A stretch of 55,010 nt of DNA from Rickettsiales bacterium. GTDB lineage: Bacteria; Pseudomonadota; Alphaproteobacteria; Rickettsiales; UBA8987. Location of the stretch: the NCBI GenBank assembly GCA_033762595.1, contig JANRLM010000028.1, positions 1 through 55,010 of the forward strand. The letters are read 5' to 3'. The notes beneath the pieces are model-generated. The model ran no database searches. It was not told the DNA's origin and saw only the letters and a program-made list of their open reading frames with translations. The position numbers were made by a program, and so were the translations under genes. Shown piece after piece: positions 1-55,010 of the stretch (position 1 is its first letter; each line of letters begins with the position of its first letter).

Positions 1-568
1 TAATTAAATTAATTGTGAACCCAGCAAATAGAGAGAATACAACGATTTGTAATATCTTACCTTCAGCCATTGCACCAATTGCATTGTGAGGGAAAATACT
101 AATTATCATCTCCAAGAAATCTTTTGGCCCATCTGTTGGAATTTGGAAAGTAGATTTCTCCATATGAAGCTCAACACCTTTGCCTGGCTCAAAAATAATG
201 CCAGCACCAAGACCAATTACAACCGCAAAACATGCCGTGCCAAGATATGCAAGCACTGATTTCAAGCCAATCTTAGACATATTAGAGGAATTAACCATAT
301 TTGTAATCGCAGAAACAAGCGAAAAGAAAATAAGTGGTGGAATAACCATTTTAACAAGGTTAATGAAGATAGTTCCAAGTGGAAGTAAATATCTAGTGTA
401 ATCAGCGGTTTTATATTCTTCTATGGAATCAATTACCCCCATTGAAAGTAGCACATTAGCAAGCGGGTGATGGATAATATATCCAACAATAACGCCAAGC
501 ACCAAGCCAATTAGAACCTTAACCCAGAGTGCAACCTTACCAGAAGTATTTTCGTAACTAGCAGCCAT
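1..568 (-). CDS. Dicarboxylate/amino acid:cation symporter (DAACS family), C-terminus outside window
   Basis: The reading frame starts with ATG at 568 (AAGG lies about 10 nt upstream) and stays open to the window edge, so only about the first 189 residues are present. The N-terminus begins MAASYENTSGKVALWVKVLI and has several hydrophobic helices. VKMVIPPLIFFSLVSAI is the conserved helix-3 region of the GltP/DctA/sodium:dicarboxylate symporter family, and residues further on (GAGIIFEPGKG, FPHNAIGAMAEG) also fit. The family imports glutamate, aspartate or C4-dicarboxylates with H+ or Na+ across the inner membrane. The substrate cannot be decided from this part. It is read toward the window start and is separated from argF by about 120 bp with no clear signals. 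Confidence 0.85.
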   Translation of the reverse strand, partial: MAASYENTSGKVALWVKVLIGLVLGVIVGYIIHHPLANVLLSMGVIDSIEEYKTADYTRYLLPLGTIFINLVKMVIPPLIFFSLVSAITNMVNSSNMSKIGLKSVLAYLGTACFAVVIGLGAGIIFEPGKGVELHMEKSTFQIPTDGPKDFLEMIISIFPHNAIGAMAEGKILQIVVFSLFAGFTINLI

Positions 569-691
569 ATCTAAACCTTACTTATAAAATATTAATAATA
601 TTCCAATCCCCTGTGAACAAAACAGGAAATTAGAAACAAATTTTTCAATATGTCAATGCTAAATTTAGAAAAAATTATTAATACACTTGAC

Positions 692-1594
692 TTATATCAA
701 ACCACAGCACCAAACCATAATTGATTTTTGAATGTGTAGGCGGTTTTCTGCCTCATCGTAAATCACAGATTTTTCACCATCTATAATTTCAGAAGTTACT
801 TCCTCACCCCTGTGGGCTGGCAAACAATGCAGAAAAATGGCATTTTTATTGGCAAGGGCAAAAATTTCTTCATTCACTTGATAAGGTTTTAATATCCTTT
901 TTTTCTCAATATTATCTTCATTTTCTCCCATTGAAACCCAAGTATCTGTGGTTATAACATTCGCATTTTGAACTGCATCTTTTGGGTTTTCATAATATTT
1001 TACAAATTCAGATTCAAAATTTTCATATTTGAATTTAGTTGGAAAGGAAATATTTAGCTCAAAACCGAATTTATTTGCGGCTTGAATCCAGCTTCTGCAG
1101 ACATTGTTGTAATCCCCAAGCCAAGCAATTCTTTGATTTTTTATATCACCCAAATGTTCTTCTATAGTCAGAATATCTGCCATTATTTGGCAAGGGTGGC
1201 TATAATCTGTAAGGCCGTTAATTACTGGCACTGAAGCGTTCTCGGCAAGCTCTAGCAAACCTTCGTGCTTATAGGTTCTAATCATTATAATATCAACATA
1301 TCTTGAAAGCACATTTGCGGTATCTTTAATTGGCTCACCCCTGCCAATTTGAGAGTGAGAGCCACTTATAAAAATTGCATTACCACCTAGCTGATTAATT
1401 CCAACTTCAAAAGAAACTCTGGTTCTGGTAGATTCCTTTTCAAAAATCATCGCAAGTTGCTTGCCCTCTAAAATTTTATTGATGATTCCACTTTTGAGAT
1501 CAGATTTCATTTTTTTTGCGAACTCCAATATATGCCGAAGATCTTTTTCTTCAACATCTGAAATATCAAGAAAATCTTTAGTTCTTTGAGTCAA
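692..1594 (-). CDS. argF: Ornithine carbamoyltransferase
   Basis: This 300-residue protein has the full transcarbamylase signature set. STRTR at 55-59 binds carbamoyl phosphate, HPCQ is at 133-136, DTWVSMG near 217-223 is the ornithine-binding SMG loop, and HCLP is at 256-259. It makes citrulline from ornithine and carbamoyl phosphate in arginine synthesis. The length is normal for the family. The start appears to be TTG at 1594; no ATG is available before residue 28 and the homology begins at once. It lies 6 bp downstream of argD on the same strand, so the two form an operon. Confidence 0.95.
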   Translation of the reverse strand: MTQRTKDFLDISDVEEKDLRHILEFAKKMKSDLKSGIINKILEGKQLAMIFEKESTRTRVSFEVGINQLGGNAIFISGSHSQIGRGEPIKDTANVLSRYVDIIMIRTYKHEGLLELAENASVPVINGLTDYSHPCQIMADILTIEEHLGDIKNQRIAWLGDYNNVCRSWIQAANKFGFELNISFPTKFKYENFESEFVKYYENPKDAVQNANVITTDTWVSMGENEDNIEKKRILKPYQVNEEIFALANKNAIFLHCLPAHRGEEVTSEIIDGEKSVIYDEAENRLHIQKSIMVWCCGLI

Positions 1595-1600
1595 TTTTAT

Positions 1601-2782
1601 TTATTTTATTGAGCTTAAATATACATCCAAAACTTGCAACCCTTCATCAGCTTGGGCTTTTGTTAAAATTAGTGGCGGTAAGAACCTAACCACGCTATCA
1701 GCGGCAGGTGCAGTTAGCAAACCAACTTCACGTAAGCCATCAGCGAATTCTTTAACTTCTTTGAATTTTTCTGAGTTAATTTTTAGCCCTATCATTAAGC
1801 CTTTGCCTCTAACTTCAAGCAAATAATTTGGATATTTAGTAACTAAATTTCTTAGCCCTTGCATTAGATAATTACCAACCTCAACAACATTTTCGAGGAA
1901 GCCTTCTGCAAGCATAATATCCATAACGGCGTGGCAAACTGCAACCGCCAAAGGGTTACCAGCATAAGTTGAACCATGCGAACCGACCGTCATTGTATCA
2001 CCAACTTTCTTGTTTAGCAAACAAGCACCAACTGGAAAGCCCGAGCCAATGCCTTTTGCCGAAGATGAAATATCTGGGTGAACATTCGCCCATTCGTGAG
2101 AGAAAAACTTGCCAGTTCTTCCCATACCGCATTGAACGCCATCAAACATTAGAATAAGATTATTTTCATCACAGATTTTTCTTAAGCCCTGCAAAAATTC
2201 ATCACTACAAGGGCGAATTCCACCCTCACCTTGCACTGGCTCAACTAATATACCAGCCGTATTTTCATTAATTGCTTTTTTAACCGCTTCTAAATTACCA
2301 AATTCTACTTGATCAAAACCATCAGCTGCAGGCTCAAAACCTTTCATGAGCTTCTCTTTGCCAGCCGCAGAAATACAACCAAGAGTTCTTCCGTGAAAAG
2401 CCCCGTGGAAAGTTATAATTCTATATTTATGCGGGTTACCGGTTTCATCGTGATATTTTCTGATTGCTTTCATTCCGCACTCAACGGCTTCCGCACCAGA
2501 ATTACACATAAACATATAATGTGCGAACTTTGAAGCTTTTGTAACCCTTTCCGCAAGCTCCTCATAGCCTTGAATTGAATACATATTTGATACATGCCAT
2601 AGCTTAGCAGCTTGATCTTGCAATGCCTTTACAAGATGTGGGTGGCAATGACCCATTGAATTTACGCCAATTCCAGAAGCAAAATCTAAATATTTTTTGC
2701 CGTTTTTATCATAAAGATAAATATTTTCACCTCTCTCAAAAGAGTATTTTGATTTAGCATATACTGGAAGAATGTGCGTCAT
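1601..2782 (-). CDS. argD: Acetylornithine aminotransferase
   Basis: A class III PLP aminotransferase of 393 residues. Visible motifs are NSGAEAVE (94-101, phosphate binding), the FDGVQCGMGRTG region (213-224) and SAKGIGSGFPVGA, with the PLP lysine at K243, then GSHGSTYAGNPLA. It converts N-acetylglutamate semialdehyde to N-acetylornithine with glutamate as donor. In other bacteria argD can also act as succinyl-DAP aminotransferase, which would suit the lysA gene in this window. It starts at ATG 2782 and is the promoter-proximal gene of the argD-argF pair, the common alphaproteobacterial order. Confidence 0.95.
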   Translation of the reverse strand: MTHILPVYAKSKYSFERGENIYLYDKNGKKYLDFASGIGVNSMGHCHPHLVKALQDQAAKLWHVSNMYSIQGYEELAERVTKASKFAHYMFMCNSGAEAVECGMKAIRKYHDETGNPHKYRIITFHGAFHGRTLGCISAAGKEKLMKGFEPAADGFDQVEFGNLEAVKKAINENTAGILVEPVQGEGGIRPCSDEFLQGLRKICDENNLILMFDGVQCGMGRTGKFFSHEWANVHPDISSSAKGIGSGFPVGACLLNKKVGDTMTVGSHGSTYAGNPLAVAVCHAVMDIMLAEGFLENVVEVGNYLMQGLRNLVTKYPNYLLEVRGKGLMIGLKINSEKFKEVKEFADGLREVGLLTAPAADSVVRFLPPLILTKAQADEGLQVLDVYLSSIK

Positions 2783-2898
2783 TTATTATTATTATTTATT
2801 ATGATTAGCCTTATATAATAAATGTTTATTAATGCAAGAAAGGTTAGAATTAAAATTTCTTTAGATAAAAATTATTTCACCTTGACTAATTAGTTTTT

Positions 2899-3105
2899 GT
2901 GATTAAATTGCAACAAGTAATTAATTTAATGTTAATTAGCTTGTTACCTACTACAAAAAAAATTGACGGCTTCAACCCTGAGGATTTCCAAGCACTTGCA
3001 GACGCTATGGAAATTACTGGTAATCCAGATAATGATGTTCTTCCATCAACAAATTTTTCTCAAACAGCAAGAAAAGCTTTCAACCCTTTTTCTAAATTTA
3101 GATAA
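2899..3105 (+). CDS. Small hypothetical ORF, possibly a gene remnant
   Basis: A 68-codon frame with a GTG start and no clear ribosome binding site. The second half (KKIDGFNPEDFQALADAMEI, then SQTARKAFNPFSKFR) looks more like real protein than the first half, which is simply AT-rich. That suggests either a short gene starting later or the tail of a decayed gene. I do not recognise the family. It sits alone between two minus-strand genes, just before a palindromic repeat. Confidence 0.25.
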   Translation: MIKLQQVINLMLISLLPTTKKIDGFNPEDFQALADAMEITGNPDNDVLPSTNFSQTARKAFNPFSKFR

Positions 3106-3170
3106 ACTAACAAAGGGAGTGATTAATAAGAATAGATTTTATTAAATTATATGTTGTTTTTCCTCTAAAG

Positions 3171-3271
3171 TGTCACCCCGCATTTATTGGGGGGTAAGAC
3201 ATAAAACAAGCTCAAAACTTAGGTTTGGAAATACTTTCAACAATTAACCACGCAATAAATGCGGGGTGACA
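3171..3271. repeat. 101-bp MITE-like palindromic element, copy 1
   Basis: It begins TGTCACCCCGCATTTATT and ends AATAAATGCGGGGTGACA, so the outer 18 bases are exact inverted repeats; the inner part of the arm has diverged. A second copy of the same length lies at 39427-39527 with clear similarity along its whole length. It encodes no protein. It is downstream of ispG and could also form a strong RNA hairpin at that gene's 3' end. Confidence 0.85.
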
Positions 3272-3315
3272 TTTAGTGGTTAAGTGGATAAAATCTATGC
3301 TCAGTAATAACTGCC

Positions 3316-4524
3316 CTACCCAAACCTTCTTTCAATATATTCTTCAACTAATTGCTTGAATTCAGAGGCGATATTTGCCCCTCTTAAAGTGTGAGTTTTT
3401 TTGCCATCAATAAAAACTGGGGCTGTTGGTGCTTCACCAGTTCCGGGTAGAGAAATACCAATATCGGCGTGCTTGCTCTCTCCTGGGCCATTAACAATAC
3501 AACCCATTACCGCAACATTTAACTTTTCAACACCGGCATATTTATCTTTCCAAATTGGCATAGAATCTTTCAAAAAATTCTGAATATTTTCTGCAAGCTC
3601 TTGGAAGAATGTTGAAGTTGTTCTGCCACAACCGGGGCAAGCTGTAACTTGTGGCGTGAAGGAACGCAAACCTATTGCTTGCAAAATCTCCTGACAAACT
3701 TGAACTTCTGTTGTGCGAGGCTCATTTGGGCGTGGCGTTAGCGATGCACGGATTGTGTCGCCAATCCCTTGTTGAAGCAGATAAGATAATGCAGCCGTTG
3801 TTGCAACAATTCCTTTACTACCCATGCCAGCCTCTGTTAGCCCTAGATGCAAGCAATAATTAGATTTTGCGGCTAAATCCTCATAAACTTTTATTAGATC
3901 ATTTACACGGCTAACTTTGCACGAGATAATAATTCTATCAGCACCAAGCCCTATTTCTTCAGCTTTTCTAGCACTTATTAATGCGGATTCAACAATCGCA
4001 TTTCGCATAATTTCATCTGCTGGTTTTGGGTTTGCGGATTTGGTATTATCATCCATCATTTTAACAACCAACTCCTGATCCATACTGCCCCAATTCACCC
4101 CAATACGAACTGGCTTATTATATTCAATTGCTTTCTCAATCATTACTTCAAACTGAGCATCTTTCTTTTTGCCAAAGCCAACATTTCCGGGGTTGATGCG
4201 ATATTTATCTAATGCCTTGGCACAATCTGGGTAATCAGTAAGTAGCCTATGGCCATTATAGTGAAAATCGCCAACAATAGGTGCTGTGCAGTTTTTAAGT
4301 AGAAGTTTTTCTTTAATATATGGAACAGCTTTTGCTGCAGCTTCCGTATTAACGGTTATACGCACTTTTTCAGAACCCGCCTGCCATAATTCAATAATTT
4401 GAGCGGTTGTTGCCTCAACATTTTCGGTATCCGTATTCGTCATTGATTGCACAATAATTGGTGCATCACCCCCAACATATAGATTTCCAACTTTTACTTT
4501 ATATGTTTTATGGCGTAATTTCAT
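3316..4524 (-). CDS. ispG: 4-hydroxy-3-methylbut-2-enyl diphosphate synthase
   Basis: The GcpE/IspG enzyme converts methylerythritol cyclodiphosphate to HMBPP using a [4Fe-4S] cluster. This is the next-to-last step of the MEP isoprenoid route, and dxr from the same pathway is at 40.3 kb. The N-terminal TIM-barrel part has [17 protein letters not shown]. The cluster ligands are visible as ACPGCGR (C296, C299) and [10 protein letters not shown] (C342). I chose ATG at 4524 (402 residues); a TTG at 4548 in the same frame would add eight residues with no family support. It follows a rodZ-like gene, the same neighbour order as in E. coli. Confidence 0.95.
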
Positions 4525-4668
4525 TTCATTTTTAAAGTTATATTTCAATATCTTAAGCTTATATAAGGAATTTTTAATAAATAAAGCAACTTGATGAGTG
4601 CCTAAAGAATCCTGATGTTAGCTTTAAAATTGGCTCACCCACAGATGGCTTCCAAAAAGAATAACTAA

Positions 4669-5481
4669 CTACTTTCCCGAAAAATCAATCGCGTTGAGCA
4701 AACTCTCAGAGGATAGGATATAATAATTATCTTCCATTGAAATTTTGGAGATATCTGGCACTAGAAAACCATTCATATAAATTTCTACATCATCTGTTTT
4801 TTGTAGCTTAAGAAATTGTGCATCAACTAAATCAAAGATATAGGTTTGATTAATCTTGAGCGATTTTTCTAAAGAATTTCTGCCATTTGCATCAAGCAGA
4901 GAAATTTTTGTTGGGTGCAACGCCAAAATTACTACATTCACATTTTTCTTTTTAAGCTCAGAAATATCCCTTTCAAAAGGGCTTTTTGGAGCTGGAATTA
5001 TCTGCTCAGAATTTGATTTATCTTGTGTTTTGAGATATTTCGTTTTTTTATCATCGGTTGAGAAAAAGATTAAATAAACCAATATTATAATTAAAAAACA
5101 AATTGAAACCAAAGTTTTTGTTGGAACAATATTGTTAGATTCCTTGCCGAATTCTAAGCTCATTTTATGTGGGGAGAATAATTCTTCCTCAGAAACAACT
5201 CTCTCAAATTGCTTGGTATCTATCCCCATAAATTCAGAGATACTTTTTACATAAGCCTTAGTATAAATTCCACCCGGAAGCCTAGATAGATCACCTTCTT
5301 CAATCGCTTTTACATAATCAAGTTTGATGTTGGTTTTTTCCGCAACATCTTCAAGGCTGATGTTTTTTTCCAGCCGGACGCGTCTTAGCTCGTCTAAAAA
5401 TTCATTAGAAAGTATTTTTTCTTCCTCTTTACGCACAATTAGAAAAATGATAAATTTATTATAATTCTTATATCTATTCAA
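4669..5481 (-). CDS. RodZ-like HTH and transmembrane protein
   Basis: The N-terminal part (LRRVRLEKNISLEDVAEKTNIKLDYVKAIEEGD) is a Cro/RodZ-type helix-turn-helix. It is followed by one membrane helix (LVSICFLIIILVYLIFF, about 125-141), a short linker and a C-terminal beta-rich region like the DUF4115 domain of RodZ. RodZ links MreB to the membrane and helps set cell shape. Position just upstream of ispG matches rodZ-ispG in E. coli. The start is uncertain: the longest frame uses TTG at 5481, a GTG lies near 5436, and an AAAGAGGAAG stretch follows it without an obvious ATG. Overall length (about 255-270) suits RodZ of reduced alphaproteobacteria. Confidence 0.8.
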   Translation of the reverse strand: MNRYKNYNKFIIFLIVRKEEEKILSNEFLDELRRVRLEKNISLEDVAEKTNIKLDYVKAIEEGDLSRLPGGIYTKAYVKSISEFMGIDTKQFERVVSEEELFSPHKMSLEFGKESNNIVPTKTLVSICFLIIILVYLIFFSTDDKKTKYLKTQDKSNSEQIIPAPKSPFERDISELKKKNVNVVILALHPTKISLLDANGRNSLEKSLKINQTYIFDLVDAQFLKLQKTDDVEIYMNGFLVPDISKISMEDNYYILSSESLLNAIDFSGK

Positions 5482-5562
5482 ATTTCTTAAGACAAGATAT
5501 AACTTGAGAAAATCTTAGTTTTATGTATTTTTTTGCCAGTAAATAGCAATTATTTTATAAAA

Positions 5563-6912
5563 ATGTCTAATAATAAAACTTGGTCTCCATCTAGTTGGAG
5601 GGGGCTCCCAATTAAGCAACAGCCGATTTATGAAGATGAGGCAAAACTGAATAAAACCCTTGGTGAACTTAAAAAATACCCTTCACTAGTTATTCCGTCT
5701 GAAATTCGCAATCTAAAAAAGCAAATGGCACAAGTGGCAAAAGGTAAGGCGTTCCTTCTGCAGGGCGGTGATTGCGCTGAAAGCTTTGCTGAGTTTAACC
5801 AAGGTAATCTTTTATCTTTCTTCAAAGTTATTCTGCAAATGACAGTCGCTTTGATGTATGGTGCAGGTAAGCCAGTGGTGAAAGTTGGCAGAATTGCAGG
5901 GCAGTTCGCCAAACCTCGTTCAGCTGATTTTGAGGAACTGGAAGGAAAATCTTTGCCAAGTTACAGGGGTGATATTGTTAATAACATTGATTTTACTGAA
6001 GAATCTCGCAAAAATAACCCTGAAAACCTACTCAAAGCTTATTTCCAATCTGCTTCTACGCTTAATTATTTGAGAGCTTTAGCCAAAGGTGGCCACGCAT
6101 CTTTGAGGAATGTAAGCAAATGGAATGATGAATTTATCCAAAAATCAACGCAAGGTAAAAGATTTTCCGCACTAGTTGATGCAATCAATGTTTGCCAATC
6201 TTTTATGAAAGCGTGCGGAATTTCAACAGATGAAGTTTCTCAGCTACAAGAAGCGGATTTCTTCATTTCTCACGAAGGTTTGTTACTGCCTTATGAAGAA
6301 GCTTTTACCACACAAGATGAAAAAGACGGGAAATTTTACGCAACTTCGGCTCATTTACTATGGATTGGCGATAGAACTAGAGGGCTTGATGATGCCCACA
6401 TTGAGTATTTCAGAGGAATTGAAAACCCAATCGCCTCTAAGGTTGGTCCTTCAATGAAAATTGATGAATTGCTGAAGCTAATTGATACCTTAAACCCTGA
6501 AAATGAAGCTGGCAGGCTTACTCTTATCAGCAGAATGGGGCATAATAAAGTTGGCGAAAATTTACCTGCTTTAGTTAGAGCCGTTAAAAAAGAGGGCAAA
6601 AATGTCATATGGAGTTGCGATCCTATGCACGGCAACACTATAAAATCACCAAATGGTATTAAAACTAGGCCGTTTAATGATATACTTTCTGAAGTTAGAA
6701 GTTTCTTCCAAATTCACGAATCAGAAGGCACTTATGCAGGTGGCGTGCATTTTGAAATGACTGGTCAAGATGTAACTGAATGCATTGGTGGCTCGCAAGC
6801 AATTACTGAGGTTGATTTGAACAAACGCTATCACACGCATTGTGATCCTCGCCTAAACGCCTCACAAAGTTTGGAATTAGCCTTCCTGATTGCTGAGGAA
6901 ATTAAGGGGTAA
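5563..6912 (+). CDS. aroG: 3-deoxy-7-phosphoheptulonate (DAHP) synthase, class II
   Basis: This is the first enzyme of the shikimate pathway, joining phosphoenolpyruvate and erythrose-4-phosphate. It is the plant/Mycobacterium-like class II form. Signatures are QGGDCAESFAEF, KVGRIAGQFAKPRS, WIGDRTRGLDDAHIEYFRG, SRMGHNKVGE, CDPMHGNT, GGVHFEMTGQDVTECIGG and YHTHCDPRLNASQSLE. I chose ATG at 5563 (MSNNKTWSPSSWRG, 449 residues); the frame is open to a TTG at 5533 but family members start close to the WSPSSWR segment. It stands alone, divergent from the rodZ-like gene and followed by a palindromic repeat. The symbol follows common usage for this class and is less certain than the function. Confidence 0.93.
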   Translation: MSNNKTWSPSSWRGLPIKQQPIYEDEAKLNKTLGELKKYPSLVIPSEIRNLKKQMAQVAKGKAFLLQGGDCAESFAEFNQGNLLSFFKVILQMTVALMYGAGKPVVKVGRIAGQFAKPRSADFEELEGKSLPSYRGDIVNNIDFTEESRKNNPENLLKAYFQSASTLNYLRALAKGGHASLRNVSKWNDEFIQKSTQGKRFSALVDAINVCQSFMKACGISTDEVSQLQEADFFISHEGLLLPYEEAFTTQDEKDGKFYATSAHLLWIGDRTRGLDDAHIEYFRGIENPIASKVGPSMKIDELLKLIDTLNPENEAGRLTLISRMGHNKVGENLPALVRAVKKEGKNVIWSCDPMHGNTIKSPNGIKTRPFNDILSEVRSFFQIHESEGTYAGGVHFEMTGQDVTECIGGSQAITEVDLNKRYHTHCDPRLNASQSLELAFLIAEEIKG

Positions 6913-6920
6913 TAGTAAAT

Positions 6921-7016
6921 AGTGATAGTGATTAGTGGCGGTGATTAGTTTAGGTGATGTTTACACTTTATTCCCTTTTGTTTCTTCACAATCACTAACC
7001 ACCATCACCAATCACT
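6921..7016. repeat. Imperfect inverted repeat built from GTGATTAGT units
   Basis: A left arm (6921-6946) made of GTGAT/AGTG units pairs imperfectly with a right arm (6990-7016) of AATCACT/ACCATCACC units across a loop of about 43 bases. It lies just after the DAHP synthase stop and before dgt. It could end transcription of the first gene, or be a decayed member of the palindromic repeats seen elsewhere. Confidence 0.6.
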
Positions 7017-7024
7017 AAAATAAT

Positions 7025-8191
7025 ATGAACCAAGAACTTGCGAATTATGCTTGTTATTCCTCAAAATCTCGTGGCAGATTGCATAAAGAGGCACTCAAAA
7101 AAGGCAGATCTGAATTCGCGAGAGATAGGGATAGAATAATCCATTCAACCGCTTTCCGCAGGCTTGAATATAAGACGCAAGTTTTTATTAATAATGAAGG
7201 CGATCATTATCGCACAAGGCTTACACACTCCCTTGAAGTAGCACAACTTGCAAGAAGCCTTGCAAAAATCCTCAGACTTGATGAAGAGCTTTCAGAAGTA
7301 ACAGCACTTGCCCACGATTTAGGCCACGCACCTTTCGGCCACGCCGGTGAAGACGCTCTGCAAGAAGCGATGGAAAATTTTGGTGGCTTTGATCATAATG
7401 CTCAGACTATCAGAATTTTAACCAAGCTAGAAAAGAAATATATTGATTTTGATGGGCTTAACCTCACTTGGGAATGTTTAGAAGGGCTTGCAAAACATAA
7501 TGGCCCTGTCAAAAAACCAGCAAGAGCATTACTTGAATTTAATAAAATCTGGAATTTAGAATTAAATAGTTTTGCTTCCCTTGAAGCACAAATCGCCGCA
7601 ATTTCCGACGATATCGCTTATAACAGCCACGACATTGAAGATGGCCTTAGAGCTAGCTTATTCACCTTTGAAGAAGTTTTTGCCCTGCCAGTAATTGGAG
7701 ATTTATTCAAAGAAACTAAAAAGCAAATCAAAACCAAAAACTCCTTCACAAACCAAATTTTGGTTAATGAGGTTAGAAGTGCCTTTATAAAACATATGCT
7801 AGATGATGTAACATCACAAACTCTTAAAAATATTGAAAAATATAAAATAAGGAATGTTGATGATGTTCGAAATAGTAAATTGCAATTAGCAAATTTTTCT
7901 TCTGATTTTAACGAGAAATTAAAAATTATCAGAGCTTTTTTGAAAAATAAAATGTATCACCATTATAAAGTTCAGATAATGACTCGCAAAGCCAAAAGAG
8001 TTGTGAAAGATTTATTCAATTTTTACTTTGAAAATCCAAATTGTTTAGCACCAAATTGGCTTGAAAATATTAATATAAAAAATGAAAAAGAATTAGCGGT
8101 GAACATCGCAGATTTTATCGCTGGAATGACAGATAGATATGCTTTCATTCAGCATAATAAAATCTTCAATGTGCAATATACTAATTTATAG
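7025..8191 (+). CDS. dgt: Deoxyguanosinetriphosphate triphosphohydrolase-like protein
   Basis: An HD-domain phosphohydrolase of 388 residues. RTRLTHSLEVAQLARSLA and ALAHDLGHAPFGHAGE give the metal-binding H68, H97-D98 and nearby histidines. The N-terminal block (RSEFARDRDRIIHSTAFRRLEYKTQV) is diagnostic for the dGTPase family (type 2). It cleaves dNTPs to nucleoside and tripolyphosphate, affecting nucleotide pools. The start is ATG 7025. recO follows after 8 bp on the same strand, so the two are probably co-transcribed. Confidence 0.93.
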   Translation: MNQELANYACYSSKSRGRLHKEALKKGRSEFARDRDRIIHSTAFRRLEYKTQVFINNEGDHYRTRLTHSLEVAQLARSLAKILRLDEELSEVTALAHDLGHAPFGHAGEDALQEAMENFGGFDHNAQTIRILTKLEKKYIDFDGLNLTWECLEGLAKHNGPVKKPARALLEFNKIWNLELNSFASLEAQIAAISDDIAYNSHDIEDGLRASLFTFEEVFALPVIGDLFKETKKQIKTKNSFTNQILVNEVRSAFIKHMLDDVTSQTLKNIEKYKIRNVDDVRNSKLQLANFSSDFNEKLKIIRAFLKNKMYHHYKVQIMTRKAKRVVKDLFNFYFENPNCLAPNWLENINIKNEKELAVNIADFIAGMTDRYAFIQHNKIFNVQYTNL

Positions 8192-8199
8192 GCTAGTAA

Positions 8200-8943
8200 A
8201 TGAAAATTGAAGATAAAGGTTTTATATTATCAGCCCAAAAATTCGGGGAAAATAGCTTAATTATCAAAATATTAAGCCAAGAAAATGGTATTATACACGG
8301 CATTTTTAGAGCAAGCTCAAAAAATAAAAATCATATATTACAGGGCAACCAAATATGTTTCACGTGGAACGCTCGCCTACAAGAACACCTAGGAAATATC
8401 TCAATTTCCGTAGAAAAATCATATGGAACAATATGTTATAATAATTACCAAAAAATTCTTTCTATAAATTCCCTATGCTCTCTCATTTTAGAATTATTCC
8501 CTGAAAGAGAAAAGATAGAAAATATCCACAAATTAATGCAGGAATATTTATCCTACATTGAAAGCGAATCAATTTTTGAAAATTGGTTAGAGAAATATAT
8601 ATTACTGAAATTAGAATTGCTTAAAAATTCTGGTTTCGGCTTTGATTTTAATAGATGCAGTGAAACTGGTGTAGCGGAAGTTTTTTATATTTCACCAAAG
8701 ACAGGTGCGTGCGTTTGTAAAGAAATTGGTGACCCTTACAAAGAAAAATTATTTATAATACCAAAAATATTTTTAGAAAATTCATTTGAGAAAACAAAAG
8801 AAGATATTATTCAAGCAATTGAAATTATTAGATATTTTTTAGCAAAACATATATTTTCAGAAAAGAATAAAAATCTACCTTTTGCTTTTGAAGAATTTTA
8901 TTCAATATTAAAAAACCAGAAGAAAAATTTATCTTTTAATTAA
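8200..8943 (+). CDS. recO: DNA repair protein RecO
   Basis: A 247-residue protein starting MKIEDKGFILSAQKFGENS, which is the N-terminal OB-fold of RecO. The middle LNSLCSLILELFPERE-like segment and the helical C-terminal half also fit. RecO, with RecR, loads RecA on SSB-coated DNA in the RecFOR pathway. The zinc-finger cysteines of some RecO proteins are only partly present (C-x-E in the RCSETG region and an ACVC motif). It overlaps the end of the convergent GDPD gene by 15 bp. Confidence 0.85.
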   Translation: MKIEDKGFILSAQKFGENSLIIKILSQENGIIHGIFRASSKNKNHILQGNQICFTWNARLQEHLGNISISVEKSYGTICYNNYQKILSINSLCSLILELFPEREKIENIHKLMQEYLSYIESESIFENWLEKYILLKLELLKNSGFGFDFNRCSETGVAEVFYISPKTGACVCKEIGDPYKEKLFIIPKIFLENSFEKTKEDIIQAIEIIRYFLAKHIFSEKNKNLPFAFEEFYSILKNQKKNLSFN

Positions 8944-9651
8944 CTCTGGAAAATCAGTTATAAAATTTGCATTTGGGAGTTTTTTTAGACTATCAAATAA
9001 GCCATTTTCAATTTCTTTTTCTTTGATAGTCCAAAAATATTTTTCTCTTTCGCTATTTAATATTTTCTCATTTTTTGTGTAGCAATTTGGAATAAAAATT
9101 GTGTTACCTAGTTTATCAGATAAGTTTTCTATATATTCAAAATAACCCTCTTTTTCGGCATCATCTGAGGTAAATAGCAAACCAATTTTTATATTTTTGT
9201 CTAACTGCCTAAAAGATATTAAATCAGAATGATTAAACGATGAAATTATCAAATTATCTTTAAGAATTTTGGAATTTTTTATTTCTTTGTAAACTAATTC
9301 TGAAATTCCATTTTGCTTAATTTCAATATTAAGAATTTTATTTTTTCTTACAGAAAAATACTCAAAAAGCTCAGATAATTTTGGGATTTTATAGATATTA
9401 TTTGGTTTTCCAATTCTTTGTAAATCTATAATTTTTGAATTGCTTGAGGTAATTTTTATATCTCCCCCATTATGGATTTTTATTTCATCATCATGGATTA
9501 CAAAACAAATTTTATCTAAACTTGCAAAAACATCAATTTCAACACCATCTGCATTATTTTTAATAGCAAAATTTATCGCCTCAATAGTATTCTGGTAAGG
9601 CTTATTGATATTTTCATCTTGCCTTATACCTCTATGACCAAGAATTTTCAT
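8929..9651 (-). CDS. Glycerophosphodiester phosphodiesterase family protein
   Basis: A compact 240-residue GDPD domain beginning MKILGHRG, with catalytic H6, then NTIEAINFAIKNNADGVEIDV (metal ligands E and D) and VIHDDEI (second catalytic His), followed by LNIEIKQ. Such enzymes hydrolyse deacylated phospholipids to glycerol-3-phosphate and an alcohol. The usual PENT motif reads YQNT here. There is no signal peptide, so the protein is probably cytoplasmic (UgpQ-like). It starts with ATG at 9651. The upstream 260 bp is the AT-rich spacer with repeated TGTTGATAA motifs. Confidence 0.88.
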   Translation of the reverse strand: MKILGHRGIRQDENINKPYQNTIEAINFAIKNNADGVEIDVFASLDKICFVIHDDEIKIHNGGDIKITSSNSKIIDLQRIGKPNNIYKIPKLSELFEYFSVRKNKILNIEIKQNGISELVYKEIKNSKILKDNLIISSFNHSDLISFRQLDKNIKIGLLFTSDDAEKEGYFEYIENLSDKLGNTIFIPNCYTKNEKILNSEREKYFWTIKEKEIENGLFDSLKKLPNANFITDFPELIKR

Positions 9652-9911
9652 ATCTGTTGATATATCTGTTGATAAATTTTTAGTAAGATAATTTTTCTAA
9701 ATTTATTAGAATTTATGAGTTTAATTTCATAATTTATCAACAGTTTTTATGTTGTTTATAAATTTATTATTATATTATAATAAACCCGTTAAATGTTTGT
9801 TTTGTATAATTTATTTATATTTATATTTGTCGATAAATCTGTTGATAAAAAATTATAAGAGTTTTTGTGCCAGATAATAAATACCAATACTAAAATAATT
9901 AATATTTTATA
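9652..9911. other. AT-rich spacer with five TGTTGATAA-like boxes
   Basis: TGTTGATAA occurs at 9667-9675 and 9840-9848, and its inverse TTATCAACA at 9734-9742. Near-copies are TGTTGATAT at 9655-9663 and TGTCGATAA at 9828-9836. A very AT-rich run separates the last two groups. The motif is one base from the consensus DnaA box TTATCCACA. The stretch holds no open frame. It is also the 5' region of the GDPD gene, so a regulatory role is possible. Confidence 0.5.
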
Positions 9912-10910
9912 TTATTTTGCTATTTGATAAATAATTTCTTTGATGGAATGTGAAATATCCATATTTCTTCTTTCATGGAGATTAAACAAATTAAGTGCTG
10001 TAAAGAAATTCTTTACATCATCTTTATTTTTTGATGATTTTGCTTTTTTAGAAAGATCAAAAAGCAGAATATTTTTGAAATTATTATAATTATAGGATTT
10101 CTTATTTTTATCTTTTTTATCTTCCTTAAAAATTGATGAAATATTTGAAATATCTTTTGAATCAACATTCGGAAATTTCTTCACAAATTTTATGATAATT
10201 TCAGTATCATATTTCAACATATTTAGATAATTTCCAGCTGAAAAACCTGAATATTCAGCCAATTCTTTTTTATATTCAACATCAAAATTTTTGATAATTT
10301 CTAAAAATTCTTTTTCATTTGGGTTTTTGAAAAAAATTTCAAAACAGCGAGATCTTATAGTTGGCAAAACCGAATTTATATTATGAGAAATTAAAATTAA
10401 AATTGAGTTATTATTAGGCTCTTCAGTAATTTTAAGAATTGCATTAGCTGATTGATTTGAAAGATCATCAATAGAATCAATTATAACAATTTTATATTTT
10501 GATTCTGCTGGGCTGTGATTGAGAAAAAACTCAATTTCCCTTATTTTATCTATGGAAATAGATTTTTTTTCAGATTCTTCTGTAAGCTCAATAACTAGTA
10601 AATCTGGGTGATTACCATTCTCAATTTTAAGCTCAACTTTTTGATTTATTTTAGGCTTTGAATTATCTGAAGTTTCCAGAATGCCCCCAAATAAATCAAT
10701 TTCAGAATTTTGCTTTTGCTCCTCAATACCTATTGAAAGTAATTTTTTTGCAAAAAGATAGGCAACATTAGCCTTGCCAACCCCTTTACCACCATAAAAT
10801 AGAAGGGTTTGCGGGATTTCTTCTGAGGATATAAAATCATCAATTTTATTGATAATCTTCTCAGATCCTATGTATTTTTTTACAAATTTTGGTGATGAAA
10901 TATCTAACAT
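9912..10910 (-). CDS. holB: DNA polymerase III subunit delta prime
   Basis: An AAA+ clamp-loader protein. The N-terminal part has QTLLFYGGKGVGKANVAYLFAKKLL, a P-loop in which the usual Ser/Thr after GK is Ala. NHPDLLVIE, KYKIVIIDSIDDLSNQSANAILKITEEP and LISHNINSVLPTIRSRC (the SRC motif) are standard for delta prime. It is a catalytically weak stator in the clamp loader, partner of the DnaX protein at 20.3 kb. ATG at 10910 is the better start; a TTG at 10919 extends it by three residues. It is divergent from virB3. Confidence 0.88.
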   Translation of the reverse strand: MLDISSPKFVKKYIGSEKIINKIDDFISSEEIPQTLLFYGGKGVGKANVAYLFAKKLLSIGIEEQKQNSEIDLFGGILETSDNSKPKINQKVELKIENGNHPDLLVIELTEESEKKSISIDKIREIEFFLNHSPAESKYKIVIIDSIDDLSNQSANAILKITEEPNNNSILILISHNINSVLPTIRSRCFEIFFKNPNEKEFLEIIKNFDVEYKKELAEYSGFSAGNYLNMLKYDTEIIIKFVKKFPNVDSKDISNISSIFKEDKKDKNKKSYNYNNFKNILLFDLSKKAKSSKNKDDVKNFFTALNLFNLHERRNMDISHSIKEIIYQIAK

Positions 10911-10972
10911 TAAAAACAAAGAAGAAAAATATTAATAAAATTGAAAAATTTTAACCAAATATTAATAAAATG

Positions 10973-10981
10973 TGATATAAT
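10973..10981 (+). promoter_or_regulatory. Extended -10 promoter candidate for the virB operon
   Basis: TGATATAAT is an exact extended -10 (TGnTATAAT). No -35 with good spacing is visible; TTGAAA at 10941 is too far away. It would give a leader of about 100 nt before virB3. Confidence 0.4.
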
Positions 10982-10999
10982 ACCATATTAAGCTAAATT

Positions 11000-11016
11000 A
11001 CTTGGGTTTCCCAAGT
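11000..11016 (+). promoter_or_regulatory. Hairpin followed by T-rich run in the virB leader
   Basis: ACTTGGG-TTT-CCCAAGT forms a perfect 7-bp stem with a 3-base loop, followed by GTTTAATTAGTTTTTT. No plus-strand gene ends here, so as a terminator it could only act on leader transcripts of the virB operon, that is, as an attenuator. Confidence 0.4.
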
Positions 11017-11091
11017 GTTTAATTAGTTTTTTATAGAAGAAATTTTTAATTTCTGCAACCATACAAAAATTAGAAAAAACTAGAAAAATTT

Positions 11092-11400
11092 ATGGCAAAA
11101 GGAGATGCAGGAAAAGTTCAGAGAGATCCGTTATTCTTGGCATTAACACGACCAGCTATGATATTCGGTGTAACTTACGCTTGGTTTGGCGTGAACATTA
11201 TGGCTTGGACAATGGTTTTTGTGAACACAAAAGATTTTGGATTGTTAATTCCGGGCTTAATGATTTTTCACGGAATAGGATATTATCTTTGTGCATTTGA
11301 ACCAAGATGGATGGAAATAGCAAAAATTTGGGCGTTAACCGTGCCAACTTGTTTGAACCGCTTTTATCACGGCAATACTTGCTCTTATGATTTATATTAA
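11092..11400 (+). CDS. virB3: Type IV secretion protein VirB3
   Basis: A 102-residue inner-membrane protein. RDPLFLALTRPAMIFGVTYAW is the VirB3 N-terminal motif, and two hydrophobic segments follow (about 22-42 and 48-68). The tail ends with a cysteine- and tyrosine-containing segment, as in Rickettsiales VirB3. It acts with VirB4 at the inner-membrane platform of the T4SS. It is the first gene of a five-gene plus-strand cluster and lies 14 bp before virB4. Confidence 0.93.
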   Translation: MAKGDAGKVQRDPLFLALTRPAMIFGVTYAWFGVNIMAWTMVFVNTKDFGLLIPGLMIFHGIGYYLCAFEPRWMEIAKIWALTVPTCLNRFYHGNTCSYDLY

Positions 11401-11414
11401 AAAAGATTTTTAAG

Positions 11415-13814
11415 ATGTTAAAATTTACAAGAAGAAAAGCCTTAAAATCTGCGATATGTGCTACTGAAATTAGCCAAACTAAATTTATTCCCTATAAAGG
11501 TCACTGGGACGAAAATATTGTTATCACAAAGAAAAATGAAATGCTTTTGACTATTAAAGTTGAAGGGTTTTCATTTGAAACCGCTGATGATGAAGATTTA
11601 GACATCAAAAAAACAATTCTAAACACTCTTTTCAAATCTATTTCAGGTGGTAATTACGCAATTTACATTCACACCGTTAGAAAGAGAGATTATACCGAAT
11701 TAGAAGGCGATTTTAATAATAATTTCTGCAAAGAATTAAATGAAAAATGGAAAGAGAAACACAAAACAAAAGTTAGCTTCAAGAATGATTTATATATAAC
11801 AATCGTTCATAAAGAGGATAAAGAGGGAACGGTTTCAATGTCCGTGGGTTTGATAAATAAACTCAATCAAGCCGCAGATAAATCTCAAGCGGATTTAGTT
11901 TTAAGAGAAGCCGCAAAATCATTAAAAGAAATAGCCAGCAGGTTAGTTGGCTCACTAAAAAGCTATAAAGCAAAATTACTAGGAATTAGAAGGGAAGAAA
12001 GGGGATATTTCTCAGAAGTATTTGAATTTTTAGGATTAGTACTAAATGCAGGAACTCCTTCAAATATGTTAGTTCCAGCGGTTAATGCAGATAGATACCT
12101 TTCAAAAAATCGTGTTTATTTTGGTAAAAGAGCCATAGAAATTCGTGATGAAAAGGGCAGAAGCAAATTCGGTGGTGCAGTTTCTATTAAGGAATACCCA
12201 CCATATACACACGCAGGTATGTTTGATTCCCTTCTGCATTTACCTTATGAAATGGTAATAACGCACGCTTTTTATTTCAGTAATCGCTCATCTGCAATAA
12301 CTTCAATGCAGCTTCACCAAAACCGAATGAGAAGTGCGGGCGATAAAGCAATTTCGCAGATGGAACATCTTACCATCGCGATGGATATGGCACAATCTGG
12401 TGAGATTGCATTCGGCAGACATCATATGAGTGTGTTTGTATATACAAATAATTTGGAAGATTTGGATATGCAGGTTTCAGAGGTTTATTCTGAGCTTGTA
12501 AATGTGAATGTTTCACCGATTAGAGAAACCTTTACCCTACAAGGCTCATTTTGGGCACAACTTCCTTGTAATTATGATTTTATTGCGAGGCCTTCGGTTA
12601 TAAACACATTCAACTTAGTGGGAATGTGCCCACTGCATAATTACCCATATGGCAAGCCGAAGAACAATCATTGGGGGCCAGCTGTTACGCAATTAGATAC
12701 AACTTCTGGCACACCATTTTATTTTAACTTCCATGTTAGAGATGTTGGTCACACTATGATAATTGGCCCAACAGGTGCTGGTAAAACGGTTTTATTAGGT
12801 TTTCTTGCGGCTCAAGCACAGAAATTTAAGCCCGATATGTTCTTCTTTGACAAAGATAGAGGTGCTGAAATTTTAGTACGAGCAATTGGTGGCAGTTTTA
12901 CGATCTTAGACCCATCAGGCAAAATGGGTTTTAACCCTCTACAACTTGAAGAAACTTCAGAAAATAAAGAGTTTTTAATAGATTGGCTTTCTGCTTTATG
13001 CTCAGAATCAGGTAAATATGATATTTCGCCTGAAGAAAGGGAAAGAATTGTTGAAGCCATAAACGGCAATTATAAACTCCCTAAAAAAGATAGGGTGCTT
13101 AGAAATATCGTTCCGTTTTTGGGGCTAGAAAAACCGGGGTCAATCGCAAGCAGGGTTCGCATTTGGCATAGCGGAGAGGCTAGGGCAGGGGTGTTTGATA
13201 ATGATGAAGATTCACTTTCATTCAGCGGTAAAAAAACTCATGGGTTTGAAATGGCGCCAGTGCTTGAATCTCCAGAAACATTGGGGCCAGTGCTTATGTA
13301 TATTTTCCACCGAATTAATATGACGCTCACTGGCTCACCAACAATGATTATTTTAGATGAGGCTTGGGCTTTACTTGATAATAAAGTTTTCGCACCAAGA
13401 ATTAAAAACTGGCTGAAAGTTCTAAGAAAATTAAATGGTATGGTAATTTTCGCAACGCAATCACCGGAAGATATCTCAAAATCACAAATTAGTGAAACAC
13501 TTGTTCAGCAAACCTCAACGCAGATTTTCTTAGCGAATATGAAGGGAACTTCAATCTATCAAGATGTATTTAAGCTCTCAAATCGTGAATTTGCAATTAT
13601 TAAATATACGGACCCCGGCTCAAGATATTTCCTAGTAAAACAAGGTGAGGATTCAGTTGTCGCAAGAATAGATTTATCTGGAATGAATGAACTGATTGAA
13701 GTTCTTTCCGCAAGGGCAGATACAATCCGTATATTAGATAAAATAAGAGCAGAAGTTGGTGATGATCCAGATAAATGGCTACCAATTTTTAAGAAGGAAG
13801 TTGTTAAATCATAG
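11415..13814 (+). CDS. virB4: Type IV secretion ATPase VirB4
   Basis: A 799-residue CagE/TrbE/VirB4 ATPase, close to the size of Rickettsiales VirB4. The N-terminal domain contains the conserved KRAIEIRDEKG and MRSAGDKAISQMEHL stretches. The C-terminal ATPase has Walker A GPTGAGKT (451-458), FFFDKDRGAEI, Walker B MIILDEAW (D648, E649) and FATQSPEDISKS. It powers substrate transfer and pilus or channel assembly at the inner membrane. A 31-bp repeat-family remnant follows the stop before virB6-1. Confidence 0.96.
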   Translation: MLKFTRRKALKSAICATEISQTKFIPYKGHWDENIVITKKNEMLLTIKVEGFSFETADDEDLDIKKTILNTLFKSISGGNYAIYIHTVRKRDYTELEGDFNNNFCKELNEKWKEKHKTKVSFKNDLYITIVHKEDKEGTVSMSVGLINKLNQAADKSQADLVLREAAKSLKEIASRLVGSLKSYKAKLLGIRREERGYFSEVFEFLGLVLNAGTPSNMLVPAVNADRYLSKNRVYFGKRAIEIRDEKGRSKFGGAVSIKEYPPYTHAGMFDSLLHLPYEMVITHAFYFSNRSSAITSMQLHQNRMRSAGDKAISQMEHLTIAMDMAQSGEIAFGRHHMSVFVYTNNLEDLDMQVSEVYSELVNVNVSPIRETFTLQGSFWAQLPCNYDFIARPSVINTFNLVGMCPLHNYPYGKPKNNHWGPAVTQLDTTSGTPFYFNFHVRDVGHTMIIGPTGAGKTVLLGFLAAQAQKFKPDMFFFDKDRGAEILVRAIGGSFTILDPSGKMGFNPLQLEETSENKEFLIDWLSALCSESGKYDISPEERERIVEAINGNYKLPKKDRVLRNIVPFLGLEKPGSIASRVRIWHSGEARAGVFDNDEDSLSFSGKKTHGFEMAPVLESPETLGPVLMYIFHRINMTLTGSPTMIILDEAWALLDNKVFAPRIKNWLKVLRKLNGMVIFATQSPEDISKSQISETLVQQTSTQIFLANMKGTSIYQDVFKLSNREFAIIKYTDPGSRYFLVKQGEDSVVARIDLSGMNELIEVLSARADTIRILDKIRAEVGDDPDKWLPIFKKEVVKS

Positions 13815-13845
13815 GGTGTTAGGGTTTGGGAATTAGGTTCTAGGG
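13815..13845. repeat. GTTAGG/TTGGGAATT repeat-family remnant
   Basis: The bases directly after the virB4 stop, GGTGTTAGGGTTTGGGAATT and on, resemble the left arm of the palindrome at 27961-28025 (GTGTTGGTAGTTGGGAATTG) and the tract at 18711-18734. It appears to be a single arm, with no inverted partner in the spacer. Confidence 0.5.
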
Positions 13846-13878
13846 ATAAAATAACGAAGGAAAAACAAACAAAAATAA

Positions 13879-15816
13879 ATGCTAAAGGGATTAAAAATAA
13901 CTATCATTTTATTCTTTATAATATTTGCGAATTTTTCAAATGTTGAGATTGCAAATTCTTTGCCATTTGGAAATGACGGAAGGGTAAAAGGTGAGGCTAT
14001 CGGCTGTAATTTTTACCCCGGTTTTGTAAACAAAATTGTTCAATGCATTACAAACCAAACCACTTACGGCCTTGTTACAAATGCACTAAACAGAATGCAT
14101 AGTTTTTTTGTCGCAACTGGTAATTCTTTAGTAGTGATTTACATAATGTCTTTCGCAATGAAACTCAGTTTGCAAGGCGTTAAAGAGCTTAAGAAAGAAG
14201 TTGCGATAGTTGCACTAACCGCAGTTGGTGTAATTACGCTAAACAGCACAACAAGTATAACAAAATTTATGAATTTCTTTATTAAAGGGCAAGAGGAATT
14301 TGTAAATGTAACCACAACTGCAATGTCAACAAGGCGCGCTAATGAAACAGAAAGGGGCATTAGAAGCAGTGATTTTTTGTGTTATCAAAGTCAAGCAGGA
14401 CAAAAATATAATATTTGGCAAAGGATTGATTGCGTAATTGGCTATATTCTAGGCGTTCACCCACTTGTAAAATACACAGAAAAGCATGTGTCTTGTGATA
14501 AAAAATTTGATCCAACAATGGGCGTGGATTTAACTGACCCTGATTTATCCTCCGATGAGCAAAAACTAAACCTAACAGCACGGCCAAAAATTGGTTGTTA
14601 TGATTACAGCTTATTTGCTGGCGATAAAAACCCCTTTGCCGATATGGCATCTGACCCGTTTTCCTTTATGCAAGATACTGGAAAAGTAACTGATAAATTT
14701 GAAGTTGGTGTGTCGTTTTCATTTATCGTGATGATTGTTCTAATGCTATTTAGTGAAGATTTTGGGATAATTTTAATGGTTACAGGCTTATTTATTGTAA
14801 TTATTCTAATAATGGCTTTTGGGCAGGCGGTTTTAATATATGTAACCTCATTATTTACAATTCTAGTTCTTGGACTTTTTGCACCTATAGTTATACCGCT
14901 TTTTTTATTCAAAACGACCAATCAGATATTCACATCTTGGCTTCAAATGTTCTTCTCAGCGATGCTAACCCCTGGGCTAATGTTTGCCTATTTAAGTTTT
15001 ATGATTCTAACCTTGCAATATGTTCTTAACTACGAAACCACCGTTAATGGTGAGCAAGTTAGCATTATGACTTATCATTTTGGCGATAAATATATTAACG
15101 CTAAAAAAGATTATAAAGACGCCATGACAGTTACAAAGAATTTAAGCTCTGAGGAACAACTAAACGCAGATAATTGGCGAAAAGTTATTGAGGAAACCAT
15201 CAGAACCCGTGTTGAAATTAGAGATAGAGATAAAAATGTTGAAACCGATATGTTGAGAGATGAATCTCAATTCACTAAAGATGCACCAAGGCTAATTGCA
15301 GAAGGAAGAGCAAGAAATTCAGGAATTTGGGAGAGTATGTCTGGCGTGTTTTCAAGAATGTCTTCAATGCAATCTGATAAAGTTAGAATGCCACATCTTG
15401 ATTTCCAAAACGCAGATGAGAAAATTAGAGAAATGTATAGTGCAAAAGGTTTAATAGAGCTTCTTCAAGAATCCCAATCCTTCCTCAGCATTCAAGAAAT
15501 AGCTAGATTTACCGAGCTTACAACCAAACTAAATGATCCTGAACAATGGTATAAATTTGTAAATGAATCACCCGCTATGAAAAATTTTATTGAAGGCAAG
15601 ATTGCTGGTTGGGAAAGGCAGGATTACCTTGATAAAACCGCTTATATGCAATTAATTATTGTTCTATTTTTGACCCTTTCAGTAACTTATAGCTTTATGA
15701 GTAATGTGCAGAATTTTGCCGCAAGGCTTTCAGGCGCTGGGCTTTCACCAGCAGAGAAAATGGTCAATTTATATAATATGAGCGTTAAAAGAATTACAGC
15801 TTCTTTCAAACAATGA
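13879..15816 (+). CDS. virB6: VirB6-family T4SS membrane protein, copy 1
   Basis: A 645-residue TrbL/VirB6 protein. It has an N-terminal hydrophobic signal-like segment, a cysteine-containing periplasmic stretch, and a membrane helix near 83-100. A helix block at about 270-385 (EDFGIILMVTGLFIVIILIM, AVLIYVTSLFTILVLGLFAP, then TSWLQMFFSAMLTPGLM) is the VirB6 core. A long hydrophilic C-terminal extension ends with one more membrane helix (near 595-615). Extended VirB6 proteins of this type are typical of Rickettsiales. The next virB6 overlaps by ATGA, showing translational coupling. Confidence 0.9.
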   Translation: MLKGLKITIILFFIIFANFSNVEIANSLPFGNDGRVKGEAIGCNFYPGFVNKIVQCITNQTTYGLVTNALNRMHSFFVATGNSLVVIYIMSFAMKLSLQGVKELKKEVAIVALTAVGVITLNSTTSITKFMNFFIKGQEEFVNVTTTAMSTRRANETERGIRSSDFLCYQSQAGQKYNIWQRIDCVIGYILGVHPLVKYTEKHVSCDKKFDPTMGVDLTDPDLSSDEQKLNLTARPKIGCYDYSLFAGDKNPFADMASDPFSFMQDTGKVTDKFEVGVSFSFIVMIVLMLFSEDFGIILMVTGLFIVIILIMAFGQAVLIYVTSLFTILVLGLFAPIVIPLFLFKTTNQIFTSWLQMFFSAMLTPGLMFAYLSFMILTLQYVLNYETTVNGEQVSIMTYHFGDKYINAKKDYKDAMTVTKNLSSEEQLNADNWRKVIEETIRTRVEIRDRDKNVETDMLRDESQFTKDAPRLIAEGRARNSGIWESMSGVFSRMSSMQSDKVRMPHLDFQNADEKIREMYSAKGLIELLQESQSFLSIQEIARFTELTTKLNDPEQWYKFVNESPAMKNFIEGKIAGWERQDYLDKTAYMQLIIVLFLTLSVTYSFMSNVQNFAARLSGAGLSPAEKMVNLYNMSVKRITASFKQ

Positions 15817-17267
15817 AAAATATTTTGAAAATATTTATCTTATTTTTATTCGCAATAATTTACTTGCCGAATAATTCTTATGCGGGACCACCGCCACCAA
15901 ATCCGAATGAAGAAAGAAGACTTAATTTTACTGATGTTTGCCAAAGCCCAGCAATCAAAAAGCCAAACAGAATCACTGGTAATGTTGTTAGGTGCATTGA
16001 GGTTTTAATCAATAATTCCGCAGATAGCATAATCGATAAATATATTGCAGGCTTTGCTACTTTTGTTTTTTATCTAACAATGATGGCGATTTTATTTTTC
16101 TCAATAAAAGCTATGTTTGGTCAGGTTTCAACAAGGTCTGTCTCATTAGTTTTTATATTCAAAGTCGCATTAGTTTTAAGCATTACTAGCCCGCAATCAG
16201 CGGATTACTTGAAAGGGGTTCGAGATACAATGGTAACTTCCCCCAAATATTTTTCAGTGGTGATATTAAATTCTATGTTAGAAAACCCAGTAGAAGTTAA
16301 TGATGAAGAATCAGTTAAAGTGGATATATTTGATACTTTTGATAAATATATCCTAAAACTTTTTGGGGTTGAAAATGCTGATCAAAAATTCCAAAGAGGT
16401 AACGCCTCAACCACCAAAGAGGAGTTTAATAAACAACGGCGAGAGGAATTATTCATTGGGCTTTTTGCATTAGTAGCAGGATTATTTTTTACTGGTGGGG
16501 TGGGGGCAACCATCACAACTATAGCACTTGGGTTTGTAACAACGCTTTTATTTGCAATGGCACAAGCGATTTTGTTTTATGCAACCATCACGATTGCACT
16601 TAATTTTCTTATAGCAATTTCACCACTTGCAGCAGTTGCTTTATTATTTGATCAATTCAAAAAAATTTCCTTTGTTTGGTTCACAAGTTTTATTGGTTAT
16701 GCCGTGCAACCTTTAATATTTGTATCGTTCTTAGGCCTTACCCTCCTTGTTTTAGATAAATTAACAACAAGAATTTCAGGGCCTTATGAAAAAGCAAGAA
16801 TACAATTTGAAAGAGGTGAAAATGGTGAAATAAAATTATTTGATTGCGGAAATTACAGAAAATCCGCTGATGAAAAAGCTGAAGATGCAAATAGTAATAC
16901 AGGTGATGCTGGGGAATCACAAAGGCAAGCAGAGGGTTTAGGCGGTGATGTTTCTTCAAAAAGTGAAGGCTGTAAATTCTATGCACCTAAACTAAAACTC
17001 GGTGAAGGCACAGGGCTTAATCATAATGATATTTCTGAGCTTTCAGGCAATCAGCTTGCCGTAATTTTCTTAATGATTGTAATGCTTGGTTTTATGAAGC
17101 AAATACCAGATATGATGAATAAAATAACCAGTGAAGCAATAGTTGCACCAGTTTCTGGTGTTGCGATTGGTGGTGGTCAAGGTGGCATCAATGAAAAACC
17201 AATACTTGCAACGCAGAAAATCTTAACAACTGGTAAAGATGTTATTCAGAGTGCAGTTAGGAAATGA
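15813..17267 (+). CDS. virB6: VirB6-family T4SS membrane protein, copy 2
   Basis: A 484-residue protein with a clear signal peptide (MKNILKIFILFLFAIIYLPNNSYA) and a short proline-rich start. It has membrane segments near 80-100, and the VirB6 core at about 213-310 (LFALVAGLFFTGGVGATITT, MAQAILFYATITIALNFLIA, WFTSFIGYAVQPLIFVSFLG). A low-complexity hydrophilic insert follows (about 335-390), then a last helix. It shares layout with copies 1 and 3 but little direct sequence identity by eye. It probably forms a distinct subunit of the inner-membrane channel. Confidence 0.88.
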   Translation: MKNILKIFILFLFAIIYLPNNSYAGPPPPNPNEERRLNFTDVCQSPAIKKPNRITGNVVRCIEVLINNSADSIIDKYIAGFATFVFYLTMMAILFFSIKAMFGQVSTRSVSLVFIFKVALVLSITSPQSADYLKGVRDTMVTSPKYFSVVILNSMLENPVEVNDEESVKVDIFDTFDKYILKLFGVENADQKFQRGNASTTKEEFNKQRREELFIGLFALVAGLFFTGGVGATITTIALGFVTTLLFAMAQAILFYATITIALNFLIAISPLAAVALLFDQFKKISFVWFTSFIGYAVQPLIFVSFLGLTLLVLDKLTTRISGPYEKARIQFERGENGEIKLFDCGNYRKSADEKAEDANSNTGDAGESQRQAEGLGGDVSSKSEGCKFYAPKLKLGEGTGLNHNDISELSGNQLAVIFLMIVMLGFMKQIPDMMNKITSEAIVAPVSGVAIGGGQGGINEKPILATQKILTTGKDVIQSAVRK

Positions 17268-17281
17268 AGAGGGCATAGAAA

Positions 17282-18691
17282 ATGAAAAATATTTATCAAA
17301 AAATAATGAGTAAAAATCTTTTTAGCATAACGAAGATTATTTTTCTGTGTTTATTCGCGGTAATTCTAAGTTCTTGTGCGGCAAGTGAGGGGGAGTTATC
17401 TGATGAAGATCTTAAAAAATGCACACCTTTTGATGAATTTTTCAAACTTAGCCAAAATGCTAGTTATAAGCCAATTGGCATTGATGTGAACGGCACTAGA
17501 GTTGGTATAATAAGTTGGCTCATAGATAATATAGATGATATCGTAACTGATGCTTCAAGAGAGATGTTCACCGCTATTTCTGAAGATGATGAATACCGCG
17601 CAATAATAGCAATATGTATCACGCTTACAATTATGTTTTATGCAGGCTCAATAATGCTCGGGCTTGCTCAATTATCGCCATATTCGGGCTTTATATTTAT
17701 TCTAAAAATAGTTTTTGTTTATAATTTTGCAGTCAATTGGGATTTCTTTTTGTTTTATGTGGTTGAAACGATAGAGGCTTTTATTAGCGATACGGTATCG
17801 CTTGCTTCAAAGACATTTACTGGCTTTGATGGCTTTAAAGAGGGGGATCTCGGCATAAGTGTTACAAGAATAACCATTATCGGTGAGATGGATAAAATGC
17901 TTAGTATATTATGGGATTTTAGAATGTTCAAAGTTGTTCTTGCTCTTGCATTTACTGGTATTACGGGTGCATTTTGGGGTTTGGCATTACTTGCTCTAAT
18001 TGTTATGTATTTACTTGCAGTTTTAGAGATTATAAAAATTTATCTTTTAGCTTTTATCGGCAGGTATGTTCTTTATGCATTAGGGCCTATATTCCTAACT
18101 TTCTTGCTATTTAACCAAACTAAATCCCTATTTAATGGTTGGATGAAAATGCTTATCAGCTTTGCATTACAGCCAGTATTTTTATTCATATTTGTTGGCT
18201 TGTTTATGTCTGTAATCGCAAGTTTTATGAATAGTATTTACATTGAAGATTTAAGAGACCCAGTTAGGCTCGTGCAGGGTGGTGGCCCATCTGGAAATGC
18301 ATTAACAATTCCAGCTAATGCATGTGTAAAATATGAAGTGCTTGAAGATACCCCTTTTGGTAAAATGAATTGGTGGCGAATCTGCACGCAGGTTTCAGCT
18401 GATGTAGTTGATTGTAAAACTGACGATTGGCTAAAATCAGCAATTGATTTAGATATTTGGATGTTACTCGCAAGTGTGATTATCTGCTACATGATGTTCT
18501 CAATGACAAGTTGGGTAGTTGGCGTTGCTGATTCACTGGCGGCAGGTGGTATGGCACTTTCTAACACGCAATTACAGGGCGTTCCACAAATTAAGAGTGC
18601 AATCACTGGCGGAATAGGGCAGGGCTTTAAGACCATGATGCAGAGTGCCGGTAAAGGGAATAGAACGCCTACAGGCGGAGGAGGTGGTTAG
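17282..18691 (+). CDS. virB6: VirB6-family T4SS membrane protein, copy 3, with lipoprotein-type signal
   Basis: A 469-residue VirB6-like protein. Its N-terminus ends in a lipobox (AVILSSC, Cys32), suggesting lipidation, which is unusual for a polytopic VirB6. The core at about 215-320 (FTGITGAFWGLALLALIVMY, GRYVLYALGPIFLTFLLFNQ, WMKMLISFALQPVFLFIFVG) matches the family. The C-terminus is glycine-rich after a last membrane helix. It starts 14 bp after copy 2; a second ATG at 17309 would still keep the lipobox. It is the last gene of the cluster; virB8-11 and virD4 are not in this window. Confidence 0.86.
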   Translation: MKNIYQKIMSKNLFSITKIIFLCLFAVILSSCAASEGELSDEDLKKCTPFDEFFKLSQNASYKPIGIDVNGTRVGIISWLIDNIDDIVTDASREMFTAISEDDEYRAIIAICITLTIMFYAGSIMLGLAQLSPYSGFIFILKIVFVYNFAVNWDFFLFYVVETIEAFISDTVSLASKTFTGFDGFKEGDLGISVTRITIIGEMDKMLSILWDFRMFKVVLALAFTGITGAFWGLALLALIVMYLLAVLEIIKIYLLAFIGRYVLYALGPIFLTFLLFNQTKSLFNGWMKMLISFALQPVFLFIFVGLFMSVIASFMNSIYIEDLRDPVRLVQGGGPSGNALTIPANACVKYEVLEDTPFGKMNWWRICTQVSADVVDCKTDDWLKSAIDLDIWMLLASVIICYMMFSMTSWVVGVADSLAAGGMALSNTQLQGVPQIKSAITGGIGQGFKTMMQSAGKGNRTPTGGGGG

Positions 18692-18710
18692 TCATTGAAA
18701 TTTAGGAAAT

Positions 18711-18734
18711 GGTTGTTGGGAGTTAGGAGTTGGG
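18711..18734. repeat. GGGAGTTAGGAGTTGGG repeat-family tract
   Basis: GGTTGTTGGGAGTTAGGAGT followed by TGGG lies in the 65-bp spacer between the convergent ends of the third virB6 gene and thiL. It matches the right-arm units (AACTCCTAACTCC on the other strand) of the palindrome at 27961-28025. No inverted partner is present here. Confidence 0.5.
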
Positions 18735-18756
18735 CAAAATAATCCAAAGCCCCTAT

Positions 18757-19722
18757 TCAAACCTCATGTTCAAAGCCTTTTTGGGTGTATTTTATAGGTT
18801 TTCCTTTGTGAGATATTTTAACTTTATCAGATTCTTTGCCTAATTTTTCTTTGGTAATTTTCCCAATTTTTGAAATTTTAATATTAAGTTTTTTGGCTAA
18901 ATTTTTAATTTTATTCCTATCTTTTTGCCTTGCAGTAAATATCAGCTCATAATCATCACCGCCGGAAATTTGTTCAAAGAATAATTCATCTTTTATCGCA
19001 ACTGGAATATCTTCTTTATTAATTTCTGCATTAACTTTTGAGGCAATACAAATATTTTCCAAATCTCTAATTAAGCCATCTGAAATATCAGTGCAGGCAG
19101 TTGCGATGCCAATTAAATTCCTCGCGAGCTCAATTCGGGCAGTAGGATATAAATAACGATTTATAAAATAATTTTTATCCTGATATGAAAATTTTTCAAT
19201 CTCTCCCTTTAATATTTGAAGCCCAATATAAGCATCACCAATATTGCCAGAAACATAGATATCATCACCCTCAAGTGCGGTTGAGCGAAGCAATGCTTTG
19301 CCAGCCTCAACCTCACCAATCATTGTGATCGAGAAAAATAACTGCTCATTAGTTTTTATCGTATCCCCACCAAGCAAGTGGATATTATACTCTTTGTTGA
19401 GTTCTGCGAGCTTTGAGGAAAAACCCTTAAACCATTTCTCATCAAGCCCTTTTTTGATAGAACCAGTTATGCTATAATATTTTGGTATTCCGCCACTTGA
19501 AGCAATATCTGAAAGATTGCTAACAAGCAGGCGAGAAGCAATAATTTCCGCCATTGAGTTTTCAGGAAAATGAACCCCTTCCGCCATTCCATCGCTGGTG
19601 ATGATATAATCAAAGTTTTTATCCTTAGGGATAATTGCAATATCATCTTCCAAAGATAAAGCACCGCTAAAACCCTTCGCCAAGGGCTTGAAATATTTAG
19701 ATATTAATTCAAATTCTTTCAT
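18757..19722 (-). CDS. thiL: Thiamine-monophosphate kinase
   Basis: A 321-residue PurM-like ATP-dependent kinase. LEDDIAIIP (Mg-binding DD), DYIITSDGMAEGVHF, VSNLSDIASSGGIPKYY, LLGGDTIKTN and TDISDGLIRDL, then SGGDDYELIFTA, are the ThiL signatures in order. It phosphorylates thiamine phosphate to thiamine pyrophosphate. The usual VHF and SDIAAMG elements are only slightly altered. It is transcribed after the PemK-like toxin gene, with a hairpin between them, and is convergent with the T4SS operon. No TPP riboswitch is visible. Confidence 0.93.
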   Translation of the reverse strand: MKEFELISKYFKPLAKGFSGALSLEDDIAIIPKDKNFDYIITSDGMAEGVHFPENSMAEIIASRLLVSNLSDIASSGGIPKYYSITGSIKKGLDEKWFKGFSSKLAELNKEYNIHLLGGDTIKTNEQLFFSITMIGEVEAGKALLRSTALEGDDIYVSGNIGDAYIGLQILKGEIEKFSYQDKNYFINRYLYPTARIELARNLIGIATACTDISDGLIRDLENICIASKVNAEINKEDIPVAIKDELFFEQISGGDDYELIFTARQKDRNKIKNLAKKLNIKISKIGKITKEKLGKESDKVKISHKGKPIKYTQKGFEHEV

Positions 19723-19777
19723 TTACTATTAGTTATTAATGTGTTATAGTATCTATACAACTAGACGTAAGTCGATG

Positions 19778-19797
19778 CGGCTCCCGAGAGGGAGCCG
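19778..19797. terminator. GC-rich hairpin between the PemK-like gene and thiL
   Basis: CGGCTCCC-GAGA-GGGAGCCG is a perfect 8-bp stem that stands out in AT-rich DNA. It lies 9 bases past the stop of the toxin gene on the minus strand. No T-run follows on that strand, so termination would be imperfect. On the plus strand the loop is a GNRA tetraloop, which would fit an RNA element of unknown use. Confidence 0.4.
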
Positions 19798-19805
19798 AAT
19801 AAAAG

Positions 19806-20192
19806 CTACAGACTTTCCTTAATTTTTCCAATAATTTCATAAAATTGTTTTTCTGACAACCTTGCTATTTTTTTGAGAAGCCTTTTAGAATCAATGGTTT
19901 TGATTTGATGAATTATAGCAGATTGCTCAACTCCATTTAATGTAAATTTATGGTAATAGGGATTATCCTCTTTTATTTTACTACTTAGTGGAACCACAAG
20001 AAGAAGTTTTGCATTTCTCTTTTTGCATACAAGAATAGGCCTTGCGGATTCTTTGCCCTTACCATCTTGCTCAAAGCCAATATTAACGCCCAAATTACAC
20101 CACCAAATTTCTCTCTCAAAGAAAATTGGCCTTTTTTTATGTAAATCAATTTTACTTTTTAGTTTGCACCAATTTTCATAGTCCTTTTCCAT
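19806..20192 (-). CDS. PemK/MazF-family toxin-like protein, no antitoxin seen
   Basis: A 128-residue protein. The core REIWWCNLGVNIGFEQDGKG, then ARPILVCKKRN and LLVVPLSSK, matches the PemK/MazF (CcdB-fold) family of mRNA endonucleases. The N-terminal MEKDYENWCKLKSKIDLHKK is typical of a widespread, often solitary subgroup. No antitoxin-sized frame lies next to it: upstream is the short spacer before dnaX and downstream is thiL. It may pair with a distant antitoxin or have a domesticated role. Confidence 0.8.
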   Translation of the reverse strand: MEKDYENWCKLKSKIDLHKKRPIFFEREIWWCNLGVNIGFEQDGKGKESARPILVCKKRNAKLLLVVPLSSKIKEDNPYYHKFTLNGVEQSAIIHQIKTIDSKRLLKKIARLSEKQFYEIIGKIKESL

Positions 20193-20280
20193 AATGATGA
20201 TATTTTTCTTAAAATAGATAGTGCAATAAGTTTTACTATAAACTATAAAGTTGAAACTGATTTTGCAAGATTAGCTTTTT

Positions 20281-21537
20281 ATGTCAAAATATCAAGTTTT
20301 AGCGAGGAAATATCGCCCTAAAAAACTCTCCGAGCTTATCGGGCAAGATGCCCTTGTGCAAACAATTTCCAATGCAATTTCTCAGAATAGATTGCCGCAT
20401 GCTTTTGTTCTAACTGGTATTCGTGGCGTAGGTAAAACTTCAACCGCCCGAATTATCGCAAGATCTCTACTTTGCACAGGTGTTGATGATAAAAATGAAC
20501 TTCCAACCACTGAGCCTTGTGGGGTTTGTGCAAATTGTCAATCTATCTCAAATGATAATCACATCGATGTTATTGAAGTTGATGCCGCCAGCCGAACTGG
20601 AGTTGATGATATTCGTGAAATTATTGATCAAGTTTCCTACGCACCAGTAATGGGTAGATATAAAATTTACATCATCGATGAAGTTCACATGCTTTCAAAA
20701 AGTGCTTTCAACGCACTTCTCAAAACGCTTGAAGAACCGCCTTCGCATGTAAAATTTATCTTCGCAACTACTGAGGTAAGGAAAATTCCAGTTACAATTC
20801 TCTCTCGTTGTATGCGTTTTGATTTGCCGAGAGTTAAGGGCGAAACACTGATAAATCACTTCTCTAGAGTGGTTGAAGCTGAAAATGCCAAAGTTGATAT
20901 TGATGCAATTAGAGTTATTGCTGATGCCTCTGAAGGCTCTGTGCGTGATGGTCTTTCCTTGCTTGATCAAGCAATTGTAACCAATAATGGTGAGGAAGTT
21001 ACAGCTAAAAAAGTTAGGCAAATGCTTGGGCTTTCTGATAAAGATAATATCTTTTCTTTAGTTGAAAATTTGTTAGAAGGCAATTTTGAAGCCTCTCTTG
21101 AATTATCACAAAAAATTTATGATGAAGGTGCTGATGCGAATGTTATCATCAAAGATATGCTAGAGGTTACGCATAAATTAATGATGTATAAAGCAAGCCC
21201 TGCCCTGCTAAACCCTAAATTAATTAGTGAAGTAGAAATTACAAAAGCAAAACAAATTTTACAAAAAAACTCCCTGCCGAAATTAGGCAGAATGTGGCAG
21301 GTTATTAATAAGGCAATTGAAGAATCTAATTATTGCCCTAGCCCTTTAATGGCGTTGGAAATGTCTGTAGTTAGGTGTTGTTATACAGCAAAATTGCCAA
21401 CTCCAGAAGAAATTATCTCAGGTAAAGCAAGCATAAATTTTGCGACTAAAGAAGAAATTATTACGCCAACTGAAGCAGTTCAAGAACAAGAAGAAGAAAA
21501 TTTATTCGCTCAAAAAAAAAGCCTTCTGAACAGCTAG
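20281..21537 (+). CDS. dnaX: DnaX short product (gamma-like), frame-0 reading
   Basis: Frame-0 translation reads through CAA AAA AAA AGC and ends at TAG 21535-21537, eight residues after the start of the A run. It contains the complete ATPase (domains I-II) and the clamp-loader oligomerisation domain III, but lacks the DnaB/polymerase-binding region of tau. This is the same truncation logic as gamma in E. coli. Confidence 0.7.
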   Translation: MSKYQVLARKYRPKKLSELIGQDALVQTISNAISQNRLPHAFVLTGIRGVGKTSTARIIARSLLCTGVDDKNELPTTEPCGVCANCQSISNDNHIDVIEVDAASRTGVDDIREIIDQVSYAPVMGRYKIYIIDEVHMLSKSAFNALLKTLEEPPSHVKFIFATTEVRKIPVTILSRCMRFDLPRVKGETLINHFSRVVEAENAKVDIDAIRVIADASEGSVRDGLSLLDQAIVTNNGEEVTAKKVRQMLGLSDKDNIFSLVENLLEGNFEASLELSQKIYDEGADANVIIKDMLEVTHKLMMYKASPALLNPKLISEVEITKAKQILQKNSLPKLGRMWQVINKAIEESNYCPSPLMALEMSVVRCCYTAKLPTPEEIISGKASINFATKEEIITPTEAVQEQEEENLFAQKKSLLNS

Positions 21538-21941
21538 AAACCTCAGAAACTCTGGTAATTAAGGATTTTACCAATATTAATAATTTCTCTGAGGTTGTAA
21601 AAGCATTGCAAAATGCAGGTGAAAACCTTACGGCCTCTTGGGCGGAGAACCTTAAAATATCTAGCTTTTCAGCAAGTGATTTCAAAATTGAAGTTACTAA
21701 ACCAGTTGATTTTTCTATCATTACGCAAAAAGAATTTTTAGAGAAATTAAGGCAGGTTACTAATCAAAATTGGCAGGTTATTTACATAGATGAAATAGAG
21801 GCAAAAAGCGATGCGATTTCAATAAATCAGCAGAAAATTTTAGAGATTGAGAATAGAAAAAAACAGGCTATAAATAGCGATGCAATTCAAAATATTCTCA
21901 AAGAATTTGAAGGTGCAGAAATAATTTCAGTAGTGGCTTAA
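20281..21941 (+). CDS. dnaX: DNA polymerase III subunits gamma/tau; full-length tau needs a -1 shift at nine A's
   Basis: The clamp-loader ATPase. Walker A GIRGVGKT is at 46-53, the zinc ligands are C65, C80, C83 and C86, and the DEVH box is at 133-136. EEPPSHVKFIFATTEVRKIP and SRC-type arginine-finger sequences follow. In frame 0 the protein stops after 418 residues (see the separate short product). The sequence after 21511 continues in the -1 frame to 21941 with a tau-like C-terminal domain, giving about 553 residues. The switch is at C-A9-G. An alternative is a homopolymer sequencing error, but all E. coli and Thermus dnaX precedents make a programmed event credible. ybaB follows, the usual neighbour. 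Confidence 0.85.
21512..21548 (+). promoter_or_regulatory. Slippery A9 run with downstream stem in dnaX
   Basis: Nine consecutive A's (21512-21520) precede a TTCTGA/TCAGAA stem (21524-21529 with 21543-21548, 13-base loop) three bases downstream. A -1 ribosomal slip or a one-A insertion by RNA polymerase both give the tau frame. The E. coli-like upstream Shine-Dalgarno stimulator is not evident, only a purine-rich AAGAAGAAG tract. Confidence 0.6.
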
Positions 21942-21983
21942 CTCCTATGTCACACAGCAAGAGCATAACAAAAAAATAAAATT

Positions 21984-22304
21984 ATGAATATAAATCAATT
22001 AATGAAGCAAGCACAGAATATGCAGAAAAAGCTTATGGAAGCTCAATCGCAAGTGGAAGAGATGGAAGTAAGCGGTGCTTCAGGTGGCGGTATGGTGAAA
22101 ATTACTATTAACGGCAAAGGCCACGCAAAATCTATTGAAATTGCACCAGAGCTTATAAACCCTAGTGAGAAAGATATTCTTGAAGATTTAATAATTGCTG
22201 CAATTAATGATGCAAATTCTAAAAAAGAAGATGAGGCCTCAAAAAGAATGGCTGATTTAACTGGCGGCTTACAACTTCCACCCGGCTTCAAAATGCCATT
22301 TTAG
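21984..22304 (+). CDS. ybaB: YbaB/EbfC family nucleoid-associated protein
   Basis: A 106-residue protein with the N-terminal helix MNINQLMKQAQNMQKKLMEA, the central GASGGGMVKITINGKGHAKS sheet and the C-terminal LTGGLQLPPGFKMPF motif, all standard for YbaB. It binds DNA as a dimer. It follows dnaX by about 40 bp, the conserved dnaX-ybaB(-recR) order; recR is not next here because a convergent small gene and the GIY-YIG cassette follow. Confidence 0.94.
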   Translation: MNINQLMKQAQNMQKKLMEAQSQVEEMEVSGASGGGMVKITINGKGHAKSIEIAPELINPSEKDILEDLIIAAINDANSKKEDEASKRMADLTGGLQLPPGFKMPF

Positions 22305-22320
22305 TTTATAAATAGTTATA

Positions 22321-22542
22321 TCAATTATTTGCATCAATTAATTCTTCATCAGTGAAAACTGATTTTTTGATAATTCCGATTCTTTCAATTTTGACAGGGG
22401 TTGAGATGCCTGATTTTTCAAGGGCTTCAAGAGCTGTTTCTGCTTCAACTAGTTCGAAATCTTTTTCAGTTTTGAAGATTTTATAACCAGATTGAGATTT
22501 TTCCTTAATATTTTTTACCTTAAATTTCGCCTCTTTTAACAT
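22321..22542 (-). CDS. Small hypothetical protein
   Basis: A 73-residue frame with an ATG start at 22542, convergent with ybaB (16 bp apart). It has a mixed charged composition (SGYKIFKTEKDFELVEAETA, then LEKSGISTPVKIERIGIIKK), without membrane helices. The pattern of a beta-strand-helix-beta fold with an internal SGY/VEAETALEAL element suggests a genuine folded protein, but I do not recognise the family. The ribosome binding site is weak. Confidence 0.6.
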   Translation of the reverse strand: MLKEAKFKVKNIKEKSQSGYKIFKTEKDFELVEAETALEALEKSGISTPVKIERIGIIKKSVFTDEELIDANN

Positions 22543-22582
22543 TTTTTATAACTTTTTAATAATTATAATAACTTTTTAGTTC

Positions 22583-22635
22583 TAGTCATACCTGCCCCGT
22601 GTCAAGCACGGGATAAACTCCGGCAGGTATCCAGC
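22583..22635. repeat. Left 53-bp inverted repeat flanking the GIY-YIG gene
   Basis: It runs from TAGTCATACCTGCC to GGCAGGTATCCAGC and is an exact inverse copy of 22939-22991. It is itself palindromic: ATACCTGCC pairs with GGCAGGTAT, and inside that CCCGTG pairs with CACGGG, so single-stranded DNA would fold into a nested hairpin. Confidence 0.9.
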
Positions 22636-22646
22636 GGAGGAAAAAT

Positions 22647-22928
22647 TTATAAATCATAGTATAAATCTTTCCATTCTGGGTTAAATTTTACAATTTCTTT
22701 AATTTTGTAAATTCTTTTCCAGTTTTTAATTTGTTTCTCTCTAACTATTGCCTCTAAAGGATTATCATAAATTTCATAATATACTAAATTTTTAACGCCA
22801 TATTTTTTTGTAAAACTATCTGCCAAACCTTCTTTATGCTCCCAAATTCTTCTAGATAAATTATTAGTAACACCTGTATATAACGTGCCGTTTGGTTTTG
22901 AAGATAAAATATAGACAAAATATTCCAT
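22647..22928 (-). CDS. GIY-YIG domain protein (UPF0213/URI type)
   Basis: A stand-alone GIY-YIG nuclease fold of 93 residues: YFVYILSSKPNGTLYTGVTN (GIY-YIG pair, here VYI...YTG), NLSRRIWEHKEG with the catalytic Arg, YYEIYDNPLEAIVREKQIKNW with the metal-binding Glu, and a C-terminal NPEWKDL motif. Such small proteins are often annotated as excinuclease-C-like; most lack a known role, and some are mobile. Stop and start both lie within about 12 bp of perfect 53-bp inverted repeats, so gene and repeats look like one unit. Confidence 0.92.
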   Translation of the reverse strand: MEYFVYILSSKPNGTLYTGVTNNLSRRIWEHKEGLADSFTKKYGVKNLVYYEIYDNPLEAIVREKQIKNWKRIYKIKEIVKFNPEWKDLYYDL

Positions 22929-22938
22929 TTTTGCTCTG

Positions 22939-22991
22939 GCTGGATACCTGCCGGAGTTTATCCCGTGCTTGACACGGGGCAGGTATGACTA
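22939..22991. repeat. Right 53-bp inverted repeat flanking the GIY-YIG gene
   Basis: An exact inverse copy of 22583-22635. It ends GGCAGGTATGACTA, 9 bp before the end of the metC-like gene. The two copies bracket about 303 bp of DNA holding a single gene. Confidence 0.9.
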
Positions 22992-23000
22992 AGTTTTTTT

Positions 23001-24194
23001 CTATCTAAGCCTATCAAAACCTTCCGCAAGGTCAGCAATAATATCGTCTGGGTTTTCAAGGCCGATATAATATCTTATAACTGAATTTTGATATTTATCT
23101 TTGGTTTGAGTTCTAATACCATCAAAAATAACCCTTCTAACAAGGCTTTCAAAGCCACCCCAAGAAGCACCGATGCCGAATATTTCATAATTATCTATCA
23201 TATTAGCAATTTGAGAAGTGCTATAATTTTTATCAAGCACGATTGAAAATAATGGCGTTGCACCGCTAAAATATTTCTTCCAGTTTTTATGTTCAGAAAA
23301 TTTTGGATAAGAAGGTGCTAAAATTTCAGAAATGCATTTTTGTTTTGAAAGAAAATCCAAAATTTTCTCAAGGCTGTTTTGCTGATATAAAAGCCTTGCA
23401 GAGAGGCTTCTAATACCCCTTAGAGCTTCATAGCAATCTCTTGGGCTAACTGATGCACCAAAATTTTTGTAGTTAGTCGCAATCTTGCTAAAAACTTGCT
23501 CGGAGCCAGCGGTAATTGCACCCATTAAAACATCTGAATGTCCATTGATGTATTTAGTTATAGCGTGAATTGAGACATCAAAGCCAATTTCAAGTGGCTT
23601 AAAATAAAAAGGTGTTGCCCAAGAATTATCAATAATAGTGATGATATTATTTTCTTTAGCGAATTTTATAATCGGCTCAAAATCAATGATTTCAAAGGTA
23701 TAAGAACCGGGGGCTTCAATGAAAATAACCTTAGTATTTGGCTTTACTTTTGAAAGCAAATCTTCAACATTATTTGGGATATAAAAACTAGTTTCAACCC
23801 CGAAACCGCTTAAAACTTTATTACAAAATCTTCTATTTGGTCCGTAAGCTGAATCAGTTAAAAGTAAATGGTCACCATTCTTCAAAAAGCTAGTTAAACA
23901 GAGGGTTATAGAAGAAAGCCCAGATGAAGTTAGCAAAGTTGCGTAACCATTTTCAAGCTCTTTTATAACTTCTTGCAGGGCAAAATTTGTTTGATTTCCT
24001 GCAATGCCATAAGCTGGATCAGTGGTTTTTGCATCAAATAAATCCTCATAAAAACCCTCGCCCCTTTCAGCTTTTTCGTAGGCTTCCATAGTTGGAAAAA
24101 GCAAGGTTGAGGAAAATAAAATCGGTGGATTTATTGTTCCAAAATGCTTCAAGGAATTTCTGCCCTTTTGAACTAATTTAGTTTCTATTTTCAT
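23001..24194 (-). CDS. metC: Cystathionine beta-lyase-like PLP enzyme
   Basis: A Cys/Met-metabolism PLP enzyme of 397 residues from ATG 24194 (AGGA about 10 nt upstream); a longer frame to 24221 overlaps the upstream gene and is less likely. DPAYGIAGNQT, LTSSGLSSITLCLTSFL, LLLTDSAYGPNRRFC, IDNSWATPFYFKPLEIGFD and SIHAITKYINGHSDVLMGAI with the PLP lysine in the TKY motif are all visible. GIGASWGGFESLV is the substrate-pocket motif of the lyase subgroup. It would convert cystathionine to homocysteine, or act on cysteine. It follows the PAS-like gene by 11 bp. Confidence 0.88.
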   Translation of the reverse strand: MKIETKLVQKGRNSLKHFGTINPPILFSSTLLFPTMEAYEKAERGEGFYEDLFDAKTTDPAYGIAGNQTNFALQEVIKELENGYATLLTSSGLSSITLCLTSFLKNGDHLLLTDSAYGPNRRFCNKVLSGFGVETSFYIPNNVEDLLSKVKPNTKVIFIEAPGSYTFEIIDFEPIIKFAKENNIITIIDNSWATPFYFKPLEIGFDVSIHAITKYINGHSDVLMGAITAGSEQVFSKIATNYKNFGASVSPRDCYEALRGIRSLSARLLYQQNSLEKILDFLSKQKCISEILAPSYPKFSEHKNWKKYFSGATPLFSIVLDKNYSTSQIANMIDNYEIFGIGASWGGFESLVRRVIFDGIRTQTKDKYQNSVIRYYIGLENPDDIIADLAEGFDRLR

Positions 24195-24205
24195 AAATAT
24201 TTTTC

Positions 24206-24670
24206 CTAAAAGGATTTCCAAGAAATACCTATAACCAAATCAGTGATTGTATCATCAATATTGCAAAAAGGCATAATGCAATCACGATATTTTATAACTA
24301 TATTACCTTTATTAACAAACTGCCCAGATGAAAGCACAAAAACCCTATTATCACAGGCATTATCCATAGCCTCAGCTAAATTAGAGCCTGGTAAAATTCT
24401 TTTGTCATAGGAAGAAACGTATCTATCCTTAAGCTCTTTGCCAAAGGCTATTGTTAGGTTCTTACCTATATGTTTGCATTGATAAATCTTTTTTCTTTGT
24501 GAGGTTGCATTGGCTTGAAAATGCATACAATTATCCCACATATCTATAATAGAATTTTGATTAAACTTTTGAAATAAAGGGGTTTCTGCGTTTTCTCTAA
24601 GGTTATCCCAATAACTTTTAAGGCGGTTTACCAAACGCCTTTCTGATATATTTTCTGTGTTGATTGACAT
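24206..24670 (-). CDS. PAS_5-like domain protein
   Basis: A 154-residue protein. ERRLVNRLKSYWDNLRENAE followed by IIDMWDNCMHFQAN, and then FGKELKDRYVSSYDKRILPG, has the layout of the alphaproteobacterial PAS_5 family (short proteins beginning with an ERRLxxRLxxYWxxLR helix). The ligand and output are unknown; it has no DNA-binding or kinase domain. It lies directly upstream of the metC-like gene and is divergent from ahcY. A sensory role in that locus is only a guess. Confidence 0.65.
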   Translation of the reverse strand: MSINTENISERRLVNRLKSYWDNLRENAETPLFQKFNQNSIIDMWDNCMHFQANATSQRKKIYQCKHIGKNLTIAFGKELKDRYVSSYDKRILPGSNLAEAMDNACDNRVFVLSSGQFVNKGNIVIKYRDCIMPFCNIDDTITDLVIGISWKSF

Positions 24671-24754
24671 CTTAAAATTTTGGTAATTATTATTAAGTTT
24701 ACTATTTTGCTTTAGTATTTATAAACAATTAAAACAAATAAAAAACTAAATTCA

Positions 24755-26068
24755 ATGCAAAATAAAATTGTGAAAATAGCCGAGAAAAATGATTATAAAG
24801 TTAAAGATATAACTCTTGCTGATGAAGGCAGAAGGCTGATTGATTTGGCAGAAACTGAAATGCCCGGCTTAATGGCACTTCGTAAAGAATATAAAAATAA
24901 AAAACCTTTAAGTGGTGCAAATATTATCGGTTGTCTTCACATGACTGTAGAAACAGCAGTTTTAATTGAAACCCTTACAGAGCTTGGTGCTAATGTTCGT
25001 TGGAGTTCTTGCAATATTTTCTCAACCAATGATTACGCAGCAGCTGCAATTGCTAAAGCAGGTATTCCAGTTTTTGCTTGGAAGGGAGAAACTGAAGAAG
25101 AATTCAACTGGTGTATTGAGCAAACCATAATTGCCGATGGCTGGCAGCCTAATATGATTCTTGATGATGGCAGCGATGCAACTGATATGGTGATTAAAAA
25201 ATTCCCTGAAATTGCGAAAAATATTCGTGGGGTTTCGGAAGAAACCACAACAGGCGTTAAAAGATTAAGAGAGCTTGAGATGGAAGGCAGGCTTCAATTT
25301 CCAGCTATCAATGTGAATGATTCAGTTACAAAATCTAAATTTGATAATCTTTATGGTTGTCGTGAAAGCTTGCTTGATGGCATTAAGCGTGCAACTGATG
25401 TGATGATTGCTGGCAAAATCGGTGTGGTTGCTGGTTATGGTGATGTTGGTAAAGGCTCAGCTTTTGCATTAAGAAGCCAAGGTGCAACGGTTTTAGTTAC
25501 TGAGATTGATCCAATCTGTGCATTACAAGCCTCAATGGAGGGTTTTAGAGTGGTAACTATGGAAGAAGCGGCGTCTATAGGAGATATTTTCGTTACCGCG
25601 ACAGGCAATAAGGATATTATTACTTACAAACATATGGAAAAAATGAAGGATAGAGCCATTGTTTGCAATATAGGGCATTTTGATAATGAAATTGATGTTG
25701 CTAGCACCAAAAACTTAAAATGGCGTAATATCAAGCCTCAAGTTGATGAAATAACTTTCCCTAGTGGCAATAGAATTATTTTACTTGCAGAAGGAAGATT
25801 GGTAAATCTTGGCTGTGCCACTGGCCACCCTGCTTTTGTAATGAGTTGTAGCTTCACAAACCAAGTGGTTGCCCAAATTGAACTTTGGCAGCATCATAAA
25901 AAATATGAGAATAAAGTTTATGTTCTTCCAAAACATCTTGATGAAATGGTAGCAAAACTTCACTTAGATAAAATCGGGGTGAAACTTACAACTTTAACCG
26001 CCTCACAAGCAGAATACATAGGTGTTGATATTGCTGGGCCTTTCAAGCCAGATACTTATAGATATTAG
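24755..26068 (+). CDS. ahcY: Adenosylhomocysteinase
   Basis: A 437-residue S-adenosylhomocysteine hydrolase. [48 protein letters not shown], the NAD-binding [12 protein letters not shown] and [12 protein letters not shown] are all present, and it ends KPDTYRY as the family does. It splits S-adenosylhomocysteine into adenosine and homocysteine, so it can feed the methionine cycle, next to a cystathionine lyase-like gene. The start is ATG 24755. No SAH riboswitch is visible in the 84-bp divergent spacer. Confidence 0.97.
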
Positions 26069-26125
26069 GCTGAAGAGCTTCATTCCTACAAAAACGGATA
26101 TGACTAAGTTAGTTAATTGAACTAT

Positions 26126-27952
26126 TTAGTTTTTTGACTTTTCAACTGCATCTTTTGCTTTTGGGGAGAGTTGGATATTTAATTCACGAAGTTGTTTTTC
26201 CTCAACAAAGCAAGGGGCGTTCATCAATAAATCTTCTGCATTTTGATTAAGTGGGAAGGCGATGATTTCCCTGATATTCGGCTCATCAGCAAGCAACATA
26301 ACCATTCTATCAACACCTGGGGCAATACCGCCGTGAGGTGGTGCACCATATTTGAAAGCACGGATCATTCCGCCGAATTTTTCATCAACAATTTCCTTGC
26401 CGTAACCAGCAATTTCAAATGCTTTATACATTAATTCTGGCTTGTGATTTCGAATCGCACCGCTTGAAAGCTCAATACCATTACATACAATATCATACTG
26501 GAAGGCTTTGATTGCAAGTAAATCCTCCTTAGTTTTCGCATTCTGCAAGGCTTCAATTCCACCTTGAGGCATAGAGAAAGGATTATGTGAGAAGATGATT
26601 TTGTTTTCTTCCTCATCCCATTCATAATAAGGGAAATCCGTAATCCAGCAGAATTTGAAAACATCTTTTTCAAGCAGATTTAATTCTTCACCTATAATTT
26701 TGCGGAATTCACCAGCCTGCTTTGCGGCTTTATCTTTCACGCCACACGCAAAAAACAGACCGTCGCCCGCGTTGATATTATTTTGTGTTTTGAGTGCTTC
26801 AATTTGTTCTGTGGTAAGATTTTTAGCTATAGGCCCTTTTCCTTCACCGGTTGCATCATCAAAAATTATATAACCTAAACCTGCGTAACCGAGTTCTTTT
26901 GCGAGCTCATTTTTCCTATCAAAAAAACCACGCCCAAGTTTTGCAGTTTGTGGCGCAGGTATCGCACGCACTATCGCACCAGTTTCAATTTGTTTTGCGA
27001 AAATACCGAAATTAGAATTGCGGAAAACTTCTGTCGCATCAGAAATTATAAGCGGATTGCGTAAATCTGGCTTATCAGAGCCATATTTCAGCATCGCATC
27101 ATCAAATTTAATATGCGGGAATGGACTTGCAGTCATCTTTTTATTGCCACCGAATTTAGTGAATAACTGCACCATTAATGGCTCAACGGCTGCAAAAACA
27201 TCTTCCTGTGTAACGAAACTCATTTCCATATCTAGCTGATAAAACTCCCCCGGAGAGCGATCTGCACGAGCATCTTCATCACGAAAACAAGGTGCGATTT
27301 GGAAATATCTATCAAAACCGCTTATCATTAAAAGTTGTTTGAATTGCTGTGGAGCTTGCGGAAGGGCGTAAAATTTACCAGGATTCAAACGGCTTGGAAC
27401 TAAGAAATCCCTAGCACCTTCAGGCGATGATGCCGTTAGGATTGGCGTTTGGAATTCCATAAAACCCTGCCCTGTCATAAAACTTCTAATCTCAGAAATA
27501 ACTTTTGAGCGAAGCACAATATTATTATGCAATTTCTCACGACGCAAATCTAGGAAGCGATATTTTAGGCGAGTATTTTCAGGAAATTCCTTATCAGTAT
27601 TTACCTGCACTGGAAGCTGCTCATCTTCAACCAAGCTTTCGCCAATTAAATCTTCAACTACAACTTCAATTTCACCGGTTGGCATTTTTGGGTTCACTGC
27701 TTCTTTAGCACGCTCAATCACTTTGCCAGTGATGGTAATTACTGATTCAAAGCGGATTTTATCCGCATTTTCAGGGTTGATTTTTCCACCTTGAGGGAAA
27801 ACCAATTGCGTAACGCCGTAATGATCCCTTAAATCAATGAATAGAACGCCTCCGTGATCCCTTTTTCTATGCACCCAGCCAGATAAACGAACGATGTTAC
27901 CCGAATCATTTTTACGAAGTTGATTGCAATTGTGAGTTCTATATTTATGCAT
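26126..27952 (-). CDS. aspS: Aspartyl-tRNA synthetase
   Basis: A bacterial-type class IIb synthetase of 608 residues. The N-terminal OB-fold ([20 protein letters not shown]) binds the anticodon. Motif 2 reads [20 protein letters not shown] and motif 3 reads [21 protein letters not shown]. The bacterial GAD insertion lies in between. Length and motif order are normal. It starts at ATG 27952 and is divergent from trpA across a palindromic repeat. Whether it also charges tRNA-Asn cannot be told from this window. Confidence 0.97.
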
Positions 27953-27960
27953 TTTAATAG

Positions 27961-28025
27961 GTGTTGGTAGTTGGGAATTGGGAATTAGTTAAAACTAACT
28001 CCTAACTCCTAACTCCCAATTCCCC
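27961..28025. repeat. Palindromic repeat of GTTAGGAGTTGGG units
   Basis: The left arm TTGGGAATTGGGAATTAGTT (27971-27990) pairs imperfectly with AACTAACTCCTAACTCC and onward (27993-28025) across a 2-base centre. Single arms of the same family lie at 13815-13845 and 18711-18734. It fills most of the aspS-trpA divergent spacer, so any promoters must lie in or at the edge of it. Confidence 0.75.
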
Positions 28026-28084
28026 TTCTAGACAAAGAGAACTTATTGTGTATATTTCCCTCAAAATCAAGAAATTTTCTAAAA

Positions 28085-28879
28085 GTGAGAATAGATAATA
28101 AATTTTCTGAACTTAAAAAACAAGGCAAGAAAGCATTTATTTGCTATCTTATGGCATCTGACCCATCTGAGAATTTTACCGCTGAAATTCTTCCTAAGAT
28201 TGTTGATGCTGGTTGTGATATAATAGAACTTGGAATGCCATTTTCTGACCCAATGGCAGAGGGGCAAATTATCCAAGATGCTACCAAAAGAGCATTAAAA
28301 AATAATTGCGATATAAATAAAGTTTTTGAAATCGTTTCAAATTTTAGAAAAACCAATAATCACACGCCAATTATTCTAATGGGATATTATAATCCAGTGC
28401 TGAAATATGGCGTGCAGAAATTTCTTGAAAACTCTAAATATTCAGGCGTTGATGGGTTTATAATCGTTGATTTGCCTTTTGAAGAAGAAAATGAATTCAC
28501 TAAATTTAGTAAAGCTTTGGATTTACCTCTAATCAGGCTTACAACACCAACAACTGATGAAAACCGTGCGGAAAAAATTTTGAAAACTGCGAGTGGATTT
28601 GTATATCACATCAGCGTTTCAGGCGTTACAGGGCAGAAAGAAGCCATTGCAGATTCGGTTGCAAGCGGAATTTCAAAGATTAAGAAATATACAAATCTGC
28701 CAGTTTGTGCAGGTTTTGGAATTAAAACTGCCTCTCAAGCTAAAGAAGTTGCCAAGAACGCTGATGGCATTGTAATTGGCTCAGCACTTATAAAAATGAT
28801 TGAAGAAAATCTTGAAAATCCAAAACTTGCAGAGGAAAAAATCATCAATTTTGTAAAGGCAATTAGAGAGGTTCTTTAG
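28085..28879 (+). CDS. trpA: Tryptophan synthase alpha chain
   Basis: A TIM-barrel protein of 264 residues from GTG 28085 (RIDNKFSELKKQGKKAFICYLMASDP, where family members begin); the frame is open upstream to TTG 28046. IIELGMPFSDPMAEG carries catalytic E48; the position of the second acid (Asp60 in Salmonella) is E59 here. YSGVDGFIIVDLPFEE and SGFVYHISVSGVTG follow. It cleaves indole-3-glycerol phosphate to indole for TrpB. No trpB or other trp gene lies beside it, so the operon is split. Confidence 0.92.
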   Translation: MRIDNKFSELKKQGKKAFICYLMASDPSENFTAEILPKIVDAGCDIIELGMPFSDPMAEGQIIQDATKRALKNNCDINKVFEIVSNFRKTNNHTPIILMGYYNPVLKYGVQKFLENSKYSGVDGFIIVDLPFEEENEFTKFSKALDLPLIRLTTPTTDENRAEKILKTASGFVYHISVSGVTGQKEAIADSVASGISKIKKYTNLPVCAGFGIKTASQAKEVAKNADGIVIGSALIKMIEENLENPKLAEEKIINFVKAIREVL

Positions 28880-28890
28880 CTTTCAAAAAA

Positions 28891-30120
28891 TCACTCATAC
28901 TCAAAAATTTCTGAGATTTTTTGGCGACGACGAATTATTTTGAATTTTTTATCATCAACCAAAATCTCAGGAATTAACGGTCTAGTGTTGTAATTGCTTG
29001 CCATTGAAGCACCATATGCACCAGCATTTAGAATAACTAAAAGCTCACCAGCTTTGAGATCAAATAATTTTCTATCCCTACCGAAAATATCAGAAGATTC
29101 ACAAACTGGCCCAACAATATCATAATTTTTCTTTTCACCATCTTTATCCCTAACCTGAATAATCTCGTGATAAGCGCCGTAAATTGCTGGTCTTGCTAGG
29201 TCATTCATTCCAGCATCTAAAATTGCGAATTGCCTTTCCCCAGTATTTTTAATGAATTGAACTTCAGTAACTAAAATTCCAGCATCACCAGAGATTCTTC
29301 TTCCTGGTTCTAAAAATAGTTTAAGCCCCGTTGATTTAACCGCAGAAATTATTGCTTTTGCGTAATCTTTAATAGAAATTGTTTCTTCATTTTTATATTT
29401 TATTCCAACACCACCGCCGAGATCCAATCTTTTTAACTCAAACCCTCTTTTTTTGAGAGTATTCGCAAATTCTGCAACTTTTTGGAAAGCCTGTTTGAAT
29501 GGCTCAATATCAGTAATTTGGCTACCGATATGGCAGGCGATGCCTTCAATTTTTATGTTATCTAACTTAGCTGCTGAATCATAATATTTCTTAGCATCTT
29601 CAAGTGGAATGCCGAATTTATCGTGCTTTCTGCCGGTGGTAATTTTTTCGTGAGTTTTGCCATCAACATCAGGGTTTACCCTAAGTGAAACTTTTGCTTT
29701 TTTCTTGAGTAGACCAGCAATTTTATCAATGATTTCAAGCTCCTCTAGGCTTTCAGCATTTAACTGACCAATGTTTTTTTGTAGTGCAAATTTAATTTCT
29801 TCTTTAGTTTTTCCAACACCAGAAAAAACAATTTTTTCAGGCTTGATGCCTGCCTTCAGAGCTCGGATAATCTCACCCTGTGAAACCGTATCCGCACCAC
29901 TCCCAAGACTAGCAAGTAATTTCAAAATATGGATATTTGGGCAAGATTTTACTGCAAAGCAAATTGTGGTTGGGTAATCAGAAAAGTTTTGTTTGAACTC
30001 TTTATAATTGTTTTCAAATTGCTTTTTGCTATAGCAATAGAAGGGTGTTCCAACTTTTTTTGCAATTTCATTTATTGCAAGATTTTCAATGTGTAGAATT
30101 GAATTTTTATAATCTAACAT
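28891..30120 (-). CDS. lysA: Diaminopimelate decarboxylase
   Basis: A fold-III PLP decarboxylase of 409 residues. FAVKSCPN carries the PLP lysine (K58), followed by GSGADTVSQGEI, ACHIGSQI, LDLGGGVGIKY, FLEPGRRISG and the CESSDIFGRDR motif. It makes L-lysine from meso-diaminopimelate, the last step. It starts at ATG 30120, 4 bp after the stop of a short lipoprotein gene, the alphaproteobacterial lptM-lysA pairing. It converges on trpA with an 11-bp gap. Confidence 0.96.
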   Translation of the reverse strand: MLDYKNSILHIENLAINEIAKKVGTPFYCYSKKQFENNYKEFKQNFSDYPTTICFAVKSCPNIHILKLLASLGSGADTVSQGEIIRALKAGIKPEKIVFSGVGKTKEEIKFALQKNIGQLNAESLEELEIIDKIAGLLKKKAKVSLRVNPDVDGKTHEKITTGRKHDKFGIPLEDAKKYYDSAAKLDNIKIEGIACHIGSQITDIEPFKQAFQKVAEFANTLKKRGFELKRLDLGGGVGIKYKNEETISIKDYAKAIISAVKSTGLKLFLEPGRRISGDAGILVTEVQFIKNTGERQFAILDAGMNDLARPAIYGAYHEIIQVRDKDGEKKNYDIVGPVCESSDIFGRDRKLFDLKAGELLVILNAGAYGASMASNYNTRPLIPEILVDDKKFKIIRRRQKISEIFEYE

Positions 30121-30124
30121 GTTT

Positions 30125-30250
30125 TCATTTTTCTGATTTTGCTAAATCTTGTTCACGCGGTGGTAGGGTTAAAGCCCTTTTCATTCCGCAGGAGGAAGTT
30201 AGCATCAAAACTACAAAAAGCAAAATCAAGATTTGAGTTTTATTTTTCAT
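30125..30250 (-). CDS. lptM: LptM-like short lipoprotein
   Basis: A 41-residue protein. A hydrophobic signal (ILILLFVVLMLTSSC) ends in a lipobox with Cys21, then GMKRALTLPPREQD resembles the G-x-K-x-x-L-x-x-P tail of LptM/YifL. In E. coli LptM helps assemble the LptDE translocon at the outer membrane. The position just ahead of lysA with a 4-bp gap is the known alphaproteobacterial neighbourhood. Assignment rests on size, lipobox, tail and context only. Confidence 0.75.
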   Translation of the reverse strand: MKNKTQILILLFVVLMLTSSCGMKRALTLPPREQDLAKSEK

Positions 30251-30281
30251 TTATCTAAATTTTTAAGTTTTTTCTAAAAAT

Positions 30282-31412
30282 TTAACCATCTGTGCCAGTA
30301 AAGAAATCCTTCACATTGCTAAAAAAGCCTTTGTCTTCCTCAGATAAAGTTGCATCTAGCTGTTCTAACAACTCCTTTTGTTTTTTGTTGATGCTAGTTG
30401 GGATTTGAATATTTGCATGAACATATAAATCACCCACAAAGCCAGAATTTACCTTCGGCATTCCCTTGGCTTTTAGCCTAAATTGTTGACCTTGCTGTGT
30501 GCCAGCCGGAATTTTCAGCTTCGCTTTTGAGCCATCTATACACGGCACTATAATCTCACCGCCTAAAATTGCAGTCGTGATTTTTATTGGTACGGCGATG
30601 TGCAAATCAGTATTTTCTCGAGAAAATAAATTATGATCTTTAATTGAAATGAAAATATATAAATCTCCAGCTTGACCGCCCTGAACGCCAGCTTCTCCTT
30701 CACCTGTGAGCCTTATTCTCATACCTTCTTCAACGCCTGCTGGGATTTTGACAGAGAGGGTTTTTTCTTTAGTGATTCTTCCTTCACCACCACATTTTTT
30801 GCAAGGATTTTTAATTATATAACCAGTGCCGCCACAAGTGCCACAAGTTCGTTCCACCATAAAGAAGCCTTGAGAGGTGCGAATTCTACCTGTTCCATTG
30901 CAAGTTCCGCAAGTCTCCTTTTCTTTTTTGCCTTCGCTGCCTGTGCCGTTGCAGGAATCACAAGTTGCTTTAGTTGAAATTTTAATTTGTTTATTTTCAC
31001 CTTTGAAGGCTTCTTCAAGTGAAATTTCTAGGTTATATCTTAAGTCAGAACCGCGATTATTATTGCTGGCCTTTCTTTGTCTGCCACCACCTCCACCACC
31101 GCCAAAACTGCCAAATAAATCTTCAAAAATATCAGAAAATCCACCACTAAAATCAAAGGGATTGCCACCATTTCTACCGCCACCAAAGCCACCATTCAAG
31201 CCGGCCTCACCGAATTGATCGTAAGTTTGGCGTTTTTTATCATCTTTTAGAACATCATAAGCAGCGTTGATTTCCTTAAATTTCTTTTCAGCCTCTTTAT
31301 CATTGGGGTTTTTATCTGGGTGATATTTCATCGCAAGCGTGCGGTAAGCTTTTTTAAGCTCCTCAGCAGATGCGTTTTTTTCTACGCCTAGTATTTTATA
31401 ATAATCAGCCAT
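30282..31412 (-). CDS. dnaJ: Chaperone protein DnaJ
   Basis: A 376-residue type I J-protein: J-domain with HPD (MKYHPDKNP), a Gly/Phe-rich linker at about 73-110, and four zinc repeats of CxxCxGxG type ([32 protein letters not shown]). The two-barrel C-terminal substrate domain follows. It stimulates DnaK and hands over unfolded clients. It follows a second J-domain gene by about 59 bp. dnaK and grpE are not in this window. Confidence 0.97.
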
Positions 31413-31471
31413 ATTATTAATTAGAAAAATAATGTATTACAAATAGTGAAAAAATAAAGATTTTCAATAGG

Positions 31472-31858
31472 CTACCAATTTTGTGAGTTATTATTGTCAT
31501 CAATAAGCTCACTAACAATCAAATTATAGGCTTTTTTTAGTTTTTGTTCATCAGAAATAGCATTTGATAAGCCTTTTTTGAGGCCAACTGAAATTTCCTC
31601 TTTTTTACGAAAATAAGCTGCACGAATATCATCACCGCCATTTTCAGCGTCAATACCTAAAAAGGTGTAAAGAGATTTTATTTCCAATTTTATTTGCCTG
31701 AAAGCCTCAGTGATTTCCAAAAATTTCTTATTTGAATTTTCATTGTTATCGCCAACTTTATCTGGGTGATATTTTGCAGATAGGTTTCTATAATTTGCTT
31801 TAATAAGGCTTATGGGAGAGGTTTCTTCAACTTCAAGTATTTGATAAGGATTTGTCAT
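31472..31858 (-). CDS. Short J-domain protein with a second J-like half lacking HPD
   Basis: A 128-residue protein. Residues 4-60 form a J-domain (YQILEVEETSP, KANYRNLSAKYHPDK with HPD at 31-33). Residues 63-118 repeat the same layout (LYTFLGIDAENGGDDIRAAY, then KLKKAYNLIVSEL) but lack HPD, so they cannot stimulate DnaK by the usual route. There is no Gly/Phe linker or zinc domain. It starts immediately after the smpB stop (TAA then ATG), so it belongs to the hflKC-smpB operon. The client is unknown. Confidence 0.8.
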   Translation of the reverse strand: MTNPYQILEVEETSPISLIKANYRNLSAKYHPDKVGDNNENSNKKFLEITEAFRQIKLEIKSLYTFLGIDAENGGDDIRAAYFRKKEEISVGLKKGLSNAISDEQKLKKAYNLIVSELIDDNNNSQNW

Positions 31859-32332
31859 TTATAATTGCTTATTCTTAAAGTTTCTTTGCTTTTCTCTCTG
31901 CCAATCCTTTTCTTTTATAGTTTCTCTTTTATCATATTTGGATTTACCCCTGCCAAGCCCAACCTTTATTTTAACTAAGCCTTTAGGATTAAAATATATC
32001 TCTAGTGGAATTAATGAAAAGCCTTTTTGTTTTATTTTACCAATTAATTTTTTAATTTCTCGCTTGTGAAGAAGTAATTTTCTTTCACGAGTGGGTTTAT
32101 GATTATATTTTCCAGCATTTTTATATTCGGAAATGTGAAGATTTTTTAGCCAGACTTCTTCCTCATTATTTGCGGGTGTGATTATATCAGCGTAAGCATC
32201 AGTGATGTTGCATTGCCCCAAACGCAGGCTTTTAACTTCTGAGCCTTGAAGAATAATTCCCGCTTCAAATTCTTCTAAGATTTCATAATCAAAATAGGCT
32301 TTTTTATTTTTTACAATTAAATCAGAAGACAT
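31859..32332 (-). CDS. smpB: SsrA-binding protein
   Basis: A 157-residue SmpB. KAYFDYEILEEFEAGIILQG, SEVKSLRLGQCNITDAYADI, RERKLLLHKREIKKL and GLGRGKSKYDKRETIKEKDW are diagnostic. It brings tmRNA to stalled ribosomes. ATG 32332 lies 2 bp after the hflC stop; a TTG at 32338 is an unlikely alternative. The basic C-terminal tail is kept. The tmRNA gene was not seen in this window. Confidence 0.96.
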   Translation of the reverse strand: MSSDLIVKNKKAYFDYEILEEFEAGIILQGSEVKSLRLGQCNITDAYADIITPANNEEEVWLKNLHISEYKNAGKYNHKPTRERKLLLHKREIKKLIGKIKQKGFSLIPLEIYFNPKGLVKIKVGLGRGKSKYDKRETIKEKDWQREKQRNFKNKQL

Positions 32333-32334
32333 AA

Positions 32335-33219
32335 TCAAAAACCATTTTGGTCTAAGCTTCTAAAATATTGCAAAAATTCACTATCAGGGGAAAGAACAAC
32401 TGAAGTATCGCCACTTTTAAGGGATTCCTTATAAGCCTGCATAGCCCTGTAAAAAGCGAAGAAATCAACATCTTTGCCATAGCTTTCAGCGAAGATTTTA
32501 CTAGCCTCACCATCACCCTCACCACGCAAAATTTCAGATTTTCTTTTAGCTTCAGCAAGGCTAATTGTTCTTTCTTTTTCAGCTCTAGACATTATTTCTT
32601 TGGCTTGTTCTTCACCCTCTGCACGAAATTCTTTTGCTTCTTTTTCACGCTCTGCAATCATTCGGTTGAAAATAGAATTCAAATTTTCACGAGGTAAATC
32701 AGCCCTTCTAATTCTTAAATCAACTATTTTCACTCCAAATTCTTCAGCTTTACTAGAAACATTTATTTTTATTTCATTCATTACGGATTTTCTTTTTTCA
32801 GAGAGTAAATCTTGGAATTGAATTCTACCTAAAGTATTTTTAAGGCTTGCCATCATTATGGAATCAACTTTTTGATAAAGCCCATTATAATTCTGCACTG
32901 TCTGATAAAATTTTAGTGCATCAGTGATTTTATATTTGATAAAAGCATCAACTGAAACCTGCTTCTGCTTAACATCTGGCAGGGTTTTAGGCTCAAGATT
33001 AACTTCCAAAATTCTTTTGTCATATTTCACAACATCTTGCAGAAAGAAAGGTGCTTTGAAATAAAGCCCCGGCTTAGATTTTATCTCACCAATAGGTTTT
33101 CCAAATTGCAAAACAATGGCTTGTTGGCTTTGTTCAACAACATAAACGCTGCCATAAATTAAAAAAATTATTGCAGATAAAATAAAAGCAAAAATTTTTG
33201 CTTGATTAGTGAATTTCAT
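32335..33219 (-). CDS. hflC: HflC protease modulator
   Basis: An SPFH/prohibitin-domain protein of 294 residues with one N-terminal membrane helix (AKIFAFILSAIIFLIYGSVY). Typical features are VVEQSQQAIVLQFGKP, LYFKAPFF, DLRIRRADLP and the long charged helix containing EREKEAKEFRAEGEEQAKEI. HflC pairs with HflK around the FtsH protease in the inner membrane. It follows hflK by 3 bp. Confidence 0.95.
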   Translation of the reverse strand: MKFTNQAKIFAFILSAIIFLIYGSVYVVEQSQQAIVLQFGKPIGEIKSKPGLYFKAPFFLQDVVKYDKRILEVNLEPKTLPDVKQKQVSVDAFIKYKITDALKFYQTVQNYNGLYQKVDSIMMASLKNTLGRIQFQDLLSEKRKSVMNEIKINVSSKAEEFGVKIVDLRIRRADLPRENLNSIFNRMIAEREKEAKEFRAEGEEQAKEIMSRAEKERTISLAEAKRKSEILRGEGDGEASKIFAESYGKDVDFFAFYRAMQAYKESLKSGDTSVVLSPDSEFLQYFRSLDQNGF

Positions 33220-33222
33220 AAA

Positions 33223-34368
33223 TTACTTCTTTTTTCTAATTTCATTAACTGGCAGATAAGGCAGAACACCTGCAGAATTATCAACAATCATCTTATCAGT
33301 GCCGGTTAAAATTTGTTGCATAGTTTCAAGATACATTCTTCTTTTTGTAACATCTTTTGCCTTTGCATATTCATTATAAACTGAAACAAACCTTGCGGCC
33401 TCACCTTTTGCGATTGAGATAACTTGCTCTTTATATGCTTCCGCATCTTGAATTATTTTTCTAGCCTCACCACGAGCTTTCGGCACAATATCATTTTCAT
33501 AAGATTTCGCTTTATTTATAGCGGTTTCCCTATCTTGTTTTGCAGTTTCAACATCAAGGAAGGCCGGCATTACTGGTGCAGGGTTCTGCACATCATTCAA
33601 ATTCACCGCATAAATTTCAACTCCTGAATTATAACTATCCAAAATTTCTTGAATTATTTTAGAAACTTCACTTTCTATTTGGGCTCTTTTAGTTGTCATT
33701 GCCTCTGCGAATAGAGATTTTCCAATAACTTCACGCATTGCACTTTCTGCAACTAATTTTATAGTTTGCTCTGGATTATCAATTTCAAAAAGGAAATCTT
33801 TAGGCTCTTTAATTCGCCATTGCACAGCAAAACTTACATCAGCAATGTTAGTATCGCCTGTAATCATAAGGCTTTCGCTTGAAATATTGGCATTATCTGA
33901 ATTTTCATCATTATAGCCAAAAAACCTTGTATTGCCTTGATTGGTTTTTCTAAAGCCAACTTCAATAGTGTTAATGATAGTTCTTTTAACAATTATAACT
34001 TTCTCAATCGGGTTTGGCAGGTGATATCTTAAGCCTTCTGAGGCATATCTATCAAACTTACCAAATCTAAGCACAACACCAACTTCAGTGGCATCAACTT
34101 TGTAAATTCCTGTGCTTGCCCAGCCAACTAAAGCAAGAATAATTAAAATAATTAAAGTTCTAAGATTGATAATTATCTCGCCAGAATTATTTGGCTTGAT
34201 GTTAAAAATTTTATTAAAGTCATTACCACCCCCACTACCAGAAGAGCCATTAGAATTTTGAGGCTTTTCATTGTTATTTCCACCTGATAGTGAAGCAGGG
34301 TTCACGGGCTTTTTGCTGTTGTTTGGAATATTGCCCCAAGGGCCTTTATTATTTTCTCCCCACGCCAT
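33223..34368 (-). CDS. hflK: HflK protease modulator
   Basis: A 381-residue SPFH protein. The N-terminus is a Gly/Asn/Pro-rich cytosolic tail starting MAWGENNKGPWG, as in HflK. It is followed by a membrane helix (about 69-88) and the band-7 domain (VDATEVGVVLRFGKFDRYAS, GLRYHLPNPIEKV). The last part has the long helix and DKMIVDNSAGVLPYLPVNE. It is the first gene of hflK-hflC-smpB-J protein, and is divergent from mrp across about 78 bp that must carry both promoters. Confidence 0.95.
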   Translation of the reverse strand: MAWGENNKGPWGNIPNNSKKPVNPASLSGGNNNEKPQNSNGSSGSGGGNDFNKIFNIKPNNSGEIIINLRTLIILIILALVGWASTGIYKVDATEVGVVLRFGKFDRYASEGLRYHLPNPIEKVIIVKRTIINTIEVGFRKTNQGNTRFFGYNDENSDNANISSESLMITGDTNIADVSFAVQWRIKEPKDFLFEIDNPEQTIKLVAESAMREVIGKSLFAEAMTTKRAQIESEVSKIIQEILDSYNSGVEIYAVNLNDVQNPAPVMPAFLDVETAKQDRETAINKAKSYENDIVPKARGEARKIIQDAEAYKEQVISIAKGEAARFVSVYNEYAKAKDVTKRRMYLETMQQILTGTDKMIVDNSAGVLPYLPVNEIRKKK

Positions 34369-34446
34369 TTTTAACCTAATTAAAATTTAATTTTATAATC
34401 GCAATATATTCTATATTATCTCAGTTTCAAGTTGTATAATCACACT

Positions 34447-35520
34447 ATGTTTTTCAAGAAAAAACCACAAATTACTAGAGAAGAAATTATAAATTTTGTT
34501 AATCCAATTTTTGATTCGCTTCGTGCGGAAGGGCTTTCAATCTCTGAGGAAAATATCGAATCAATAATTATTGTTGGTGATAAAATTTCTATGATAATTT
34601 CTGCCCCTCAAGAGATTGCTTCAAAAGAGCAAAGCGATAATATTCTCAAAATAAAAAATTATTTGCATAATATTATTTCTAAGGAATTTCCTAAATCTCA
34701 AGTGAATATTGTTTTTACTTCACCGAAAGAAAAGCCAGCTAAGAAAGATGATATTCAATATAATATTCCAAAACCGCCAAAGGCAAAAAATGTTGCGAAT
34801 ATCAAGAAAATTATAGCTGTAGCTTCGGGTAAAGGCGGTGTTGGAAAATCTACGATTGCAAGTAATCTCGCTTTATCACTTGCGAATAAAGGCTTGAGTG
34901 TTGCGCTAGTTGATGCGGATATTCACGGCCCTAGCATCGCCAAAATTATGAATATAAAAACTGAGCCACAAATTGTTGATAATATGATGATTCCAATATT
35001 ATCCAATAATATAAAATGTATGAGTATGGGCTTTCTGCTTGGTGAAAATGCCCCTGCAATCTGGCGTGGGCCAATGATAACAAAAGCGTTGCATCAATTA
35101 ATGCTTGGTGCAAATTGGGCTTCTGATGGCAAGGCGGTTGATGTTTTAATTATGGATTTACCACCCGGCACAGGTGATATTCAGCTTTCCATCGCACAAA
35201 ATTATAAAATAGATGGTGTGATTTTAGTTTCAACCCCGCAGGAAGTTGCGATTTTAGATGTGAAAAAAGCCCATTCAATGTTTAGTAAATTGGAAATTCC
35301 TATTCTTGGAATTATAGAAAATATGGCTTATTTTGAAGATTCGCTTGGCAATAAAAATTATATCTTCGGTAATAGTGCAGTGCAGAAATTTTGCGATCAA
35401 AATAATGTAAAATTACTCGCCCAAATTCCGCTAATTTCTGATATCGCAAAAATTTGTGATGAAGGCTTAAACCCCTCAAGCCCTTGCATTTCTATTTTAG
35501 AGAAGATTGAGATTTTATAA
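34447..35520 (+). CDS. mrp: Mrp/ApbC family P-loop ATPase (iron-sulfur carrier)
   Basis: A 357-residue protein from ATG 34447; TTG 34432 would add five residues. An N-terminal MIP18-like domain (about 1-90) is joined to a deviant Walker ATPase with SGKGGVGKST (127-136), ALVDADIHGPSIAKI, GPMITKALHQL and LIMDLPPGTGDIQLS. The family carries and transfers Fe-S clusters. The usual CPxCG pair after ENMxYF is missing (ENMAYFEDSLGNKNYIFG), so cluster binding through that motif is not possible. It overlaps the end of the convergent sugar gene by 6 bp. Confidence 0.92.
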   Translation: MFFKKKPQITREEIINFVNPIFDSLRAEGLSISEENIESIIIVGDKISMIISAPQEIASKEQSDNILKIKNYLHNIISKEFPKSQVNIVFTSPKEKPAKKDDIQYNIPKPPKAKNVANIKKIIAVASGKGGVGKSTIASNLALSLANKGLSVALVDADIHGPSIAKIMNIKTEPQIVDNMMIPILSNNIKCMSMGFLLGENAPAIWRGPMITKALHQLMLGANWASDGKAVDVLIMDLPPGTGDIQLSIAQNYKIDGVILVSTPQEVAILDVKKAHSMFSKLEIPILGIIENMAYFEDSLGNKNYIFGNSAVQKFCDQNNVKLLAQIPLISDIAKICDEGLNPSSPCISILEKIEIL

Positions 35521-36399
35521 TAGCTTTAAGCCTTCTTCTAGAAGAATTTTTGGTTTCCAATTTGGCAGAATTTCACCTATGTAAGGTGTCATTATTTGGT
35601 TATTACGATAATCTATTGCACCCCAATTGATAGAAACTTCTTTTCCAGTAATTTTAATATATTTTTCAACAATTTCTCTTAGAGAAAAAACTTCAGAAGC
35701 TAAAAAATATAATAAATTTTTATTTTGAAAATCTTTATCATCAAGCAACTCAAAGGCTTTCAAATAGCCATTTATAGCATCGTCAATATAAACTGGGCTT
35801 AGTTTTTGAAGACCTTCAGTAAAATCAATTTTTCTATTATTTTTATATGCATCATCTAGCAGCCAAAAAAGCTTTTTACGATTATCATCTACGCCATAAT
35901 TATCATATAAAACCAAAGTTATAGCACTTATATTCCTACATTTTGTGTAATATTCCAATATTTCTCTAAATGCTTTTTTTGTAGAGCTATACAAGCTATC
36001 GGGGTTATAATTTCCATCTAGACCAAACTCGGTAAAAGAAGTTGTATTAACAAATTTTAGGCAATTATTATTGGTTGCAGCTTCAATTAAATTATTTGAA
36101 AAGATAATATTGCTACTTATCAAATCATTAATATTTTCAGGTTTATGATCTCTCAAATACCAGCTTGCAATATGAAAAACGGCTGAAATATTTTTATTTT
36201 CAGTAAAAATTTTTTCTATTGAATTTATTGTGCCATCATAATCGTAAAGTGTTATTTTATCTTGAATTTCTAATATGTTTTTTAGACTAGAAGAAGGCCT
36301 TTTGATTGCTATAACTTCATAATTTTCTGAAATTAGCTTTTTTGCTAATTTACTTCCAACATAACCTGTTACACCTGTAACTAAAAACTTCTTACTCAT
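35515..36399 (-). CDS. NAD(P)-dependent sugar epimerase/dehydratase (extended SDR)
   Basis: A Rossmann-fold SDR of 294 residues. FLVTGVTGYVGSKLAKKL is the GxxGxxG nucleotide site. VFHIASWY, VNTTSFTEFG (Ser/Thr) and YSSTKKAFREILEYY, the YxxxK pair, are catalytic, and the later SPVYIDDAINGYLKAFE region binds sugar nucleotide. The frame starts within the stop of the RmlC-like gene (ATGA overlap), so it is the third gene of a deoxysugar operon. It could reduce a 4-keto sugar, but substrate and product are not readable. Confidence 0.85.
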   Translation of the reverse strand: MSKKFLVTGVTGYVGSKLAKKLISENYEVIAIKRPSSSLKNILEIQDKITLYDYDGTINSIEKIFTENKNISAVFHIASWYLRDHKPENINDLISSNIIFSNNLIEAATNNNCLKFVNTTSFTEFGLDGNYNPDSLYSSTKKAFREILEYYTKCRNISAITLVLYDNYGVDDNRKKLFWLLDDAYKNNRKIDFTEGLQKLSPVYIDDAINGYLKAFELLDDKDFQNKNLLYFLASEVFSLREIVEKYIKITGKEVSINWGAIDYRNNQIMTPYIGEILPNWKPKILLEEGLKLL

Positions 36400-36854
36400 A
36401 ATTTAGGCCAATTATAAGGAACTTTATCAAATGACATTCTGCCAATTTCCGCGTCGTAATGCTCAATATTTGAAATAACTAATAGCAGGTTATCTGCTTT
36501 CGCTTCGCCACGATGTGCAAACCAAATTTTTGGTGGCATAGTGATTCTAAGGTAGCTATCTTCAGAATCTGGGCTCAAGAGATATTCCTCAAAATTTCCT
36601 TTTCCATTTTCATCACCATCATAAATTGCAAAACGCATTTTGCCGAATGGAACAATTAAATTTACCCTTGCTTCAAGATGAGTTTTCCAGCCTTTTATTT
36701 CATTAAATTTGGTCATTGAAAAATAAGCCTCACCAAAATTTTTGAAGCTATCTTCACTTTTTCTTAATGCGTGAAGAATATCTCCCTTTGGGTGATGAAC
36801 ACGCTTAATTTTGTTGATTTCTAAGCCTTTTATTTTTGATTCTATCAAGGACAT
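36396..36854 (-). CDS. RmlC-like cupin (dTDP-4-dehydrorhamnose 3,5-epimerase family)
   Basis: A 152-residue cupin. HHPKGDILHALRKSED, FGEAYFSMTKFNEIKGWKTH, LIVPFGKMRFAIYD and MPPKIWFAHRGE fit the RmlC-like fold. The short length and the KGWKxH motif point to the divergent subgroup found in O-antigen clusters rather than true RmlC. It would epimerise or isomerise a 4-keto-6-deoxy sugar nucleotide. It lies between a DegT-family gene (2 bp) and the SDR gene (overlap). Confidence 0.78.
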   Translation of the reverse strand: MSLIESKIKGLEINKIKRVHHPKGDILHALRKSEDSFKNFGEAYFSMTKFNEIKGWKTHLEARVNLIVPFGKMRFAIYDGDENGKGNFEEYLLSPDSEDSYLRITMPPKIWFAHRGEAKADNLLLVISNIEHYDAEIGRMSFDKVPYNWPKL

Positions 36855-36856
36855 AT

Positions 36857-38101
36857 CTAATTATACTGCTTCAAAAATTCTTCAACTGAGCTGTGCATAT
36901 GGGCAAACATCTCATCATTTAAGCCGTGATGGCAAGCAAGTAAAACTCCCCCTCTCATAACATTATCAGCATTTTTATAGCCTGAATTAGATTTTTTCAT
37001 TTCAAGATTTTTATAACCTGGTTGACGAGTAATATTTCCAGTGAACACAACCCTAGTTTGAATATTTCTTTTCTCTAGGAAAATCTGTAATTCACTTCTG
37101 CTAAAAGGTGCGGATTCCTTAACTATAATTGGGAAGGCAAGCCAACCACTTCTAACCCCTTTTGTATAATTTGGCGTTGTAAAAAACTCAGAATATTTAT
37201 CAAAGAATTGTTTTTGTTTATTGAAATTATTTTCTCTAGTAATGATATTTTTTTCTAAATCTTCTAATTGAACTAATCCAAAAGCAGCACCAATTTCTGA
37301 GCCTTCAAGATTGTAGCCAATTCTCTCAAATAAAAATTTTGCATCATATTGAATTTCATCAATGTAGACATTAAAGCGGTTTTCAATTGATTCTGATTTT
37401 TCATCAAATATAGAGGAACTTCTACCCCAAGAACGAAGCAATTTAGCTTCTTTCAAAAATTCATCGTCATTAATGCAGAGCATTCCACCATTACCAGCAC
37501 AATTGATAATATGAGAGCCGTAAAAGCTGGTGATTGACATATCACTCCAAGCACCTGAAGGCTTGCCATTCAAAGTTCCGCCAAGCGTATCTGCGGAATC
37601 CTCAATGATTTTAAGATTATGCTTTCTCGCAATTTGTGAAATTTCTTCCCAATTACATACATTTCCCATTAAATTTGGTGCAGAAATTGCAACCGTGTTT
37701 GGGTTTATCATTTCTTCAATTTTATTGACATCAATGCAATAATCACTCTCACCTACATCAACATAAGCAGGGATTAAACCTGCTTTATAAATTGATCCAA
37801 TAGTTGTAGAAAAAGTTAGGGCAGGGGTTATTACTTCCGCACCCTTCTTGAAGCCAAAAACTTTAGCCATTGCCTCAACGCCAATATATAAAGCAGATGA
37901 ACCAGAATTTACAAAAAGCCCATATTTTTTATCAAAAAGATTTGCGATTTTTTTCTCAAATTCTCTGGCGTATTTACCCATCTGCGTGCCTTCATTAAGG
38001 CATTTAACCACTGCATCAATTTCCTTCTGACCATAAACGGTTTTTGCATAAGAAACGGCAATATTATTTTTATTTTCTTGAGTTGCGAGAGCTTGTTTCA
38101 T
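36857..38101 (-). CDS. DegT/DnrJ/EryC1-family PLP enzyme with His in place of the catalytic Lys
   Basis: A 414-residue sugar PLP enzyme. FVNSGSSALYIGVEAM, VITPALTFSTTIGSIYKAG, IEDSADTLGGT and GAWSDMSITSFYGSHIINCA are visible. In aminotransferases the last motif has a PLP-binding Lys; here that position is His197, as in 3-dehydrases (RfbH/DdhC E1 and ColD). The [2Fe-2S] cysteines of RfbH (WGRDCVC type) are absent (WGRSSSIF). I infer a C3-deoxygenation role nearer to ColD than to RfbH. It is the first gene of the sugar operon. Confidence 0.85.
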   Translation of the reverse strand: MKQALATQENKNNIAVSYAKTVYGQKEIDAVVKCLNEGTQMGKYAREFEKKIANLFDKKYGLFVNSGSSALYIGVEAMAKVFGFKKGAEVITPALTFSTTIGSIYKAGLIPAYVDVGESDYCIDVNKIEEMINPNTVAISAPNLMGNVCNWEEISQIARKHNLKIIEDSADTLGGTLNGKPSGAWSDMSITSFYGSHIINCAGNGGMLCINDDEFLKEAKLLRSWGRSSSIFDEKSESIENRFNVYIDEIQYDAKFLFERIGYNLEGSEIGAAFGLVQLEDLEKNIITRENNFNKQKQFFDKYSEFFTTPNYTKGVRSGWLAFPIIVKESAPFSRSELQIFLEKRNIQTRVVFTGNITRQPGYKNLEMKKSNSGYKNADNVMRGGVLLACHHGLNDEMFAHMHSSVEEFLKQYN

Positions 38102-38151
38102 AAGAATTCATTTTTGAAACAATATATATTGATTGCAAAGCAGTTCAATAA

Positions 38152-39396
38152 TTATTTCTCACCTTCAAAATTGCGGTAATATTTGAAAATTTCAGGATCT
38201 TCTTTGCCGTAATCTATAATTTTCTTGTGCAGGGTTTCGGTATCTTCTTTAGAAATTGGCTTAACATTAGGCACATTAAATTCTATCGCCGTTGAGTTCA
38301 AATAATCATCTGGGGTTTCCATACCAAGATAGCCTGAAACTAAGCCTTCAGAATTTTCAGAACTCTCATCACAAGCGTTAATAAATATATTATCAAAGGA
38401 ATCTTGATTATAGGTAAATTGCCAATCTCTGCCACTAGTAACTGAAAAATAGCCAAATTTTATAGATGGATTTTGAAAAATTATACAATATTTATCCGAG
38501 CGACTAAAGTAATAAGTTCCCCTAATACCGTAAGAATAATATTCGTGGCGTTCAAGTAGGAATGGATTTGGCTTTGAAAAATCAATTATATCATCTAAAA
38601 CCTTTGGATATTCGCCATTTTCATAATAATATTTATCAATTTTTGGTTTAAGTTCTTCAATATAATTTTTAGCATATTCAACATCATTATTATTAACCAA
38701 AATTCCAAAAGGAATTGAAATTAAAATAATCAAGGCAGAACACAAAAAAAGCCCAAATATTTTGAAACTTCTGAAGAAAATATTAGGAATAATCTCACCG
38801 CTTTTTACCCATTCCAAAATTAAAATTATAAAACCAAAAATTACTGAAAATATAAAATATAAAATTACCTGCTTGAATAAAAATCCTTTGCTTAAACTGG
38901 CAAGTGAAAAGCCATTAAAAATAGTGCCAGATAAACTTGCTATATGCTCAATGCTACCCCTGCCGAAGAATATAAATAGAAATGAAAATACGCCTGATAA
39001 GATTAATGAAAAATGAAAAAACCGAGATAAATTTTCAGAAAAAATATTCGCTAAAACCAGCAGAATAAAAGAGGCAAAGCACCAAAAATTAAATAAAATA
39101 ATAAAATTCTCAAACCCATAGTTTGAAACATCAGCAATTCTTTCTAAGGCTCTATCTGAAAATATAAACAGCGAAATTATTAGAGAAATTGAGAAAATAA
39201 AAAACTTAAACCCTCTTTTCAAATTGCTAAAAAGAAAAATATTAATCAGCAAGATTATTGGCGTTAAATAGAAGCAAAAATTTATAATATTATTGCATTT
39301 ACTTGAAAAATCTGGGTTGCTACCGCATATTTCCTTAGCTTCTGGAAAGGCAAGAAATTCAAATATATTGATTAGGTAAAATTTTAATAATTCCAT
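38152..39396 (-). CDS. Membrane protein with a pseudopilin-like C-terminal domain
   Basis: About 414 residues from ATG 39396; a GTG at 39432 falls inside the repeat element. The first half has about six hydrophobic helices separated by short loops. A last helix (about 217-235) is followed by VEYAKNYIEELKPKIDKYYY, ENGEYPKVLDDI and a Tyr-rich globular part. That helix-plus-domain layout and the Y-x-x-NGxYP motif resemble major type II/IV pseudopilins. There is no prepilin cleavage motif, as the helix is internal. I do not recognise the whole protein. Confidence 0.7.
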   Translation of the reverse strand: MELLKFYLINIFEFLAFPEAKEICGSNPDFSSKCNNIINFCFYLTPIILLINIFLFSNLKRGFKFFIFSISLIISLFIFSDRALERIADVSNYGFENFIILFNFWCFASFILLVLANIFSENLSRFFHFSLILSGVFSFLFIFFGRGSIEHIASLSGTIFNGFSLASLSKGFLFKQVILYFIFSVIFGFIILILEWVKSGEIIPNIFFRSFKIFGLFLCSALIILISIPFGILVNNNDVEYAKNYIEELKPKIDKYYYENGEYPKVLDDIIDFSKPNPFLLERHEYYSYGIRGTYYFSRSDKYCIIFQNPSIKFGYFSVTSGRDWQFTYNQDSFDNIFINACDESSENSEGLVSGYLGMETPDDYLNSTAIEFNVPNVKPISKEDTETLHKKIIDYGKEDPEIFKYYRNFEGEK

Positions 39397-39426
39397 AAAA
39401 TTTTCAAAAAATAAATTTTCATAGAA

Positions 39427-39527
39427 TGTCACCCCGCATTTATTGCGGGGTTAACTGCAAAACACGCTCAAAATTAAGTTCTAAAAACACTTTCAACCAT
39501 TAACCCCGCAATAAATGCGGGGTGACA
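39427..39527. repeat. 101-bp MITE-like palindromic element, copy 2
   Basis: The ends are perfect 28-bp inverted repeats (TGTCACCCCGCATTTATTGC and on to 39454; inverse at 39500-39527), leaving a 45-base centre. It has the same length and the same centre layout (ACNCTTTCAA, GCTCAAAA) as the copy at 3171-3271, with clear divergence. It sits 5' of the membrane protein gene. Confidence 0.88.
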
Positions 39528-39649
39528 ATTTGAGTTTTAAGAGCAAAAAATTCTATGAATTACAGAAACTAATAATTCCATAAAATAGATGACTATTTAA
39601 TTAAAGAATATTAAAGCTAAAATTAAATTCAATCTAGTTTATATTTTCT

Positions 39650-40345
39650 GTGCCAAATTTTGCTAAAAGAATTATCTCAACAATTATACTTGCACCAGTT
39701 TTGATTTATCTAATGATTATCGGCGGTGCATTGCTTGATCTAGTTATAATTTCTGCTTTTTTGATAGCCCTTTTTGAATGGGTTAAAATTACCAATTCTA
39801 GCAAAAAAAAATTTTTATGGTGGATTTTTGGAGTTCTTTATATCAGCTTTGCCTGTTTGGTTTTACTTTTTTTAGCAAGATACAGGGTTAATATTCCTTA
39901 TTTTGATAATTTCCCTATTTTAATGTTTGTAATAGTTTTACTGGTCTGGATTAATGATATTTTCGGTTATATTTTTGGCAAATTAATTGGGGGGCCAAAA
40001 TTATGCCCCAAAATTAGCCCTAATAAAACTTGGGCTGGTGCAATTGGCGGAGTGTTTGGCTGTTTATTATTTTTCTTTATTCTCAATTATTCTGTAGATT
40101 TTGGTGCAGATAAAGTTAGCGATAAAAATTTCTATAGTGCTTTATTAATTCATATTTTTATTCCAATAATATCTCAAATTGGAGATTTGTTTGAATCTTG
40201 GTTGAAACGCAAACATAATGTAAAAGATTCAGGAAATATTATCCCTGGACACGGCGGAATTTTAGATAGAATTGATGGTCTTCTGCTGGTCCTTAATGTT
40301 ACAGGAATATATTTTTACTATCACATTATTAAGGTGATAAGCTAA
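39650..40345 (+). CDS. cdsA: Phosphatidate cytidylyltransferase
   Basis: A 231-residue integral membrane enzyme making CDP-diacylglycerol for phospholipid synthesis. The signature SPNKTWAGAIGGVFGC and the C-terminal GDLFESWLKRKHNVKDSGNI, then PGHGGILDRIDGLL, are exact family motifs. GTG 39650 is the likely start. The usual uppS upstream is missing. It overlaps dxr (TAATG), so cdsA-dxr-rseP are translationally coupled. Confidence 0.95.
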   Translation: MPNFAKRIISTIILAPVLIYLMIIGGALLDLVIISAFLIALFEWVKITNSSKKKFLWWIFGVLYISFACLVLLFLARYRVNIPYFDNFPILMFVIVLLVWINDIFGYIFGKLIGGPKLCPKISPNKTWAGAIGGVFGCLLFFFILNYSVDFGADKVSDKNFYSALLIHIFIPIISQIGDLFESWLKRKHNVKDSGNIIPGHGGILDRIDGLLLVLNVTGIYFYYHIIKVIS

Positions 40346-41520
40346 TGCAAAAGCAAGTTTCAATATTGGGTGCAACTGGCACTATTGGTAAAAATACACT
40401 TGAGATAATCTCTGGTAATCCAGAAAAATATTCAGTTAGTACTCTGATAGCTCGCAGTAATTTTGAGGAGCTTGCAAAGCTCGCAACCCAATATAAAGTT
40501 AAGCAAGTTGCGATTTATGATGAAGAAAATTATCTGCCTCTCAAAAATTTATTAAGTGGATCAAATATAAAAATTTTTGCAGGTAAAGAAGGCTGCAAAG
40601 AGGCCTCAAGTGAAAAAATTGATATTTATATTTCCGGTGCAGTTGGCTTTTGTGCTTTAGAACCGACGCTTTCAGCGGTTAAAGCGGGTGTAAATATTGG
40701 AATGGCAAATAAAGAATGTTTAGTTTGTGCCGGTGAAATTATCATAAATGAAGCCAAAAAATCTAATGCAAAAATTATCCCAGTTGATTCTGAGCATAAT
40801 GCAATATTCCAAATTTTTGATTTTGAAAAACTAAACTCAATTGAGAAAATTATACTTACTGCTTCTGGTGGGTCATTTCTAAATTTAGATATAAAAGAAT
40901 TTAGTAAAATCACCCCTGAAATGGCGGTTAAGCACCCTAATTGGAATATGGGGGCAAAAATCTCAGTGGATTCTTCAACGATGATGAATAAAGGTTTAGA
41001 GGTGATTGAAGCTATGCGTTTATTCCCACTAAATCCTAATCAAATAGAGGTTTTAGTTCACCCGCAATCAATAATTCATGGGCTGGTTTATTATAATGAT
41101 GGCTCTGTGCTTTCAGCACTATCAAACCCAGATATGAAAATTCCAATCTCTTACGCTCTTGGGTTTCCGGATAGAATTAAAAATAATTCTCAAAAATTAG
41201 ACTTGGCAAAAACTACAAATTTAAGTTTTTATAATCCTGATTTTGAAAAATTTAGATGCTTGAAGCTTAGCTTTGAGGCCTTAAATTTTGGTCAGAATGC
41301 TTGTGTTGCACTAAATGCGGCGAATGAAATTGCGGTAGCAGAATTTTTGAATCACAAAATAAAATTTTCTGATATCCCTATTATAGTTGAAATGGTTTTG
41401 GAAAAGATTATATCAGAAAATTATAGTGCGAATTCTTTAGAGGAAATTTATTTCATCGATGAAATTTCTAGAAATTCCGCACAAGATTTTATAAAAACCA
41501 AAATTAGCAAGGTTGCCTAA
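40345..41520 (+). CDS. dxr: 1-deoxy-D-xylulose 5-phosphate reductoisomerase
   Basis: A 391-residue enzyme. VSILGATGTIGKNTLEII is the NADPH site. GMANKECLVCAGEI, VDSEHNAIFQIF, SGGSFLN, HPNWNMGAKISVDSSTMMNKGLEVIEA (the catalytic loop) and VHPQSIIHGLV follow. It makes methylerythritol 4-phosphate, the committed step of the MEP route whose later enzyme IspG is at 3.3 kb. It starts in the cdsA stop and ends in the rseP start. Confidence 0.97.
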   Translation: MQKQVSILGATGTIGKNTLEIISGNPEKYSVSTLIARSNFEELAKLATQYKVKQVAIYDEENYLPLKNLLSGSNIKIFAGKEGCKEASSEKIDIYISGAVGFCALEPTLSAVKAGVNIGMANKECLVCAGEIIINEAKKSNAKIIPVDSEHNAIFQIFDFEKLNSIEKIILTASGGSFLNLDIKEFSKITPEMAVKHPNWNMGAKISVDSSTMMNKGLEVIEAMRLFPLNPNQIEVLVHPQSIIHGLVYYNDGSVLSALSNPDMKIPISYALGFPDRIKNNSQKLDLAKTTNLSFYNPDFEKFRCLKLSFEALNFGQNACVALNAANEIAVAEFLNHKIKFSDIPIIVEMVLEKIISENYSANSLEEIYFIDEISRNSAQDFIKTKISKVA

Positions 41521-42632
41521 TGGATTTATTTTTCAATATTTTGCAGAGCGTTCTTTCCTTCATCGCAATAATTTCAATAATAGTTTTTATTCACGAATTT
41601 GGCCATTATTGGGTGGCAAAAAAATGCGGTGTGATGATTGAAAGTTTTTCTATCGGCTTTGGTAAAGAGATTTTCGGCTGGAATGATAAATCTGGAACTC
41701 GCTGGAAGTTAAGCCTTATCCCGCTTGGTGGTTATGTAAAAATGTATGGTGATGAAAATGCAGCCTCTGTACCAGATAAAGATAAAATTTCTCAAATGGC
41801 GGAAGACGAAAGAAAAAAATCTTTTCATACGCAAGACTTATGGAAAAGATTTTTAATTGTTCTTGCAGGGCCTTTGGCAAATTATATTTTCGCAATTATT
41901 ATTTTATCTTTTTTCTTTTTTGCTTATGGCAAACCTAACACTTCAAATGTGATTTCCGGTATTCAAAAAGAGAGTGTTGCCGAGAAATTTGGGCTTCAAG
42001 AAGGCGATAAAATTATTTATCTTGGTGGTTCAAAAATCAAAACTTTTGAAGATATTAGAAGCATGGTTTCAATGCACCCCGCTATTGAGCTAGATATTTC
42101 ATACGAAAGAAATGGCGAGGTTAAAAATTCAAAAATCACTCCAGAGAAAAAAGTTTCAAAGGATATTTTTGGGAATGAAGTTGAGGTTGGCTTGCTTGGA
42201 ATTTCCTCAAGCAAAATGGAATATAAAAAATTGAACTTTCTTACATCAATTTCAAGTGCTGCTTATGAAACCTATGATTTATCAGTTAGAACCTTGCAAG
42301 CAGTTGGTCAAATTATCACTGGTAAAAGAAGTGCCGAGCAAATTAGTGGTATTTTAAGAATCGCAGATTATTCTGGTAAATCAGTTGAACAAGGCTTCAA
42401 AGTTGTATTTTGGTTTATGGCAGTGCTTTCTGTAAATTTAGGTCTTGTAAATCTTTTTCCAATTCCTATGCTTGATGGTGGTCATTTATTCTTTTACATA
42501 ATTGAAGGTTTAAGGGGTAAGCCACTGCCAGAAAAATTGCAAGAATATTTCTTCAGATTTGGCTATGGCGTGCTTATTGGTTTAATGCTTCTTGCAACCT
42601 TTAATGATTTGAAATTTTTTAAGATTTTCTAG
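41520..42632 (+). CDS. rseP: Site-2 intramembrane metalloprotease RseP
   Basis: A 370-residue M50 protease. HEFGHYW (H25, E26, H29) is the zinc site in the first helix. KLSLIPLGGYVKMYGDE, one PDZ domain (about 130-210) and NLFPIPMLDGGHLFFYIIEG, with the third zinc ligand, follow. It cleaves membrane-bound anti-sigma factors and leftover signal peptides. Its place between dxr and bamA is the conserved order. Confidence 0.96.
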   Translation: MDLFFNILQSVLSFIAIISIIVFIHEFGHYWVAKKCGVMIESFSIGFGKEIFGWNDKSGTRWKLSLIPLGGYVKMYGDENAASVPDKDKISQMAEDERKKSFHTQDLWKRFLIVLAGPLANYIFAIIILSFFFFAYGKPNTSNVISGIQKESVAEKFGLQEGDKIIYLGGSKIKTFEDIRSMVSMHPAIELDISYERNGEVKNSKITPEKKVSKDIFGNEVEVGLLGISSSKMEYKKLNFLTSISSAAYETYDLSVRTLQAVGQIITGKRSAEQISGILRIADYSGKSVEQGFKVVFWFMAVLSVNLGLVNLFPIPMLDGGHLFFYIIEGLRGKPLPEKLQEYFFRFGYGVLIGLMLLATFNDLKFFKIF

Positions 42633-42637
42633 TATTT

Positions 42638-44920
42638 ATGAAAAAACTCTCGGCTTTATTTTTTACTTTTTTACTATTAACCAATTCTGCATTTGCTGAG
42701 AATTTGGTTATCAAAGATATTAAAATCTCTGGAAATGGCAGGGTAGAACCTGCGACTATTGAAGCATTTCTTGGTGTTAAGAGAGGTCAAACAATTGCCC
42801 GAGAAGATTTAGATAACGCATTTAGAAGAACATTTGATACTGGCCTTTTTGAAGACATACAAATTGAATTCCAAAATGGTATTTTAGAAGTTGATGTTAA
42901 GGAAAACCCTACCGTTGCTGAAGTTGCCTTTGATGGAAATGATAAAATTGATAATGAAAAATTCCTTGCTGAAATTAAAACTGAGCCTCGTGCGGTTTTT
43001 AAGGAATCTGACCTTCAAGCAGATGTTAAAAGAATTATGACACTCTATCAAAGAAGTGGCAGATTTAATGTTAGAGTTGAACCAAAGGTTGAAAAATTAG
43101 AAAATAATAGAGTTAAAGTTACTTTTATAATTGATGAGGGGCAGAAGGCAAAAATTGCACAAATTTCATTCATAAATAATTTTGCATTTGATGAGCCAGA
43201 GCTTGAAACAGTAATCGGCACTAAGGAGTCAAGATGGTATAGATTTTTCTCCGGTAGCGATAATTATGACCCTGATAGAATTGAGTTTGATAAAGAATTG
43301 CTAAGAAGGCATTATGTATCCAAAGGTTATGCTGATTTCAAAGTAGTTTCAGCAGATGCGGAATATAATAATATCAATAAATCCTTTAATATTATTTTCA
43401 CGCTTGATGAAGGCAAGCACTTTACTTTCGGAAAAATTGACATTCAAAGTGCAATCCCTGATTTGAACTTAGATGAAGCTCGTGGCCTTATAAAATCTAA
43501 GGAAGGCAAAGAGTTTGATGCTAAGAAACTTGAAGATACAATAACCACTTTAACTGATTATCTTGGCGAAAAAGGCTACGCATTTACTAGAATTAATCCT
43601 CGCTATAATAAAGATGATAAATCTCAAATAATAGGAATTACCTATGAAATTTCAGAAGGTCCTAGGGTTTATGTTAATCGCATAAACATTATTGGCAACT
43701 CAAGAACGGGTGATGAAGTTATAAGAAGGGAGTTTAGACTGAATGAGGGCGACCCTTACAATTCATCAAAAATCAAACGCTCTAAAGAAAGAATTGAGGC
43801 TCTGGGCTTCTTTAGTAAAGTTGATATTCAAAATAAAGAAACTGAGTATGCCGATAAAGTTGATCTAGATGTTGGTGTTGCTGAACAATCAACAGGTGAA
43901 CTTACTCTCGGTGCTGGTTTTTCCACCAATGATGGTGCTTTGGGAGATATTGCTATAACCGAAAGGAACTTCTTGGGTAAAGGGCAGTTCGTGCGTGCAA
44001 ACTTTACGCTTGCTGCTGTTCGTCAAGATATTCGCCTTTCATTTACTGAGCCATATTTTATGGATAGGCAACTTTCAACTGGTTTTGATATTTTTAATAC
44101 GCAAATTGTTTCTCAAAGTGGGTTAAACAACTTGGCGTTTGATAGTGCCTCAACTGGTTTTACGCTAAGAAGTGGTTATCCACTTTCTGAATATTTGTCT
44201 CACAATGTTAACTATACTTTAAGGCAAGATGAAATTACTAACCCTCAAGCTGGTGCATCACTCTTTGTAACACAACAATTAGGTGAATTTTTAAGCTCGG
44301 TTATTGGTCATAGTTTTGTTTATAATAGCCTTGATAATCAGTTTCTGCCAAATGAGGGCTGGTTTGCTTCTATCTCTCAAGATTATGCAGGTTTGGGCGG
44401 TGATATTGCTTACTTAAAACATGATGCGAGAGTTTCATATTTTACACCAATTTCTGAGGAATATAGAGATTGGGTTGTTCGTCTTTCAGGTAGGGGTGGT
44501 AATGTTACTGGTATGAGTGGTAAAGATGTTAGAATTAACGATAGATTTTTTGTTGGTGAAACATTGATGAGGGGTTTTGATAACCAAGGTATTGGCCCTA
44601 GAGATAGAGTCTCCCTTGATCCTTTGGGTGGTAATAACTATTTTGTTGGAACTTCAGAGTTAATGTTTCCGCTTGGGCTTCCTGAGGAATTACAAATTAA
44701 AGGTGCTGCATTTACTGATGTTGGAACATTATATGGAATTGATGCGACAGATCCAACTTTACAAATTGAAGATAAAGATTCTTTAAGGGGTTCTGCTGGT
44801 GTTGGTGTTTTCTGGCGTTCACCAGTTGGGCCAATTAGAATTGATTATGCTGAGCCATTTGCTAAAGAATCTTTTGACCAACTTCAGCAAATTCGCTTTA
44901 GCTTCGGAACAAGATTTTAA
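42638..44920 (+). CDS. bamA: Outer membrane assembly factor BamA
   Basis: A 760-residue Omp85 protein. A signal peptide (MKKLSALFFTFLLLTNSAFA) precedes five POTRA domains (about 22-420). The barrel then contains RLSGRGGNVTGMSG, the FVGETLMRGFDNQGIGPRD insert (VRGF-type motif, here MRGF), and GVFWRSPVGPIRIDYAEPF, and ends in a C-terminal F (RFSFGTRF). It inserts outer-membrane beta-barrels. The start follows rseP by 5 bp and skp follows it, the conserved order. Confidence 0.97.
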   Translation: MKKLSALFFTFLLLTNSAFAENLVIKDIKISGNGRVEPATIEAFLGVKRGQTIAREDLDNAFRRTFDTGLFEDIQIEFQNGILEVDVKENPTVAEVAFDGNDKIDNEKFLAEIKTEPRAVFKESDLQADVKRIMTLYQRSGRFNVRVEPKVEKLENNRVKVTFIIDEGQKAKIAQISFINNFAFDEPELETVIGTKESRWYRFFSGSDNYDPDRIEFDKELLRRHYVSKGYADFKVVSADAEYNNINKSFNIIFTLDEGKHFTFGKIDIQSAIPDLNLDEARGLIKSKEGKEFDAKKLEDTITTLTDYLGEKGYAFTRINPRYNKDDKSQIIGITYEISEGPRVYVNRINIIGNSRTGDEVIRREFRLNEGDPYNSSKIKRSKERIEALGFFSKVDIQNKETEYADKVDLDVGVAEQSTGELTLGAGFSTNDGALGDIAITERNFLGKGQFVRANFTLAAVRQDIRLSFTEPYFMDRQLSTGFDIFNTQIVSQSGLNNLAFDSASTGFTLRSGYPLSEYLSHNVNYTLRQDEITNPQAGASLFVTQQLGEFLSSVIGHSFVYNSLDNQFLPNEGWFASISQDYAGLGGDIAYLKHDARVSYFTPISEEYRDWVVRLSGRGGNVTGMSGKDVRINDRFFVGETLMRGFDNQGIGPRDRVSLDPLGGNNYFVGTSELMFPLGLPEELQIKGAAFTDVGTLYGIDATDPTLQIEDKDSLRGSAGVGVFWRSPVGPIRIDYAEPFAKESFDQLQQIRFSFGTRF

Positions 44921-44952
44921 TTTTATAAAAAACAAAAAAACGGAGATTTATT

Positions 44953-45492
44953 ATGAAAAAAATTATTTTAACTTTAATCTTAGCTTTTGCGGTTAATTCA
45001 GCAAATGCTCAGAATTTTGATGTAAAAACCATTGCAACTGTTGATCTAAAAAAGATTGTTGATGAATCTAAAGCTGCCAAAGCCGCTGAAGAAGAAGTAA
45101 AAAGAATTCAACAAAAATATGTTTCTGAAACTAAATCTCAGGAAGATGCTCTCAAGAAAAATGAGGAGCAATTAAAAGCTCAGCAGAAAGCTATGTCGCA
45201 AGAAGCATTCGCAAAAAAAGTTCAAGAGTTTAGAGTAAAATTAATGAACAGCCAAAGGGAAGTAATGAAAAAAAGAAAAATCCTAGAAACTGCTTATATC
45301 AAGGCACTTGAGCTAGTGAGAAATGAAACTATTAAAATAATTGCTGAAATTGCTAAAGAAAAAAATGTTGATGTAGTAATTGCTAAAGGTCAACTTTTAT
45401 TTGCAAAAGATAATTATGATATTTCAAATGAAGTCTTAGAAAGGCTTAACAAAAAACTTGCTAAAGTTAATATCAGCGTTGATAAAAAGTAA
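44953..45492 (+). CDS. skp: OmpH/Skp-family periplasmic chaperone
   Basis: A 179-residue protein with a signal peptide (MKKIILTLILAFAVNSANAQ) and IATVDLKKIVDESKAAKAAE, the OmpH N-terminal strand. Long charged coiled-coil helices then form the tentacles. The last strand, VDVVIAKGQLLFAKDNYDIS, is also typical. GGAG precedes the start by about 9 nt. It carries unfolded outer membrane proteins to BamA. Confidence 0.92.
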   Translation: MKKIILTLILAFAVNSANAQNFDVKTIATVDLKKIVDESKAAKAAEEEVKRIQQKYVSETKSQEDALKKNEEQLKAQQKAMSQEAFAKKVQEFRVKLMNSQREVMKKRKILETAYIKALELVRNETIKIIAEIAKEKNVDVVIAKGQLLFAKDNYDISNEVLERLNKKLAKVNISVDKK

Positions 45493-45511
45493 TTTCATCT
45501 CAATAAATTCT

Positions 45512-46249
45512 ATGATTAATCTTACAGGAAAAAAGGCACTTATAACTGGTGCAACGGGTGGAATTGGTGAGGCAATTGCCCGCAAACTTCATCTTCTAGG
45601 TGCAGAAATTGTTGTTTCTGGAACAAGAATAGAAAAGCTAGAAGGGCTTGCAAATTCGCTTGGTTCTCGTGTGCATATTCTAACAACAAATTTGAAGGAT
45701 AAAGAGCAGGTAAAAAAACTAGCATCAGAGGCAGAAGAAAAATCAGGCGGAATAGATATTCTTGTCTGTAATGCTGGGATTACCAAAGATAATCTAATAC
45801 TTAGAATGTCTGAAGATGATTTTGAAGAGGTGCTTGCGGTTAATTTAACCTCAAGTTTTATTCTTATAAAATCATTTGTAAAAACAATGATGAAGCGTCG
45901 CTTTGGAAGAATTATTTCAATCGGCTCAATCGTTGGTACAATGGGTAACCCAGGGCAAGCAAACTATGTAGCCTCAAAAGCTGGGGTTGCAGGGCTTATA
46001 AAATCAGTTGCAGCTGAAGTTGCATCTCGTGGAATTACCGCAAATAATATCGCGCCGGGTTTTATTGAAACCGCAATGACTGATAAATTAAATGAAGATC
46101 AGAAAAATAAAATGCTCGCTAATATTCCAATTGGTGCATTTGGCAAGGGTGAGGATATTGCGAATTTAACTGCTTTCCTAGCTTCAGATGAAGCAAAATA
46201 CATTACAGGGCAAACTATCCACATTAATGGCGGAATGTTGATGGTTTAA
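45512..46249 (+). CDS. fabG: 3-oxoacyl-[acyl-carrier-protein] reductase
   Basis: A classical SDR of 245 residues from ATG 45512 (MINLTGKKALITGATGGIGE); the frame is open earlier but overlaps skp. VCNAGITKDNLILRM, SIGSIVGTMGNPGQANYVASKAG (Ser, Tyr and Lys catalytic) and NNIAPGFIETAMTDKL are FabG-typical. It reduces 3-oxoacyl-ACP in fatty acid elongation. It follows skp by 19 bp, where many proteobacteria have lpxD-fabZ-lpxA instead. Confidence 0.94.
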   Translation: MINLTGKKALITGATGGIGEAIARKLHLLGAEIVVSGTRIEKLEGLANSLGSRVHILTTNLKDKEQVKKLASEAEEKSGGIDILVCNAGITKDNLILRMSEDDFEEVLAVNLTSSFILIKSFVKTMMKRRFGRIISIGSIVGTMGNPGQANYVASKAGVAGLIKSVAAEVASRGITANNIAPGFIETAMTDKLNEDQKNKMLANIPIGAFGKGEDIANLTAFLASDEAKYITGQTIHINGGMLMV

Positions 46250-46279
46250 TCTAATAAGATTATACCCAATAATCTTTTT

Positions 46280-47353
46280 ATGAATAATAAATTAACTTCA
46301 AATAAAGCTGAAATTTCCTCGCTTACTTTTTTTCGATTTCTAACAGCTTTCATAGTATTTTTATTCCATTGTAAAATTCACTTAAACTTTTCAACTAATA
46401 TTAAGTTTATTGATAAATTTATTAATAATGGTGCAGTCTTCATGACTGGTTTCTTTGTGCTTTCTGGATATATAATGTGCTATGTCTATAAAAATAAAGA
46501 TTTTTCAAAAAGAAATGAAGTATTAAATTTTTATCTAAAAAGATTTGCAAAAATTTATCCAACATATTTTTTGGGTTCCATTTTATATTTTTCCTTAATT
46601 CAGCCTAACACGCCTTATACTAGTGAAGAATGGATTAGAATAATTATAAATGATATATTTTTATTGCAGGCAATTTTTCCTAAAATGTTTCACTTAGGCA
46701 TTAATGGAGGAACTTGGAGTATAAGTGTTGAAGCCTTTTTTTATCTTTTATTTCCTTTAATTATTTTAATATATTCAAAAAAACCTATTAAGCTTATTTT
46801 TTTAGGTTTTTTAATGGCAATAATAGTAAATATTAATGTAATTTCTGATTCAGAAAGCAAAGGCTATTATTATTCCAATGCTTTTATGAGACTCAATGAA
46901 TTTTTTATTGGAATAGGCTTTTATCTTCTTACATCAAATAATAAGCTAGATAAATTACCATTTATATTAAAGTCTCCCTTCTTTATATTTTTGGTTATTT
47001 TTTGTTTAACAACACTTAAACAGTCAGAAGCTATTTATTCATATATGGGGTTAAATATTGTTATTGCTCCACTTTTTGGCTTATTATTATTCTCTCTTAG
47101 CATAAATAATAATTCATTTGTATTTAATAACAGATATACAAATTATCTCGGAAAAATATCTTACTCTTTTTACATATGGCAGTTTATTGCAATAGAATTT
47201 GGCAGAGGCCTTATCAAGTTAGACATAAATAATTGGCTAATTATAATTATTGTATTTATGTTAAATATACTCATCGCTTCAATATCTTATTTTCTTGTAG
47301 AGGAAAAATTTAGGAAAATAATTATAAATAGGTTTTCAAATTATAGTAATTGA
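46280..47353 (+). CDS. Acyltransferase-3 family membrane protein
   Basis: A 357-residue protein with about ten membrane helices. LTFFRFLTAFIVFLFHCKIH carries the conserved R and H of acyltransferase 3 (OafA type), GFFVLSGYIMCYVY is the second motif, and RFAKIYPTYF the third. The family O-acylates surface sugars. By eye it is even more AT-rich than its neighbours, as expected for a recently gained surface gene. It is read after fabG, with 30 bp between, and converges on nadC. Confidence 0.88.
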   Translation: MNNKLTSNKAEISSLTFFRFLTAFIVFLFHCKIHLNFSTNIKFIDKFINNGAVFMTGFFVLSGYIMCYVYKNKDFSKRNEVLNFYLKRFAKIYPTYFLGSILYFSLIQPNTPYTSEEWIRIIINDIFLLQAIFPKMFHLGINGGTWSISVEAFFYLLFPLIILIYSKKPIKLIFLGFLMAIIVNINVISDSESKGYYYSNAFMRLNEFFIGIGFYLLTSNNKLDKLPFILKSPFFIFLVIFCLTTLKQSEAIYSYMGLNIVIAPLFGLLLFSLSINNNSFVFNNRYTNYLGKISYSFYIWQFIAIEFGRGLIKLDINNWLIIIIVFMLNILIASISYFLVEEKFRKIIINRFSNYSN

Positions 47354-47367
47354 TTTTTCAAGTAGTC

Positions 47368-48207
47368 CTAAAAATCCAAACCAATATCTATTGATTTTAC
47401 TGAATGGGTTAACGAACCGATAGAAATTCTATCAACTCCAGTTTCAGCAATTTCTTTAATTGTTTCAAGGGTAACACCACCTGATGCTTCTAGTAAAATA
47501 TTAGTATTTTTAGCAAGTTCAACTGCCTGTTTTAATTCATTAATATTCATATTATCAAGCAAAATAATATCTGGCTTTTCTTGAATTGCGATTTTGAATT
47601 GCTCTAAATTATCGCACTCCACCTCAATAATAAAACCCTCCGGAGCATTATTTTTAGCAAGCCTTATAGTTTTTTGAATATCACCATTGTTAAATGCAAT
47701 GTGATTATCCTTAATTAAAACTGCATCATCAAGGCAATATCTGTGATTCACCCCGCCGCCTATCCACACTGAATATCTCTCAATCTTCCTAAGGTTTGGT
47801 GTGGTTTTTCTTGTATCTAAAATTTGTGCTTTCGTGCCTTTGGTTTTTTCAACAAATTTATTTGTTAAGGTGGCAATTCCGCTCATTCTCTGAATAAAAT
47901 TAAGCGCAACCCTTTCAGATTGTAAAATAATCCTAGCATTTCCTGAAACTTCAAAAACCGCTTGGCTTGCTTGAACAAAACTTCCCTCTTTCACTAATGG
48001 AATAAATTTAATTTTCTCAGAATATCTAAGGAAAATATTTTCTAAAATTGGCGTGCCACAAAAAATTGCATCTTCACGAAAAATAAATTTTGCTGAAATA
48101 TTTGCATCTTCAGGAATTGTAAGATTAGATGTTACATCGCCACGCCCAATATCTTCCTCAAGTGCATTTGAGATTATTTCATTTATGTCGTCAAAATTAA
48201 TTTGCAT
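47368..48207 (-). CDS. nadC: Nicotinate-nucleotide pyrophosphorylase (quinolinate phosphoribosyltransferase)
   Basis: A 279-residue enzyme. EEDIGRGDVTSNLTI, NFIQRMSGIATLT, DTRKTTPNLRKIERYSVWIG, GGVNHRYCLDDAVLIKDNHI and EASGGVTLETIKEIAETGVD are the family motifs. It turns quinolinate and PRPP into nicotinate mononucleotide for NAD synthesis. nadA and nadB are not in this window. It is divergent from iscX. Confidence 0.96.
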   Translation of the reverse strand: MQINFDDINEIISNALEEDIGRGDVTSNLTIPEDANISAKFIFREDAIFCGTPILENIFLRYSEKIKFIPLVKEGSFVQASQAVFEVSGNARIILQSERVALNFIQRMSGIATLTNKFVEKTKGTKAQILDTRKTTPNLRKIERYSVWIGGGVNHRYCLDDAVLIKDNHIAFNNGDIQKTIRLAKNNAPEGFIIEVECDNLEQFKIAIQEKPDIILLDNMNINELKQAVELAKNTNILLEASGGVTLETIKEIAETGVDRISIGSLTHSVKSIDIGLDF

Positions 48208-48263
48208 ATTCTAATCTTAAAAATTTATGATATAAGTTATATATTCAACACATATAAAAAGCA

Positions 48264-48464
48264 ATGAAGTGGAAAGATATAGAAGATATTGCAATAGAGC
48301 TTGAAGAAAAGCACTATGATAAAGATAATATCAATCTAAGATTTACAGATCTACATAAATGGGTTTGTGAACTTGAAGATTTTGATGATGACCCCCAAAA
48401 ATCTAATGAGAAAGTTTTGGAGGCTATTCAAATGGCTTGGCTTAAGGAACGCGGTAATGCTTAA
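48264..48464 (+). CDS. iscX: Fe-S assembly protein IscX
   Basis: A 66-residue acidic protein. NLRFTDLHKWVCELEDFDDD, then PQKSNEKVLEAIQMAWLKE, matches IscX (YfhJ) closely. In E. coli it binds IscS and tunes cluster assembly by iron level. No other isc gene adjoins it. Its stop overlaps the start of the OmpA-domain gene (TAATG), an odd pairing. Confidence 0.94.
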   Translation: MKWKDIEDIAIELEEKHYDKDNINLRFTDLHKWVCELEDFDDDPQKSNEKVLEAIQMAWLKERGNA

Positions 48465-49810
48465 TGAAAATATTTTCGCAAAAATTTTTACTCATATTTT
48501 TACTTACAATTTTTGTTGCAACGCCTTTGCTAGCTAGGGACTCTATAACTAAAAATTACAATTTTAATACTACTATAGAAAGAGGAATTTCTCCGCAACC
48601 TAAAGCGGTAAATAGAATAATCACTGAAAAGCCAGAATATCAAAAAGCCCCTTCTGCTTCTTACGATATTGAAAAGCATAAAAGCCCTTCAATTCATAAA
48701 GATAGAACTCTTGGCGTTATTGAAAAATTAAGATCACGCAAATTTTTAGATATTCATACTAATGAAATAAACCCTGTTTATGTTCCCTCTAAAAACCAAA
48801 TTGAAACCGAGAGATTCCGCTTAAAGCGTCGTAATTTTGCTGATTTTACTAAAAGAGAATATGTAAAACTTGCTGATAGATTATTCCTTCACCACAATTA
48901 TACTGACGCAACGCATTTCCGCAGAAAAGGCCTTAAAGCAGATGGTTTAAGGGATATTCTGCCAGAAGATCCTAAAAAATGGGAAATTAAAGACGATATT
49001 GAACTTGATGATTTACTAAAAGCTAGAATTGCCTTACTAGAGTCCCTATCAGTAAATGCTGTTTATGTTGCTCCAAATGCTGCCGCAAAATCTTTAGTAT
49101 TCTATGATTGCTGGGTTTCCCAAGCCAAAAATAAATGGGTTGATGAAAGAACAAATTGTAAGATGGCCTTCAAAGAAGTTAATGATTATCTGCACGGAAT
49201 TTATGAGGAAACCAAATTCAAGGGTCTAGCTGAAGTTATTTCTGGTTACGCTCACACTGATATTGATGAAAATTATACACCATTCAAAAATTATGAGGCG
49301 GAAGAAGAATATGAAGGCAATTATGCACAAGAGTTAGTTAGGGTTATTGAAAATAGAGTCAAAGATGATGAAGCTAAAAGGCTTCTTGATGAAAAAGTTG
49401 CTTCAGAAAATAAAAAAGAAGCCGGCAATTTCATTTATGCAAGGGGCGGTGGAGGCAGTGATTTAATGTATCTAGCTTATTTTGATAAAAAATCTTTTGA
49501 ACTTGACGCAAACGCTAGAGCTGAACTTGATAAAGTAGCTGAACAAATTAAAAAATCAAACCCGCCTTCGGTTATTATTAATGGTCATACTGATAGATCT
49601 ATTGGTGATAATGAGGCGATGGTTTTATCAAAGAAAAGAGCTGATATTGCTAGAGATTATCTTATCGGCAAAGGCGTAAATAAAAACCTATTTAGAACAT
49701 TCGGTTTTGGTAAAAATGATAATATCGTGCCAAATGAAGAAGGAAAAGAAGCCGCTGCAAACCGAAGAGTTGAAATTGTATTCAAAGGCAAAGCTGAAAA
49801 ATCTAATTAG
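48464..49810 (+). CDS. OmpA-domain outer membrane protein
   Basis: A 448-residue secreted protein. The signal peptide is FLLIFLLTIFVATPLLA. A middle section (about 115-235) resembles an alphaproteobacterial OmpA-partner domain with LADRLFLHHNYTDATHFRRK. The C-terminal OmpA-like domain (about 345-445) has INGHTDRSIGDNEAMVLSKK and NRRVEIVF, the peptidoglycan-binding motifs. It likely ties the envelope to the cell wall. It is translationally coupled to iscX and overlaps murB's 3' end by 8 bp. Confidence 0.88.
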   Translation: MKIFSQKFLLIFLLTIFVATPLLARDSITKNYNFNTTIERGISPQPKAVNRIITEKPEYQKAPSASYDIEKHKSPSIHKDRTLGVIEKLRSRKFLDIHTNEINPVYVPSKNQIETERFRLKRRNFADFTKREYVKLADRLFLHHNYTDATHFRRKGLKADGLRDILPEDPKKWEIKDDIELDDLLKARIALLESLSVNAVYVAPNAAAKSLVFYDCWVSQAKNKWVDERTNCKMAFKEVNDYLHGIYEETKFKGLAEVISGYAHTDIDENYTPFKNYEAEEEYEGNYAQELVRVIENRVKDDEAKRLLDEKVASENKKEAGNFIYARGGGGSDLMYLAYFDKKSFELDANARAELDKVAEQIKKSNPPSVIINGHTDRSIGDNEAMVLSKKRADIARDYLIGKGVNKNLFRTFGFGKNDNIVPNEEGKEAAANRRVEIVFKGKAEKSN

Positions 49811-50717
49811 GAAAAATCTTAATTTCCCATTCAAGCATTACACCAGATTTTTCAAAAACTCTTTTTCTCACTTCTTCGCCGAGATTTATGATGTCGCTTG
49901 CGGTTGCGTTTTCCTGATTAATTAGAAAATTACAATGTTTTTCCGAAACAATTGCCCCGCCCATTTTAAGCCCTCTGCAACCTGCTTCATCAATTAGTTG
50001 CCAAGCCTTTTTATCAGAATTTTTAGGGTTTTTGAAAGTGCTTCCGCCAGTTTTTGCTCTAACTGGTTGGGTTGCTTCCCGTGATGAAGAAATGAAATTC
50101 ATTTTCTCTAAAATTTTCTCTTTAGAAGATTTTTCGCCTTGCAAAATTGCAGAAGTGTAAATTAATTTTTTTGATAATTTTTCTTCAATCAAATTTCCTC
50201 TATATTTGAAAGAAAAATTCTCATTTTTTAACTCTATGATGTTTCCATCTTCATCAATAGCAGTTGCGGAAACCAGAATATCTTTTAACTCAGAACCATA
50301 AGCACCGCCATTCATAGCAATCGCACCGCCTAAACTACCAGGAATCCCAACAAGAAATTCTAAATTTGCAATTTCATTTTCAGCCGAAAACCTTGCGATA
50401 TTTGCATCTAAAGCACCAGCACCTACTTTGATTTGATTATCAGAAATCTTTTTAATGCCAGCAAATTCTCTGCCCAAGCGAATTACAACGCCTCTAAAAC
50501 CTTCATCAAGAATAATCACATTTGAAAAAACTCCAAAGCAAATATATGGTAAATCTTTGGGCCTGTGTTTAAGAAAGAAACTCAAATCCTCTTCGTCTTT
50601 GGGCTTGAAAAGAATATCTGCATTGCCACCAACACCAAACCAAGTAACTTTAGAAAGAGGATAATCAAAGCGATATTCACCCCTAATTTTAGGCAGATTT
50701 TCTAAGGTGAACTTCAT
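49803..50717 (-). CDS. murB: UDP-N-acetylenolpyruvoylglucosamine reductase
   Basis: A 304-residue flavoenzyme. LSKVTWFGVGGNAD (FAD), NLEFLVGIPGSLGGAIAMNG (FAD phosphate site), FKYRG with its Tyr, GGSTFKNP (proton-donor Ser) and AGCRGLKMGGAIVSEKHCNF are all visible. The usual GxGSN motif of the N-terminal domain reads CFGVFSNV, an unusual change. It makes UDP-MurNAc, so a peptidoglycan pathway is kept. It is 1 bp from the pilU stop. Confidence 0.94.
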   Translation of the reverse strand: MKFTLENLPKIRGEYRFDYPLSKVTWFGVGGNADILFKPKDEEDLSFFLKHRPKDLPYICFGVFSNVIILDEGFRGVVIRLGREFAGIKKISDNQIKVGAGALDANIARFSAENEIANLEFLVGIPGSLGGAIAMNGGAYGSELKDILVSATAIDEDGNIIELKNENFSFKYRGNLIEEKLSKKLIYTSAILQGEKSSKEKILEKMNFISSSREATQPVRAKTGGSTFKNPKNSDKKAWQLIDEAGCRGLKMGGAIVSEKHCNFLINQENATASDIINLGEEVRKRVFEKSGVMLEWEIKIFPN

Positions 50718-51872
50718 CTAAAAGTCAGATTTTTTATTTTTACCATAAAGTGTATCTTCATCAACCGTTGTTTGCGTTATGCCTTTTAGAGAAGTTGAGA
50801 GATTACTTTCAGAAAATTGTGATAATCTAAGTCTTAAATTATTAGGATTATCCGCTTCTTTCAAGGCAGTTTCACGCGTAATAATTTTATCTCTATAAAG
50901 TCGGAATAATGATTCATCAAAACTCATCATTCCATTATTTAGATTTTTGTTTATAACCTCTTTTATCTCATGAAATTTTCCCTCTCTTATAAGCTCTGTA
51001 ACCAAGCCTTCATTCTTCAAGATTTCATAAGATAGAACTAAATTGCCAGTCAAATTTTTTACTAATCTTTGCCCGCACAACGCAACTAAATTATGTGAAA
51101 GAGAAATTAGAATTTGATTATGAACTTCCTCAGGATACAAACTTAAAATTCTTTCAAATGTTTGGTTTGTATTGCTTGCGTGAATTGTTGCAACTACCAA
51201 ATGCCCTGTTTCACTAAACATTATAGCATTTTCTATTGAATCTCTATCTCTAATTTCACCAATAAAAATAACATCAGGTGCTTGTCTAAAAGCATTTTTA
51301 AGTGCTATACCATAAGAATAAGTATCAATGCCAATCTCTCTTTGAGTAAAAATACAATTTTTATGTTTGAAAACATATTCTATTGGGTCTTCAATAGTAA
51401 CAATATGTCCACTTCCTTTATTATTTCTATGCTCTAAACATGCTGCAACTGAAGTTGATTTTCCACTACCTGTTGCACCCGCAATTAAAAACAAACCACG
51501 CTTTGCCATAATAAAATCTCTGTAACTTTCAGGCAAACCAAGATCTTTGAAAGTAGGGATTTTTGATTTTATATGACGAACTACAAGCCCAATATTTTTT
51601 TGCTGATAAAAAACATTAATTCTAAACCTTTCTTCACCTATAGAGTATGCAACATTAAGTTCTAGCGTTGAAAGAAAATCTTGCATTTGCTCATCAGTTA
51701 AAAATTCTTTCACTAATTTTTCAATATCGCTAGTGGTAAATGATTCATCTTTACTTCTAACTAAATTAGATTGCACCCTATATGTTGCAGGTAAATCAGT
51801 GGTTATATAGAGGTCAGAAGCCTCGATTGAAACCATTTCTTGTAAATAATAATTTATCTTTTTTTCAGACAT
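50718..51872 (-). CDS. pilU: Type IV pilus retraction ATPase, PilU type
   Basis: A 384-residue PilT/PilU ATPase. Walker A GATGSGKS is at 132-139, followed by TIEDPIEYVF, the Asp box FIGEIRDRDSIENAI and the His box GHLVVATIHASN. The GMMSFDESLFRLYRDKIITR, then ADNPNNLRLRL, tail is the PilU-type C-terminus. It aids pilus retraction together with PilT. It follows pilT by about 10 bp. Confidence 0.88.
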   Translation of the reverse strand: MSEKKINYYLQEMVSIEASDLYITTDLPATYRVQSNLVRSKDESFTTSDIEKLVKEFLTDEQMQDFLSTLELNVAYSIGEERFRINVFYQQKNIGLVVRHIKSKIPTFKDLGLPESYRDFIMAKRGLFLIAGATGSGKSTSVAACLEHRNNKGSGHIVTIEDPIEYVFKHKNCIFTQREIGIDTYSYGIALKNAFRQAPDVIFIGEIRDRDSIENAIMFSETGHLVVATIHASNTNQTFERILSLYPEEVHNQILISLSHNLVALCGQRLVKNLTGNLVLSYEILKNEGLVTELIREGKFHEIKEVINKNLNNGMMSFDESLFRLYRDKIITRETALKEADNPNNLRLRLSQFSESNLSTSLKGITQTTVDEDTLYGKNKKSDF

Positions 51873-51882
51873 AAAAATATAT

Positions 51883-53070
51883 TTAGAAATCAGAGTTATT
51901 TATTTTTTCACTAATTTTTGGAGTATTAGATTCGTTTGAATTATTATTCTCAAAAACCGATTTTGAAATTGATTGCATTACTTTAGGATTTTTTTCTAAT
52001 TTATTAGCATCTTTTGCGATTTCATCAAACTCGGCAGAATCTTGCAGAGAGTTCAGAACAGATTTTGCGGTTTCCAGAGAAATTTTATTATCCTTAAGAA
52101 GATTTTCTACGTAATCTTTCATTGTTACCATACCAAATTTCGCACCAACCTGCATCATAGAATTTATCTGAGGTATTCTATTTTCACGAATTAAATTTCT
52201 AACAGCTGGTGTGCCAAGAAGAATTTCAAGCCCGGCAACTCTACCTTTTTCATCTTTAGTTTTCATTAAGGTTTGAGCAATAACCGCTTGAATAGATGAG
52301 GAAAGCATTGAGCGAATTAATTCTTTATCAGCCGCTGGAAATACATCAATAATTCTATCAATAGTTTTTGCGGCAGATGTTGTGTGAAGCGTTCCAAACA
52401 CTAAGTGGCCTGTTTCAGCCGCAGTTAGAGCTAGTGATATAGTTTCCATATCTCGCATCTCACCAACTAGAATAATATCAGGATCTTCCCTCAAAGCACT
52501 TTTCAAGGCTCTTGAAAATGATTTCGTATTATTATGCAACTCCCTTTGGTTTATTATTGATTTTTCTGGACGATGAATAAACTCAATTGGGTCCTCAATA
52601 GTTAAAATATGTTTTTTATGTTTGAGGTTGATTTCATTTATTATTGCCGCAAGCGTTGTTGATTTCCCTGAACCAGTTGGGCCTGTAACTAGAATCAAAC
52701 CTTTATGAAGATTACATAATTTATAAAAAATTTGAGGCATGTTTAACTGCTCAAGCGATAGAACTTTTGTAGGTATTGATCTAAAAACTATTGCAGGGCC
52801 TTTGTGAGTTGTAAAAGCATTTACACGAAACCTCATATCTGGGCCATATTGCAAGGCAAAATCAAGCTCCAACTCTTTTTCAAAAACCGCCCTTTGCGAA
52901 TCAGTAACGATTGAATAGAGCATTGATTTAATTTCTTCACCAGAGAGATTTTTAGTCAAAAAAGGCTCTATATCGCCATTTACACGAATACATGGAACAT
53001 AATCAGGGGTTAAATGAAGGTCTGAGGCATTTTGACGCTTCGCATAATTTAATAAATCTATAATTTCCAT
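51883..53070 (-). CDS. pilT: Type IV pilus retraction ATPase PilT
   Basis: A 395-residue hexameric ATPase. Walker A GPTGSGKS is at 130-137, the Asp box is ILTIEDPIEF, Walker B is LVGEMRDMETI, the His box is GHLVFGTLHTTSAAKTIDRI, and AVRNLIREN is the AIRNLIRE retraction motif of PilT. A low-complexity C-terminal tail (about 360-395, Asn/Ser-rich) extends past the usual length of about 345. It drives pilus retraction and twitching. It lies 3 bp after the TPR gene. Confidence 0.94.
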   Translation of the reverse strand: MEIIDLLNYAKRQNASDLHLTPDYVPCIRVNGDIEPFLTKNLSGEEIKSMLYSIVTDSQRAVFEKELELDFALQYGPDMRFRVNAFTTHKGPAIVFRSIPTKVLSLEQLNMPQIFYKLCNLHKGLILVTGPTGSGKSTTLAAIINEINLKHKKHILTIEDPIEFIHRPEKSIINQRELHNNTKSFSRALKSALREDPDIILVGEMRDMETISLALTAAETGHLVFGTLHTTSAAKTIDRIIDVFPAADKELIRSMLSSSIQAVIAQTLMKTKDEKGRVAGLEILLGTPAVRNLIRENRIPQINSMMQVGAKFGMVTMKDYVENLLKDNKISLETAKSVLNSLQDSAEFDEIAKDANKLEKNPKVMQSISKSVFENNNSNESNTPKISEKINNSDF

Positions 53071-53073
53071 AAA

Positions 53074-54888
53074 TTAATTTTTTATAGATAATAATGAAAA
53101 ATATCTTTCCCTAATTGTTAGTGGATCTTCAGGTAAAATCTTACCTTTTGCAGATTCATCGAGCAGATTTTTATAATATTTTACCGCTAAGTCACTCGCA
53201 CCATATTTTTCAAGTAAAACCGCTAAATTATATTTATAATCTACATTTTCAGGTGCAACGCTGACTGCTTGAAAATAATATTCAATTGCTTTTTTAAGAT
53301 CATTTTTTGCGTAATATAAATTTGCAATATGGGCTGGAATAACTGATATTTCCTTATTTTCCTGCCATAATTTTTCTAATTTAGGAATTGCAGAATCACC
53401 GTATTCTTCAGAAAGTAGAATTATATAATTATTAAGTGCATCAGTATTTTCTATATCATCATTAATAATTTTTTTATAAATTTCCTTAGCGTTTGAAAAT
53501 TGTTTTGCCCTATGATAAGAAGTTGCCAAGCCAAAAAGAGCGTTTTTATCATTTGGCAGAATTTCTAAAACTTGTTTGTAATATGTTACTGCAACTTCAT
53601 ATAAACCCATTGAAAGTGCATCAAAAGCATCTTTTCTAAGCTTTAATACTTCGCCATCGCTTTGTTTTTTAACCTCTACAGATAGAGTTTTTTCTTGATC
53701 ATAAAATTCTGGTTTAGTAAAAACTTTTACAATTTTTTTCTTAGGTTTAGTTTCTTTATCAGCAACGCCAGTATTTTCAACTTTAGGAGCATTTGCCAAA
53801 TTATTTGGAGCATTATTAGTACTTTGTTTTTCTTCGAATGGTTCAACTTCATCATAAAATGGATCATTAAATTCACCTCTTTTCACATTTATTTTTTTAG
53901 AGTTAATTTCTGGAAGAGTTTGATTTGATAATTTAATTAACTCATTTAATGCTTCAATATCATCTCTTGGAGGCATTCTAACAACTTGATTTGAATTATT
54001 ATTTGCAATCAAAGAATTGTTATAAAATTTATCCGCAACAACTAAATTAGCTGTTTTTTGCATAGATTTTGGCAATCCACTAAAGATTGGCGTAAGGGCT
54101 TCATTGGTTTTATTAAGTGGAAGATTATTTTCCTCGCTAATCGCTATTGCTTTAACTTCTTTAATATTTTCCTCGTCATCAATTGGAACAACCGCAACTT
54201 TATCAACTATTTCAGGCTCTGATTCAGTTTTTTTATCAGCAATATTTTTTTCAGATTTTACTTCCTTAGAAGGGTTTTGTTCTTTGATTTCTTCTTTTGC
54301 TTCCACAAGCTCTTGTTTAATTTCCTCTTTAACCTCTTGAGGTTTTTCTGTAGTTTCTTGAGTAAGATTTTCTGCTTTAGTGGTTTCATTTTCAGGTTCT
54401 GCGGAAACACTTATTGTAACTTCCTCATAATTTCCTTTTTGCTCTGGTGAAGCCTCGGCAACGGGTGCAACATAATCTGGCTTTGATAAAATCTCAATTT
54501 GCGAATAATTATTTTTAGGTTTAGGGGCTTCATATTCTTGATATGAAGGCTCATTTATAATCGGCTCATTATTATTTTGCGACTCATCAATTTTAACATC
54601 TTTCGCAACCGCAAGTGGGGGAGGTGTTTCAGCCTCATTTTTCTTTTGCTCTTCAAAAACATCACCAACAGCATCCTTTAGAATATCTGCACTGATATTA
54701 TTAACCACATTAGGCTGGGGGTTTTCTTGAGATTGAGGGGGTTCAGTAAGGCTTGGCAAAACTGGCGGTTCAGCAGATGCACTTGCTGTTGAAATGCTAA
54801 AAGCAAGAAAAAATATGTATGTAAAAAAGCGTTTCAATTCAAAGAAAATCTGTTTATAAACCTTTTTAGCACTTGCCTTAAAACACAT
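53074..54888 (-). CDS. Secreted TPR-repeat protein linked to pilT/pilU
   Basis: About 604 residues from ATG 54888, with a signal peptide (RFFTYIFFLAFSISTASASA); the frame is open upstream but that overlaps folK. Next comes a proline/glutamate/lysine-rich low-complexity stretch (about 45-270), then about five TPR units (about 420-600) with AFDALSMGLYEVAVTYYKQV and later YYFQAVSVAPENVDYKYNLA. It is likely periplasmic. Position directly before pilT and pilU suggests a role in pilus assembly (PilF/PilW-like), which is unproved. Confidence 0.75.
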   Translation of the reverse strand: MCFKASAKKVYKQIFFELKRFFTYIFFLAFSISTASASAEPPVLPSLTEPPQSQENPQPNVVNNISADILKDAVGDVFEEQKKNEAETPPPLAVAKDVKIDESQNNNEPIINEPSYQEYEAPKPKNNYSQIEILSKPDYVAPVAEASPEQKGNYEEVTISVSAEPENETTKAENLTQETTEKPQEVKEEIKQELVEAKEEIKEQNPSKEVKSEKNIADKKTESEPEIVDKVAVVPIDDEENIKEVKAIAISEENNLPLNKTNEALTPIFSGLPKSMQKTANLVVADKFYNNSLIANNNSNQVVRMPPRDDIEALNELIKLSNQTLPEINSKKINVKRGEFNDPFYDEVEPFEEKQSTNNAPNNLANAPKVENTGVADKETKPKKKIVKVFTKPEFYDQEKTLSVEVKKQSDGEVLKLRKDAFDALSMGLYEVAVTYYKQVLEILPNDKNALFGLATSYHRAKQFSNAKEIYKKIINDDIENTDALNNYIILLSEEYGDSAIPKLEKLWQENKEISVIPAHIANLYYAKNDLKKAIEYYFQAVSVAPENVDYKYNLAVLLEKYGASDLAVKYYKNLLDESAKGKILPEDPLTIRERYFSLLSIKN

Positions 54889-54916
54889 CAATTGAATTTT
54901 TATTTTTACCACAATA

Positions 54917-55010
54917 ATGGATAATTTTATTTTAATCGCACTTGGTTCTAACTTGCTTGATAGAGAGAAAAATATCAAATCTGCAATAGAAAAACTCTCA
55001 AAAATTGTTG
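54917..55010 (+). CDS. folK: 2-amino-4-hydroxy-6-hydroxymethyldihydropteridine pyrophosphokinase, N-terminal part
   Basis: ATG at 54917 opens MDNFILIALGSNLLDREKNI followed by KSAIEKLSKIV, and the frame runs off the window. The FILIALGSNLxDR start is the HPPK signature. The enzyme transfers pyrophosphate from ATP to the pterin in folate synthesis. It is divergent from the TPR gene with 28 bp between the two starts. Confidence 0.88.
   Translation, partial: MDNFILIALGSNLLDREKNIKSAIEKLSKIV

What the first reader, a model, noticed from the sequence alone, without database searches (positions are those of the whole stretch)
21512..21548. Nine-A slippery run switches dnaX between short and long products
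Frame 0 ends eight codons after the run starts, while a tau-like C-terminal domain of about 140 residues continues in the -1 frame to 21941. A stem (TTCTGA/TCAGAA) lies three bases after the run. A nine-A run is the length used for transcriptional slippage in Thermus dnaX, whereas E. coli uses A AAA AAG with ribosomal slippage. Either would give gamma and tau here.
Basis: partly seen in the sequence, partly recalled or inferred. Interest (0 to 1): 0.6.

Follow-up and report, generated by a model that had tools for sequence, protein, structure and literature searches.

The report
Split dnaX at poly-A slippage site
A run of nine A's splits a bacterial DNA-replication gene into two reading frames, and comparison with relatives suggests the run is a slippery switch that lets one gene make both a short and a long clamp-loader protein.

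Summary
dnaX (20281-21537) carries A9 at 21512-21520, and frame 0 stops at 21535. A complete tau C-terminal domain (PF12362, E 5e-10) continues in the -1 frame to 21941.

The run is not an isolated accident. Across 206 distinct alphaproteobacterial dnaX genes, A>=9 runs are about 49-fold enriched at the gamma/tau boundary. Usually two of the three frames then close within about six codons, leaving only the tau frame open. The same two-ORF layout occurs in all five sampled species of another genus (A9) and in two genera of a third family (A10). Two same-family relatives carry A10 or A9 in one tau-length ORF with both other frames closed.

Best explanation: transcriptional slippage makes both gamma and tau, with gamma the default here. 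A conserved E. coli-type signal is absent. Two-ORF poly-A dnaX is already described (Antonov 2013), so this is a new member of a known kind. New, as far as I found, are its recurrence in this order and the one-A change of default product between related lineages. In passing I found dnaX genes with an apparent +1 shift site, CCC_AGG_C. No reads or RNA were available.

The parts
20281..21537 (+). dnaX zero-frame ORF, gamma product, 418 aa, ending ...QKKSLLNS*
   Evidence: TIGR02397 E 8.8e-131; PF13177 and PF12169 domain III
20998..21420 (+). DnaX domain III (PF12169), which ends about 90 nt before the run
   Evidence: residues 240-380
21512..21520 (+). A9 slippery run at the gamma/tau boundary
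   Evidence: enrichment at this place in relatives
21527..21529 (+). TGA that closes the +1 frame two codons after the run
21535..21537 (+). TAG that closes frame 0 five codons after the run
21522..21941 (+). tau tail in the -1 frame, 139 residues and TAA
21579..21932 (+). PF12362 gamma/tau C-terminal domain, read in the -1 frame
   Evidence: tail residues 20-137, profile 2-114 of 114
21984..22304 (+). ybaB/ebfC gene downstream of dnaX
   Evidence: PF02575, TIGR00103

Best explanation
The A9 run is a functional slippage site that makes one dnaX gene yield two clamp-loader subunits. RNA polymerase slips on the nine A's and makes mRNAs with variable numbers of A. Transcripts with nine A's (or nine plus or minus multiples of three) stop five codons after the run and give gamma. 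Transcripts with one extra A (or two fewer) enter the tau frame and give full-length tau. The remaining frame stops after two codons and also gives a gamma-length product. Shown here: the layout, the intact tau domain, the boundary-specific enrichment of runs, the closure of the two non-tau frames, and conservation of the two-ORF layout in other lineages. Inferred: that slippage happens at RNA polymerase rather than at the ribosome, that it occurs in this organism, and that nine A's is the true genomic count.
For: Complete PF12362 tail in the -1 frame. A>=9 runs: 32 in codons 365-430 against 5 elsewhere over 206 dnaX genes, about 49-fold per base; among Lys-Lys sites able to carry A9, 27 of 28 at the boundary do against 4 of 14 elsewhere, Fisher p 6.6e-6. 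After the run the second-nearest stop is within six codons in 92% of AT-rich genes (background 26%) and 50% at GC 0.40-0.60 (background 4-8%); closing both non-tau frames is what variable-length transcripts call for and -1 ribosomal shifting alone does not need. The same two-ORF layout in five species of f10 g16 (A9) and two genera of f28 (A10), with g16 tail dN/dS 0.14-0.32 in nine of ten pairs. Related single-ORF genes differ by one A: g91 GTA+A10 against g16 GTA+A9; G005 CAA+A10 against the window CAA+A9. A9 is strongly under-represented in the window, 2 against 33.8, as expected where A9 is slippage-prone (PMC1088944). Known precedents: Thermus A9 dnaX and two-ORF poly-A dnaX.
Against: No reads, RNA or protein data. 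No second genome of this genus was held. Two of four same-family relatives (G003, G004) lack an A>=9 run. Nine of the 30 run-bearing genes come from one genus, so the counts are not independent. Lys-rich linkers in AT-rich genomes favour A runs, which the Lys-Lys test corrects only in part. A9 scarcity can also reflect selection against replication slippage or simply codon usage.
Confidence: 0.7

Rival explanations
1. Assembly or sequencing error: the genome really has ten A's and dnaX is one uninterrupted tau ORF. The run would then be a Thermus-type site with tau as default product, so gamma and tau would still both be expected.
For: Homopolymers are where indel errors occur; the assembly is a 124-contig draft; G005 of the same family has A10 in the same codon phase and a single ORF.
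Against: 22 other A/T runs of at least 9 inside ORFs of this genome keep frame and dnaX is the only one seen to break. Neighbouring genes match their profiles essentially end to end. The same split at the same place is conserved in seven other genomes from two families, so the layout is a real state in this order.
Confidence: 0.13
2. Ribosomal -1 frameshifting on A_AAA_AAA (E. coli-like) makes tau, without transcriptional slippage.
For: CAA_AAA_AAA_AGC contains an A_AAA_AAA heptamer in frame 0 and the tau tail is in the -1 frame in every two-ORF poly-A case.
Against: No E. coli-type stimulators: no SD-like element before the run in the window and 7 of 30 in the set (background 14%); stem not above chance, set median z +0.44; base after the run C 13, T 12, G 5, so A_AAA_AAG is not conserved. 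The review states A_AAA_AAA is much less shift-prone than A_AAA_AAG in E. coli (PMC5009743). The +1 frame is closed too, which a -1 shift does not need.
Confidence: 0.12
3. tau is being lost: the run is a recent inactivating indel and only gamma is made.
For: Two families of the order have gamma-length dnaX with no tau tail in any frame examined (L027, L189-L191; L127, L128, L192), so tau can be lost.
Against: The window's tail is open for 139 codons and matches the whole PF12362 profile. Where the same layout is old enough to compare, the tail is under purifying selection.
Confidence: 0.05

Closest known systems
Two-ORF poly-A dnaX genes (Antonov et al. 2013, PMC3711429)
   Same: dnaX in two ORFs with a -1 transition at a poly-A run, so that recoding is needed for tau; runs of 10, 9, 8 or 7 A's.
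   Different: The genera named in the main text are Chlorobium and Chloroherpeton; the other species are in a supplement I could not read. This case is an uncultured alphaproteobacterium.
Thermus thermophilus dnaX transcriptional slippage (reviewed in PMC1088944, PMC5009743)
   Same: A9 near the tau-specific part; stops close by in the frames that do not give tau.
   Different: In Thermus tau is the in-frame product and slippage gives gamma; here gamma is in frame and slippage gives tau. Slippage was measured in Thermus and not here.
Escherichia coli dnaX -1 ribosomal frameshift
   Same: One gene, gamma and tau, A-rich shift site at the boundary.
   Different: tau in frame; A_AAA_AAG with upstream SD and downstream stem, none of them conserved here.
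Blochmannia dnaX homopolymer frameshift (PMC3017870)
   Same: dnaX frameshift in a poly-A tract in an AT-rich reduced genome, proposed to be rescued by transcriptional slippage.
   Different: There the break lies inside the tau-only region, downstream of the E. coli-type site; here it is at the gamma/tau boundary.
Caulobacter crescentus DnaX processing by ClpXP (PMC5422525)
   Same: An alphaproteobacterium that makes gamma and tau from one gene.
   Different: gamma arises by proteolysis, not recoding.

Membership tests
Two-ORF poly-A dnaX class (Antonov 2013) | gamma part and tau tail in two adjacent ORFs with a -1 transition | tested here: met
Two-ORF poly-A dnaX class (Antonov 2013) | poly-A run (7-10 A's) at the transition | tested here: met
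   A9 at 21512-21520
Two-ORF poly-A dnaX class (Antonov 2013) | arrangement conserved across related genes | tested here: met
   same layout in five g16 species and two f28 genomes of the order; not in the window's own family
Thermus-type transcriptional slippage dnaX | run of nine or more A's at the gamma/tau boundary with nearby stops in the frames that do not give tau | tested here: met
   stops 2 and 5 codons after the run
Thermus-type transcriptional slippage dnaX | tau encoded in a single ORF | tested here: not met
   frame 0 ends at 21537; so it works like Thermus dnaX but is not the same arrangement
Thermus-type transcriptional slippage dnaX | mRNAs with variable A-run length | not testable with these tools
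   no RNA data
E. coli-type dnaX ribosomal frameshift | A_AAA_AAG heptamer in frame 0 | tested here: not met
   frame 0 is CAA_AAA_AAA_AGC; set-wide the base after the run is C, T or G
E. coli-type dnaX ribosomal frameshift | upstream Shine-Dalgarno stimulator | tested here: not met
   none 3-18 nt upstream in the window; 7 of 30 in the set
E. coli-type dnaX ribosomal frameshift | stable downstream stem-loop | tested here: not met
   a 6-bp stem, z -0.68 and -0.83; set median z +0.44

The most novel reading that the evidence does not exclude
In this alphaproteobacterial order the gamma/tau decision is set by a frame-neutral poly-A slippage site: single-A changes switch which product is the default without changing that both are made. 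Some lineages replaced it with a different device, a +1 ribosomal shift at CCC_AGG_C, which I did not find described for dnaX.
Probability: 0.5. Interest if true: 0.7.

Novelty: new member of a known kind. Interest (0 to 1): 0.5.

Why it matters
gamma and tau shape the bacterial replisome, yet how gamma is made differs between lineages: ribosomal frameshift in E. coli, transcriptional slippage in Thermus, proteolysis in Caulobacter. One order that holds single-ORF, split-ORF, apparently +1-shifted and tau-less dnaX side by side gives natural comparisons of how such a switch arises, flips and is lost. It also means that dnaX genes here may be annotated as truncated or as pseudogenes when they probably make both products.

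Tried and rejected
Stem as stimulator: rejected, folds no better than shuffles. SD stimulator: none in the window. General homopolymer error in this assembly: not seen, 22 ORF-internal runs keep frame; a T10 run at G000:C56 looked like a second break but lies between the end of one gene and the start of the next (MiaA-like and CrcB-like by eye). Amino-acid composition alone as the cause of the runs: not sufficient by the Lys-Lys site comparison. Literature searches for a CCC_AGG site gave nothing relevant, and for Rickettsia dnaX slippage nothing. Rfam and tRNA scans of the window found nothing. The first, lax read of f15/f16 short dnaX as further split genes was dropped: no tau tail in the other frames.

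Full report
WHAT IS THERE. dnaX starts at 20281 and its zero-frame ORF ends at 21537 (418 aa). It is DnaX by TIGR02397 (E 8.8e-131), PF13177 and domain III PF12169. An A9 run occupies 21512-21520. Frame 0 stops five codons after the run and the +1 frame after two; the -1 frame stays open for 140 codons and encodes a full-length PF12362 gamma/tau C-terminal domain (E 5.4e-10, above the curated cut-off). It aligns with the tau tails of same-family relatives. A ybaB/ebfC gene follows at 21984.

IS NINE A's REAL? The window lies in a 1.67 Mb, 124-contig assembly. I found 57 overlapping A9 matches in it and examined 46 distinct runs of A or T of at least 9. By my count of the output, 22 sit at least about 60 nt inside ORFs of 400 nt or more and keep frame; dnaX is the only gene seen to break at one. 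Neighbouring genes match their profiles essentially end to end (dGTPase, VirB4, AhcY, AspS, Dxr, BamA). This makes a general homopolymer error unlikely but does not replace reads. A9 is rare in the window: 2 found, 33.8 expected from shuffles. Baranov et al. (PMC1088944) take such avoidance as a sign that A9 is slippage-prone, though they note replication slippage could also cause it.

RELATIVES. All four same-family genomes in which dnaX was found have single ORFs; two other family members gave no dnaX match. Two of the four carry a run at the boundary: G005 (A10, stops 5 and 2 codons away in the other frames) and G006 (A9, stops at 2 and 6). Across the order, the window's split layout recurs in all five sampled species of family f10 genus g16 (A9, zero-frame stop four codons later) and in two genera of f28 (A10). 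In each the tau tail is in the -1 frame. In g16, tail dN/dS is 0.14-0.32 for nine of ten pairs; the closest pair gives 0.73 on few substitutions. The f28 pair gives 0.52 at high divergence.

STATISTICS. Of 206 distinct alphaproteobacterial dnaX genes, 30 carry A>=9 in codons 365-430: 32 runs in 37.5 kb there, 5 in 290 kb elsewhere. Among Lys-Lys sites that could carry A9, 27 of 28 at the boundary do against 4 of 14 elsewhere (Fisher p 6.6e-6). The second-nearest stop lies within six codons in 92% of AT-rich run-bearing genes (background 26%) and in 50% of those at GC 0.40-0.60 (background 4-8%). Nine of the 30 genes are from one genus, so the counts are not independent; the boundary window was chosen after seeing the data. 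On a FastTree tree of 137 sequences the run changes state 12 times and the two-ORF state 4 times; many branches are weakly supported.

ONE-A DIFFERENCES. Genus g91 has GTA+A10 and one tau-length ORF; its sister in the tree, g16, has GTA+A9 and two ORFs. In the window's family, G005 has CAA+A10 and one ORF, the window CAA+A9 and two. So a single A can decide which product is the default, as Atkins et al. note is possible when recoding is near 50% (PMC5009743).

MECHANISM. Transcriptional slippage explains three things together: long uninterrupted runs, closure of both non-tau frames, and indifference to the codon phase of the run. A conserved E. coli-type ribosomal signal was looked for and not found: SD-like element in 7 of 30 (background 14%), median 3' folding z +0.44, base after the run C 13, T 12, G 5. 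Ribosomal slippage on A_AAA_AAA may add to it. Nothing here measures products. Even if the true count were ten A's, the gene would be a Thermus-type slippage gene, so the expectation of two products does not rest on the nine.

COMPARISON WITH THE KNOWN. Antonov et al. 2013 described dnaX genes in two ORFs with poly-A and tau made by recoding (PMC3711429); the window meets those features. It works like Thermus dnaX with reversed polarity. Blochmannia dnaX breaks further downstream. In Caulobacter gamma comes from ClpXP processing. I found no report for Rickettsiales-like bacteria, within an open-access library and without supplements.

A SECOND DEVICE. Four distinct dnaX genes in three genera (L207 and L213; L206; L221; two also held as L187 and L188) have the tau tail in the +1 frame and no A run. 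Each has in-frame CCC_AGG_C a few codons before the zero-frame end. In 105 AT-rich dnaX genes in-frame CCC_AGG is expected 0.7 times; it occurs five times, all at codons 368-396. The fifth (L226) is a single ORF. The g107 tail pair has dN/dS 0.18, and two of the +1 tails match PF12362, just under the curated cut-off. The site resembles yeast Ty1 CUU_AGG_C (PMC5009743). This is a lead, not a demonstration.

Noticed in passing
L207 and L213 (f12 g107), L206 (f12 g118), L221 (f10 g83), dnaX codons 368-396: dnaX with the tau tail in the +1 frame, no A run, and in-frame CCC_AGG_C a few codons before the zero-frame stop: a candidate +1 frameshift site.
   Followed up: partly
L027, L189-L191 (f15); L127, L128, L192 (f16): Gamma-length dnaX with no tau tail found in the other frames downstream: tau appears to have been lost in these clades.
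   Followed up: partly
L124, L130, L193-L197, L229, L235 (f12 g18): A9 or A10 at codons 389-425 in single-ORF tau genes with both other frames closed 2 and 4 codons after the run: a likely Thermus-type site in a genus that looks like Rickettsia (inferred).
   Followed up: partly
L207 against L213, tau tail: L207 carries an insert of about 49 residues in the tail, in frame with the +1-frame tail, absent from its congener; it resembles a Rickettsia palindromic element by eye only.
   Followed up: no
L181 (G136, f23): dnaX ends at codon 402 and a tau-like tail lies in another frame without an A run; possibly a local deletion or assembly error.
   Followed up: no
G002 (same family as the window): A genome given as 99% complete in about 10 contigs shows no strong dnaX match, only a weak hit of 355 codons.
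   Followed up: no
window 11415-18691: Type IV secretion genes: VirB4 and a TrbL/VirB6-family protein followed by further large ORFs.
   Followed up: no
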